Positions 1-40,600 of a DNA stretch of 40,600 nucleotides are shown here, piece after piece. The notes below the pieces were generated by a model. The model was not told the DNA's origin and did no database searches. It worked only from the letters and a program-made list of their open reading frames with translations. The translations under genes were made by a program, and so were the position numbers. Each line of letters starts with the position of its first letter. Positions within the stretch are counted from its first letter, which is position 1. Source of the DNA: a virus; the IMG/VR virus record IMGVR_UViG_3300015371_000089, positions 1-40,600 of that record; one strand, 5' to 3'.

Positions 1-1443
1 CATCTTGGCGAGCCCGAGCCCGATCAGCGCGAGCGCGTCGCAGAAATCATCGCGCGTGCCGTGCGGAAATTTGAGCAGCTGGTCGTGCGCCTCGGGCCAC
101 CACCTGGTGAACGCCGGGAAGTGCACCATCTGCATCGCCGAGCGCGCCTGGATAGCCTGAGCTCGAGCCTGCTTGTCCTGGTTCGGATTGATCTGGTCGA
201 CCGCACAATAGACGCGGCGCTCGTTCATGCGCTTCTTGAGGAACGGCCCGAGCGAGCGCTCTATCTGCCCCTTCTCGCCCCACCACATGTGCGGCTTGTA
301 TTTGCCCATCAGCGCGACCATGCCCTCGATCGCCTGCACGCTGTCCAGGCGCGCCCAGACAATGTCGGGCATGATCCAGAGGTGGTCCTGCTCGTCGACG
401 CCTACGATCATCAAGCAGGTCTTGTCGGCCTTCTGGTCGAGCGACACCGCCATGTCGCACGATCCGTAGAACCGCATGTCGTCCTTGTGCGGCGCCTGGC
501 TCATTGCGTTGTAGGTGACCAGGTCGGCGCCCTGGAAGAACGCGCCCTCGCGTGGCGCCGGACGGCCCTGGTAGAGCGCAGCGAACCCCCGGGGATCGGT
601 GACCCGCACCTCCTCGAGATACGCCTCGTCGAACCGCGCCGGCCAGAGCGCCTCACCAGGAGCTCGGCCCAGGATATCGTTTTCCTCTGCGATCGCCGGC
701 AGGTCGATCTTGCGCCAGAGCTTGGCCTCCGCGGCTGTGTAGTAGGGCGACATGGGATCGATCAGCCGGCCGACCAGGTCGTCCTCGGTCCACCTGGTCT
801 GAATGATCACGATCGCGCCGCGCTTGTTCATCAGCCGCGATCGCAGCACCTGGGTGTACCAGGTCCACAGCCCGTCACGGATCAGCTGACTGTCGGCCTC
901 GCGCCGATCTTTGATGGGGTCGTCCAATAAAATTATGTGCCCACCGCGGCCGGTGATGCTCGAGCCGCGCCCCACCATGAAGATCACGCCGCCGGCCGTC
1001 GTCTCGATGCGGTCGACCGCGGCAGCGCGCTGCTTGATCGCGAGCTCGGGGAAAACCTGCGCGTACTGCGGCAGCTGCATGATGTCGCGAATTTTGCGAC
1101 CAAGATCCCAGCTGTAGTGCTGATTGTAGGTCGCGACGATGATGCTTCTGTCCGGGTGTTTGCCGATGTACCAGGCGGGGAACATGGCGCTCGCGAGCGT
1201 CGTCTTCCCGAAACGCGGGCCTAAGTTAATCATCAGCCTTCTGATGCGCTCGGCCTCCACCTCCTCGAGGCCGGCGCCAATGACCTTGTGAAACTTTTGC
1301 GCGTCATAGAGCGTGCGATCAGGATCCTCGGGCGCCTCCGGGTCGGCCATCATGAGCTCGGTGAACGGCACGAGCTCCTGGCGCGCGCGGAGGACAGCGC
1401 GCTTGCGCTTCAGCAGCAGCAGGCGACGCTCGGCGTCGGACAT
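1..1443 (-). CDS. terL: Phage terminase large subunit (partial, C-terminus off the left edge)
   Basis: This is the packaging motor that cuts concatemeric DNA and pumps it into the prohead. I translated 481 codons from an ATG at 1443; the frame stays open to base 1. The ATPase half has a P-loop variant GPRFGKT at residues 75-81 and a Walker B strand IILLDD at about 170-175, followed by a coupling-type strand (IIQTRW). The C-terminal RNase-H-like nuclease is visible as SCDMAVS near 335 and DDFCDAL near 470. The order matches the family of 'putative large terminase' proteins with a fused nuclease. The start overlaps the stop of the upstream 64-residue gene (TAATG), so translation is probably coupled. 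The last residues lie outside the window. No small subunit is recognised nearby. Confidence 0.95.
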   Translation of the reverse strand, partial: MSDAERRLLLLKRKRAVLRARQELVPFTELMMADPEAPEDPDRTLYDAQKFHKVIGAGLEEVEAERIRRLMINLGPRFGKTTLASAMFPAWYIGKHPDRSIIVATYNQHYSWDLGRKIRDIMQLPQYAQVFPELAIKQRAAAVDRIETTAGGVIFMVGRGSSITGRGGHIILLDDPIKDRREADSQLIRDGLWTWYTQVLRSRLMNKRGAIVIIQTRWTEDDLVGRLIDPMSPYYTAAEAKLWRKIDLPAIAEENDILGRAPGEALWPARFDEAYLEEVRVTDPRGFAALYQGRPAPREGAFFQGADLVTYNAMSQAPHKDDMRFYGSCDMAVSLDQKADKTCLMIVGVDEQDHLWIMPDIVWARLDSVQAIEGMVALMGKYKPHMWWGEKGQIERSLGPFLKKRMNERRVYCAVDQINPNQDKQARAQAIQARSAMQMVHFPAFTRWWPEAHDQLLKFPHGTRDDFCDALALIGLGLAKM

Positions 1444-1637
1444 TACTTGCCCCGATGGATCTTCGGTCGACCCACATAGTTCGCGTGCTTGGTGACATGA
1501 TCAGGCAGCGCGAAATTACGGATCGTGCCGGTGATCTCGCGGGCCGGCTTGATCTTCGCCGCCTGAGGCACCGGCGCGATCGCCGGCGTCGGCTCCTGCG
1601 TCGGGGTCGGGGTCGGGGTCGGTGGTTCGTTTGCCAT
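1443..1637 (-). CDS. Small Pro/Thr-repeat protein upstream of terminase
   Basis: A 64-residue protein beginning with a run of PT dipeptides, then an Ala/Pro linker and a basic C-terminus (GRPKIHRGK). The start is supported by a GGAGAAG ribosome site about 5 bases before the ATG at 1637. The stop overlaps the terminase start by one base, so it belongs to the same translational unit. No family is recognised; a small-terminase or packaging accessory role is possible only by position. The same PT repeat recurs in the IPT protein at 6690-7208, so the segment may be an exchangeable linker. Confidence 0.7.
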   Translation of the reverse strand: MANEPPTPTPTPTQEPTPAIAPVPQAAKIKPAREITGTIRNFALPDHVTKHANYVGRPKIHRGK

Positions 1638-1734
1638 AGGTCTTCTCCAGTGCTCTCAAGAGCTCGACAATGTGCGCCTCTTCTTCGTCCATCTCGTCGG
1701 GCGGGCCGTCCCACCAGTTCGTCTCGATGTACAT
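1516..1734 (-). CDS. Small acidic protein overlapping the PT-repeat gene in another frame
   Basis: A 72-residue reading frame starting with ATG one base after the stop of the 697-residue gene. The first 35 residues look like a real folded or helical protein (acidic, with WWDGPPDE, then a helix containing VELLRALEKTYGK). The C-terminus enters the overlapping PT-repeat gene, where the same DNA is read as DPDPDP. The overlap is about 120 bases. No clear Shine-Dalgarno is seen, so it may rely on reinitiation after the upstream stop. Function unknown; by size and place it could be a small packaging protein, but nothing in the sequence proves this. Confidence 0.5.
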   Translation of the reverse strand: MYIETNWWDGPPDEMDEEEAHIVELLRALEKTYGKRTTDPDPDPDAGADAGDRAGASGGEDQAGPRDHRHDP

Positions 1735-1735
1735 T

Positions 1736-3829
1736 TTAGCGGTAGGTTGAGCCCTTGTTCGCAGGAGTCGTCTCAAGACCGCGTCTTGCCCACTCAGGCT
1801 CTTTAATTCCTCCAGCAAGGTCGTAGATGCGATCGCGCGCTTGCTGGGCTGTGATTTCGCCGGCATCGAATTGTCTCCAAATTGCGTCCACGGCTGCGGG
1901 GTTGGTCTGCCCGCCTGGTTGCTTTCCTCGCTTCCAGGTGTCCGTGAACAGGGTGCGTACCGGCTCCCATGTAGCAGATTGAGCAGCGCGCGGCAGCATG
2001 CCGGCCTCATCGGCAAACCGCCGCGTTGCGTCAGCCGTCCAGCCATACGTGCCCTGCACGCCGCTGATGTCCGAGCTACTCGTGTTCGCCTGCCCCTTCG
2101 TGCTGCCTGACGCCAGGTTGTGCGACACCGCGGCAGACTTGCCTGACAGTGGTCGCATCTGCGCCGCGGCGACCGCATGCGTGTCTGCGGTGATGTCGCC
2201 AAACCTCGGGTCGTTCGGCCGCTCGATGTTGTTGTAGAACGAGCGGACCTTGTGCTTGTTGCCCAGGAGCTCCGAGATGAGGTCCATGTTGCCGCCGCTC
2301 TCCATGGCGCGCACGGCTTTTTCAATCTCGTTGAACGACCCCCACCCGACGTTTCGCAGTTCACCCTTGGTGCCCTTCGTCATGTACTCGCCGAAAGCGC
2401 CCTCGGGCGTAACTGAGCGATAAGGCCGCGGGTTGTGCGCCTCGTCGTACATGCGGATCCACATTGCCTTCTCGAGCGGGTCGGTGAGCTCGTCGAGCGT
2501 CTTGCCGCGGATAGCGCGGAAGATATCGAGGTTCTCGCTGCCAGGCTTGAGATACTGCCAGTCCTTCGTTCCCATGCGTGAGTGCGCATAGTCGATCATA
2601 TCTTGCGTCATCGGCCGGCCGGCCGCGGCGCTGGTCATGATGTCGCCCAGGCGCTCGCCCAGGCTGGCGTTCTTGAACCAATCCATCTGCGGTGAGAGCG
2701 ACGCGAGCATCGCGGACGCCGAGCGGCGCGGAATACCCCAGCGCTGCGCCAGGGCGTCGGCGATCTGGTTCGCGCCCTCATACCAGAGCGGCGAACGGTC
2801 CTTCATCACCTGGGGCGAACGCTCGTGCAGATAGGCCAGGTTCTCGCTGGTCTGCTTGAGATATTCCTGCACCGCCTGCAGGTCGTCCATGTTCTTCAGT
2901 CGTTCGAACCCTGGATAGCCCCGGAGCAAATTGACGTTGTGCTCGAAGCCGCCGGTCCCCTTCTTGTTGGGGGTGACCAGCCGCATCTCATCGCTGCCGA
3001 TCGATAGGTGTTGCCTGAGCGGATCCTCCGTCGCGCCCGCTCCGGTCGGGAACCTGGTCGACACCCTGGTATCGCCAGGCTCGATCGGCTGCACCGGCGC
3101 CTTCTGCTCGGTGTGCGACCAGAGCGCGCCGCGCTCGAGCTCCTGCGGCGTCATCGCGCGGGGAGAGCTCGCCGTGCGCGGCTCGAGGATTGAGCTCGAG
3201 ATGACGTCGCCGGTGGTCGGCGGCGGTTGCGGCGCGCCCAACTCTATCCTTTGCCGCGGGAGTATCGGGCCAGAGCCGAGCCGAGCGTCAGCCTGCGGCT
3301 TTGGCACCCACCTCTGGGCAGCCTTGCCGACCTTGCCGGCGACCGGCGGCACTGTCGCCAGGGCGACATCGGTCGGCGAGCGCGCCTCCTGCAGCGCCAT
3401 CACGTTCCCGAGCGGGGTGAAATCCGCGATCGTGTCGACCCTGTCGGCGAGCCCCTGGCGCATCGACGAACGCTCGTTGCCCAGGATCAGAGAGCGCAGC
3501 CGCGAGCGCGCGGTGTCGGGCGCGTTGGTCAGGCTCGGCTGCCCATCGTCAGGCAGCGGCGCCGGCTGAGCTCGCTGGAATAGCGGCGTCTTCGCTTCCG
3601 CCTCAGGGCTGATGCCAACCGGCCGCACGTTGAGGTCGACCCTCCCGCTGACATTAGGAGCGCTGCTGAACGCGGGTGGGGGCGCCGGCTGCTGTGGTAG
3701 CGCGTAGGCGTTCGGAGCTTGTGGTTGGGCTCCCTGCTGCGACTGCAGCCATTGCAGATAGCGCAGGTAGTCGGGCGGCATATTCTGCAGGCCCGCGACC
3801 ATGCTTGTGCCGAGCTCTTCTCCCGCCAT
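1736..3829 (-). CDS. Large virion-associated protein with DUF7178-like helical domain
   Basis: A 697-residue protein. Residues 1-300 are Pro/Gln-rich and poorly ordered. From about 315 to 640 there is a compact alpha-helical domain with motifs such as SAMLASLSPQMDW, NKHKVRSFYNNI and DTHAVAAAQM. This pattern (a 'LSPQ.xW' helix followed later by D-T/R-H-A) resembles the phage domain I remember as DUF7178, seen in proteins of uncertain function. It sits in the late minus-strand operon, two bases after the small membrane protein gene at 3831 and directly before the packaging genes. A structural or ejected-protein role is likely by position; an enzymatic role is not established. Confidence 0.7.
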   Translation of the reverse strand: MAGEELGTSMVAGLQNMPPDYLRYLQWLQSQQGAQPQAPNAYALPQQPAPPPAFSSAPNVSGRVDLNVRPVGISPEAEAKTPLFQRAQPAPLPDDGQPSLTNAPDTARSRLRSLILGNERSSMRQGLADRVDTIADFTPLGNVMALQEARSPTDVALATVPPVAGKVGKAAQRWVPKPQADARLGSGPILPRQRIELGAPQPPPTTGDVISSSILEPRTASSPRAMTPQELERGALWSHTEQKAPVQPIEPGDTRVSTRFPTGAGATEDPLRQHLSIGSDEMRLVTPNKKGTGGFEHNVNLLRGYPGFERLKNMDDLQAVQEYLKQTSENLAYLHERSPQVMKDRSPLWYEGANQIADALAQRWGIPRRSASAMLASLSPQMDWFKNASLGERLGDIMTSAAAGRPMTQDMIDYAHSRMGTKDWQYLKPGSENLDIFRAIRGKTLDELTDPLEKAMWIRMYDEAHNPRPYRSVTPEGAFGEYMTKGTKGELRNVGWGSFNEIEKAVRAMESGGNMDLISELLGNKHKVRSFYNNIERPNDPRFGDITADTHAVAAAQMRPLSGKSAAVSHNLASGSTKGQANTSSSDISGVQGTYGWTADATRRFADEAGMLPRAAQSATWEPVRTLFTDTWKRGKQPGGQTNPAAVDAIWRQFDAGEITAQQARDRIYDLAGGIKEPEWARRGLETTPANKGSTYR

Positions 3830-3830
3830 G

Positions 3831-4067
3831 TCAGTCCCTCTGCGGTGCCGGCACGACGCATTTCGCGAGTAGCTTCTGCACTTCCTTCTGGAGCTCCACG
3901 GTCAGCTGCACGTTCTCACGCCTGGAATAATTAAACTGGCTTGACTGCATGTAGACAAAACCGATCAAGCTTAGGTTCATCACCACGAGGCTAAGCGCCA
4001 AAGGGTTTGTCTTGAGGCTGTCCACCACACCGATGGCAACCTTCCCGCTTGTGTCGACGACCATCAT
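3831..4067 (-). CDS. Single-pass membrane protein, possible holin or spanin component
   Basis: A 78-residue protein with a short N-terminal soluble part, one hydrophobic segment at about residues 22-41 (LALSLVVMNLSLIGFVYM) and a charged, helical C-terminal tail (SRRENVQLTVELQKEVQKLL) likely to form a coiled coil. Two consecutive ATG codons at 4067 and 4064 are possible starts; a longer upstream extension overlaps the previous gene and looks spurious. It directly follows the 57-residue two-helix protein, a pairing typical of phage lysis cassettes, but no endolysin is adjacent. The lysis role is inferred from size, topology and position only. Confidence 0.65.
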   Translation of the reverse strand: MMVVDTSGKVAIGVVDSLKTNPLALSLVVMNLSLIGFVYMQSSQFNYSRRENVQLTVELQKEVQKLLAKCVVPAPQRD

Positions 4068-4078
4068 ATTGCGTAGCC

Positions 4079-4252
4079 TCACCTGATCGGCGGCCCGAAA
4101 ACCTGCCAGCCGAGCAACAACAACAGAATGAACAACAGCAGGCTGTTGCCAAACGGGTGCCACTGACCTCCGACAATGCCGCCCCAGTTACTCCACAGAC
4201 CAAACACGAGCCACAGCAGCATGAGGATCCAGAACAGCAAACCAAACGACAT
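4079..4252 (-). CDS. Small two-helix membrane protein, holin candidate
   Basis: A 57-residue, very hydrophobic protein with two membrane segments: residues 2-20 (Trp/Leu-rich) and about 36-52 (LLLFILLLLLGW). Between them is a short Gly/Trp loop. The start at 4252 is chosen because a strong ribosome site, GAGGAGGGAGCA, lies just before the ATG; the longer frame reaching back to 4483 lacks this and runs antiparallel to coding sequence. It is followed 11 bases later by another small membrane protein. Two-helix proteins of this size in a late operon are often class II holins. That function is inferred, not shown. Confidence 0.7.
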   Translation of the reverse strand: MSFGLLFWILMLLWLVFGLWSNWGGIVGGQWHPFGNSLLLFILLLLLGWQVFGPPIR

Positions 4253-4263
4253 TGCTCCCTCCT

Positions 4264-4827
4264 CTAGTAACGACGACCACCAGCGCTGCCTGTCTGCAGC
4301 GCTGGTGACAGAAGCCTGTAGAGCGCGTCGGCAAAGCTTGCTGTCGTGCCCTGCGGCGCCGGCTGCGCCATCTGAGGCTGCTGCGGTTGTCGGTTCCAAG
4401 CTTCCTGTGCCAGCTGTCCGCTCCGCTGGTTCTGGTACGCGAGCATGCGCGGGTCGGGCGGTATAGCCGCCGGAAAGATCCACTCGTCCGTCTTCTCGTT
4501 CCCGATATCGTTGAGCCCAGCTTGACCCTCCAACGTCGCCCCTCGCGCGTCCCTCAGCGTCTGTGCCGCTCCAGGCCCCGGCGTGATCGGCCCCATATCG
4601 GAAAAAGCTTTCTCCATTCCCTGGAGTAATCCTCTCCCGGATCGCTCAAAATGCTGCTTCAAGGCGGGACTCACCCCGCCTCCAGCGTATTGCGTCCCTG
4701 CCAAATCCTGCGCGGGGTCGGGCACCGGCTGCGGGTATTGCGCCCCCGCGGCCGGATCGGGCTGCGGCGGCGCGCCTGGCTGCCCTCCCGCGAACATTTC
4801 GTACAGCATGTCACCCAGACCGGGCAT
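4264..4827 (-). CDS. Hypothetical Pro/Gln-rich structural protein
   Basis: A 187-residue protein of low complexity: an N-terminal segment rich in Pro, Gly and Gln, a central helical part around residues 58-110, and another Pro/Gln-rich tail. I recognise no family. Its 5' end overlaps the last codons of the fibre gene at 4811 by 17 bases, which ties it to the fibre in the same late message. It may be a fibre-attachment or small virion protein, but this is only positional. Confidence 0.65.
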   Translation of the reverse strand: MPGLGDMLYEMFAGGQPGAPPQPDPAAGAQYPQPVPDPAQDLAGTQYAGGGVSPALKQHFERSGRGLLQGMEKAFSDMGPITPGPGAAQTLRDARGATLEGQAGLNDIGNEKTDEWIFPAAIPPDPRMLAYQNQRSGQLAQEAWNRQPQQPQMAQPAPQGTTASFADALYRLLSPALQTGSAGGRRY

Positions 4828-6688
4828 CGGTCAGTCTCCTTACCTTGTTCTCGAGCACCTCGATGCGCGCCATGGCCTGCTTCAATGCCTTGAGCACTAC
4901 GTGCATGACATTCTCAGACAGCAACGGGACGACCACCTCTTGACCAAAATTAACCGGCCTTCCGTCCTTGAAGCCTGCTCGCGGTTCCTCCAGCGCTTTA
5001 ATGGCAGCATATGCGTCTGGATTATCCTGGATCGCAGTAGACAGGACTTGAGCGCTGCCCGGCATATAGTATTGCGCTTTGTGGTTAATCCACAGGGCGG
5101 CGGCGCGCACATTCCCCAATTGCGACATCGGCGTGACGTTGAAATAATAAGGCCCACTGTAACCGGGGCCATAATCCAGATTTTCCCAGGGCCCCATATA
5201 AAACGGCCCCGGCGTACCCTCGCGCATTTGATAGCCCGACGCAGACTGCGTGATCGGCGTTCCGCCGGTGGTGGTGCCGGTCGCCGTGAGCGTGCCGTTG
5301 ACCACCAGGTTGCCGTCCATCTGGCTATTGCCGGTGACGTGTAGCGAGCCGGTGTTCACCGCACTTGCGTTCACCGTACCGATATTGCCGGTGGCCGCAT
5401 TGATGGTGTTGGTGTCGATCGTCCCTGGAATATTTGCGTCGTTGGCAAACCAGACCTTGCCGTTCAGATCGATGATCAGTCGCGCGGCGCCGGCGCTCTC
5501 GTCGCCGATCGCATAGCGACCATCGGCGTAGACGCCGGCGGTCCAGGCACGCACACCTGACACGGTGTAAAGCGTGCGCGCGTAGTAGCCGGCCGGCACC
5601 GTGACGCGCAGCCCGTCCTGCGCGGTCGACGTGATCGCGCCGTATACTGTCAGCCCGCCGGCGTTGATCAATCCGTAGGTCGCGCCGCCGTTCTCGCTCT
5701 GGAAATAGATGCCGTTGCCGTTGTGGGTGCGCAGCGCAATGTTCGTCGCGTCGTCATAGAACCCGACCCCCGCGTTGCCGCCAAATTGCAGGCCAGGCAC
5801 CCTGATGACGTTCTGAAACGTCGCGAGGCCGCTCGCATTGTCGAGCACGAGCGCTGCGCCGAGATAGCCGCCGCCGGCATCGTAGTGATGAAACTCGAGG
5901 TTCGCGGTAGTCGGATCGTTGCCGCGGATAAGCCAGCGTGCGGCGCCGCTTGCCTCGGTGAAATACAGATCGGAGTAGCCCGAGTTCTGGATCGTCAGCA
6001 CCGGCACGACCAGACCGCCGGTCATCGTGTCGCCGGCGCGCAGCACCCGATCGTTCGCCAGCGTGCTCACATAAGCAATCTGCCCGTCGACATACTGCTT
6101 CGGCACGAGCTCGAGCGCCCCCACCGGGTTGCCCAGGATACTGATGCGCCCGGTCGAGCGGCTGATCGTCAGCGGCGCGTCGATGACAAAGCCGGCATCG
6201 TCAAAACGATATATGTGGAGGTCGACCGGGGCGAGCTCGTCCGAGCGTAGCAGCCAGCGGGTCAGGCCGTCGCGCCGCAGCCAGATATCCGCCTGGCTGG
6301 CGCCGAGCGCATTGAGCACCAGGCTGGCGCCGGTCTTGTCGATCTCCAGGTTGCCGTACATGTTGCGCGTGCCGTCGAGCAGGACAAATTGCCCGCCATC
6401 AGTCATGCCGACCCAGTCGGACGGGTCGAACGGGCCAGGCGCAACGCCGGCCTTCGCCTTCCAGATCTGTCCGTTGAATGTGACGAAGTCGCCGCTGACG
6501 TACTGTGCGGTCGTCGCGAAATAGCGGATCGCAATGAGCTCGAGCGGCTGTCCGGTCGCGCCGCCTGGCGCCTCGTCGCCGACCGCCAGCTGCCGGGTTG
6601 CGGTGTTAACCGCCAGACTGCGACGCTCGAGGTGAGAAAAACCGACCAGCGGGTCGGCTGTACCTATGTGGCGGACGGTCGAGCCCAT
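4811..6688 (-). CDS. Tail fibre / receptor-binding protein with carbohydrate-binding-like insert
   Basis: A 625-residue beta-rich protein. Residues about 55-93 (YVSGDFV...GQIWKAKAG...PSDW) look like a small CBM5/12 chitin-binding-type module. The middle consists of repeated Gly/Asn-rich beta strands (GNLEIDKTG, MDGNLVVNG), as in trimeric fibre shafts. The last 40 residues form a heptad-like helix (ALKQAMARIEVLENKVRRL) that may act as a trimerisation foot. It starts one base after the stop of the IPT-domain protein. It probably forms part of the receptor-binding apparatus alongside the giant fibre at 8063-13354. The receptor cannot be told from sequence. Confidence 0.8.
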   Translation of the reverse strand: MGSTVRHIGTADPLVGFSHLERRSLAVNTATRQLAVGDEAPGGATGQPLELIAIRYFATTAQYVSGDFVTFNGQIWKAKAGVAPGPFDPSDWVGMTDGGQFVLLDGTRNMYGNLEIDKTGASLVLNALGASQADIWLRRDGLTRWLLRSDELAPVDLHIYRFDDAGFVIDAPLTISRSTGRISILGNPVGALELVPKQYVDGQIAYVSTLANDRVLRAGDTMTGGLVVPVLTIQNSGYSDLYFTEASGAARWLIRGNDPTTANLEFHHYDAGGGYLGAALVLDNASGLATFQNVIRVPGLQFGGNAGVGFYDDATNIALRTHNGNGIYFQSENGGATYGLINAGGLTVYGAITSTAQDGLRVTVPAGYYARTLYTVSGVRAWTAGVYADGRYAIGDESAGAARLIIDLNGKVWFANDANIPGTIDTNTINAATGNIGTVNASAVNTGSLHVTGNSQMDGNLVVNGTLTATGTTTGGTPITQSASGYQMREGTPGPFYMGPWENLDYGPGYSGPYYFNVTPMSQLGNVRAAALWINHKAQYYMPGSAQVLSTAIQDNPDAYAAIKALEEPRAGFKDGRPVNFGQEVVVPLLSENVMHVVLKALKQAMARIEVLENKVRRLTDARSG

Positions 6689-6689
6689 G

Positions 6690-7208
6690 TCACCTGAACC
6701 TGAACTGGAGGGTGTTGCTCGTCTTGTCGCCGGTCTTCACGACGACCGGGTAGTAGCCGATCGCAAGCTTCGCCACCTCTCCGACCAGCTTGGAGCTCGA
6801 GTAGTACATGGTCGGCTGCACGACGCCGTTGAACAGCACCTTGCTGTTGTCCTGAAACTCCGCGCCGGCCACGGTAAGCATGATCGGTGCGGTGCCGCTC
6901 GCTACGGCATCGGGCGGCGTCAACGTCGTGATGACCGGCGTCGGTGTCGGTGTCGGTGTCGGCACCGGCGTATTGATCCGGTAGTATTCCTCGCGCACCT
7001 GGTCGCGCTTGTTCTCACCATCGATGCAGCTGTAGAGCGACTGCACGACGTTATTCGGCAAGCCGATCGTGTAGGTGCCCTCGGGAGAACCCTCGGGAAC
7101 AATTGCGCGCGCCCCCGGCACCAACAACGCCGCAGCGGTTGGTTTTCTGAGGTGTGCCGGATAGCCAGGTTCGGGGTATGACCCTGGCAGCCAGGGGCGC
7201 TCTGCCAT
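6690..7208 (-). CDS. IPT/TIG (Ig-like) domain virion protein with PT linker
   Basis: About 172 residues. The N-terminal 80 residues are Pro-rich and of unknown fold; residues 81-91 are a PT-dipeptide linker; residues about 93-172 match the IPT/TIG immunoglobulin-like pattern (SGTAPIMLTVAGAEFQDNS..VLFNG). Ig-like domains on phage particles are commonly decoration or adhesion modules that bind weakly to cell-surface sugars. The ATG at 7208 overlaps the stop of the upstream gene (ATGA); a GTG at 7211 is an alternative. It is flanked by fibre genes, consistent with an accessory fibre role. Confidence 0.75.
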   Translation of the reverse strand: MAERPWLPGSYPEPGYPAHLRKPTAAALLVPGARAIVPEGSPEGTYTIGLPNNVVQSLYSCIDGENKRDQVREEYYRINTPVPTPTPTPTPVITTLTPPDAVASGTAPIMLTVAGAEFQDNSKVLFNGVVQPTMYYSSSKLVGEVAKLAIGYYPVVVKTGDKTSNTLQFRFR

Positions 7209-7489
7209 CACGCAGCGTCCTCCTTCGGTGCCGGTGGCGGATCCGGCGGTGTGCTCATCGGGTCAGGCTTCGCCGGCTCGGCCGCCGGCTGCGGCTCATC
7301 GTGTCGCTTGTGATGCCGCGTATGCTCCTCGTCGTCGTCGTCATGCTTCGGCTTAGTCGACATCTTCGCCCTCCTCTGCGCTCTGCGCTCATCGACCCTC
7401 TCGAGGATCTTCTCTCTCACCTTGGGGCGGGCCGCCGCGGCCCGCTCCTTGATCTTCTTCAGCACGGTTCGCTTTTTCACTTTCGCCAT
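7208..7489 (-). CDS. Highly charged small protein
   Basis: A 93-residue protein with a Lys/Arg-rich helical N-terminal half (KKRTVLKKIKERAAAARPK), an acidic and His-rich centre (HDDDDEEHTRHHKRH) and a Pro-rich tail. The start at 7489 has a ribosome site AGAGGTGA at good distance. No family is recognised. The alternation of basic and acidic blocks may suit binding to DNA or to other virion proteins. The gene lies between the two IPT-domain proteins in the late operon. Confidence 0.6.
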   Translation of the reverse strand: MAKVKKRTVLKKIKERAAAARPKVREKILERVDERRAQRRAKMSTKPKHDDDDEEHTRHHKRHDEPQPAAEPAKPDPMSTPPDPPPAPKEDAA

Positions 7490-7492
7490 GGC

Positions 7493-7900
7493 TCACCTCT
7501 TGCGGCGCGTTCCTTCGGGTGCCGCCTCAGTGAAAGTAAATTGCTGCGGGGCGGTTTCATGGGTGAACGTCCGCACCAGAACCGGATAGCTGCCAGGCGT
7601 GCCGGCGGTCGTCGGCGTCACCAGCGTCGTCAGCTTGGTGGCATCGACAAACGTCGTGGGTTCGACCCCACCATTAAAAACGATGACGCTTTCCGGCATG
7701 AAGAACGCACCGATGCACTCGAGCGTGATCTGCGGGCCGCCTATCTCCGCCGAGCTCGGATTGAGGCTGTTCAACGCCGGCGGACGCGCCAGGCTAAACG
7801 GCTTGACCTTCATGTACTCCTCGAGGTCGCCGGTGATGTCCGCTTTAGCGGGGCCGACGACCCGGATCTCCATGCCGGCCGGAACGTGGTGCATCGCCAT
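7493..7900 (-). CDS. Second IPT/TIG-like domain virion protein
   Basis: A 135-residue protein. Residues about 44-127 fit an Ig-like IPT/TIG fold (LNPSSAEIGGPQITLECIGAF..SVIVFNGG, then TTAGTPGSYPVLVRT). The N-terminal 40 residues may anchor it to the particle. It has a ribosome site (AGGAGAAACAG) before the ATG at 7900. It is distantly similar to the C-terminal domain of the protein at 6690-7208, so the two may be old paralogues. A role as particle decoration or fibre accessory is inferred. Confidence 0.75.
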   Translation of the reverse strand: MAMHHVPAGMEIRVVGPAKADITGDLEEYMKVKPFSLARPPALNSLNPSSAEIGGPQITLECIGAFFMPESVIVFNGGVEPTTFVDATKLTTLVTPTTAGTPGSYPVLVRTFTHETAPQQFTFTEAAPEGTRRKR

Positions 7901-8066
7901 CTGTTTCTCCTGCTGCTGTCGCCGCCAGGGCGATATTGCTTGCGAAGTGCGTCGCGATCGGCGCCTGGGCGCCCGCCGGCGCGTTAGTCGCAGCGATCAC
8001 CTGGTTGATAGCCGGCGTCGTTGTCGGCACCCAGAGCGCCACGCGTGCGGCCTGCGTCGTCATCAT
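7845..8066 (-). CDS. Small Ala/Thr-rich hypothetical protein
   Basis: A 73-residue frame whose ATG at 8066 overlaps the stop of the giant fibre gene (ATGA), suggesting coupled translation. The first 55 residues (Ala, Thr, Ile-rich) look protein-like. The basic C-terminal 18 residues overlap the start of the next gene by 56 bases and look less constrained. No family is recognised. It could be a fibre-tip or assembly factor by position. The overlap makes the gene less certain than its neighbours. Confidence 0.5.
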   Translation of the reverse strand: MMTTQAARVALWVPTTTPAINQVIAATNAPAGAQAPIATHFASNIALAATAAGETDGDAPRSGRHGDPGRRPR

Positions 8067-11000
8067 GTGCTCCCAAGCCGCCACCCGCCGGTGAAGCCGG
8101 AAGGCACTGCGCCGACAAACGTGCGCTGTCCAAGGTTGAGAACGTTTCTGCTGGTCTGCGAGCCGGCGAAGAAACCCATGACCGCAGGCCCCATGGTCTT
8201 GGCGCTGTACAGGCTGATGCTCACGCCGCCGATGTTGTTGGCGGGATCCTGGCTACCGATCGCCTGGCCGTTCCAGTTGCCTGACGGCGCAACACGGAAC
8301 CAGACTTTCTCATTGTCCAGGTCGACCGCCACGCCGACAACGCTCTCGACGGCGAGGACGCCGAGCGAGCGCCCGCTATTGACATCGTTGCTTTGGATCC
8401 CGCCGCGGTTATTTACATACGAGCTATTTAAGCCACCCCCCACATTTGCCCACGTCGCATCGTTCGTCACCAACCCGCAGCCCTCGTTGGCAAACGAGTT
8501 GATCGATGGGAACTCGCACTCGAAATAGAACTTCCCAGCGCTCTTCATGTTGGCTGTGCCAACAGACGCGAAGGCGTCCGATGGAGTGTAGTAGAGCCGC
8601 TCGCCCTTCTCGATCTTGGCGTTTGCCACGTCGGTGGAATACGTCAGATAAGCGTAGGTCGGGTGACCGATCGCGGTCTGGCTCCCGGACGGCCCCCAAC
8701 CCGGTGTAAAGCCGGCGGGCACCGTAAAGGCAAAGGCACCGGCGCCGAAATTGTACAGCCACTGACCGGTGGTCAACATGCACATCGGAGCGATGCGCGT
8801 CTGCGACCAGTAGCCGATGTCGATGCCGCCGACATTGGTCGCCGGATTAGCTGATGCGTTATTATTCCAGTTGCCGCCGTTCTTGCGCGCCCAGAAGCGC
8901 CAGTTGTCGAGGTCGACCGCAAAGCAGAACACAGAACCGACCGCAGTCCCGGCGCCAAGGTTTGCACCTGGTACGCCGGTGAACCCGCGCGCCCTGATCG
9001 CGCCTGCGGCTGTGTTGACCGCTGCAGCGCCAACCGGCCACGAGTTGAAAATCTGAGCAGTCGTGGCGCCTTCGGCGGCAACGCCGACGCACTCATCGGT
9101 GTTGCCCGAGATGGTGATCTTCGCCTCGAAATAAAACTTTCCGGTGTTTTTGAAAGCAGTCGAGGCGATCGTCAGCATGGTGCCGGTGGTCTTCTCTACG
9201 CGAAGGCCGCCAAGCGTCAGCGTCGCATTGGTGTTGGTGCCGCCGGTGAACGACACGTCGTAGATGGTGTCGAGCACCGTCACCGTGATGGTCTGGTTGG
9301 TCTGGTTGCCGGAAAGGTCGGTCGCGCGCACCGTGACGATGTACTGGTTGTTCAGATCGGCGTCGTTGGGTGTCCCGAAAATCTTCACGTCGTCGTTGAG
9401 CCAACGCAACGACTGACGGCTGGTTGGAGTGAGCTCAAACCGCGCCGCATCGGCGCCGCCGACGATCGACCAAACGACAGGTTCGTTCGCCGTCAGAGCG
9501 TGCGCCAGCTGCGCGAGCTCATTGATGCTGACGCTCGAGCTCGAGGTGATGGTCGGCGCCGTCGTGTCTGCCGGATTGTGCGGCCAGCCTGCCGTGAAGC
9601 CAGAAGGCAGCGCACCGATAAACGCCTGTTGCCCCCAGTTGATGACGCCGCGCCAGGTACTGATGACCGACAGTCCGATCATCGGCCCCATGGCCTTGTC
9701 GACGCCCACGTAGTTGCTGATGCTCACGCCGCCGGTATTGGTCACCGGATCTTGCAGACCGATCGCCTGGCCGTTCCATAGACCGGACGCCCCATTGCGG
9801 AACCAGACCTTCGCGTTGGTCAAATCGATCGCCGCACCAATGCAACCCTCGTCCGGTACCGTGCCAATCGACCGACCAGAACTGACGCCGTGGCTCCAAA
9901 TTGCGCCGCTGTTGAACACAATCGCCATGTTGTTGGCGAAGCCGTTGCCAAGATCACCATTGATCGCGTTGTGCGCCATAAACCCAGAAACGCCGTTACC
10001 TTGCGCATTTGCCGGTGTGATCTCGACATAATATTTGCCGGTATTCTTAAAGTCGGGTAGGCCGGCGTGCGTCACGTCCGTAAAGGGCGATCTGCCAAAA
10101 TGAGCCAACCGCTCGCCCTTTTCGATCTGCCCAGCGTTGGTGTCGAACTGAGCAGCCAGGCGGGCATAGGTCGGGTGACCGATCGCAGTATGCGAGCCGC
10201 TTAGCCAGCCCGGTGTGAAGCCGGCCGGCACTGCGCCATTGAAAGCGCTCTGCCCGAAATTGAACACCTGCTTTGAGGTGGTAGTCACCGATGCCATCGG
10301 AGCGACGCGCGTCTGCGTCAGATACTCGATACCAAGACCTCCGACATTGGTCGCTGGATTGGCTGATGCGTTGTTATTCCAAATCCCCGCCGCATTGCGA
10401 ACCCAGAACTTCCAGTTGTCCAAGTCGACCGCGAAGCAGGCATAGCTGCCAAGCGCAATCGTGCCAAGATTATAAAGGGTATTAGAGGAAAACCCACGCC
10501 CGTTGACATTGCCGTTGTGGACGATACCAAACCAGTTCATGCCATAGGTAAAATCTTGAACCTTCGCCATTGTCGCGCCTTCAATGACAACCCCAAACGA
10601 GTCGTTGGTGTTGCCGGCGACGCGCGTTGCCTCAAAATAGTATTTGCCGCTGTTTTTCCAGCCGTTCGCAACAATCGCCATACCGGCGGCGCCGCTTGTG
10701 TTGATGCCAAGGTTGGCGTCCGACAGAGTGACCGGGCCGGTTATGGTGCCACCAAGGAACGTCACGCCCTCGGCCGCGTCCGTGACGTTGACGGTGATAG
10801 TCTGCTCGACGAACAGCGCGCCAGGATCGGTCGCACGCACCCGCACCACGTAGGCGTTGCTGCCCAGGCTCGAGCCAGGCGTTTCGTAGTCCTTGGTTCC
10901 GTTGCCGGTCCAGCGCAGGGTCGAGCCGGCAATCTCGAAGTGCGCCATGTCGGCGCCGCCGACGCGCGACCAGGTGATGCCCTGCTCGTCCGTGCCGGTC

Positions 11001-13354
11001 AGTGTGTGCGCCAGGACCGTGTTCTCGACGTTGACGACGCTCGCGCTCGAGGTGATGACCGGCGGCTGGTTTTCAAACACGTCGAGCACCGCAATGGTGA
11101 ACGTCTTGGCCGGCGTTGCCGGCGACACCTGGGTGACCGCGACCGTGATGTTGTAGGAGGCGACCGTCTCGTAATCGAACGGCACGGTCGTCTTGATGAC
11201 GTTGCCCTCGAGCACAAACTTGCCGCCGGCACTTTCCACCAGGGCGAACAGCGGCGTGCCAGTGGTGCCGCTTGTGACCGAGAGGGTGCCAACCACCGTC
11301 CCGGCCGCGGCGTTCTCGTAGACGCTCGAGCCGGTGAGAATGATCTGGCTCGAGATGGTGTGCGGCGTGACGATGATGAGGAACGTCTCGGGGTCGGTCG
11401 GCGGCAGCACGCCCGAGACCGCAGCCGTGATGAAGTAGGTTGCAGCTGTCGCGTAGTCGAGCGGCGCCGCAACGCGCAGGCTGTTGCCGCTGACAAAGAA
11501 TTTGCCGCCGGCATTGTCGAGCAGCGAGAACACCGGGGTGTCGCCGATCGTGTCGACGGTGCGGAACGTGCCGATCGTCGCGCCGATGATCGCGTCCTCG
11601 GATACGACGTTGCCGTCGAGCTCGATACCGCCCTCGACGAGCTCGAAGACGTCCTTCACGACGATCGTGAGCGTGCGGTGCGCGGCCGGCGGCGTGATGC
11701 CCATCACCTCGACCACGATGTTGTGCGAGACGGCTGTCTCGTAGTCGAGCGGGCCGGCCACCACTATCGTGTCGCCGACCAGGGCAAACTTTCCGCCGGC
11801 GTCGTCGCTGAGCAGGAAGGTCGGCGTGCCGGTGTACGGATTGACCACCGAGAGGGTGCCGACCACCGTCCCGAGCAGGCTGTTCTCGAGCACCCGGTTC
11901 TCCGACAGCTGGATCACCGGCGCCGGCGGCGGCGCGTCAAGCAGCGCGGTGATGTTGCCCGAGCGGAAATAGACCGCCCAGATGCGGCTGGTCGCGCTCG
12001 GCGGGGCATAGAACGTGAGCAGGTTGGTTTCTGCCGTGAAGTCGACGCGCGGCTCCTGGTTGACGCCGTCGAGCGTGACCCAGAGCTCCTCGGGCTTGGT
12101 GATGTAGGGCGACATGGTGCCGCTCATGTAGGTGAGCGTGAACACCGTCTTGATGCCGTCAGGCGCAATCGGATCGATCTTGAAGATGATGGCCGCGCCA
12201 GGCCGCAGGTCGTCCGCGCTGACCAGCAAGTCCCATTGCACGATCGAGTCCGCGGTCACCGGGAACAGCAGTGTCATGCTGTCCGCAGTCGCGTCGATGG
12301 TGTAGTCGCCTTTGCCGGTGCCGTCGTCCCTGGTGAGTTTCACTCCGTTCAGGTGGACGTCATGCTCGGTGTCATCGTCGAAGTCGCCAGGCACGACGCC
12401 AAACATGTCGGGACCGGAGAACGTCGTCTGGCCGGCGATCGCCTTGTAGTTATACCGGCTCAGAACGCCGCCGGTGAGCGAGAACGGCGCCACCCACATG
12501 TCGCCGGTCCAGAAGAACAACGTCTTCTTGATGGTATTGAAGTAGAACGACCCGACCGGGATCGGGTTGGGCACCATGACGCCGGTGTCAGGATTAACTT
12601 CACCTGGACTGGGGTGATGATCCCAGGCGCCCAGATAGAATGTGCTCATCCAGCCAACCAATTGCTGGACGTAGATAGCCCACCACTTGGCGGACCAGAG
12701 GCCGCCCATGCCGCCCATGCCGTCGATCGGCTGATAGAACAGGCCGCGCGGGTACGGGCTCTGCCTGATGAAGGCTGGCGCGTCGGGGCCCGAGACGACA
12801 GGCCCCGCCAGGTACTCAGCCCAGGCTAACGCATCGTCCCGGGACTTCTCTGCATTGCTCGCCCAGGCCTGCGCATTGTTCGACCAGTTCTCCGCATCGG
12901 TCGCCTGGGTGTCCAGGCTGGCCGCGGTCGTCTCGGCCGCACGCGTCACGGCGAGCAGCCGGCTCTCAATCTGCTTGATCTGGGAGTGCCACTGCATCGC
13001 GCTCGTGGCCGCCGCCTCGGCGTCCTTGGCGAGCAGCGAGATGTCCTGCGCGGTAACGGTGTGCGACGAAATTGCTGATTGCACCGAGCTATGCAGCAGG
13101 TCCGTGATCTTTGTTACATCGCCTGTAATAGTCGTGACCAGGCCAGGCTTCAGTTGTTCCGGCCCGACCAGCTGGTTGCGCAGCTGCCCGTCGTCGCGGC
13201 GGATCTCGGCGAGCGCCTCCTGCATGCCGATGACCACCTCGCGCAGTTCCGCGAACGCGCCGTCGAGCTCGTTGCCAGGCGGCGGTTGGGTCGGCGAGCG
13301 CCGCTGATGTTCTGAGAATGAAAAGTCGCGCGTCGGTCGGCGCAGGTTCGCCAT
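8063..13354 (-). CDS. Giant tail fibre with cadherin-like and SPRY-like repeats
   Basis: A 1,763-residue fibre. Residues 1-60 hold a particle-binding segment ending in an IRRDDGQLRN motif that I associate with podovirus tail proteins. Residues about 65-190 are a long helix/coiled coil rich in Ala and Trp. Residues 190-480 are beta-rich (includes FYFNTIKKTLFFWTGDMW). Three cadherin-like repeats follow with LDYETA-type signatures near 537, 633 and 728, and two more divergent ones near 825 and 1328 (VRVRATD, VTVRATD). Four SPRY/B30.2-like lectin-fold domains with a GKYYFE/GKFYFE strand lie near 900, 1105, 1405 and 1608. The SPRY domains come in two A-B pairs, which indicates duplication. It heads the leftward late operon; no strong ribosome site is seen before the ATG. 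Confidence 0.88.
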   Translation of the reverse strand: MANLRRPTRDFSFSEHQRRSPTQPPPGNELDGAFAELREVVIGMQEALAEIRRDDGQLRNQLVGPEQLKPGLVTTITGDVTKITDLLHSSVQSAISSHTVTAQDISLLAKDAEAAATSAMQWHSQIKQIESRLLAVTRAAETTAASLDTQATDAENWSNNAQAWASNAEKSRDDALAWAEYLAGPVVSGPDAPAFIRQSPYPRGLFYQPIDGMGGMGGLWSAKWWAIYVQQLVGWMSTFYLGAWDHHPSPGEVNPDTGVMVPNPIPVGSFYFNTIKKTLFFWTGDMWVAPFSLTGGVLSRYNYKAIAGQTTFSGPDMFGVVPGDFDDDTEHDVHLNGVKLTRDDGTGKGDYTIDATADSMTLLFPVTADSIVQWDLLVSADDLRPGAAIIFKIDPIAPDGIKTVFTLTYMSGTMSPYITKPEELWVTLDGVNQEPRVDFTAETNLLTFYAPPSATSRIWAVYFRSGNITALLDAPPPAPVIQLSENRVLENSLLGTVVGTLSVVNPYTGTPTFLLSDDAGGKFALVGDTIVVAGPLDYETAVSHNIVVEVMGITPPAAHRTLTIVVKDVFELVEGGIELDGNVVSEDAIIGATIGTFRTVDTIGDTPVFSLLDNAGGKFFVSGNSLRVAAPLDYATAATYFITAAVSGVLPPTDPETFLIIVTPHTISSQIILTGSSVYENAAAGTVVGTLSVTSGTTGTPLFALVESAGGKFVLEGNVIKTTVPFDYETVASYNITVAVTQVSPATPAKTFTIAVLDVFENQPPVITSSASVVNVENTVLAHTLTGTDEQGITWSRVGGADMAHFEIAGSTLRWTGNGTKDYETPGSSLGSNAYVVRVRATDPGALFVEQTITVNVTDAAEGVTFLGGTITGPVTLSDANLGINTSGAAGMAIVANGWKNSGKYYFEATRVAGNTNDSFGVVIEGATMAKVQDFTYGMNWFGIVHNGNVNGRGFSSNTLYNLGTIALGSYACFAVDLDNWKFWVRNAAGIWNNNASANPATNVGGLGIEYLTQTRVAPMASVTTTSKQVFNFGQSAFNGAVPAGFTPGWLSGSHTAIGHPTYARLAAQFDTNAGQIEKGERLAHFGRSPFTDVTHAGLPDFKNTGKYYVEITPANAQGNGVSGFMAHNAINGDLGNGFANNMAIVFNSGAIWSHGVSSGRSIGTVPDEGCIGAAIDLTNAKVWFRNGASGLWNGQAIGLQDPVTNTGGVSISNYVGVDKAMGPMIGLSVISTWRGVINWGQQAFIGALPSGFTAGWPHNPADTTAPTITSSSSVSINELAQLAHALTANEPVVWSIVGGADAARFELTPTSRQSLRWLNDDVKIFGTPNDADLNNQYIVTVRATDLSGNQTNQTITVTVLDTIYDVSFTGGTNTNATLTLGGLRVEKTTGTMLTIASTAFKNTGKFYFEAKITISGNTDECVGVAAEGATTAQIFNSWPVGAAAVNTAAGAIRARGFTGVPGANLGAGTAVGSVFCFAVDLDNWRFWARKNGGNWNNNASANPATNVGGIDIGYWSQTRIAPMCMLTTGQWLYNFGAGAFAFTVPAGFTPGWGPSGSQTAIGHPTYAYLTYSTDVANAKIEKGERLYYTPSDAFASVGTANMKSAGKFYFECEFPSINSFANEGCGLVTNDATWANVGGGLNSSYVNNRGGIQSNDVNSGRSLGVLAVESVVGVAVDLDNEKVWFRVAPSGNWNGQAIGSQDPANNIGGVSISLYSAKTMGPAVMGFFAGSQTSRNVLNLGQRTFVGAVPSGFTGGWRLGST
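8080..10720 (-). repeat. Tandem duplication of an A-B SPRY module inside the giant fibre gene
   Basis: The segment from about 9560 to 10720 (first A-B pair) and the segment from about 8080 to 9240 (second pair) encode the same order: an A domain with VDLDNW(K/R)FW and WNNNASANPATNVGG, then a linker with SQTAIGHPTYA, then a B domain with WNGQAIG.QDP..N.GGVSIS and ending in GAVPSGFTGGW-like motifs. The shared blocks are also visible at the DNA level (for example gatcgcctggccgttcca near 8259 and 9760). A cadherin-like domain separates the two pairs. This points to a duplication event in the fibre gene followed by divergence. Confidence 0.8.
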
Positions 13355-13441
13355 CTGTCTGGAGGCGGCGCCTATTGTCTAGCCCTGGCGCGAGGGAGGC
13401 CGTGCCGGCGGCGTTGCAAGCGAATAACCCCCTATGCCGCT

Positions 13442-13475
13442 TTGCGGGGGCCCGCAAGTTCAGATAATCTGACAG
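13442..13475 (+). promoter_or_regulatory. Operator/promoter candidate ahead of the rightward early operon
   Basis: Two perfect palindromes lie side by side in the divergent gap: TTGCGGG-GG-CCCGCAA at 13442-13457 and TCAGAT-A-ATCTGA at 13460-13472. The second contains GATAAT (13463-13468), which fits a -10 box. The 9-base string ATCTGACAG at 13467-13475 also occurs at 23580-23588 in front of the other rightward early operon. This suggests a shared regulator. The gap 13355-13501 also serves the leftward fibre operon. Promoter assignment is inference. Confidence 0.5.
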
Positions 13476-13501
13476 GGTCGCCACTACCAAAGGAGCCCAA
13501 C

Positions 13502-14119
13502 ATGGGACGCAAGCTAGTTCGATTTTCTGCAATCTGCGACGCCTCAATCTTTTACGAGCTCCTCGAGATCCTCGAGGGCAAGGCAGTCGCAGGCACGGTC
13601 CAGTTTCAAACCGTGAAGCACGCAGGCGAGAGCGAGGACGGCAAGCTGAAGAGTATGCCCTCAGGTCGCGAGTTCATGCTCACCTACCTCGCTAAGTATT
13701 CCGCCTTCCGCGCACGCGATGCCCAACATGCCGCTGCCGAGCTCGGCCTGCACAAGCAGACCATCTACACCGCAATCCATACGCTGGTGAAAGAGGGCGC
13801 GCTGAAGCGCACCGGCGTCGGTCACTACGCGGTGAAAGGCGCCAAGGCGCTCGCGAAAGCCGCCACCGTCGTGAAGGGCAAGAACAAGCACCAACCCACC
13901 GGCGGCAAGGGCAAGAAGCGCGTGCCAGGCCTGACCACGCCCGATCGCATCGTCGCGTTCCTGCGCGGCAAGCAGAACGGATCCGGCGAGGGCGTGCATA
14001 TCCGCGAGATCAAGAAGGCGGTCGGTACCAACGGCGTCTCGCCTGGGCTCACCTCGCTGATGCGGCGCAAGATCGTCACCAGGCCGTCGCCTGGTCACTA
14101 CCGCGTGGCGGAGGCGTGA
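13502..14119 (+). CDS. Winged-helix/HTH DNA-binding protein, early regulator candidate
   Basis: A 205-residue basic protein. The start at 13502 is fixed by an AAAGGAG site 7 bases upstream; a longer frame from 13442 runs through the palindromes and is unlikely. Residues about 60-120 contain a helix-turn-helix (AELGLHKQTIYTAIHTLVKEGALKRTGVGHY), typical of winged-helix folds. Residues 120-150 are a Lys/Gly-rich linker. Residues 150-205 look like a second winged helix (VHIREIKKAVG..PGLTSLMRRKIVTRP). As the first gene of the rightward operon it may regulate its own promoter or the divergent late promoter. The exact family is not recognised. Confidence 0.75.
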   Translation: MGRKLVRFSAICDASIFYELLEILEGKAVAGTVQFQTVKHAGESEDGKLKSMPSGREFMLTYLAKYSAFRARDAQHAAAELGLHKQTIYTAIHTLVKEGALKRTGVGHYAVKGAKALAKAATVVKGKNKHQPTGGKGKKRVPGLTTPDRIVAFLRGKQNGSGEGVHIREIKKAVGTNGVSPGLTSLMRRKIVTRPSPGHYRVAEA

Positions 14120-14120
14120 C

Positions 14121-14411
14121 ATGGCAAAACGCTTGCAGCTGTACCGCGCCTATTCGTTCAAGCAGACCGAGAAGGATCCGGTGATCCACAAGATCCACAC
14201 CATGCTCGACGATGCCGGCGTCTCCTATCATAAGGCCGCGCAGATGAGCGGGGTGAGCGCAAGCTGCATCTCGGCGTGGATCGAAGGCGAGACCAGGCGC
14301 CCGCAATACGCCACCATCGCAGCTGTCGCCGGCGCGCTCGGCTACGAGGCCGGCTTCGTCAAGAAAGACGGCAGCAACGTTGTGAACATCAGGAAGCGCA
14401 AGGTGGCGTGA
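14121..14411 (+). CDS. XRE/Cro-CI-like helix-turn-helix protein
   Basis: A 96-residue protein with a Cro/CI-type HTH at about residues 22-75 (MLDDAGVSYHKAAQMSGVSASCISAWIEG followed by a third helix and ATIAAVAGALGY). The start lies one base after the previous stop. Such proteins are phage repressors, Cro-like switches or accessory regulators. Next to the preceding HTH protein it suggests a two-regulator module controlling the lysis/lysogeny decision or the divergent fibre operon. The C-terminus is basic (NIRKRKVA). Confidence 0.8.
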   Translation: MAKRLQLYRAYSFKQTEKDPVIHKIHTMLDDAGVSYHKAAQMSGVSASCISAWIEGETRRPQYATIAAVAGALGYEAGFVKKDGSNVVNIRKRKVA

Positions 14412-14779
14412 TGACCGATCGCGGTGTCGTCTGGGCCTGCATCGTGCTCGCCTTCGTCACCGCGCTCGTCCTGTTCCTGTCGAACAAGCCGGTCGCCCCC
14501 GAGCCAGTATTCATGAAGCCCGTGCCGATCGAAAACATCACTGCGCGACGTAGTGACGTAGGCACGTTCCGAGCTCGGTGGCGCCCGGTGGTCGACCTGG
14601 CGCCGGCAACCGTGATCCACGAGGTGCCGGTGGAGGCAGCTGCAGCGTCACCGCAAACAGCTGGGAAAGCCCCTCCACCGGCCCGCCTGGTGCGTCGCGC
14701 AGCGCTACGCACAGACGTCTGCGCGCGGCACGGCATGCGCAAGGTAACATACGGAAGGAGATGGAGGTGTAGACGATGA
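14411..14779 (+). CDS. Membrane-anchored small protein with basic Cys-containing tail
   Basis: A 122-residue protein. Residues 5-24 form a hydrophobic N-terminal anchor or signal (VVWACIVLAFVTALVLFL), followed by a Pro/Ala-rich stalk and a short C-terminal motif with two cysteines (DVCARHGMRKVTYGRRWRCRR). I remember this C-terminal motif as common in small proteins of rhizobial prophages, without known function. The start overlaps the upstream stop (TGATG). It probably sits in the inner membrane with the tail in the periplasm. A role in exclusion or envelope change is possible but unproven. Confidence 0.7.
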   Translation: MTDRGVVWACIVLAFVTALVLFLSNKPVAPEPVFMKPVPIENITARRSDVGTFRARWRPVVDLAPATVIHEVPVEAAAASPQTAGKAPPPARLVRRAALRTDVCARHGMRKVTYGRRWRCRR

Positions 14780-15084
14780 CCCTCGTAAAGCGGCTGCGCG
14801 ACCTCCAAGACCACTACTCGACTAGCGGTCGGCTCGGGCCCGAAAACCATCACATCTTCCGCGAGGCCGCCGACAAAATCGAGCGGCTGGAGGCGGCTCC
14901 TGTTGCAGTGAACGAGTTGAACTTCTTGAACTTCATCAAGGCGTTCTGGCGTGCCGAGCCGTCGTGCCTGCACCTGAACTGCAACGCGGACTGCAATCCG
15001 ATGACGGCTCACTGTGGGCGCGACGAACCTGAGGAAGAGGTGCCGCGACACAACCCCGACGCCCACCACCTCGACGGGTGGTGA
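14776..15084 (+). CDS. Small phage protein with helical N-terminus and Cys/His segment
   Basis: A 102-residue protein. The first 40 residues look like an amphipathic helix (LVKRLRDLQDHY ... AADKIERLE) as in many short phage early proteins. The C-terminal half contains clustered Cys and His (CLHLNCNADCNPMTAHC), which may bind zinc. It overlaps its neighbour by ATGA. No family with known function is recognised. Confidence 0.65.
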   Translation: MTLVKRLRDLQDHYSTSGRLGPENHHIFREAADKIERLEAAPVAVNELNFLNFIKAFWRAEPSCLHLNCNADCNPMTAHCGRDEPEEEVPRHNPDAHHLDGW

Positions 15085-15085
15085 C

Positions 15086-15292
15086 ATGACTAACGACGAG
15101 AACAGGCGACTGCGGGCGCAGCTAAAGCGTACCAATGATGCGCTCGACAAGGAGTTCAACAACGGCATTGCCTTGTGTGCTGAGATCGAGCGGCTGCAAG
15201 CCATTGTCTCGCAAGACGCTGAGGTCATGCGCTCATTATTCGCCGAGATCGAGCGGCTGCGCGCCGACCGGCTGAAGGCATTGCAACCATGA
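15086..15292 (+). CDS. Short coiled-coil protein
   Basis: A 68-residue, almost wholly helical protein with heptad-like spacing (NRRLRAQLKRTNDALDKE, then AEIERL repeated twice). The start is one base after the previous stop and its stop overlaps the next start by ATGA. It may be a small oligomeric adaptor. No function is recognised. Confidence 0.6.
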   Translation: MTNDENRRLRAQLKRTNDALDKEFNNGIALCAEIERLQAIVSQDAEVMRSLFAEIERLRADRLKALQP

Positions 15293-15387
15293 TCGCACCG
15301 CAAGACATCGTCCGGTTGGTTGTGGCCTTCGCGCTCGGGCTCACGGTCGCAACCGTCGCGTGGCTCACCTGGCTGTGGTTCGCATGA
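15289..15387 (+). CDS. 32-residue membrane microprotein
   Basis: An ATG overlapping the upstream stop (ATGA) opens a 32-residue frame with one membrane helix covering about residues 8-31 (VRLVVAFALGLTVATVAWLT, ending WLWFA). Its own stop again overlaps the next start by ATGA. The exact overlaps on both sides and the uninterrupted hydrophobic segment argue that it is translated. Function unknown; size and topology suit a membrane effector or regulator of a membrane enzyme. Confidence 0.55.
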   Translation: MIAPQDIVRLVVAFALGLTVATVAWLTWLWFA

Positions 15388-15473
15388 AACCCGATCCCAT
15401 GCTGCTCGTCTGGGCCGCGGCTGCCGCCGTGATCGGCATCACCATCATCGTGATCGGGATCAGCATGCTATGA
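15384..15473 (+). CDS. 29-residue membrane microprotein
   Basis: A 29-residue frame with a five-residue polar start (MKPDP) and a single hydrophobic helix (LLVWAAAAAVIGITIIVIGI). It begins within the stop of the previous microprotein and its stop overlaps the start of the 87-residue gene, in each case by ATGA. Two tiny membrane proteins in direct succession are unusual. It may work together with its neighbour. No family recognised. Confidence 0.5.
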   Translation: MKPDPMLLVWAAAAAVIGITIIVIGISML

Positions 15474-15733
15474 AAGACAAACACATCGAGTGGATCGATC
15501 GCGGGCGCGAGCCCAGGGTCGCGCCTAATCCAAACTTCCCGGACGGTCGCGACATCGATGTCACAGCTGGCGCCAAGCCCAGCTGCCGCGTGGAGCTCCC
15601 CTACCCGGCAAAGCGCATCGGCCTGTATGTCATCACCTGTCGGCCCTGCGGCTCGACCACCGGCGTCACGACCGCCGGCCGGCCAGACGATCCGCGATCG
15701 GTCACCTACCCATGCAATCCGGTACTGCAATGA
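15470..15733 (+). CDS. Conserved small phage protein with CxxC motif
   Basis: An 87-residue soluble protein. The centre holds C..VELPYPAKRIGLY and then CRPCG, followed by VTTAGRPDDPRSV and a final Cys. I recognise this pattern as a frequent unannotated protein of rhizobial phages and prophages. The four cysteines could bind a metal. The start overlaps the membrane microprotein stop. Role unknown. Confidence 0.7.
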   Translation: MKDKHIEWIDRGREPRVAPNPNFPDGRDIDVTAGAKPSCRVELPYPAKRIGLYVITCRPCGSTTGVTTAGRPDDPRSVTYPCNPVLQ

Positions 15734-15969
15734 GCGAGCGTGAACTAGGTTCAATGCGGGAAACCATCGCGCTGATCGACGCGCTGCGCGACTACATCGA
15801 GGCAGTCGACGAAGAGTGCAACATGCTGCTGAACGACGGGACCATCACACCGGAAGATGCCGCGGATTGGAAACGCGAGCGCGGCGCCTACCGCAATATC
15901 CTCACCAACCTGGAGAGCTACCAGATGGACCCGACCCTGGAAAACCTCCTGCCGTGGAAGGGCATATGA
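15730..15969 (+). CDS. Small helical acidic protein
   Basis: A 79-residue acidic protein, mostly helical (ETIALIDALRDYIEAVDEECN). The start at 15730 overlaps the previous stop (ATGA); an in-frame ATG at 15712 lies inside the upstream gene and is less likely. Its stop overlaps the next start. No family is recognised. It belongs to the tightly packed early operon. Confidence 0.6.
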   Translation: MSERELGSMRETIALIDALRDYIEAVDEECNMLLNDGTITPEDAADWKRERGAYRNILTNLESYQMDPTLENLLPWKGI

Positions 15970-16433
15970 CCTACAAACACTTCAGCAACACGACCAGCGG
16001 GTGGGAAATCGGCGAGGACGTCGATGCGCCGCCCGACAAGCGCTGGCGCGCAACGCACGAGCGCTACGGCGAAAAGTTCTTCGCCAATCACAGCGATATC
16101 CTGCCGTTCACCACCCGCAACATGGCCGATGAGCTCAAGCGCACCGGCTTTCGTCCACCCGACAAGGAGATCACCACCGAGATAACCGGCCGGCTGATGG
16201 ATTTTGCCGTGGCGCTGCAGGAGGAGTTCAAAAAGAGCGACCCGGACGGCAGCTGCTTCTCGGCCGGCGCCTGCATGTTCTTCGGGCTGCTCATGTCGAG
16301 CATGAGCAAGAGCCGGCGTGAAGAATACTGCGAGCACGCGAAGCGCTATGCCGCGGTCGGCCGCGATCACATGGATCACATGGAGGAGGGAAAGGGAGAT
16401 GGAAGGCACCGACGGAAGACACCGTTCTCGTAA
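15966..16433 (+). CDS. Hypothetical early protein, 155 residues
   Basis: A 155-residue soluble protein. Two-thirds is predicted helical, with FAVALQEEFKK and a hydrophobic stretch near residues 100-115 (GACMFFGLLMSSM) that is more likely a buried helix than a membrane span. The C-terminus is basic and overlaps the next gene by about 35 bases. The start overlaps the previous stop (ATGA). No known domain is recognised. Confidence 0.6.
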   Translation: MTYKHFSNTTSGWEIGEDVDAPPDKRWRATHERYGEKFFANHSDILPFTTRNMADELKRTGFRPPDKEITTEITGRLMDFAVALQEEFKKSDPDGSCFSAGACMFFGLLMSSMSKSRREEYCEHAKRYAAVGRDHMDHMEEGKGDGRHRRKTPFS

Positions 16434-16647
16434 GCCCCGCTTGTCCGTGCTGGTGACGCCGCTCGGGCCGCCGTTCGAAGAGGGGCAGAAGATCTATCGC
16501 TTCACGTTTGAACACGCCAGCAAAGAGCTCGCCGTGTCGCGAGATGACGGCGAGAAGATCCTCGCGCTGATCAAGCTCGGCGGCAACCGGAAAGACATCA
16601 CCATCACGGCGCACGAGGACAACGTCCGCCTCGAGGTGTCGATATGA
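16399..16647 (+). CDS. Small beta-rich early protein
   Basis: An 82-residue protein. I place the start at 16399 because a purine-rich ribosome site (GGAGGAGGGAAAGGGAG) immediately precedes it; the longer frame from 16318 would lie fully inside the upstream gene. The body alternates strands (YRFTFEHASKELAVS, ILALIKLGG, DITITAHEDNVRLEVSI). The stop overlaps the next start by ATGA. Family unknown. Confidence 0.6.
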   Translation: MEGTDGRHRSRKPRLSVLVTPLGPPFEEGQKIYRFTFEHASKELAVSRDDGEKILALIKLGGNRKDITITAHEDNVRLEVSI

Positions 16648-17792
16648 CCGAGCCACCCACGCTGGCCGACGCACTGATCCGCGAATGGAGCAAGCCGAAA
16701 TTCCGCCGAATCGACCCGACCAACTGGGTCGCGCACACGATCGCGAGCGCGCGCAAGTTCGTGCTCGACAAGGACATGTCAACCTACCTGGCCGACCTCG
16801 GCTACTCCTGGATCGTCGGGTCCACCAAGAACGCCGCACGCATGTTCGACATGCTCAACGGCTACCGCATGCTCTCGCGCGCGCCGCACCCGTGCACGTT
16901 CATCGAATACGACATGCAGGCGCGGGCGCGGCGTGCTTATGATTTCTGGGCGAAGAATGGCCTCAAGCAGGCGGAAACCCAGGTGCCCGAGCTCATGCCA
17001 GGAAAGAGCGGCTGGCTGATCCTGCAGCACCCGCAGGTCGAAACCGCGTTCCTGTCGCTCGCCTGCGAAAGCCACAGCCTGGGGCCTAATGGCACCGACC
17101 TGGTGCCCAAGCCGGTGATCGACAGCGTCGGCGAGGTGTGGACCTGCAACGACGAGCCGCCGCCCTACCCGGTGATCAACCCGAAATTCCCGCACTACGA
17201 AATGCTCGACGGTGTCCCGACGCTCGGCACCGTGCTGACCTGCGTCGCGCACTATGACTGCCCGCAGCTGGGCCTCACCCCCGCGCCCTGGCTCTCCAGC
17301 CGGGACGTGCGGGCGACCTTCATGGAGGATCCCCGGCTGACCAAGAGCATCATGGAGCACGCCGGCAGCTTGCGGTTCTTGTGGTCCTTCCTCGCCTCGC
17401 TCAACGACACGCCGATCGGCACCAGGGTGGTGAAGCCGAGCAAGGGGCACATGGTCGGCAGAAACTACAAGCGGTTCTCCGAACACAGCGTCATCACGCT
17501 GAATATCCCGCACAAGATGACCAGCGCAACGTTGGCGAAAAAAGTGCTGCGCGCCACGCGCCGGCGCGCTCACATGGTGCGCGGCCACTGGCGCAAGGAC
17601 TGGCGCTATCCGGCGCAGGCGCTGTGCGAGCACAGCTGGGAGCCGATCGAAGGCACGCACCTGATGCAGTGCAGTCGTTGCCAGGGGCGGAAAATGTGGA
17701 TCACCGAGCACCAGGCGGGCGATGCCAGCCTGGGATTTGTCCTGCATGATTATGTGGTGAAGCATGAGAAAGATCGTCCACGACAAGCTTAA
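16644..17792 (+). CDS. Conserved phage protein with C-terminal zinc-ribbon-like motif
   Basis: A 382-residue protein, the largest of this operon. The first 300 residues have no fold that I can name. The C-terminus has a run of basic residues (RATRRRAHMVRGHWRKDW), then C-x-H ... C-x2-C (CEHSWEPI, CSRCQGRKMWI) and H..GDASLGFV.HDY.V. I have seen this C-terminal arrangement in hypothetical proteins of rhizobial phages. The spaced Cys/His set suggests one zinc site and possible nucleic-acid binding. It overlaps the upstream gene by ATGA and the downstream one by 29 bases. Confidence 0.65.
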   Translation: MTEPPTLADALIREWSKPKFRRIDPTNWVAHTIASARKFVLDKDMSTYLADLGYSWIVGSTKNAARMFDMLNGYRMLSRAPHPCTFIEYDMQARARRAYDFWAKNGLKQAETQVPELMPGKSGWLILQHPQVETAFLSLACESHSLGPNGTDLVPKPVIDSVGEVWTCNDEPPPYPVINPKFPHYEMLDGVPTLGTVLTCVAHYDCPQLGLTPAPWLSSRDVRATFMEDPRLTKSIMEHAGSLRFLWSFLASLNDTPIGTRVVKPSKGHMVGRNYKRFSEHSVITLNIPHKMTSATLAKKVLRATRRRAHMVRGHWRKDWRYPAQALCEHSWEPIEGTHLMQCSRCQGRKMWITEHQAGDASLGFVLHDYVVKHEKDRPRQA

Positions 17793-18126
17793 AGCCGGCC
17801 GGGTGCGCGTGGGCGAGATGAGGTCGACCGACAACGACGGCCATACCGGCTGTTTCCACATCATCGGGCCCAAAGGCGCAATGCTCAGGATTATAAGCAA
17901 CGGCAACGATGGCACCGCCTGGGAGCACGTCTCCGTGTCGCTCGATCACCGGCCGCCTAACTGGGCCGAAATGTGCATGGTAAAAGATCTATTCTTCGAG
18001 GATACCGAGTGCGTCGTGCAGTATCACCCGCCGAAATCACGGCACGTCAATATCCACCCGCACTGCCTGCATCTGTGGCGCCTCACCGACGGCTCATTCC
18101 CGATGCCGCCGATCCTGATGGTGTGA
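17764..18126 (+). CDS. DUF7694-like phage protein
   Basis: A 120-residue protein with the pattern WEHVSVS....PPNWAEM..VKDLFF.....VVQYHPP....VNIHP..LHLWR. This string of conserved aromatic and His residues matches the phage domain I recall as DUF7694, whose function is not known. The conserved WEHVS / QYHPP / HLWR residues suggest a binding pocket. The start overlaps the 3' end of the previous gene by 29 bases. Confidence 0.7.
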   Translation: MRKIVHDKLKAGRVRVGEMRSTDNDGHTGCFHIIGPKGAMLRIISNGNDGTAWEHVSVSLDHRPPNWAEMCMVKDLFFEDTECVVQYHPPKSRHVNIHPHCLHLWRLTDGSFPMPPILMV

Positions 18127-18129
18127 ACC

Positions 18130-18327
18130 ATGTTCTTCAAATCGGGTGACGTCCTGTGCTTCCAGGCCGACTACGCCCGCGGGCGTATCCGCTACGGGCG
18201 AGTGTATGCGCAGGCGCCACCAGAGAAGCGCACGCGACGATCGCGCAGGCGCCACCGCGGGCGGACAATACGCGTGTGGCTGCCGTGGATCCCAATGGAA
18301 AAAGCCGCCGGGGGAGCCGGCGGCTAA
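18130..18327 (+). CDS. Small basic protein ending in a terminator hairpin
   Basis: A 65-residue, strongly basic protein: an N-terminal strand-like part (FFKSGDVLCFQADYARGRIRYGRVY), then an Arg-rich segment (RTRRSRRRHRGRTIRV). The last Gly/Ala residues are encoded by the inverted repeat at 18304-18324. It follows the previous stop by three bases. Function unknown; nucleic-acid contact is plausible from the charge. Confidence 0.5.
   Translation: MFFKSGDVLCFQADYARGRIRYGRVYAQAPPEKRTRRSRRRHRGRTIRVWLPWIPMEKAAGGAGG
18304..18324 (+). terminator. Hairpin, possible terminator
   Basis: A perfect 8-bp stem GCCGCCGG / CCGGCGGC with a 5-base loop, directly before the TAA of the gene at 18130-18327. The following bases (taagtcttgat) are only moderately U-rich, so it may pause or attenuate rather than fully terminate. 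The next gene has its own strong ribosome site. Confidence 0.4.
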
Positions 18328-18363
18328 GTCTTGATACGGTTGGTCAAACAGGGGGAGGATAGC

Positions 18364-18591
18364 ATGCTCGGCCCAGGCAAATATGACGACGTCTGCACCA
18401 CAGCGCGCCAGATGGCCGGCGCAGAGGTCGCCTTGGTCGTCATCATCAATGGCAAACAGGGCAGCGGCTTCAGTATGCAGGGCGATGCACACGCCCTGCT
18501 CGGCCACCTCGATGTCGCCGAGCTCCTCGAGCACGTCGCGCTCACACTGCGCCAGGATCTCGACCATGGGGGGAACCCACACGGCTTGTGA
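18364..18591 (+). CDS. Conserved small phage protein
   Basis: A 75-residue protein with a GGGGGAGGA ribosome site before the ATG at 18364, which decides the start against an upstream in-frame ATG at 18331. The pattern YDDVCTTARQMAGAEVALVVIINGKQGSGFSMQ is one that I know from small hypothetical proteins of rhizobial phages. Mixed alpha/beta. It is the last gene of the rightward early operon before convergent genes. Confidence 0.65.
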   Translation: MLGPGKYDDVCTTARQMAGAEVALVVIINGKQGSGFSMQGDAHALLGHLDVAELLEHVALTLRQDLDHGGNPHGL

Positions 18592-18639
18592 GCTCCCCCC
18601 ACCGCATTATGTCGGCCTCATCAGGCTCGTCCACTGGCA

Positions 18640-19104
18640 TCACCTCCCCTCATAGGCGTCCATGAACGCCGCAACCCAGGTCGGATCGACCCAGATGTCC
18701 GCCTTGGCATTGGCAATACCAGCGGCACGGATCGCGCGGGCGCGGTCCCAGGCGAGCGGGCCGGTCGCGGGAGGCAGCACCTCGGGGGCGGGTGGGGGCT
18801 CGGGCGGGAGCTCTGGATAATTGCTCCACCAGGTGTTCGGCGTGCGATCGATCGGAGGCCAATCCTCGGTGGCCTCGTGCGAGACAGCAGGCGTGGCGAA
18901 ACGATCCAGGTTGGCGTGATGCTCGTCCGCGGTGGGGTGGGCGCGGCGTACCAGCTGCCGGCCGAGCTCGGAGATGCGCAGGCGGCCGGCGTCCTCATAG
19001 GCCAGGCCGGCCACGATGAGCTCGCGGGCAAAACGATGCGTCGCGTTGAACAGGCGGCCCTCATCGAGGGCGGAAAGGGTGTCCATGGCGGAAAGGCTGA
19101 TCAT
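18640..19104 (-). CDS. Winged-helix-like small protein with Pro-rich linker
   Basis: About 154 residues from an ATG at 19104 (AGGA about 10 bases upstream); an alternative ATG lies at 19086. Residues 8-55 (LSALDEGRLFNATHRFARELIVAGL, then GRLRISELGRQLVRR) resemble a winged-helix domain. A Pro-rich linker and a short helical C-terminus (WVDPTWVAAFMDAYE) follow. Its 5' end overlaps head-to-head with the rightward gene starting at 19085, so expression of the two may interfere. It may be the last gene of the leftward replication operon. No specific function is recognised. Confidence 0.55.
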   Translation of the reverse strand: MISLSAMDTLSALDEGRLFNATHRFARELIVAGLAYEDAGRLRISELGRQLVRRAHPTADEHHANLDRFATPAVSHEATEDWPPIDRTPNTWWSNYPELPPEPPPAPEVLPPATGPLAWDRARAIRAAGIANAKADIWVDPTWVAAFMDAYEGR

Positions 19105-19294
19105 GGGCGAGATCCTGGCACAGATCACCGCACCGCACTTCTGCGCCGGCATCGTGCTGCGGGACGATCACGTCGTCGAGACGGCGCCGATCGTGAGCTA
19201 CATGCGCAGATGGAGCCGGGATCGCGTGCGCGAATACTGCCGGCGTAAGGGGTGGAGGGTGCGGTGCCATATGGCACCAGAGGTCGGAGAGTGA
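19085..19294 (+). CDS. Conserved small phage protein (ITAPHFCAGIVL type)
   Basis: A 69-residue protein, or 63 residues from the ATG at 19103. The string ITAPHFCAGIVL.DD.VVETAPIV.YM..WSRD.VR.Y....GW is highly characteristic; I recognise it from many alphaproteobacterial phages, without a known function. It is thus likely to be real even though it stands alone on this strand and overlaps the 5' end of the leftward gene. Its last codons contain the palindrome at 19264-19277. Confidence 0.65.
   Translation: MAERLIMGEILAQITAPHFCAGIVLRDDHVVETAPIVSYMRRWSRDRVREYCRRKGWRVRCHMAPEVGE
19264..19277. promoter_or_regulatory. GTGCC-N4-GGCAC palindrome, copy 1
   Basis: GTGCC-ATAT-GGCAC, a perfect 14-base palindrome (16 bases with the flanking G/C) in the end of the small gene at 19085-19294. 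Four further copies of GTGCC-N4-GGCAC lie in gaps at 28612, 28806, 28840 and 29827. This copy faces the gap 19295-19527. Confidence 0.45.
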
Positions 19295-19527
19295 AAATTT
19301 TGTCGGGAGGGGTTGCGGCTGCACGCTCGGGCCGCGCGGGGGCCGCCAGGGGGCGGTTTCCGTTACGCCAGGCCCCCACATTCCGTATCGTCAGCTTGCG
19401 TTGGGTCAGGTGGTGGTTGGCTACCGTTGCCGAGCTCGAGCTCGAGCGCGACGGTTCCACTAACCGTGACGGTGCGACGAGAAGTGCCTGCGGCACAGCG
19501 TTATCCTCGAGGTGTGGCCGCATCTCC
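19295..19527. other. Gap between convergent genes with weak ORF and hairpin
   Basis: Between the stop of the rightward gene and the stop of the leftward 82-residue gene. A leftward ATG at 19523, four bases after the upstream stop and with purine-rich sequence before it, opens a 132-residue frame to 19125. That frame is Ser/Arg/Pro-rich, runs antisense to the real gene at 19085-19294 and does not look like a folded protein. A small hairpin CCGCC-AGGG-GGCGG-TTT at 19343-19358 could end the rightward transcript. A gagctcgagctcgag repeat lies at about 19432-19446. Confidence 0.35.
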
Positions 19528-19776
19528 CTACGCCTTCCCTACGGCGGCCTGGAGGCGGGCGATCTCGGCGTCGAGCTCGGGCAACGTCGCTTGGTCGGCC
19601 GGCGGGCCGGCGACTGTGGCCCCATCGTCGAGCTCGGTCGCCAGGCGCGCAGCGGCTACTCGCGCCGCTCCGCTCTCGCTCTCGTTGAGGGCGATATTGA
19701 CCATAGCCTCCCTCATCTTCTCGCGAAGGGTTGGCTCTAGTACGGTCGCTGGTGCGTTATTTCTCCGTCCAGGCAC
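19528..19776 (-). CDS. Small helical protein
   Basis: An 82-residue protein from a GTG at 19776, preceded by GGAGG at 7 bases; the ATG at 19836 has no ribosome site. The centre is one long helix (LREKMREAMVNIALNESE) followed by SGAARVAAARLATELDDG and a C-terminal helix. A small-terminase-like or adaptor role has been considered, but no HTH is visible. It overlaps the preceding HGG-motif gene by 20 bases. Function unknown. Confidence 0.55.
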   Translation of the reverse strand: MPGRRNNAPATVLEPTLREKMREAMVNIALNESESGAARVAAARLATELDDGATVAGPPADQATLPELDAEIARLQAAVGKA

Positions 19777-19993
19777 GATGCCGCCTCCGCTGTCTCCGAC
19801 GCGCCCTTGCCCTCGCCAAGAGCATTGCGCCTCCATGCCACCAACAGACGCCCCACCTGGTCGCGACCTGGCCGCAGCGCTGTCCGCTATGCCGAGCGGT
19901 GGCCGTGCACAGCTTCCTCCCTGGTCGACCCTTCTTGAACCCGCTCCGAGCTCGAGAGGCTCTCCAAGCTGCGTTTCCTGATCCTCTGTTCAT
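19757..19993 (-). CDS. Small Cys/His 'HGG' motif protein
   Basis: A 78-residue basic protein with C-x10-C-x9-C-x3-H (LCTATARHSGQRC, then WGVCWWHGGAM). This is the compact HGG-type motif seen in short phage proteins, sometimes placed near packaging or replication genes; it probably binds one zinc. The flanks are Arg-rich. The ATG at 19993 lies right at the edge of the repeat array and lacks a Shine-Dalgarno. The frame is open further upstream through the repeats, so the true start is uncertain. Confidence 0.5.
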   Translation of the reverse strand: MNRGSGNAAWRASRARSGFKKGRPGRKLCTATARHSGQRCGQVATRWGVCWWHGGAMLLARARARRRQRRRHRAWTEK

Positions 19994-19995
19994 GG

Positions 19996-20171
19996 TGTGA
20001 CGGTGTGACGGTGTGTGACGGTCTTCTCTTTCCTAGCTAATTTTAACAAGAGAGAGAGAGTAGTCATAAGGGCGAGACTGTCACGGACCGTCACACCGTC
20101 ACACTTGTGACGGTCTGTGACGGTCTTAGCCGCGTCACCTCTGTGACGGTGTGACGGTGTGTGACGGTCTT
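19996..20171. repeat. Iteron-like TGTGACGG array, candidate replication origin
   Basis: Eight forward copies of TGTGACGG start at 19996, 20004, 20014, 20106, 20116, 20142, 20150 and 20160. Two inverted copies (CCGTCACA) start at 20088 and 20096. An identical 30-base triplet of the unit occurs at both ends (19996-20025 and 20142-20171). Between them lies an A+T-rich stretch, about 20021-20070, with a purine run (agagagagagag). The array starts directly after the stop of the VapE-type ATPase gene. Ordered short repeats, an AT-rich core and a neighbouring helicase are the usual signs of an initiator-bound origin. Confidence 0.65.
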
Positions 20172-21383
20172 TTAGGCCCTTACCCAATATCTAGCTCCCG
20201 TTCCGGCTGCTCGTTTCGGTTCCCACCCCATGCTGCGTAGGATTGCTGTGATCCGCAGTGCGTGCTCCTGGCGCATGTCCTTCGCCACAAAACCCAGGCA
20301 GTGCGTTGCGAGCTCGGACACCGTGATCCTGGTCAGCGGGGAGCAGTACTGCTCGACCTTGTCCTCCCACAGCACGTCGCCGGCGTAGCGCGCGGCCTGC
20401 TCGGGCTTGATGAGCTCCTGCTCCACCTGGTGGTCGGGCCACCATCGTCCTGTCTCGCGATAGTTCACGACCGCCTCGGCGAACAGCAGGTCGCGATCGC
20501 GCTCGAGTGCGTCGAGCTCAATGCGTCCGCTCACGCCTGTCCGCACCGGCCAGAAGCGCCGCCCACCGGTCGGGTCGCGCAGGTACGTTTCCATGTTGGT
20601 CGTGCCGACGAACACGCATTGCCTGGGCTCATGCACCTCCAGCCGCCCATAGCTCGGCCTATAGCGTTCCACAGTCCGCGAAATGAAACTCTTCAACAGC
20701 GCGGCCTCGGCGCGGTTCATCGCGTGCATCTCGCTCACCTCGACCACCCACTTGTCCCGCAGATGCTGCGAGGCCTCCTTGCCGGCCGTGATGTCCGGGA
20801 GCCCGTCCGAAAACCATCGACCACCTAAAACCCTGCAGGCTGAGCTCTTCAGGATCCCCTGCGGGCCCTCGAGCACCGGCATATGATCGGCTTGGCAGCC
20901 AGGCTCCGCGATGCGCGCCACCATGGACGTCAAGAACATGCGCCCGATGTTCTCTGTGTATTGGCCGAGCTCGGCCCCCAGATACACCGCGAGCCATGTT
21001 GCCAGCCTCGGCACGCCGTCCCACACCAGGCCATCGAGATAATCATACACCGGGTGAAACGCGTTCTCATGCGCGCGCGCGTTCATCGCAAACCTCACAA
21101 CCTCCAGCCTGACACTTGGAAAGCCGTTCTGCTGCAGCCACTGCAATAACTCGCCCACGTCCGCCTCAGTCACCCACCGGTCGAGCGTATCAATCAGCCC
21201 GATCTTGTGCGTCATGACCGTGGCGCGCAGCATCTCGTCATAGGCAAACACGTCGCGCACCGCAGGATCAGAACGGAGCGCGATCATCACGTTCGCATGG
21301 TTCGCTATGATCCGCTTCTTGTCGTTCTTCATGCACCGGTTCTGCCAGTGCAGGTCGAGCGGCACCACATTCTCGCTGTCCAT
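20172..21383 (-). CDS. VapE-family (virulence-associated E) ATPase/helicase
   Basis: A 403-residue protein of the VirE/VapE family (PF05272), related to the superfamily 3-like helicase part of phage and plasmid primases. Walker A GPQGILKS is at residues 173-180, Walker B VVEVSEM at 213-219, a sensor-like FVGTTN follows, then GGRRFWPVR with likely arginine fingers. No primase-polymerase domain is fused, so another primase (host or outside the window) would be needed. I choose the ATG at 21383, preceded by GGGAGCGG, rather than one at 21413. It likely acts with the repeat array just downstream to open the origin. Confidence 0.88.
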   Translation of the reverse strand: MDSENVVPLDLHWQNRCMKNDKKRIIANHANVMIALRSDPAVRDVFAYDEMLRATVMTHKIGLIDTLDRWVTEADVGELLQWLQQNGFPSVRLEVVRFAMNARAHENAFHPVYDYLDGLVWDGVPRLATWLAVYLGAELGQYTENIGRMFLTSMVARIAEPGCQADHMPVLEGPQGILKSSACRVLGGRWFSDGLPDITAGKEASQHLRDKWVVEVSEMHAMNRAEAALLKSFISRTVERYRPSYGRLEVHEPRQCVFVGTTNMETYLRDPTGGRRFWPVRTGVSGRIELDALERDRDLLFAEAVVNYRETGRWWPDHQVEQELIKPEQAARYAGDVLWEDKVEQYCSPLTRITVSELATHCLGFVAKDMRQEHALRITAILRSMGWEPKRAAGTGARYWVRA

Positions 21384-21585
21384 CGTCCGCTCCCGATGTT
21401 TCATGTGAAGCATTAGCTGCTTCTAGCTGCTGATCGGAGCTAACGTGGAGACATGCCCAGCACGTACACACCAAGGACAGGTGCACACGCCGTCCGGGTC
21501 GGCGGGGGATAAAGCTCACCGGTTCATATCTGCGCGCGGCGCGCCTCGCTTCGCTCTCCTCAAGCAGCAGGTCGACTAGGTTCAT
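21268..21585 (-). CDS. Possible small protein with Cys pair, overlapping the VapE start
   Basis: A frame of 105 residues that starts inside the end of the Cys-rich gene and runs 116 bases into the VapE gene in another frame. The first 50 residues (helix VDLLLEESEARRAARRYEPV, then a strand with CTCWAC) look protein-like; the rest does not. No ribosome site is seen, so translation would depend on coupling. If real, it fills the otherwise empty stretch 21384-21559. Confidence 0.4.
   Translation of the reverse strand: MNLVDLLLEESEARRAARRYEPVSFIPRRPGRRVHLSLVCTCWACLHVSSDQQLEAANASHETSGADDGQRECGAARPALAEPVHEERQEADHSEPCERDDRAPF
21413..21444. promoter_or_regulatory. TAGCTGCT repeats before the VapE gene
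   Basis: TTAGCTGCT at 21413-21421, TAGCTGCT at 21424-21431 and GAGCTAAC at 21437-21444 form a small cluster 30-60 bases upstream of the VapE start. The same units occur at 26941-27036 before the integrase, and GAGCTAACC occurs again at about 28477. They could be binding sites for a phage regulator or for the integrase/excisionase system. Confidence 0.4.
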
Positions 21586-21892
21586 CGAATAGGTCGTACT
21601 GGGTCAGCGCTATGTGTGCGGCCATGCGCGCGTTCTGCGCGTCCGGTATCGCCACACGATCGATCGCCTTGAGCTCCTCGCACTTGAAGCCCCGATGCTC
21701 CGCAAACCTCTTCACGTCCTCGAGCTCGAGCCCGACGCGTGCGCGCACGTTCTCCTCACCGCGCAGTCTGCCGGCGCTGTGATTGCGCCCACCGCAGATG
21801 CAATGGCACTTCGCGCGCTTCGCCTCGTAGCAGGTCGCATCGCAGCGACCGATGCAGCCCTCACTGTTGTACACTGCTATCAATGTCGTCAT
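21560..21892 (-). CDS. Cys-rich small phage protein
   Basis: A 110-residue protein. Residues 12-42 contain a dense cysteine cluster (GCIGRCDATCYEAKRAKCHCICGG.NHSAG), which I recognise as a recurrent phage/prophage protein and which probably binds zinc. The rest is helical and acidic, ending in LFDEP. A ribosome site AAAGGTGG precedes the ATG at 21892. The 5' end overlaps the upstream nuclease-like gene by 32 bases. Function unknown. Confidence 0.7.
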   Translation of the reverse strand: MTTLIAVYNSEGCIGRCDATCYEAKRAKCHCICGGRNHSAGRLRGEENVRARVGLELEDVKRFAEHRGFKCEELKAIDRVAIPDAQNARMAAHIALTQYDLFDEPSRPAA

Positions 21893-22409
21893 CGTCGACC
21901 ACCTTTCTCAGGATCATCATGTCGAGCTTGGATATCTTCCGCAGCACGGGATCATCGCGGTCGATGTAGTGGTTGATCTTGCCGCTCGAGTACTGCTTGT
22001 GCGGCGCTGCCAGCACGTCAGCGCGCCAGCACCATTTGAGCAGCTTGGCGTTGGTCATCTTGCCGCGATACTGCGCCAGCACGTAGATGTCGGCATCGAC
22101 TGTGCCCACCTCGACGATCAGCTGGTAGGCGTTCTCCGAGCACTTCACATCGACATCGAACAGCAGCGGCACGCGCAGGAAATCGATGCCGCCATCACCG
22201 CGCGGCTTGCGGCTCATGTCATGAAACAGCTTGTAGCGCTGTGAGAACGCGTGCTCGCCGGCAATACCCTGCTCATCGTATTTGTCGTGCAGCTTGCAGG
22301 TCGACGCGTTGCCCTGGTGCAGAGCGGTGCGATCGTCTGCCGCCTGGTGCAGCAGCGCTTCCTCCAGGCGCACGAGCTCGTTTTCGAAATCGTTGGTCGC
22401 GCTGCTCAT
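21861..22409 (-). CDS. PD-(D/E)XK-like nuclease candidate
   Basis: A 182-residue protein with the arrangement expected for the PD-(D/E)XK fold: a helix with GEHAF (E52), then GDGGIDF (D76), then FDVDVK (D87-x-K89), followed by strands (AYQLIVEVG, ADIYVLAQY). This resembles restriction-enzyme-like and Holliday-junction-type nucleases. It lies one gene downstream of a VRR-NUC nuclease in the replication operon, which suggests DNA processing during replication or recombination. Catalysis is inferred only from the motif order. Confidence 0.65.
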   Translation of the reverse strand: MSSATNDFENELVRLEEALLHQAADDRTALHQGNASTCKLHDKYDEQGIAGEHAFSQRYKLFHDMSRKPRGDGGIDFLRVPLLFDVDVKCSENAYQLIVEVGTVDADIYVLAQYRGKMTNAKLLKWCWRADVLAAPHKQYSSGKINHYIDRDDPVLRKISKLDMMILRKVVDDDDIDSSVQQ

Positions 22410-22564
22410 GCGCTCACCCTCTCGAGCCGCTCGTAGATTGCAGCAATCGCCTGGTTGATACGGTCCCGGTCCATGGGGCCATCTGGCACCAGCTTCTCAA
22501 GCATGCGCAGATCCCTGCGATCCTGCTCCCGTATCAGTGCAATCAATTGCGGGGTCGGCGTCAT
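22406..22564 (-). CDS. 52-residue helical protein
   Basis: A 52-residue frame with ATGA overlaps at both ends: with the VRR-NUC stop and with the start of the next gene. It is predicted to be two helices (PTPQLIALIREQDRRDLRMLEK, then DRDRINQAIAAIYERLERV). The tight coupling supports translation. It may be a partner of one of the flanking nucleases. No family recognised. Confidence 0.6.
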   Translation of the reverse strand: MTPTPQLIALIREQDRRDLRMLEKLVPDGPMDRDRINQAIAAIYERLERVSA

Positions 22565-22962
22565 ACGCTCACCTGAGCTCGGACAATGCCGAGATCCTTG
22601 AGCGCGCCGATCGCGTCGGCCAGGTCCATCGCGACCATGTAGTTGAAGCCGCAGCACAGCAGATGCTGGCGCACGTCCAGCTGTGCGCGCGACAGCGTGC
22701 CGCCCTCGCGCTTGAGCTCGAGCCAGAACACGCCGCGGTACGGGCCGGTGAACAGGAAGTCCGGGTAACCCGGCTTCGTCCCCATGCGCTTGAGCCTGGC
22801 GCCGGCTGCAGCTGTGCGCTCCTCGCCATTGGGTATGTGCGTGTAGTGCCAGCCTGGCTGCATCGATACCTTGAGCGTGTCGACCAGGGCGCAGTGCAGC
22901 GCGAACTCTTTCGGCGAGGTCGGCCGGCGCGCGCGCTTGGTGAACAGGTCGATCTGCCTCAT
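22561..22962 (-). CDS. VRR-NUC domain nuclease
   Basis: A 133-residue single-domain VRR-NUC protein (PF08774), part of the PD-(D/E)XK superfamily. Visible active-site elements are PGYPDF (D68) and WLELKRE (E82-x-K84), followed by LSRAQ and a helix. Stand-alone phage VRR-NUC proteins are structure-specific endonucleases, thought to resolve branched DNA such as Holliday junctions. The ATG at 22962 overlaps the stop of the HTH gene (ATGA). It is part of the leftward replication operon. Confidence 0.85.
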   Translation of the reverse strand: MRQIDLFTKRARRPTSPKEFALHCALVDTLKVSMQPGWHYTHIPNGEERTAAAGARLKRMGTKPGYPDFLFTGPYRGVFWLELKREGGTLSRAQLDVRQHLLCCGFNYMVAMDLADAIGALKDLGIVRAQVSV

Positions 22963-23231
22963 GCACACAGCGTCCGATCGCGCACGGGCTCTGGCTCTTC
23001 GTCCTCAAATGTGAATAGGTTCAGGCTCGCTGTGAGCTCGAGCTTGGCGAGCGCTTTCTGGATCTTGCGGTACTGGCTCGAGGGGAACAGGCCATCGGCG
23101 CGCCAGTTGCACACCGCTGTGCGCGAGCGTCCGAGCCGCACACTGACTGCCGTGATACCGCCGAGCGCGTCGATGACGTCCTCGAACGAGCTCAACAGCG
23201 TGAAATCGGGATCGCCCAGCACTGCCTGCAT
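22959..23231 (-). CDS. HTH transcriptional regulator (Cro/YdaS-like)
   Basis: A 90-residue protein with a helix-turn-helix at about residues 22-55 (ALGGITAVSVRLGRSRTAVCNWRADGLFP..QYRKIQKAL). This form resembles Cro/YdaS-like phage regulators that bind operator palindromes. I prefer the ATG at 23231; the longer frame begins with a TTG at 23288 and has an unlikely N-terminus. No ribosome site is seen, so a leaderless start is possible. It heads the leftward operon opposite the Gp157 operon, in the position of a switch regulator. Confidence 0.75.
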   Translation of the reverse strand: MQAVLGDPDFTLLSSFEDVIDALGGITAVSVRLGRSRTAVCNWRADGLFPSSQYRKIQKALAKLELTASLNLFTFEDEEPEPVRDRTLCA

Positions 23232-23742
23232 GGGTACGGCATAAAGGTAAGAAAAATGGGCGCTCGCAACAGCTTTATTTTCAAACAAAAGCGTGGACAG
23301 CGAGTCCGAGCTCTCGCCCGAAAAAAAATTCAGCTGTCAAGAAAGCCGCTGCGCCGCAGTACGGAACCGTACCGTCATATCGGTGGACACCGAATCGGTT
23401 CCATCTCCGCGACAACTTGTTGTGCCACAATCTTGCCTTGCAAGTTATGCCCATCAACGCGCGACTACATAGCCCTGATGGGCGCGGTCAAGGGGGGTAC
23501 AAGCGCTAGCGCCGCAGGTACTTCGCTGCTGTCAAGTCAATTTGACAGCGCAGTGAACAAAGCTAGAATGGTTCACGTTATCTGACAGACGCCGCGGGCC
23601 CCAGTAGCAGGTTCACCCGCGTACCGACGAAAGGCCGGTCAAGGCCTCCAGTGTATTAGGGCTAGCTCAAGGCCCGCGTTTTAACAGGCCCGACCCCGTA
23701 ATCGTCCACGCATATGAAGTCCGCCCCGCGGGAGGCGCAGCT
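23232..23742. other. Divergent control region, 511 bp without genes
   Basis: No convincing gene. It holds a half-site GCTGTCAA at 23333-23340, a run of eight A at about 23321-23328, a strong rightward promoter with two inverted repeats (23528-23588), and a leader of about 165 bases with short repeats of aggcccg near 23675-23695. The G+C is lower than in the coding parts from 23280 to 23600. I see no tRNA. The length of the leader suggests antitermination or RNA-level control, but no known element is recognised. Confidence 0.5.
23528..23588 (+). promoter_or_regulatory. Rightward early promoter with operator palindromes
   Basis: TTGACA at 23542-23547 and TAGAAT at 23564-23569 with 16 bases between them give a near-consensus sigma-70 promoter. 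A perfect inverted repeat GCTGTCAA-N6-TTGACAGC (23528-23549) covers the -35 box. A second one, GTGAAC-N12-GTTCAC (23553-23576), brackets the -10 box. ATCTGACAG follows at 23580-23588. This is a layout in which a repressor would block RNA polymerase. It points to the Gp157/ERF operon. Confidence 0.75.
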
Positions 23743-24249
23743 ATGTCCGATCGCTTCGACCTCAACGAGATCACACGTCAGGTCGATGGTCTGCGCGCCG
23801 CTCACCCCGAGCTCTGGGAAGACGAAGACGAGCGCGTGCTCGCCGACATGCTCGAGGGCGTGACCAGCTTCAACGAGCTCATGACACGCATCACCGCTCG
23901 CATGCTGCGCGCCAGCAACCTGGCGAAGAGCCAGGCCGCCGAGCTCAGGGATCTCAAGGCGCGCCACGCCCGCTATGAGCGGCGCCACGAAGCGCTGCGC
24001 GAGCTCGCCTTCAAGGCGATGCAGATCGCCGAGCTCCGCAAGCTCGAGCTCCCCAGGGCCACGCTCTCGATCGGCACGGCCCCAACGAAAGTCATCATCA
24101 CCGACGAGAGCGCATTGCCGATGGACTGCGTGCGCGTGACCGTCACACCCAACAAGGAAGCCATCAAAGCCTACATCAAAGACGGCAGCGTCGTTCCTGG
24201 CGCTACCCTATCGAACGCAGAAGAAACCCTAATCGTGAGGCCATCATGA
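23743..24249 (+). CDS. Siphovirus Gp157-like protein
   Basis: A 168-residue protein of the Gp157 family (PF05565). The N-terminal 100 residues are a long coiled coil (AELRDLKARHARYERRHEALRELAFKAM); the C-terminal part shows the family's beta pattern (ELPRATLSIG, VIITDESALPMD, PNKEAIKAYIKDG..VPGATLS). Family members are linked to recombination modules; resistance to infection has been suggested for some. A GGGAGG site precedes the ATG. It is the first gene after the regulated promoter and is followed by the ERF annealing protein. Confidence 0.88.
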   Translation: MSDRFDLNEITRQVDGLRAAHPELWEDEDERVLADMLEGVTSFNELMTRITARMLRASNLAKSQAAELRDLKARHARYERRHEALRELAFKAMQIAELRKLELPRATLSIGTAPTKVIITDESALPMDCVRVTVTPNKEAIKAYIKDGSVVPGATLSNAEETLIVRPS

Positions 24250-24455
24250 GCATCGGAGCAGACCGCGTCCGCCAAGACTTCAATCCGTCCGGTGACGACC
24301 TCGTCGCCAGGCTGAAAGGCTACACCGCCGCCCTGATCGACCTGTGCGAGCAGGAGCTCAAGCCCCTCGAGCCCCGGCTCGCCGCCCTGGCGCAGACCGC
24401 CTACGAGGAAGCCGCAATGTGGGCCGTCAAGGCCGCAACGACGAAGGCGAAGTGA
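24246..24455 (+). CDS. Acb2/Tad1-like hairpin protein (candidate anti-CBASS/anti-Thoeris)
   Basis: A 69-residue all-helical protein. The pattern VRQDFNPSGDDLVARLKGYTAALIDLC, then RLAALAQTAYEEAAMWAVKAAT, matches the helical-hairpin domain of Acb2/Tad1-type proteins. Those bind and hide the cyclic nucleotide signals of CBASS and Thoeris defence. The 'A-x-T-x-(Y/L)-E-E-A-x-M-W-A' helix is the most telling part. It overlaps Gp157 by ATGA and precedes ERF, a place where such proteins often sit. Members with the fold but without proven sponge activity also exist, so function is a prediction. Confidence 0.7.
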   Translation: MSIGADRVRQDFNPSGDDLVARLKGYTAALIDLCEQELKPLEPRLAALAQTAYEEAAMWAVKAATTKAK

Positions 24456-24456
24456 C

Positions 24457-25392
24457 ATGAACCAGACAATAAGCGAACCGCCGGCGCGCACGTTCCAAGG
24501 CGAGCTCATCGTGGGCCAGGACATCGTGCCGATGGACCTGGTGCAGCGCGCCCTCGAGCAGAACGCCGACCCTGTCGTGCTCGACAAGTTCATGGACCTG
24601 CATGAGCGCTGGGAGGCCAGCAAGGCCAAGCGCGCCTACGCTGCCGCGATCGCGGACGCCAAGGCTGAGTTTGGCCCGATCGTTAAGACCAAGCAGGTCG
24701 ACTTCATCAACCGTGCCGGCCAGCGCACGCGCTACAAGCACGAGGAGCTCGCGGGCGTCGCTGAGGCGATCGACACAGCGCTGCACAAGCACGGGCTCAG
24801 CTATCGTTGGCGCACCCTATCCGACACCACCGGCGTCACCGTGACCTGCATCGTGTCGCATCGCGGTGGCTACAGCGAAGAGAACAGCCTGTCCGGTGCG
24901 TTCGACATCTCGGGCGGCAAGAACCCGATACAAGCGCTCGGCAGCGTCGTGACGTACCTCGAGAGATACACGCTCAAGGCCGCGCTCGGCCTGGTCGCCG
25001 AGCAGGACGATGACGCCCAGGGTGCCGAGCAGGCGACGCCCAAGGACGAGCGTGAGGCCAGCAAGCAGCGCTACGCGGCAAACTATGCAGCCAACACGCG
25101 CCGCGATCTGAACCGCGACCCGATCGAAGCGCCGGCGACACCGCGCCAGGATCCCTTCGCTGTCGATTCGCCGGCCGACATTCACGACAACGCGCAATGG
25201 CACACCTGGGCCGGCAACTACGGCAAGCTGGTGCGCGCAGCGCATACGGCTGAGGAAATCGACAAGTGGAACGAGGTGAACATCGACTTGCTCCAGGTCT
25301 TCAAGGAGCATGAGCCCGCGTTGTACAAGCAGATGGTCGACTGGATCACGGTGCGCCGCACCGAGCTCCTGCGAAAGACCCCGCAGCTATGA
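24457..25392 (+). CDS. erf: ERF-family single-strand annealing protein
   Basis: A 311-residue recombinase of the ERF family (PF04404), which anneals complementary single strands and helps recombination or genome circularisation. Residues about 45-190 carry the domain: a helix (WEASKAKRAYAAAIADAKAEFGP), strands (YRWRTLSD..GVTVTCIVSHRGG) and the hallmark GGKNPIQALGSVVTYLERYTLKAALGL. An acidic segment (EQDDDA) and a divergent C-terminal domain follow. It forms an operon with Gp157 and small proteins. No partner exonuclease is visible on this strand, though two nucleases lie in the leftward operon. Confidence 0.9.
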   Translation: MNQTISEPPARTFQGELIVGQDIVPMDLVQRALEQNADPVVLDKFMDLHERWEASKAKRAYAAAIADAKAEFGPIVKTKQVDFINRAGQRTRYKHEELAGVAEAIDTALHKHGLSYRWRTLSDTTGVTVTCIVSHRGGYSEENSLSGAFDISGGKNPIQALGSVVTYLERYTLKAALGLVAEQDDDAQGAEQATPKDEREASKQRYAANYAANTRRDLNRDPIEAPATPRQDPFAVDSPADIHDNAQWHTWAGNYGKLVRAAHTAEEIDKWNEVNIDLLQVFKEHEPALYKQMVDWITVRRTELLRKTPQL

Positions 25393-25571
25393 CCCTCGAC
25401 GAGGTCGCAGTCCTAGTGCGCCGCTCGCGTCGCACCGTGATGCGCCTGGTCGCAGCCAAGCTGCTGCCTCGCCCGGTCGCGTTCAATCCCATGTCCTGGG
25501 ACGATCGCGCCGTGCGCCTGGCAGCCAAGAAACTCAAAGACGGTAGCCGTCCTAATGGCCGCAAGCGCTAG
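25389..25571 (+). CDS. Small HTH protein
   Basis: A 60-residue protein made of a helix-turn-helix (TLDEVAVLVRRSRRTVMRLVAAKLLPRPVAF) followed by a basic tail (KKLKDGSRPNGRKR). This is the compact MerR/excisionase-like form. It overlaps the ERF stop by ATGA. It may be a second excisionase-type factor or a regulator of the operon. Confidence 0.65.
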   Translation: MTLDEVAVLVRRSRRTVMRLVAAKLLPRPVAFNPMSWDDRAVRLAAKKLKDGSRPNGRKR

Positions 25572-25723
25572 CTGTCCCTGGGTAGCAGTCCTTCCCGCAG
25601 CCGTGGTGGCAACGGGCGTGCGTGCGAGGCGCAATACAAGGCATGGTTCGGTGTCCGGGGAACAGCTGACGTGATCTCAGTCCGCCGTGAAACCATGCAA
25701 GCCACCCCCTAGGGAGAGGTGCA
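25572..25723 (+). other. Structured gap with long-range inverted repeat and weak 39-residue ORF
   Basis: GCATGGTT at 25641-25648 pairs perfectly with AACCATGC at 25691-25698 around a 42-base loop that can itself fold (ctga/tcag, cgg/ccg). This would form a hairpin in the message just before the ribosome site GGGAGAGG of the gene at 25724. A short frame from ATG 25555 to 25674 encodes 39 residues with a hydrophobic stretch (VAVLPAAVVATGV), but it has no ribosome site. Either could matter; neither is proven. Confidence 0.35.
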
Positions 25724-25918
25724 ATGACGCACCCGGAACGCCAACGTAACACCCGCCTGCGTGAGATCGGCCGCGGCAAGCGCATCAGCGTCAACGACGC
25801 CTACACGCAGCAGCGCCTCGAGACGTTCCTGAGCGCGATGCTGCACAAAGGCGAGCGCCCCGACGAGGTCGAGCGGCTGATCGAGCAGCTGCGCCAACGA
25901 TACGAGAGGAAACCATGA
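25724..25918 (+). CDS. Small basic helical protein
   Basis: A 64-residue protein, mostly helical, with a basic N-terminal half and a helical C-terminal half (LETFLSAMLHKGERPDEVERLIEQLRQRY). A clear ribosome site (GGGAGAGG) stands before the ATG. Its stop overlaps the next start by ATGA. No family recognised. Confidence 0.65.
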   Translation: MTHPERQRNTRLREIGRGKRISVNDAYTQQRLETFLSAMLHKGERPDEVERLIEQLRQRYERKP

Positions 25919-26184
25919 GCTACGCCTTCACCGCACGCGAGAAGTTCGATGAGGTCAAGCGTGTGACCCCAGTGCTTGCCACGCTCTACGACCGGCTGGT
26001 TCAGGTGGGCCCGATGTCGCGCAACGTTGCCGATCGACGGCTCGACCTGATGCGCGCGATCGCAGAGGACTACGTCACCTTGATGCTTCGTGGCGCGATG
26101 AAAGAGGACCAGGCCGACACCGCCAGGCGCCAGGAGCGCGGCGAGATACTGCCCGATAAGACTACGATCCTGTCAGGGGGTTGA
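25915..26184 (+). CDS. Small helical early protein
   Basis: An 89-residue protein, almost wholly helical, with a central MSRNVADRRLDLMRAIAEDYV segment and a charged C-terminus. The ATG overlaps the previous stop. No domain recognised. It belongs to the ERF/excisionase operon. Confidence 0.6.
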   Translation: MSYAFTAREKFDEVKRVTPVLATLYDRLVQVGPMSRNVADRRLDLMRAIAEDYVTLMLRGAMKEDQADTARRQERGEILPDKTTILSGG

Positions 26185-26187
26185 GCC

Positions 26188-26349
26188 ATGATCGAAAGCG
26201 TAGAGCTCGAGCGTCAGATCCGCGACCTCGCCGAGTCGATCCTCGTTGCCAACGACAAGCTCGAGCTTGTGCTCGCCGACATTGGCCGCACGCTCAAGAC
26301 CATCAACGCCTCGCTGCAAGATATCCGCTCAGAGCTCCGGGACCGGTAA
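26188..26349 (+). CDS. 53-residue coiled-coil protein
   Basis: A short frame that begins three bases after the previous stop and whose TAA overlaps the next ATG (TAATG). It has a regular heptad pattern (ELERQIRDLAESILVANDKLE, then LADIGRTLKTINASLQDIRSEL), so it probably forms a coiled coil. A GGGGG-rich site precedes the start. Function unknown. Confidence 0.6.
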   Translation: MIESVELERQIRDLAESILVANDKLELVLADIGRTLKTINASLQDIRSELRDR

Positions 26350-26612
26350 TGAGAACACTCAAGCCGACCGGGCCACCGGTCGTAAAAACGATCGGGCCCG
26401 AAACGCCGCTCGAGGCGCCGATCGCGCTCACGATCGAAGACCTGGTGCAGGAGGACATCGACGGCGCGCCGCGCCTGGTCCTCTACATGAGCGAACCCGG
26501 CAGCCCTATCACCGGCGGTTACCGCATGTTCCTCACGCGCGAGCTCGCCGACACTCTCGTGAAAGTCCTCGGCCCTCACCCGCTGATAACCGAGTTCTTC
26601 AAGCTAAACTGA
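26349..26612 (+). CDS. Small early protein before the excisionase gene
   Basis: An 87-residue protein with an extended Pro-rich N-terminus and a compact alpha/beta remainder (LVLYMSEPG, GGYRMFLTRELADTLVKVLG). The start overlaps the upstream TAA by one base. No family recognised. It lies seven bases before the excisionase-like gene. Confidence 0.6.
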   Translation: MRTLKPTGPPVVKTIGPETPLEAPIALTIEDLVQEDIDGAPRLVLYMSEPGSPITGGYRMFLTRELADTLVKVLGPHPLITEFFKLN

Positions 26613-26619
26613 GGTCGCC

Positions 26620-26898
26620 ATGCCAGGCTCGCTCAAGATCCCCACCGTGGAGCTCCGCGATCGCGTGCTGCTGACGGTCGCGGAGGTGTGCGCACTGACC
26701 AACATGCACCAGGGCACGGTCTACAAACTGATCCACAACGGCGCCCTGGTGGCGCGTCGGCGCGGCGGTCGCCGACTGCTCATCACCAGGGCCGACCTGG
26801 ACGCATACCTTGCGCGGCTCCCGGAGGTGCACCGCAGGGAAGCCGCAGGGGAAGTTGACCCACTATTCCAGAAAGCCCTGCAGGACAGCGGTTACTGA
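26620..26898 (+). CDS. xis: Excisionase-like HTH protein
   Basis: A 92-residue protein with an excisionase-family helix-turn-helix (HTH_17): LLTVAEVCALTNMHQGTVYKLIHNGALVARRRGGRRLLITRADLDAYLARL. In this family the wing binds DNA and bends it, turning the integrase toward excision. It lies upstream of the integrase and directly next to the repeat cluster at 26941-27036, which could be its target. The C-terminus (EVDPLFQKALQDSG) is short. The symbol is by family and position; no excision activity is shown. Confidence 0.8.
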   Translation: MPGSLKIPTVELRDRVLLTVAEVCALTNMHQGTVYKLIHNGALVARRRGGRRLLITRADLDAYLARLPEVHRREAAGEVDPLFQKALQDSGY

Positions 26899-26940
26899 GC
26901 GTAGCGTAACCGTCATCGGCACCCTTTCCGGGCCGGAACA

Positions 26941-27036
26941 TAGCTGCTCCTAGTCTGCGTTTAGCTGCTAGTTATGCATGCAGCGCAGGCACTTCCGAGA
27001 CTATTAGCAGCTGCACGCAGCATATCGAGCAGCTAA
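26941..27036. repeat. TAGCTGCT direct and inverted repeats, attP-arm candidate
   Basis: TAGCTGCT at 26941-26948 and TTAGCTGCT at 26961-26969 are forward; AGCAGCT at 27006-27012 and AGCAGCTAA at 27028-27036 are inverted. Between them is ATGCATGC near 26974. The block fills most of the 240-bp gap 26899-27138 between the excisionase-like gene and the integrase, where attP arm sites are usual. No tRNA-like crossover sequence is recognised, so the core att site is not located. Confidence 0.5.
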
Positions 27037-27060
27037 CCGTACCGCAGGAAATCCGTAGGG

Positions 27061-27101
27061 TTGACCCGCAGGGAGGGCTCTGATAACCGTCACGGTGACG
27101 G
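27061..27101 (+). promoter_or_regulatory. Integrase promoter candidate with GTGACGG palindrome
   Basis: TTGACC at 27061-27066 and GATAAC at 27082-27087 (15-base spacer) fit a sigma-70 promoter. Immediately after is a perfect palindrome CCGTCAC-G-GTGACGG (27087-27101). Its half-site equals the GTGACGG core of the iteron array at 19996-20171. A protein binding the iterons could thus also control the integrase. Confidence 0.5.
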
Positions 27102-27138
27102 CGCGGTGGTCGCGCCGGAAACGCAACAGGAGCCCATC

Positions 27139-28380
27139 ATGAAGTTCCACGGTGATCTGAAGGCCGACAAGCTCGCGACGCTGCCGCTCTCGCCTGAAGG
27201 CAAGGCCACGACGCACAGCGACGGACGCGGCCTGGTGGTCGTTGTCGAGCCTGGCAAGGCCGGCCCGACCCGGACGTACAACTACCGTTTCACGTTCAAC
27301 GGCAAAGGCGCGATCCTGCGCATGGGCCGCATCGACGAGATGAACATCAACGAGGCGCGCCGGCGCGTCATGGGATATCGGCAGATGGTTCTCGACGGCA
27401 AAGACCCGCGCCAGCAAGCCGCGATCGCCGCGGCTGCCGGCATGACGTTCAAGCAGTACGCCGACGAGGCGATCCCTCACCTGGCCGGCGAGACGCCCGA
27501 CGCGATCTGGTCGTTCGCGGTTCGCACGGTCGCCGATCTGCACAAGCTGCCGATCGCGACCATCACCCGCAACCAGGTCTACGAGGCGATCGCGCCGTAC
27601 TGGCGCGAGCACCCGGTGCAGGCGAGCCGCTGCGTGCCCAAGCTCTGCAAGATCTTCAACCGCGCGCGCTTGAACGGCTTGCGCGTCGACAACCCGTGCC
27701 TGCTCGAGGATCTCTACGGGCTCGGCCTCAAGCCGCCGCGCTCGATGAAGCCGGTCGAGGCGCACGCCGCGCTGTCGGTCGACGAGCTCCCGGCGTTCCT
27801 GCAGCGCCTCGCCTACCAGCCCGACATCTCCGCGCGCTGCCTCGAGTATGCGATCCTCACCGGCGCGCGCTCGCAGGAGGCCCGCCAGGCGCGTTGGACC
27901 TGGCTCAACGCCGACATGACCACCGTCACGATCCCGGCCGAGTTCATGAAGGCGGGCCGCGTCCACACCGTGCCGCTCGCCACCCAGGTGACCGAGCTCC
28001 TGCGCCGCATGCCGCGGAACCATGACCTGATCTTTCCCTCGCACTACAGCTACGAGGGGACCAAGGCGATGCGCGCGCCGGCCCTGGTCGACGTCGCGAA
28101 CAAGGCGCACGTCGGCGACAAGCCGATCACGGTGCACGGCTTCCGCTCAACGTTCCGGGTGTTCGCCGGGACGCCCAAGCTCGAGGAGCGCATGGTCCTC
28201 GAGCTCTGCATCGCGCACGAGACGCGTACCCCCACCGAGCTCGCCTACGATCGCGAGCCCGACGGCAGCCCCAACCTCTACCTCGAGCGCCGGCGCCCGG
28301 TGATGCAGGCCTGGGCCGACTACGCGACCGGCGTCGTGCCGGCCGCCAACGTGGTCCCCTTCCGGCGGGAGGTCGCGTGA
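27139..28380 (+). CDS. int: P4-type tyrosine integrase
   Basis: A 413-residue site-specific recombinase. The N-terminal part has the arm-binding DUF4102-type pattern (DGRGLVVVVEPG, RFTFNGKG..LRMGRI..MNINEARRR). The catalytic domain has all key residues: R244 (TGARSQEA), K271, H333 and R336 (HGFR), H360 (CIAH) and the nucleophile Y370 (LAYDR). The start at 27139 follows AGGAG by 7 bases; a longer frame would cover the promoter. It integrates and, with an excisionase, excises the prophage. It is flanked by repeats upstream and a strong terminator downstream. Confidence 0.93.
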   Translation: MKFHGDLKADKLATLPLSPEGKATTHSDGRGLVVVVEPGKAGPTRTYNYRFTFNGKGAILRMGRIDEMNINEARRRVMGYRQMVLDGKDPRQQAAIAAAAGMTFKQYADEAIPHLAGETPDAIWSFAVRTVADLHKLPIATITRNQVYEAIAPYWREHPVQASRCVPKLCKIFNRARLNGLRVDNPCLLEDLYGLGLKPPRSMKPVEAHAALSVDELPAFLQRLAYQPDISARCLEYAILTGARSQEARQARWTWLNADMTTVTIPAEFMKAGRVHTVPLATQVTELLRRMPRNHDLIFPSHYSYEGTKAMRAPALVDVANKAHVGDKPITVHGFRSTFRVFAGTPKLEERMVLELCIAHETRTPTELAYDREPDGSPNLYLERRRPVMQAWADYATGVVPAANVVPFRREVA

Positions 28381-28472
28381 TGGACAGCAACGACAACCTC
28401 GGGATCGAGCCGGTGGTGATGGTACTGATCATAGTGATCCCCATCGTCGTGCTGGTCTGGCGTTGGCTCTGA
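28380..28472 (+). CDS. 30-residue membrane microprotein after the integrase
   Basis: An ATG inside the integrase stop (TGATG) opens a 30-residue frame: a short polar N-terminus (MDSNDNLGIEP) and one hydrophobic helix (VVMVLIIVIPIVVLVWRWL). The coupling to the integrase is unusual and suggests that it is made in the lysogen. A role in superinfection exclusion is conceivable but not supported further. Confidence 0.5.
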   Translation: MDSNDNLGIEPVVMVLIIVIPIVVLVWRWL

Positions 28473-28554
28473 CTGCGAGCTAACCTGGTGGTGGGTCGGG
28501 CGTTGTAGGCGCCCTTCGGCAGTTGGCGACCACCGCTCGCCGTTAAGACCCCCT

Positions 28555-28595
28555 AAGGCCCCGCCGACCCTCACGGGCTCCCGGCGGGGCCTTTT
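28555..28595 (+). terminator. Strong Rho-independent terminator of the integrase unit
   Basis: A perfect 12-bp stem AAGGCCCCGCCG / CGGCGGGGCCTT with a 15-base loop, followed by TTTT at 28592-28595. It lies about 80 bases after the microprotein stop and should end transcription from the integrase promoter. Confidence 0.85.
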
Positions 28596-28611
28596 GCGTT
28601 ATGCAAGTCCG

Positions 28612-28625
28612 GTGCCAATGGGCAC
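28612..28625. promoter_or_regulatory. GTGCC-N4-GGCAC palindrome, copy 2
   Basis: GTGCC-AATG-GGCAC followed by TA, 17 bases after the integrase terminator. In this and copies 4 and 5 the palindrome is followed by TA(g/a). It stands at the head of the putative short transcript that ends at 28775. Confidence 0.5.
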
Positions 28626-28728
28626 TAGGCCCGCAGTCGCGTTGCGGAGGCCCGCCAGGGCCCATACGCGTCCTGAAGGAAACCATACCGGTCACCTCCT
28701 GGAAACGCACCAGCGGGCATTTCTGAGG

Positions 28729-28775
28729 GCGTGCAAAATAGCCCTACAGCCGCAGCGGTTTCTTGCACGCTTTTT
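28729..28775 (+). terminator. Second Rho-independent terminator
   Basis: GCGTGCAA (28729-28736) pairs with TTGCACGC (28763-28770), followed by TTTTT (28771-28775). The loop contains a nested CCGC-A-GCGG hairpin. It separates the region behind palindrome copy 2 from the DpdA-like unit. Confidence 0.65.
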
Positions 28776-28805
28776 CCGGGTTTTGAGCTTTACGCTGGGT
28801 TATCG

Positions 28806-28853
28806 GTGCCCATCGGCACTTTTGTTGTTGACAGGCTCGGTGCCCTTTGGCAC
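28806..28853 (+). promoter_or_regulatory. Paired GTGCC-N4-GGCAC palindromes, copies 3 and 4, with -35-like TTGACA
   Basis: GTGCC-CATC-GGCAC (28806-28819) and GTGCC-CTTT-GGCAC (28840-28853), with TTGACA at 28828-28833 between them. The second palindrome would lie where the spacer and -10 region fall. Downstream, gcgggccggtggtcgg (about 28861) recurs in close form after copy 5 (about 29852), so the two control regions are related over some 60 bases. They precede the DpdA-like unit. Confidence 0.55.
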
Positions 28854-28892
28854 TAAGGGCGCGGGCCGGTGGTCGGCCCTGGAGCCCGCGCA

Positions 28893-29027
28893 ATGTCCTT
28901 CCTTCTCTCCCTCCTCGCTCTCGTCACGGTCGGCCTCGGTGAGGTCCAGACCTTCAAGCACGTCGCGGATCACGTCCCGCACGTCCACGAGCATCACCGG
29001 CGCTCCGCCCGCAAGCAGGGGGCGTGA
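28893..29027 (+). CDS. 44-residue protein ahead of the DpdA-like gene
   Basis: A short frame with GGAG nine bases before the ATG. The N-terminus is hydrophobic (SFLLSLLALVTVGLG), followed by a His-rich segment (KHVADHVPHVHEHHRR). It could be a small secreted or membrane protein or a leader peptide for the next gene. Its TGA overlaps a GTG start candidate of the DpdA-like gene. No family recognised. Confidence 0.5.
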   Translation: MSFLLSLLALVTVGLGEVQTFKHVADHVPHVHEHHRRSARKQGA

Positions 29028-29032
29028 GCGTC

Positions 29033-29821
29033 ATGACCACCATCATTCACGGCACCCCGATCACCCCGCGCGCCGGCCTCGAGCAGATGGCCGGCCGCTC
29101 GTTCTGCGTCAGCTTCGCCGACCCGCGCGACCTGGCGACCTGCATCAGGCTGCAGGATCCGGCCGGCATGCTGATGCTGGACAACGGTGCGTTCACCGCA
29201 TGGCGCCAGGGCCGCGGCACGATCGACCGCGAGGCGTTCTTCGCCTGGGCGAACGAAGCGCAGGCAGCCTGCCCCGTCGCCGTCGCCGTGATCCCCGACG
29301 TGATCGGTGGCGACGAGGCGACCAACTGGCTCGAGGCTGCCTACGCGGTTCGCCAGGAGAGCGACTATCCCGAGCGCCTGATGTTCGTCTGGCACATGTC
29401 CGACAGCCTGGAGACGCTCGAGAAGGCGTGCCGGCTGTTCAACTTCGTCGCGATCGGCAGCTGCGCCGAGTTCGACGTGCAGAAGAACCGCAAGGGCTAC
29501 ATCGCCCGCCTGCGCCAGGCGAACGCGACCATCAACTACGTTGAGGCGTTCCATGGCCGGCGCCCCTGGATCCACCTGATGCGCGGCACGGCGATGTTTC
29601 CCAAGGCGATCCGGTTTGAGAGCGCCGACAGCAGCAACGTCGCGCGCAACCACTGCCGCACCCGCGGCCAGGCCAACCACATCGGCGCATTCGCCGAGCG
29701 CATCGAGGCGCCGATCCGCGCCGCCGCAGCTGCCTCCCCCAATGGGAACACCTACGCGACCAGCAACTTTGCCCCCCGGGAAGAAATTCGCGACATTTCT
29801 CCCCTCCCCCGGGCGGCTTGA
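29033..29821 (+). CDS. dpdA: DpdA-like (TGT-related) 7-deazaguanine DNA transglycosylase candidate
   Basis: About 262 residues from ATG 29033 (265 from a GTG at 29024). The pattern matches the phage DpdA family, relatives of queuine tRNA-ribosyltransferase that swap guanine for 7-deazaguanine in DNA: LDNGAFTAW (candidate catalytic Asp, near residue 50), then VAVIPDVIGGDEATN, FVWHMSDSLETL, FVAIGS, HLMRG and the hallmark SADSSNVARNH near 200. The C-terminal 60 residues are Ala/Pro-rich. No preQ0 synthesis genes (folE, queC, queD, queE) are in the window, so the base would come from the host or the unseen part. It lies in a separate palindrome-controlled unit after a terminator, like a 'moron'. 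Confidence 0.75.
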   Translation: MTTIIHGTPITPRAGLEQMAGRSFCVSFADPRDLATCIRLQDPAGMLMLDNGAFTAWRQGRGTIDREAFFAWANEAQAACPVAVAVIPDVIGGDEATNWLEAAYAVRQESDYPERLMFVWHMSDSLETLEKACRLFNFVAIGSCAEFDVQKNRKGYIARLRQANATINYVEAFHGRRPWIHLMRGTAMFPKAIRFESADSSNVARNHCRTRGQANHIGAFAERIEAPIRAAAAASPNGNTYATSNFAPREEIRDISPLPRAA

Positions 29822-29826
29822 CCTGG

Positions 29827-29840
29827 GTGCCGATCGGCAC
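29827..29840 (+). promoter_or_regulatory. GTGCC-N4-GGCAC palindrome, copy 5, with TTGACC upstream
   Basis: GTGCC-GATC-GGCAC followed by TAG, with TTGACC at 29818-29823 just before. GATC makes the palindrome perfect over 14 bases. It lies 52 bases before the start of the gene at 29893, whose ribosome site is AGGAG, and is probably the control site of the 29893-30757 unit. Confidence 0.55.
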
Positions 29841-29892
29841 TAGACCAGATGCGGGCCCGGTGGTCGGGTCCGCCAACACGAGGAGCCTACCG

Positions 29893-30189
29893 ATGAAGAC
29901 CCCCGCCAACGTCTACGCAGTCGCCCCCAACGGCGTCGCGTTCTTTCCCTTCCCCGACACGCCGCTGACGCGCCTGGTCGACAAGGGCAGCACCGTGAAG
30001 TTCGCCAATCGCGGCGTTGTGGTCGCGCGGCTCGCCCGCGAGGGCAGCCTCTACGTGATGCGGAACACCGGCGGCGCGCACTGCCTGGCGGTTGCCGCCA
30101 CCGATGAGGCCCGCCTGGTCGCGCACTGGGAAGGCTTCCGCGAAACCTCCCTCGCCATCAGCGAGGGCCGCATCTGGAAAGGCATGTGA
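29893..30189 (+). CDS. Hypothetical protein in palindrome-controlled unit
   Basis: A 98-residue protein, beta-rich at the N-terminus (NVYAVAPNGVAFFPFPD), then strands with GSTVKFANRGVVVARLAREGSLYVM and a helical C-terminus (EARLVAHWEGFRETSLAI). The start is set by AGGAG eight bases upstream. No family recognised. It is the first gene after palindrome copy 5. Confidence 0.6.
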   Translation: MKTPANVYAVAPNGVAFFPFPDTPLTRLVDKGSTVKFANRGVVVARLAREGSLYVMRNTGGAHCLAVAATDEARLVAHWEGFRETSLAISEGRIWKGM

Positions 30190-30190
30190 C

Positions 30191-30397
30191 ATGGCAAAGC
30201 GCAAACGCATGACCGCGACCGCCTTCCAGGAGGCGCTCGTCGAGCTCGACATCGCGACCTATGACGAGGCCGCGGAAGTCTTCGGCGCCGGCCGGCGCAG
30301 CCTGGTGAGATACGGGACCGGCGAGAGGCCGCTCCCCAAGATGCTCGAGAACCTGGTCGAGGCGTACCTGACCATCAAGCGCGGGAGGCAAGCATGA
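30191..30397 (+). CDS. Small HTH protein
   Basis: A 68-residue protein with a Cro-like HTH (ATAFQEALVELDIATYDEAAEVFGAGRRSLVRYGTGERPLPKMLENLVEAYL). The start is one base after the previous stop. It may be an autoregulator of this unit and, with the palindromes nearby, a candidate ligand for GTGCC-N4-GGCAC. That link is only inferred. Confidence 0.65.
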   Translation: MAKRKRMTATAFQEALVELDIATYDEAAEVFGAGRRSLVRYGTGERPLPKMLENLVEAYLTIKRGRQA

Positions 30398-30630
30398 GCG
30401 AGCACTGGTTCCACTTCGTCGCCTTCGGCGAGCAGGCGCGGTACGGCTACGGCACGGCTGAGGAGGCCTCGCGCTACGAGGACCACCTCAACGCCACGCG
30501 CACGATCAACGTCTACTGGTCGCGCAAGATGGCGGACACCGACGTCCTGGATCTCAACCTGGAGAACAACGACCTGGGGTTCAGCCTGGGGATCGCGCTC
30601 AGCGACATCGCGGAGACTGACGGTGCGTAG
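30394..30630 (+). CDS. Small acidic protein
   Basis: A 78-residue soluble protein (MSEHWFHFVAFGEQARYGYG; later EDHLNATRTINVYW). The ATG overlaps the HTH stop (ATGA). The C-terminus is acidic. No family recognised. Confidence 0.6.
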   Translation: MSEHWFHFVAFGEQARYGYGTAEEASRYEDHLNATRTINVYWSRKMADTDVLDLNLENNDLGFSLGIALSDIAETDGA

Positions 30631-30757
30631 GCTCCCCCTCCTGGTGTTCGCCGGTTGGTGCGTGCCGATTTGGCTGATCTACGGCGCGCTCGGCTACTGG
30701 CTCTGGCTCTGGATACTGAGCGATATCCGCATGCTGAAACGGAGGGGGTGGTTCTAG
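30623..30757 (+). CDS. 44-residue Trp-rich membrane microprotein
   Basis: A GTG start overlaps the previous stop by eight bases and follows GGAG at eight bases. The protein has 44 residues with two hydrophobic segments rich in Trp (LLVFAGWCVPIWLIYG, YWLWLWILS) and a basic C-terminus (RMLKRRGWF), so the tail should be cytoplasmic. Its last codons form the left arm of the terminator. Function unknown. Confidence 0.5.
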   Translation: MRRLPLLVFAGWCVPIWLIYGALGYWLWLWILSDIRMLKRRGWF

Positions 30758-30766
30758 CCACCCCCT
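30743..30766. terminator. Bidirectional terminator between convergent operons
   Basis: AGGGGGTGG (30743-30751) and CCACCCCCT (30758-30766) form a 9-bp stem with a 6-base loop, followed by TTCT on the plus strand. It lies between the rightward microprotein stop and the stop of the leftward M15 gene at 30771. Confidence 0.7.
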
Positions 30767-30770
30767 TTCT

Positions 30771-32342
30771 CTATCCGACACCCGAGCCGCCGCTGAAGCC
30801 GCCTTCGAAGCCGCCAAAGCCGCCGCTCATGCCCAGGCCGCCGCCGAAAGCGCCGCCGCCAAACAGATTGCTGAGGCCGGCATACTCTGGGCGCTGCCAC
30901 CACTGCAGCTGCGAGACAGGAGCCACCGCAGGAGCCGCCTGCGCCGGCGGCACGACGCCGGTGGGGCCGGGAAACGAGGCGCCTGGCCCTGAGACACCTG
31001 GCAACGATGGCGCGCTCGGTGGGCTCGGCGCGGCGAATGCGGGACGCCCAGTAATCGGTGCCGCCTGATACTCGTCAGGGTAGGGCGATATCACCGGACG
31101 CGGCGAACCACCCGGGCCAGGGAAGCTTGGCCGCAGCATTGGATCGTTGAGCGGCGAGCCCGCGATCGGCGGCGCCGGCGGGAGCTCGGGCAATAGCCCG
31201 CCAGGCTTGGGGACCATCGGCGAGTTAGGCACGGGCCCTGCCGGATCCCCTCTGATCTCGTACCGCCGAATGCTCACGTTTTGATCGACGCCTGGCCGCA
31301 CGCCACGGTGCGTCACCTCGTCGGGATTGAACGGCGGGGGGAGCGGCCCGCCGATGTCGTTCGGGTCCATCGACGGTGCCGGCCGCGGCATCGGTCGCGG
31401 ACGCGGCATCGGCACCGGCGCTGCAGCTGCCGGCGCGGGTGCGGGTGCGGGTGCCGGCTTGAGCGCTGCCGGCGCGCTGCCAGGTGTGCGTCCCAGGTTC
31501 TTCCAGTAGTCCGTGCCGCCGATGCTCCCGGAGATGATCTCGTTCCCGGTCGCCGGCTCGCGGAACGTCGTCAGGTTTGCGCCGGCCGGCCCGTAGCCGT
31601 TGATGATACCTTGGGCCAGCGCAGAACGGGCCAGGGGGCCGGCTGGCGAGCTCGCTGGTGCGTTTGCGCGGGCGGGGGCTGCCTGGGGTGCCGGCTGCGC
31701 GCCGCCTCCTGGGCGAGGCGCTGTGACGTTCAGCTGCGGTAGGGTCGTCGCGGCCTTGATCGCTTGCTGCGCCGGCGCGGTGGCGATGCTCGGCTTCACC
31801 GGTGCGATCGCCGACGCCACCATCGTCCCGGAGGCCGGTGCCTCGACCGGCCTCCCGGACCACTCGTAATGCCCCAGGTCGGGCCCTGGCCGCTTAAAAT
31901 CGGCACCCGAGACGATGCCCCACTTGTTCTGCGTCTCGCGCATGAACTCCGGGTGACGCTGCACCCAGTTGCGAAACTCCGGTGAGACTTTGTCACGCCC
32001 GGTCTGGTTCAGGTCGACCGCGTTGCCGTAGGCATGCTGCGATTTTCGCTCGGTCCCGTAGATGTTGCGGTCGTTGTATGAGCCGATCGAGTTGAGCGGC
32101 GCGCCGGCCTCGTGCAGGTCGGTAAGAAACCCCTTGAAGGCAGGCGCCGCCTCGCGATGCACCGTGAGGCCGCGCCCGTTGGGGAGCTCGATACGCACCA
32201 GGTTCTGCCCGGGCGCGCCGTACTGCCCGTGCATGAAGTTCGCGCGCATCGGTATGTCGCCAGGCGGGCGCGGTGGATTGGTGAGGAAGCCCGTGCTCGG
32301 CCGCCGCATCATCGGGAGCAGATAATCCTCGAGGCCTGGCAT
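30771..32342 (-). CDS. M15-type murein peptidase fused to a Pro/Gly-rich tail
   Basis: A 523-residue protein. Residues about 50-165 carry the M15/VanY-type fold: SQHAYGNAVDL gives zinc ligands H103 and D110, and DLGHYEW gives H158 with E160 as likely catalytic base. The fit to S-x-H-x2-G-x-A-x-D is exact. The remaining 350 residues are Pro/Ala/Gly-rich, ending in FGGGAFGGGLG-like repeats. Its place among internal virion proteins suggests a peptidoglycan-opening activity carried in the particle; endolysin is the alternative. It is the last gene of this leftward block. Confidence 0.85.
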   Translation of the reverse strand: MPGLEDYLLPMMRRPSTGFLTNPPRPPGDIPMRANFMHGQYGAPGQNLVRIELPNGRGLTVHREAAPAFKGFLTDLHEAGAPLNSIGSYNDRNIYGTERKSQHAYGNAVDLNQTGRDKVSPEFRNWVQRHPEFMRETQNKWGIVSGADFKRPGPDLGHYEWSGRPVEAPASGTMVASAIAPVKPSIATAPAQQAIKAATTLPQLNVTAPRPGGGAQPAPQAAPARANAPASSPAGPLARSALAQGIINGYGPAGANLTTFREPATGNEIISGSIGGTDYWKNLGRTPGSAPAALKPAPAPAPAPAAAAPVPMPRPRPMPRPAPSMDPNDIGGPLPPPFNPDEVTHRGVRPGVDQNVSIRRYEIRGDPAGPVPNSPMVPKPGGLLPELPPAPPIAGSPLNDPMLRPSFPGPGGSPRPVISPYPDEYQAAPITGRPAFAAPSPPSAPSLPGVSGPGASFPGPTGVVPPAQAAPAVAPVSQLQWWQRPEYAGLSNLFGGGAFGGGLGMSGGFGGFEGGFSGGSGVG

Positions 32343-32349
32343 GGTGCCC

Positions 32350-34287
32350 TCAATACGGTGGCTGCTGCGATCGCTGGCTCTGGCCGATGACGTTGAGCGT
32401 GCGGATCAGGTCGTCGAGCGTCATGCGGTGCGTCATCGGCTGGCCGAGCAGACCGCGCTTGGCGGCATCGCTTTGCAAGATGCGGTTCTGGATATGCCTG
32501 AGCGTCGGCCCCGCCAGGTAGGCGATGCCGCGGAACGGTGCGGCCAGGAGCGGGTCGATCGCCTGGCCGACCTGGCCGAGTATCTCGGAGCCAAGGACTT
32601 TGTTGACGAGCGGGTTACCGACGCCGGCGACCGACGTCGACAGTCCGCGCACATTGGTCGGCGTATCGATCGCGCGCGAGAGTGTGCCGAGATCTTGCAG
32701 GCGCGGCAGCTGCGGGCCGGCGAGCGTGCTGAGAGCTCGAGGGTCAGTGTTCTCGGTGAACTCCGCAAACTTCTTCGGCCCCTGCGCGCCGCCGCTCGGG
32801 CCGAGCGTATCGCGCGCCTCCTGCTGCAGACGGCTGCCAAAGATTGAGCCCTGGCGCGGGTCGCCGGCTGTCTCGGTCGCAAACGTCTCGAGCCGCTCGG
32901 GCCGGCGCAGCCCTGCGTCGCCGAGCACGTAGTCGTGCGCCGAGCCGCTTTCCTTGTCGAACGGTGCCAGGCGCTCGGCGAGTCCGCCCTCGCCCTCGAC
33001 GCCGCGCGTGAACTGCTGCACCCGGTTAAACTCACCAGGCGGCACGCCGGCCTGCGTTGCGGTGTCCGCCATCGCGCGCGTCGCCGGGTCATAGAGCTCG
33101 CGGTTGCGCGGGATCCGGCCCTGGTCGAACGATTGTCCGAGCTCGGTGCGCCACTGCTTCACGAGCTCGTAAGGCACGGTCGTGTTGGGACCGATCACCG
33201 GGTTGCCATGCGCGTCGCGCTGCGAGATCAGCGGGTACAGCTGCGTGACGATGCGATGCTCGAGCGCGTCGCGACCAGGCACGGAGAGATGCGGCCAGGC
33301 CGCCCGCGCCTCGTTGATGATGTCGATCACCCGCACCGGTGTGCGATCGCCGACGTCGCGCTGCAGGTTCTCCTGGCCGGCGCTCGAGTAGTCGCGGTCG
33401 GCCTGGAGCCGATCGGCAGCTGCGCCGCGGATATCCTCGCCGATCGCCGCGGGGCTCGCACCGGTGCCGCCGCGCTGCACGCCGATGTCCTCGCCGACCG
33501 TAGCCATGTCGCCGCGGATCCGCCCCTGCTCGCGTGCGGCCAGGCTTGGACCGCTGGTCAAGGTTGGCTGCGCCGCGTAGGCGTTCTCACGTTTCTGGAT
33601 ATCGTAATTGCCGAGCGCGCCGGCTGTCGGCTCGATGCCGAGCCGATCGGCTGCAGCTGCAATGTCGGGCGCATTCGGCTTGCCCTTGCCGACGTATCGG
33701 CCCTGCACCCAGTTCTCGCCGAGCGCCTTGTAGCCGCCGGCCGGGACGCCGCCGAGCGCACCACCGATGAACGCACCCTTCTCGCCGCCGATCGCGCCGC
33801 CGACCTGCGCGCCGGCATACGAGGTGGCGGTCGGCGCCAGCGTGTTCTTCAGGAGCTCTTTCGCGCCGGCCTTCACGCCGCCCTTCACGGCTTCCTTGAC
33901 GATGCCGGCCGCGCCGTAAGGCAGTGCGGCGCCCGCGGCCTCGCCGAGCCGCCGCAGCGTGGAGGCGTCCTCGGGGAGCTCGGGGATATCGCCCCAGGCG
34001 CGCAACCGCTCGCCCCACGGTCGGACGCGATCGCCTGGCTGGTCCCCTGCGAGGAACGCGTTGTAGCCGGCGATCGCCAGGTCGGGTACGCCGGTCAGCG
34101 CGTTGGTCGCCATGCGCCCGATCGTGCTGAGCTTGCTGTAGGCCGGATCCTCGGGCTCGGCTGCAGCTGCCGGCGCCGGGTTCGCCTTGATATGCGCTTC
34201 ACCGCGCGCGGCGAAATTGCGGATCGCTTCCGGCGTCGCGTCGTCCGGGATCTGCATGATGGTGCCGTCAGACAGCTGCAGGTTCAT
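32350..34287 (-). CDS. Internal virion / DNA-ejection protein candidate with glycine zipper
   Basis: A 645-residue protein. The N-terminus (LSDGTIMQIPDDATPEAIRNF) is a motif common at the start of podovirus internal proteins. Residues about 135-185 hold a hydrophobic Gly-zipper segment (QVGGAIGGEKGAFIGGALGG), fit to insert into membranes. The remainder is helical. In T7-like phages such proteins are ejected to form the channel across the envelope; this is the likely role here by size, order and zipper. It overlaps its upstream neighbour by ATGA. Confidence 0.7.
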   Translation of the reverse strand: MNLQLSDGTIMQIPDDATPEAIRNFAARGEAHIKANPAPAAAAEPEDPAYSKLSTIGRMATNALTGVPDLAIAGYNAFLAGDQPGDRVRPWGERLRAWGDIPELPEDASTLRRLGEAAGAALPYGAAGIVKEAVKGGVKAGAKELLKNTLAPTATSYAGAQVGGAIGGEKGAFIGGALGGVPAGGYKALGENWVQGRYVGKGKPNAPDIAAAADRLGIEPTAGALGNYDIQKRENAYAAQPTLTSGPSLAAREQGRIRGDMATVGEDIGVQRGGTGASPAAIGEDIRGAAADRLQADRDYSSAGQENLQRDVGDRTPVRVIDIINEARAAWPHLSVPGRDALEHRIVTQLYPLISQRDAHGNPVIGPNTTVPYELVKQWRTELGQSFDQGRIPRNRELYDPATRAMADTATQAGVPPGEFNRVQQFTRGVEGEGGLAERLAPFDKESGSAHDYVLGDAGLRRPERLETFATETAGDPRQGSIFGSRLQQEARDTLGPSGGAQGPKKFAEFTENTDPRALSTLAGPQLPRLQDLGTLSRAIDTPTNVRGLSTSVAGVGNPLVNKVLGSEILGQVGQAIDPLLAAPFRGIAYLAGPTLRHIQNRILQSDAAKRGLLGQPMTHRMTLDDLIRTLNVIGQSQRSQQPPY

Positions 34288-35987
34288 GGCACGTCCACTA
34301 TCGTTCCATCAGGCCTCACCGTGATCGTGCGCGGGCGCGCACCACCACCACCAGGCGCCGCAGCCGGCGCCGCTGCACCAGGCACAGTCCTTTCAGGCCG
34401 GCCGCGCGGGCCCGCCTCAGCCGGAATGATCGTCGAGATGGTCTTGCGATCGATCCGCGGCATCTCGCCGATGTCTGGCACGATCAGCTTGGGGTCAATG
34501 CCCATGCGGCTCGCGATGTCGGTGTAGCGCGCACCTGCTTCTTTGTAGCCCTCGTGATACTCAGCCATCACGCGCTCGCCCATGTCGGCCAGGTTGGCGC
34601 GAATATTCGGTGTCAGCGCGGCCTTGCTCTCGACGATCTTGTCGTACAGCCCGCGCAGCCGATCGAACGGCCCGCCGGTCTTTTGCCAGATGATCATCTC
34701 GCCCTCGCGCACGACGCTGTTCGGGTCGAGCATCTTTGCGAGGTTGTAGATCATCGACACGTCCGCCTGCGGCGTGCCGACCTTGATGTTGGAGACGAAT
34801 TGTTTGTACGGCAAAATTGCCTGGTTGTAGGTCTTGACCGCATACAGGTCGTTCCCCTCCTTGCGCACCGGCGATGCATCGCCTCCGAGTATCCGCTCCG
34901 GGGCGCTCGTGTTGGCGCCGAGCGGGAGGCCTCCGACCGTGGGCACGATCGGCGGCGCGGCAGGCCTGGCACCTGGCGCTGCCGGCGCAACAGCTGCACC
35001 AGGCGCACCGCCGACCAGGCCGCCGACCGCCGCCTCAGGCCGACCGTCAGGACCGACGATCGTCGGCATGAACGAGGCCGGCGGCGGACGCATCGGCCGA
35101 CCCTCTCGAGTCGCGGCGGCTTTCTCGCCATTGTACCAATTGAGCTCGGCGACCTTCTCGACGAGCGGATTGAACGTCTCAGGCCATGGGCGCTCGCGCA
35201 CCAGCGTGTTGGTCTTCGACCCGTCCGGTCCAGTGCCCTGTACGTTCTTCACGCCGTACCGGTTCGCCAGATGCACGGCGGTTTCCTCGAGCTCGGGGAT
35301 CGTCAGCGCCCCCGGGTTGGTCCGTGCCTTCTGCGCTAGGGCGAGCAGCCGCTGGTCCGATGCGGCGTCGTTCTTGAACGGGTTCACCGGCCCCGCGTCC
35401 GCGGGACTGACCAGGGTCGCTGGCCCCTCGGGCAGCCGGCGCGAGATGAACGGCGCGCCGGTCGGTGTGCCGCTCGCGTCGGTCGCCTGCATGGTGTGCG
35501 GTGTAGTGCTGTAGTTCGGCAGGCTCATGCCGCTGCCGCCCAGGATCGTCTGCAGCACGTCCTGGCGGCGCGGATCCTGCGGGATCCCGCCAGGGCCCGA
35601 GATCTCTCCGACCGCGCGCGTGCCGAAAACACCCTTGGTGTAATCCTCCGCGCTCTTCGCCAGGAGGGTCGAGGCCGCGTTGTCATAGATGCGCTGGTTG
35701 CGGTTGTTGGTGTAGGCCTGCTGCATCTCGGGGCGCGCCGGCCCAAACTGTTCGACGCCGCCAGGGCCAGGCAGCGTGACCTCGGGCGGGCCGGGGGAAA
35801 AGTTCGCGATCGCCTGGCGCAACGCCTCCATCTTGCGGCGCTGCTCTTCGGTGTCGAGCAGCGTCTTCTGATAGTTCGCGCCCATCAGCATCATCTTGGC
35901 GCGGTTGCTCGGATCCGGCACAAGCGCGTTGCCGAAATTGGAGATGATTGATCCCCACCCGCCGTCGTCCAATGTCGCTGCAGGCAT
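34284..35987 (-). CDS. Internal virion protein candidate
   Basis: A 567-residue protein with strong ribosome site AGGAGG six bases before the ATG at 35987. It consists of an N-terminal helical part with EEQRRKMEALRQAIANF, a Pro-rich middle (about 290-350) and a helical C-terminal domain (YKQFVSNIKVG, MIYNLAKMLDPNSVVREGE, then KEAGARYTDIASRMG). The C-terminal part resembles domains found in other phage virion proteins, but I cannot name a family. Position between gp14-like and the zipper protein suggests the internal core. Confidence 0.65.
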   Translation of the reverse strand: MPAATLDDGGWGSIISNFGNALVPDPSNRAKMMLMGANYQKTLLDTEEQRRKMEALRQAIANFSPGPPEVTLPGPGGVEQFGPARPEMQQAYTNNRNQRIYDNAASTLLAKSAEDYTKGVFGTRAVGEISGPGGIPQDPRRQDVLQTILGGSGMSLPNYSTTPHTMQATDASGTPTGAPFISRRLPEGPATLVSPADAGPVNPFKNDAASDQRLLALAQKARTNPGALTIPELEETAVHLANRYGVKNVQGTGPDGSKTNTLVRERPWPETFNPLVEKVAELNWYNGEKAAATREGRPMRPPPASFMPTIVGPDGRPEAAVGGLVGGAPGAAVAPAAPGARPAAPPIVPTVGGLPLGANTSAPERILGGDASPVRKEGNDLYAVKTYNQAILPYKQFVSNIKVGTPQADVSMIYNLAKMLDPNSVVREGEMIIWQKTGGPFDRLRGLYDKIVESKAALTPNIRANLADMGERVMAEYHEGYKEAGARYTDIASRMGIDPKLIVPDIGEMPRIDRKTISTIIPAEAGPRGRPERTVPGAAAPAAAPGGGGARPRTITVRPDGTIVDVP

Positions 35988-35996
35988 GGTCGCCTC

Positions 35997-36671
35997 CTAC
36001 ACTTGGCCGGCCGCCGCCTGGCCGAGCGACTTGCCGGCGATGCCGGCGAGCCCCTGCGCGATGCCGCCGAAAGCGCCGGCACCGCTGCCGATCGAATATT
36101 TGATCGGCTCGACAGCTTTTTGCACGCCCCACACCGCCAGGTCGCCCTGGCGCATGTCGTTCTGTAACTTGATGTCGTCCTGCGATTGACCGAGCAGGCT
36201 GTTCGCGCGGTTCGCTAGGCCGAATTGCGAGCCGGTGGTCGACTGTACGACCGCCAGGTCTTGCATGCGCTGGCGCGCCTCGCGCGTCGCGTTGGTGAGT
36301 GCGTCGGCATAGTGCTGCTCAATGCGACCGCCGGCCTGGCCGAGCAGCTGGTCGCCGATGCTCTTGAAGCCGGCCGGCACCTTGTCGACGGTCGGCGCCA
36401 TGTTCTCCTCGAGCCGCGCCTGCTCTGTCTCCTGCGCTTGCCTGGTCGGATCGCCGCCGAGCTCGCCGAGCGTCTTGGTGCGCGACGCGTCAGCCTTCGC
36501 GCGCATCGCTTCCTGCGTCGCGTCGTGCTGGCGACTTTTAAATCTTTGGTAGGCCAGCCACTCGTCGTTCGCCGCCTGCTGTTTTTGCATGACGTCTTGC
36601 TGCGCCTGGTACTGCATGACCTGGCTGCCGATCGAGAACGCAAGGCCGATCATGCCGATCGGATCGCACAT
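35997..36671 (-). CDS. T7 gp14-like internal virion protein
   Basis: A 224-residue, largely helical protein. It begins with MCDPIGM and a hydrophobic stretch, followed by a long Gln/Ala-rich helix (QYQAQQDVMQKQQAAN), as in gp14-type internal core proteins. The C-terminus is Gly/Ala-rich and may insert in membranes (GAGAFGGIAQGLAGIAG). T7 gp14 goes to the outer membrane on ejection. The start overlaps the previous stop (TAATG). The assignment rests on layout and order, not on clear sequence identity. Confidence 0.65.
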   Translation of the reverse strand: MCDPIGMIGLAFSIGSQVMQYQAQQDVMQKQQAANDEWLAYQRFKSRQHDATQEAMRAKADASRTKTLGELGGDPTRQAQETEQARLEENMAPTVDKVPAGFKSIGDQLLGQAGGRIEQHYADALTNATREARQRMQDLAVVQSTTGSQFGLANRANSLLGQSQDDIKLQNDMRQGDLAVWGVQKAVEPIKYSIGSGAGAFGGIAQGLAGIAGKSLGQAAAGQV

Positions 36672-37729
36672 TAGCCGTTCTCCTTGCCCGAGCCCGTCGT
36701 GCTGAGCACGTTCTTGTTGGCGAAGCCGGAACGATTGAAATCGTTCTGGCCCTGATATCCGCCATAGAAGCCGGTCGCGCCGATGACGAGCGGCTTAAAT
36801 AGATCCCCCAGTGCGTTGTACTGCGGCACCGGGGCGATATTGCCGGCGAGCTTGTGCGCCTCGGTCGCCGCCACGTCAGGATCCTCAGTCATATACAGCT
36901 GGTTCTCGGCCTGGTCCTGCGCGCTCTGGATCTGCGTGTTGAGGTCGGACATGCTCTTGTCGATGTCCGATGCCATCTTGTTCTTCGCCTCGCCATATTG
37001 TCCGTAGGCCACCTGGTTGAAGCCTCCACCCTCGGCCGGCACATAGTTGACGCCGCCGACGTCCTTCATGAGGTCTTTCGCTGTCGTGCTGCCGCGCAGG
37101 CCTGCGCGCGAGATGCCATAGAGCGCTTCGTCCAATGCTTTGTTGTAGGTCGTGTTGAGGTTTCTGCCGTACAGGTCGGTGAGGCCGGTCTTGTATTTAT
37201 CCTTGGTCCTGGCGAACGGGTCGTTTTCAAATTCGCCGGTGCCGCGCATTTTAGTGTAGTCCAGGCCCTCGAGTTGGGGGGCCAGCTGCTCCCACGCTGC
37301 GCCAACGGCGCGCAGATGACCCTCCGGGTCGTAGGCAGAATAAGCTGGGCCACCGGGGTTACCGCCGCCGGCGCCTTCATAGCCCAAAGCCACCTTCCAG
37401 CCGGTGTCGCCAATGTCGGACCACCCGCCAGCAGCATTAGCTCCGGGATCAACTTTGTCGGGCGCCTTGCCGGTCCCAGTGTGTGAGCCAGACCAGCCGC
37501 CACTGCTCATGCCCTGCCAAACGCCGCCAGGCGCAAGTCCCGCGACACCTGACAGCTTGGCCGCGGCCGGCGCGGTCTTTTCCTTGCCCTGGAACGTCTC
37601 GGTGATGCTCTTCATGCCCTGCTCGAGCCGCGACTTGCGCAGCTGTTCCTTCGCCTCGGCTTTCGCCGCCTGCTCGCGTTCGAACTGAACCATCTGCGAG
37701 TTTTGCGGCTGCGCGCCTTTTCCACCCAT
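36671..37729 (-). CDS. Virion-associated protein with MGGKG N-terminus
   Basis: About 352 residues from the ATG at 37729 (ATGA overlap; GTG at 37732 possible). It begins MGGKGAQPQNSQ, like its two upstream neighbours. A helix (EREQAAKAEAKEQLRKSRLEQGMK), a Gly-rich linker, and a helical C-terminal half (ARTKDKYKTGLTDLYG..LNTTYNKALDEALYG, then MASDIDKSMSDLNTQIQSAQDQAENQL) follow. This suits an internal or head-tail protein. No family recognised. Confidence 0.65.
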   Translation of the reverse strand: MGGKGAQPQNSQMVQFEREQAAKAEAKEQLRKSRLEQGMKSITETFQGKEKTAPAAAKLSGVAGLAPGGVWQGMSSGGWSGSHTGTGKAPDKVDPGANAAGGWSDIGDTGWKVALGYEGAGGGNPGGPAYSAYDPEGHLRAVGAAWEQLAPQLEGLDYTKMRGTGEFENDPFARTKDKYKTGLTDLYGRNLNTTYNKALDEALYGISRAGLRGSTTAKDLMKDVGGVNYVPAEGGGFNQVAYGQYGEAKNKMASDIDKSMSDLNTQIQSAQDQAENQLYMTEDPDVAATEAHKLAGNIAPVPQYNALGDLFKPLVIGATGFYGGYQGQNDFNRSGFANKNVLSTTGSGKENG

Positions 37730-38073
37730 CACACCTGTCCTTGATATTGTGGCGCTGCCTTCTTGCCTGGCTGTCCCTGCATGCCGCTGACGAGCACGTC
37801 GCCGAGCCCCGAGAGGTCCGTGTTGCTCGCCGGGTAGTTACCGAAACCTGGCGGCGAATAGGGCTGCGTTTCCTTTTGCGCGATCGCCTCGACACCGCTC
37901 TGCTTGCTCGGATCCTCGGTGATCTGCGGCGCCGCCGTCTCGGTCTTTGCCGGCGTCGCGGTCTTCGGCGCGGTGGTCGAGCCGTCAGCATAGGTCCAGC
38001 CGCCGGTGTCCTGCGCTGTCGGCGTGTCCTGGTATTGCTGCCCGCTGCCGCTGTCGCCGCCCTTACCGCCCAT
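37729..38073 (-). CDS. Small MGGKGG paralogue B
   Basis: A 114-residue, low-complexity protein (Gln, Thr, Pro, Gly). It begins MGGKGGDSGSGQQ and contains LSGLGDVLVSGM near residue 90; it ends QYQGQV. These three marks are shared with the next protein upstream (38073-38474). It is linked to both neighbours by ATGA overlaps. Possibly a small virion component expelled with the internal core. Function unknown. Confidence 0.6.
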   Translation of the reverse strand: MGGKGGDSGSGQQYQDTPTAQDTGGWTYADGSTTAPKTATPAKTETAAPQITEDPSKQSGVEAIAQKETQPYSPPGFGNYPASNTDLSGLGDVLVSGMQGQPGKKAAPQYQGQV

Positions 38074-38474
38074 CACACCTGTCCCTGTTGCTTGGTCGTG
38101 TCGGTGTACGGCCCCTGGCCGACGAACGCACCACTGTACGGGTCATATTTCGGCGAGTAGGTCTGCGGGTCCGCCGTCACCCTGGCGGTCTGGTCTGCCA
38201 CCTGTTGCGATCGGCCGGCCGACAGGCCGCTCACCAGGGCGTCACCGAGCCCGGTGAGATTGTCCTTGCCGGCCGTCGTGTCGGTCGTCGTCGTCTTTGT
38301 CTCATCTGCCTTCGCCGGCTCCTCGGTTTTCGGCGCTTCCTTCACCGGCTCGCTCGCCGCGGCCTTCTGCTGCCCCGCTGCGAAGTCTTGCTGCGCCTGA
38401 GCTCGAGCTTGCGCCTGGTAGGCCGCTTCGCTGTTCTGTTGGCTGCTGCCGCTGTCGCCGCCCTTACCGCCCAT
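38073..38474 (-). CDS. Small MGGKGG paralogue A
   Basis: A 133-residue protein beginning MGGKGGDSGSSQQ, with an Ala/Gln-rich helix (AAYQAQARAQAQQDFAAGQQ), a Thr/Lys/Glu-rich linker, LTGLGDALVSGL near residue 77 and a QQGQV end. It has a ribosome site AGGGAGAG before the ATG. Its similarity to paralogue B extends to the DNA around the start, so the two arose by tandem duplication. Function unknown. Confidence 0.6.
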   Translation of the reverse strand: MGGKGGDSGSSQQNSEAAYQAQARAQAQQDFAAGQQKAAASEPVKEAPKTEEPAKADETKTTTTDTTAGKDNLTGLGDALVSGLSAGRSQQVADQTARVTADPQTYSPKYDPYSGAFVGQGPYTDTTKQQGQV

Positions 38475-38991
38475 TGAACTCTCCCTGCGGCTTGCATCTC
38501 ACGAGTATGCCGCAAATCTCGCCGCCAAATTTGTGCTTCAGCATGTTGGTCAAGGTCTTCATCTCGGGTAGCCCGCTCGCGATCGGGAAGTTCATCACCG
38601 CGGCGTCATCTTCCTTCGCAAAGGCGAGCGCCAGGGCGACCAGCTTGCGCCCCAGGTTTGTGCGTCGGTACTGCGGGTGTACGTATGTTTCGTCCATCAC
38701 TCCGATCGGCCTGGTGACATACGCGCTGTCGTAGTGCCAGGAGATCAGCCCGACGAGCTCGTGACCGTCGAACGCCAGGAGGTGCGGCTGCGTCTTGCCA
38801 TCGATCAGCTGGTGCAGGCGGTTGATGGTTTTCTGCTCGTCGTACTGCAGCCAATGCTGCCATGGGGTCGCGTGGAAATAAGCGCCGAATAGCTGCGCAA
38901 TCGCCGGCACGTCCTTGTGCTCGGCAAACCGGATTTCAATGTGCGACGTGTCGATCGACACGCGCCTCAGATTTCTCTGCGCGATATTCAT
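38464..38991 (-). CDS. GNAT-family acetyltransferase-like protein
   Basis: A 175-residue GNAT-fold protein: IEIRFAEHKDVPAIAQLFGAYF at the start, a strand LLAFDGHELVGLISWHY, and the acetyl-CoA loop VHPQYRRTNLGRKLVALALAFAKE near residues 104-126. A later GTG at 38961 with GAGG close by is another possible start. The gene overlaps the gp13-like gene by up to 56 bases. GNAT-like proteins are regularly found beside head-tail genes in podoviruses; whether this one modifies a virion or host protein is unknown. Confidence 0.8.
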   Translation of the reverse strand: MNIAQRNLRRVSIDTSHIEIRFAEHKDVPAIAQLFGAYFHATPWQHWLQYDEQKTINRLHQLIDGKTQPHLLAFDGHELVGLISWHYDSAYVTRPIGVMDETYVHPQYRRTNLGRKLVALALAFAKEDDAAVMNFPIASGLPEMKTLTNMLKHKFGGEICGILVRCKPQGEFNGR

Positions 38992-39445
38992 CAGCTAGCC
39001 ATCTGTACGCGGTGAAGTCTTCTTGCCCCGAGCCCCATTGCTGCAGCACAGCCTCCGGGTAGGCGCCGATGAGCTCGAGGAAACGCTCGACGTCCCGGCG
39101 ATGCGAGAGCGCCATGCACTCGACACGGTGGTAGCCTTGCTGCACCAGGAACGGCAGCACAAAGCGCTTGATGTTTTTCAGGACCGCTGACAGCGCCTTG
39201 CCCCAGTGCCGGGTGCCAAACGCGAACCCCGTGCCGACACCATGGCGCTGCGCCATCATGCCCCACACAGCTTGTGGCATGTAGCCCTCGTCGACCGCGA
39301 CGAAGCAGAACACAGCGTTCTGCATGATGATCGACGGCAGCGCCTCGAGGTCGCAGCCGGTCGCCAGGAGCTCGCGCTTGTCGAGCTCGCGCAGGTTCTC
39401 CAGGACGAACCGGATATCGCGCTCGGTGGGCTTCTCGGCTCTCAT
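38936..39445 (-). CDS. T7 gp13-like (DUF2833) virion assembly protein
   Basis: A 169-residue protein with the pattern that I associate with DUF2833 / T7 gp13: ENLRELDKRELLATG, FCFVAVDEGYMPQAVWGMMA, GTRHWGKALSAVLKNIKRFVLPFL, and VECMALSHRRDVERFLELIGAYPE. The fold is GNAT-like without an evident acetyl-CoA loop. In T7, gp13 is needed to assemble the internal core. The ATG at 39445 overlaps the nozzle stop (ATGA). The order nozzle - gp13 - gp14-like matches T7-like late operons. Confidence 0.75.
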   Translation of the reverse strand: MRAEKPTERDIRFVLENLRELDKRELLATGCDLEALPSIIMQNAVFCFVAVDEGYMPQAVWGMMAQRHGVGTGFAFGTRHWGKALSAVLKNIKRFVLPFLVQQGYHRVECMALSHRRDVERFLELIGAYPEAVLQQWGSGQEDFTAYRWLADEYRAEKSEARVDRHVAH

Positions 39446-40600
39446 CAATCAGCGTCCGCTTTTTCGTAGTGGATCGTGATGTTGGAGATGGTCTTCTTGC
39501 CGAGCGTGCCTGGCGTGTATGGATTGACCTTGCCCGATCGCAGTCGCAGCGAAAAATGCGTGCTGTAGCCCTCCATGGGCCATCGGCCCTGCTCGTAGGT
39601 TGCGCCAGTGAACATGCCGAGATAGCTCTCGCCGTCTCCATCTGGCGAGTTCTCGCTCGGTTCGAAACTCGCATAGACCTCCCAGTCGCCCTCGCACGAC
39701 GCATCGAGGCCCTTTAGTTTTTTCTTGGTGGCCGGGTCGCTGCCGGCGTGAAAAGGGAGAACAACCTCCACCGGGCAGGCGTCATAGAGCTTGGTCGGGT
39801 CGACCGTGTCCTCCATGGAGCCGTAGACCCAGATGTTGTGCTTGTCGTCGCGCAGCACGATGCGGTTCATATGCGTGCAAGCAGCCACGGCGTTGAACGG
39901 CGGACGATACTCCGACCAGGCTGTGATCTTCGGCCCTGGATAAGCGCTCAGCACAAAGATCCGCGAATTGACCACACCTGTCGTGGCGTCGCGCGCGAGC
40001 GGCATGATGATCCACACGCGCCCGGTGACCGGCTGCACGATCGATATCGCCTGGGACAGCGAGTATTCGCCCCACTCCTGGAACAGGCTTTGGATCAGCG
40101 GGTCGATCGGCGAGCCCACGTCGGACACCGATGCTGCCAATGAACTATTTCGAGCCTGGAGTGATCGCACGCCGTCGCCGGCCAGGAACAACACGTCACC
40201 GGATCCGTACTGCAGCACGGAGCGCCAGGCGATCGTGCCGGTGCCGCGCAGCGTGCTGTCGTATTGCATCTTGCTCGGATCGGGATCGATGATCCACAGC
40301 TGCGTGGCGTTTTTGCCCATCACAGCCAATTTGTTGTAATAGACCTCGATCGCGACATTGTTGGTCATGTCGCTGTCTTGCAGGCTGAGGTCGTTGGAAA
40401 AATAACCGGCGGTTTTCACACCGGTCGGCGGTTCAGTCTCCGGGACGTTCTCCCAGGCTTCCGGCTTGCCGACGCAGGAGCTCCCGAGCGAGCTCCCCTC
40501 CACGACAAACATCTTGTCCTTGTAGGTTCGGCAATAGTGACCGTGGATACCGTTGGTGAGCGAGTAGACGAACGGCGGGTCTGGCGGCCATTTGCCGAAA
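39445..40600 (-). CDS. Tail nozzle (T7 gp12-like tubular B) protein, N-terminus off the right edge
   Basis: The frame is open to the last base, so only the C-terminal 384 residues are seen. Beta-propeller-like repeats include CRTYKDKMFVVEGSS, VYYNKLAVMGKNATQLWIIDPDP, LRGTGTIAWRSVLQYGSGDVLFLAGDGVRSLQAR and ASVSDVGSPIDPLIQ. This set is typical of podovirus nozzle proteins, which close the tail tip. The last segment (DWEVYASFEPSE ... FSLRLRSGK) is a beta domain. It identifies the phage as short-tailed and places the missing head and portal genes upstream, beyond the window. Confidence 0.8.
   Translation of the reverse strand, partial: FGKWPPDPPFVYSLTNGIHGHYCRTYKDKMFVVEGSSLGSSCVGKPEAWENVPETEPPTGVKTAGYFSNDLSLQDSDMTNNVAIEVYYNKLAVMGKNATQLWIIDPDPSKMQYDSTLRGTGTIAWRSVLQYGSGDVLFLAGDGVRSLQARNSSLAASVSDVGSPIDPLIQSLFQEWGEYSLSQAISIVQPVTGRVWIIMPLARDATTGVVNSRIFVLSAYPGPKITAWSEYRPPFNAVAACTHMNRIVLRDDKHNIWVYGSMEDTVDPTKLYDACPVEVVLPFHAGSDPATKKKLKGLDASCEGDWEVYASFEPSENSPDGDGESYLGMFTGATYEQGRWPMEGYSTHFSLRLRSGKVNPYTPGTLGKKTISNITIHYEKADAD

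Follow-up and report, generated by a model that had tools for sequence, protein, structure and literature searches.

A diverged lone DpdA-family gene in a temperate phage and the supply genes beside its relatives

Known DpdA systems in phages

Among the known systems closest to the gene described here are the DpdA proteins of the 9g/CAjan type (PHROG 887); for phages 9g and CAjan, insertion of a preQ0-derived base into DNA has been shown. In addition, a survey of phage genomes listed 76 phages with a lone DpdA and proposed that they use host preQ0 or take up their base (Hutinet 2019, PMC6884629). Lone phage DpdAs have been hard to interpret for want of a known source of their base. In this class, represented by Salmonella 7-11, SEN1/SW9 and MED16 and by Hutinet's third group, dpdA stands without a pathway. 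Modification was measured at 50 dADG per million nucleotides (0.02% of G) in 7-11, and the lone-DpdA phage Orion showed no modification at all (PMC6884629). Pantoea MED16, also with a lone dpdA, has 354 dADG per million nucleotides, or about 0.13% of G; its DNA was cut by most restriction enzymes tested, and its resistance to MboI and Bsu15I was credited to N6-methyladenine (PMC8306585). Given these trace levels of dADG and the mostly cut DNA of MED16 (PMC6884629, PMC8306585), restriction evasion, the function named in the original prediction for the present gene, is unproven for its group. Transporters have also been described in this context: Vid5 and EC151 encode them along with biosynthesis genes (PMC6266253, PMC8310023), and YhhQ was reported in some phages, uncorrelated with any group (Hutinet 2019, PMC6884629).

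A DpdA-family protein without the Pfam match and zinc motif of TGT

The window analyzed here, 40,600 bases long, spans the whole of one virus record. Its dpdA gene (29033-29821, + strand) is predicted to encode a DpdA-family DNA deazaguanine transglycosylase. The frame is open for 265 codons from GTG 29024 to the TGA ending at 29821, and its GC content per codon position (0.62/0.52/0.90) is what coding DNA of this genome typically shows. ATG 29033 (MTTIIHGTPITP, 262 aa) is the likelier start, favored by a GGGGG upstream and by agreement with relatives beginning MIHYHGTPITP, with GTG 29024 (265 aa) as the alternative. The translation contains LDNGAFTAW, PDVIGGDE, VWHMSDSLE and ADSSNVARNH, all four in the order originally claimed.

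The protein matches the phrog_887 profile (E=1.9e-30), as do 75 of the 75 aligned relatives, and the 9g DpdA record matches PHROG 887 in a profile search with E=2.5e-100. The gene is thus confirmed by profile as a member of the same family as the experimentally tested DpdA of 9g, which bears out the claim of a phage DpdA. The PHROG 887 profile stayed silent in the 14 cellular genomes used as controls, every one of which encodes TGT. A direct comparison by hhalign between the profile of the 75 relatives and 9g DpdA gave E=1.1e-9 and paired LDNGAF with LDSGAF, SADSS with SCDSS, and His184 with His196 (KVHGF). The two share a profile family, an Asp/Asp/His set and a fold class. They differ in length (262 aa against 317 aa for the 9g type), in the lack of folE, queD, queE and queC in the window phage, and in sequence, with about 17% identity in the aligned core. 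The lone DpdA phages are within reach of tblastn, since the window protein directly, though more weakly, matches the DpdA of Salmonella 7-11 (E=4e-6) and those of SEN1/SW9 of the MED16 cluster.

The AlphaFold2 model is a confident TIM barrel (pLDDT 89.3, pTM 0.87), the fold anticipated for such an enzyme. Many TGT structures are among the top 50 Foldseek matches in the PDB, with TM-scores of about 0.5 that are no better than those of other TIM barrels, and both phmmer and profile searches of PDB sequences with the window protein returned only noise. Bacterial TGT (PF01702) has in common with it the TIM barrel and an LDxGAF/DSGGFQ aspartate motif. In contrast to bacterial TGT, the window protein is about 110 residues shorter, matches no Pfam or NCBIfam model, PF01702 included, in scans of the record and of the protein, and lacks the CxCxxC zinc motif seen in the E. 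coli enzyme. When profiles were compared, the Asp motif was the only part to align with E. coli TGT, so kinship with TGT is one of fold and motif, not of sequence. Identification as TGT was rejected on the missing Pfam match and zinc motif. Likewise, the equivalent of His196 is missing in DpdA2 (Vibrio nt-1 type) according to Hutinet 2019 (PMC6884629), and DpdA2 was rejected because His184 is present. The PHROG 887 match, the residues, the fold and the absence of the zinc motif together identify the window gene as DpdA rather than TGT or DpdA2, in keeping with the outcome of the profile search, where the DpdA family was matched and the TGT Pfam was not.

Conserved residues and a proposed reaction

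Counting GTG 29024 as residue 1, conservation over 101 non-redundant relatives is 1.00 for D53, 0.99 for D92, 1.00 for H124, 0.98 for G145, 0.97 for S146, 0.98 for H184, 0.99 for D202 and 0.99 for S203. The expected catalytic Asp pair is kept, D53 and D202 aligning with D72 and D215 of 9g. Asp53 (LDNGAF; codon 29180-29182, + strand) is invariant and is proposed as the general acid/base, corresponding to 9g D72 and E. coli TGT D89, and Asp202 (SADSS; codon 29627-29629, + strand) is the proposed nucleophile. His184 (PWIHLMRG; codon 29573-29575, + strand) corresponds by hhalign, with the 9g numbering checked, to His196 of 9g DpdA.

These residues suggest a reaction in which Asp202 would attack C1' of the target deoxyguanosine, releasing guanine, and Asp53 would act as acid/base while a 7-deazaguanine base, with preQ0 as first choice, enters in its place. 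The product would be dPreQ0, perhaps hydrolyzed to dADG, and the base would come from the queuosine pathway or the salvage pool of the host. Probably only a little of the base is inserted, and only at certain sites. Overall, we consider it likely that the window gene encodes a minimal lone DpdA, a TGT-like exchanger acting on double-stranded DNA with a host-supplied base, at a small dose and under repressor-type control.

Setting beside the integrase

Directly upstream of the dpdA unit lies a tyrosine integrase gene (27061-28380, + strand; PF00589, E=1.2e-9; Arm-DNA-bind_3; phrog_1, E=2.7e-30), and elsewhere in the window are genes for the recombination proteins Erf and Gam, for a replicative helicase and for a regulator of the Cro/YdaS type. 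Together these genes strongly support the temperate lifestyle that had been predicted, and the dpdA unit is probably an accessory gene within the integration module. The further assignment to podoviruses is unsupported: among the structural-region proteins scanned, no confident head, tail or packaging match was obtained, and terminase and portal were not identified. A second viral contig (L169, IMGVR_UViG_3300000440_000126) encodes an integrase N-terminus 99% identical to that of the window, and it stops inside the integrase, so the presence of dpdA there cannot be read.

Upstream of dpdA is a 44-residue open reading frame (28893-29027, + strand) with a hydrophobic N-terminus, which overlaps the dpdA start region and gave no family match above noise. 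The frame itself exists as described, but its role as a partner gene has no support, since the genes upstream of dpdA differ among the relatives inspected. Downstream, a 98-aa frame (29893-30189, + strand) is the first gene of the next palindrome-headed unit and precedes a 68-aa likely HTH regulator (30191-30397, + strand; phrog_14076, E=2.9e-4). Two observations elsewhere in the window stand apart from dpdA. Dense GTGACGG/GTGTGACGG repeats at 19993-20170, just after the stop of the helicase gene, could be replication iterons, and the minus strand at 8063-13354 encodes a phage protein of 1763 aa that contains cadherin domains (PF00028, E=4e-16).

Palindromes around dpdA as probable operators

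The sequence GGTGCC-N4-GGCAC matches six times in the record, where 0.08 matches are expected and at most 2 were seen in 100 shuffles. The six matches correspond to five GTGCC-N4-GGCAC sites, one of which (19264-19277) is read on both strands and is the only copy away from dpdA. The other four lie at 28612-29840, within 1.2 kb around dpdA, which agrees with the prediction that the gene has palindromic sites of its own. Two of them, GTGCCCATCGGCAC (28806-28819) and GTGCCCTTTGGCAC (28840-28853), are respectively upstream and downstream of TTGACA (28828-28833, + strand), a -35-like box by sequence, with no full sigma-70 consensus scored. GTGCCAATGGGCAC (28612-28625), with perfect arms and an asymmetrical center, follows the terminator on the integrase side, and GTGCCGATCGGCAC (29827-29840) lies just past dpdA and ahead of the next unit, preceded by a TTGACC box (29818-29823). 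Two terminators had been predicted ahead of dpdA; one is a plain terminator-like hairpin between the integrase and the dpdA unit (28575-28592, + strand), but the second site to score (28805-28820) is one of the palindromes. Repeated GGGCC-CGGTGGTCGG leader hairpins were also considered and discarded, their stability not exceeding that of shuffles.

A double GTGCCN4GGCAC palindrome flanking TTGAC, closely like window positions 28803-28856, occurs in another contig (L189:6759-7335). There the pair precedes an early/recombination operon that includes an annealing gene of the ERF superfamily, and it lies next to a gene of the Cro/C1 HTH type, whose HTH match is below the Pfam cut-off. The regulator of that contig has no clear homolog in the window, where the frames at 30191-30397 and 22959-23288 are candidate regulators for the palindromes. 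Among the other loci examined, palindromes were seen only as isolated copies, outside the contigs chosen for carrying the palindrome. Since the same pair heads an early operon, the palindromes around dpdA probably serve as operators for a phage repressor or a protein of the Cro type, on the analogy of that locus. Such operators would keep dpdA silent or weakly expressed in the lysogen and switch it on after induction, making strong dpdA expression from a silent prophage less likely. The suggestion that expression from the prophage marks host DNA is therefore probably wrong.

A deep branch without supply genes

No match to FolE, QueD, QueE, QueC or VUT was found in any window frame of at least 40 aa, in a 40.6-kb record that could be incomplete, which upholds the claim that the window has no preQ0 pathway genes. 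An Rfam scan of the window gave no match, hence no known preQ1/preQ0 riboswitch. A phage that neither makes nor imports preQ0 would obtain its base from the host. This reading of host dependence is supported; it is not new, since host supply or uptake for lone DpdAs was already proposed in 2019 (PMC6884629).

Viral contigs yielded no fewer than 575 candidate stretches encoding relatives, of which 80 were kept, and bacterial genomes yielded 79 loci. Named relatives include Salmonella BTP1, Shigella SfI, many Vibrio phages, Pseudanabaena Pam5 and Microcystis Mae-JY30, and none of 50,697 phage records contains DNA near-identical to the window. The window gene belongs to a branch of 12 members (SH-aLRT 99), two of which are bacterial MAG loci (Acidimicrobiaceae and Roseiarcus), on a long stem of 0.94 changes per column. 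Unlike the described lone DpdAs, it sits in a deep branch of its own, whose MAG relatives are alphaproteobacterial and actinobacterial, and it is a new, diverged representative of this known class.

Supply genes adjacent to dpdA in relatives

Across the wider family, a supply gene adjoins dpdA in 46 of 98 non-redundant loci. Pfam models identified PTPS/QueD, QueC and Vut_1, and radical-SAM models QueE. The supply gene is VUT alone in 33 loci, QueD in 7, QueD with QueE in 5 and QueC with VUT in 1 (in total, VUT 34, QueD 12, QueC 1); these counts are non-independent samples, and p-values drawn from them ignore kinship. VUT is by far the commonest real neighbor when all neighbors are clustered (55 loci), with 56 of 56 copies on the dpdA strand and 55 of 56 within 300 bp. 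Anywhere in the record, VUT is present in 25 of the 50 records of the family, compared with 73 or fewer of the 50,697 phage records, a background rate from two tblastn queries that undercounts other VUT types; an alignment joining both VUT types was too diverse for scanning. In Pam5, a VUT/YhhQ-family transporter is encoded two genes after dpdA, and the E. coli member of this family is annotated as a queuosine precursor transporter. VUT changes state about ten times on the dpdA tree, so its pairing with dpdA is not one inherited event. The DNA-modification logic is that of the VUT/YhhQ cassettes of Vid5 and EC151, with VUT adjoining dpdA in relatives, whereas the window and its branch are without VUT.

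The association was also examined in reverse in a sample of 14 VUT-bearing phages: nine match PHROG 887, three match phrog_15826 (two of them annotated as DpdA-like), one has another PHROG named queuine tRNA-ribosyltransferase, and mEp021 alone has none. In mEp021 (L185), a VUT-like six-helix membrane protein (2456-2968) adjoins a putative cytosine methyltransferase, and nothing in the record matches DpdA, which makes this phage an exception to the VUT-DpdA link.

Several loci show other arrangements. Partial preQ0 pathways, with no FolE or QueC nearby, abut a short dpdA in six loci, with queE-queD before dpdA in L066, L028, L058 and L061 (the order in L061 differs) and dpdA-queE-queD in L072 and L131; PTPS/QueD was identified by Pfam in four of these six, and QueE by similarity to 9g QueE, with a radical-SAM match in two. 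In L055 (4930-6675), VUT, QueC (PF06508, E=1e-41) and dpdA are directly adjacent, a trio that is possibly a compact salvage-plus-synthesis cassette. PAPS-reductase-type genes lie near dpdA in unrelated phages (L016:4011-5300 and L177:3658-4575), with a look-alike at L017:4283-5125.

In the branch of the window, none of 11 loci has a supply gene beside dpdA, so its members should depend wholly on the host pool. A broader model, offered tentatively and at slightly less than even confidence, is that short lone DpdAs make up a very large family across phages and prophages, with dpdA moving in cassettes of two or three genes that include one exchangeable supply gene (VUT, QueC, or QueD alone or paired with QueE). 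This gene would fill the missing step of the host, so that the system is fed by salvage rather than by a full phage pathway, and the supply-less branch of the window would be wholly host-fed, possibly on preQ1 or queuine in hosts without QueC. That short dpdA genes systematically adjoin one supply gene is the novel element, and it was not found in the open-access literature, subscription reviews aside.

Host base pools and alternative readings

A clear QueC is present in roughly 44 of the 50 genomes that carry the dpdA family. The six without clear QueC all have TGT (6/6), and TGT was found in 7 of 7 checked genomes lacking clear QueC. VUT-linked dpdA occurs in four of the six genomes without QueC compared with 7 of 44 others (p=0.017, uncorrected and ignoring kinship), a hint that the VUT importer goes with hosts that must salvage. 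Three bacterial genomes with TGT and no clear QueC (L104, L107 and L126) have host-like VUT genes in addition to a phage VUT-dpdA cassette. Both bacterial MAGs with window-branch members (L087 and L095) have TGT and no clear QueC, and L095 has a VUT transporter; these MAGs may be incomplete. Hence, such hosts may have little preQ0 itself, and with the long stem and the lack of a nearby supply gene, the substrate of the window branch could have drifted. One may argue from these genomes, from the excess of VUT-linked dpdA where QueC is lacking, and from the dPreQ1 of phage Dp-1 (PMC6884629), that the enzyme exchanges another deazaguanine, such as preQ1 or queuine from the salvage pool. However, the possible incompleteness of the MAGs weakens this argument, the QueD, QueE and QueC neighbors of relatives indicate preQ0, and dQ was found in none of the phages tested (PMC6884629). 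A base other than preQ0 is thus unlikely.

Still less probable is that the gene encodes a phage-borne tRNA-guanine transglycosylase that acts on tRNA or other RNA and tunes host translation. PHROG 887 and several records do use the label "queuine tRNA-ribosyltransferase", and the TIM fold and Asp motif are common to TGT and the window protein, but the missing TGT Pfam match and zinc motif and the silence of PHROG 887 in cellular genomes with TGT argue against it, as does 9g DpdA, the tested family member, which acts on DNA without needing host TGT (PMC6884629). An equally improbable alternative is a moron gene, decaying or conditionally useless, with intact sequence and no meaningful modification in its natural host, as the unmodified DNA of Orion, the low level in 7-11 (PMC6884629) and the supply-less window branch might suggest, but the open frame with strong codon-position bias and catalytic residues 97-100% conserved among very diverged phages indicate that dpdA is maintained by selection.

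The preferred reading therefore remains a host-fed lone DpdA acting on DNA. Taken alone, the window gene is one diverged addition to a known class, and the wider pattern of supply genes matters more: the adjacency of an importer makes the base source of lone DpdAs testable.
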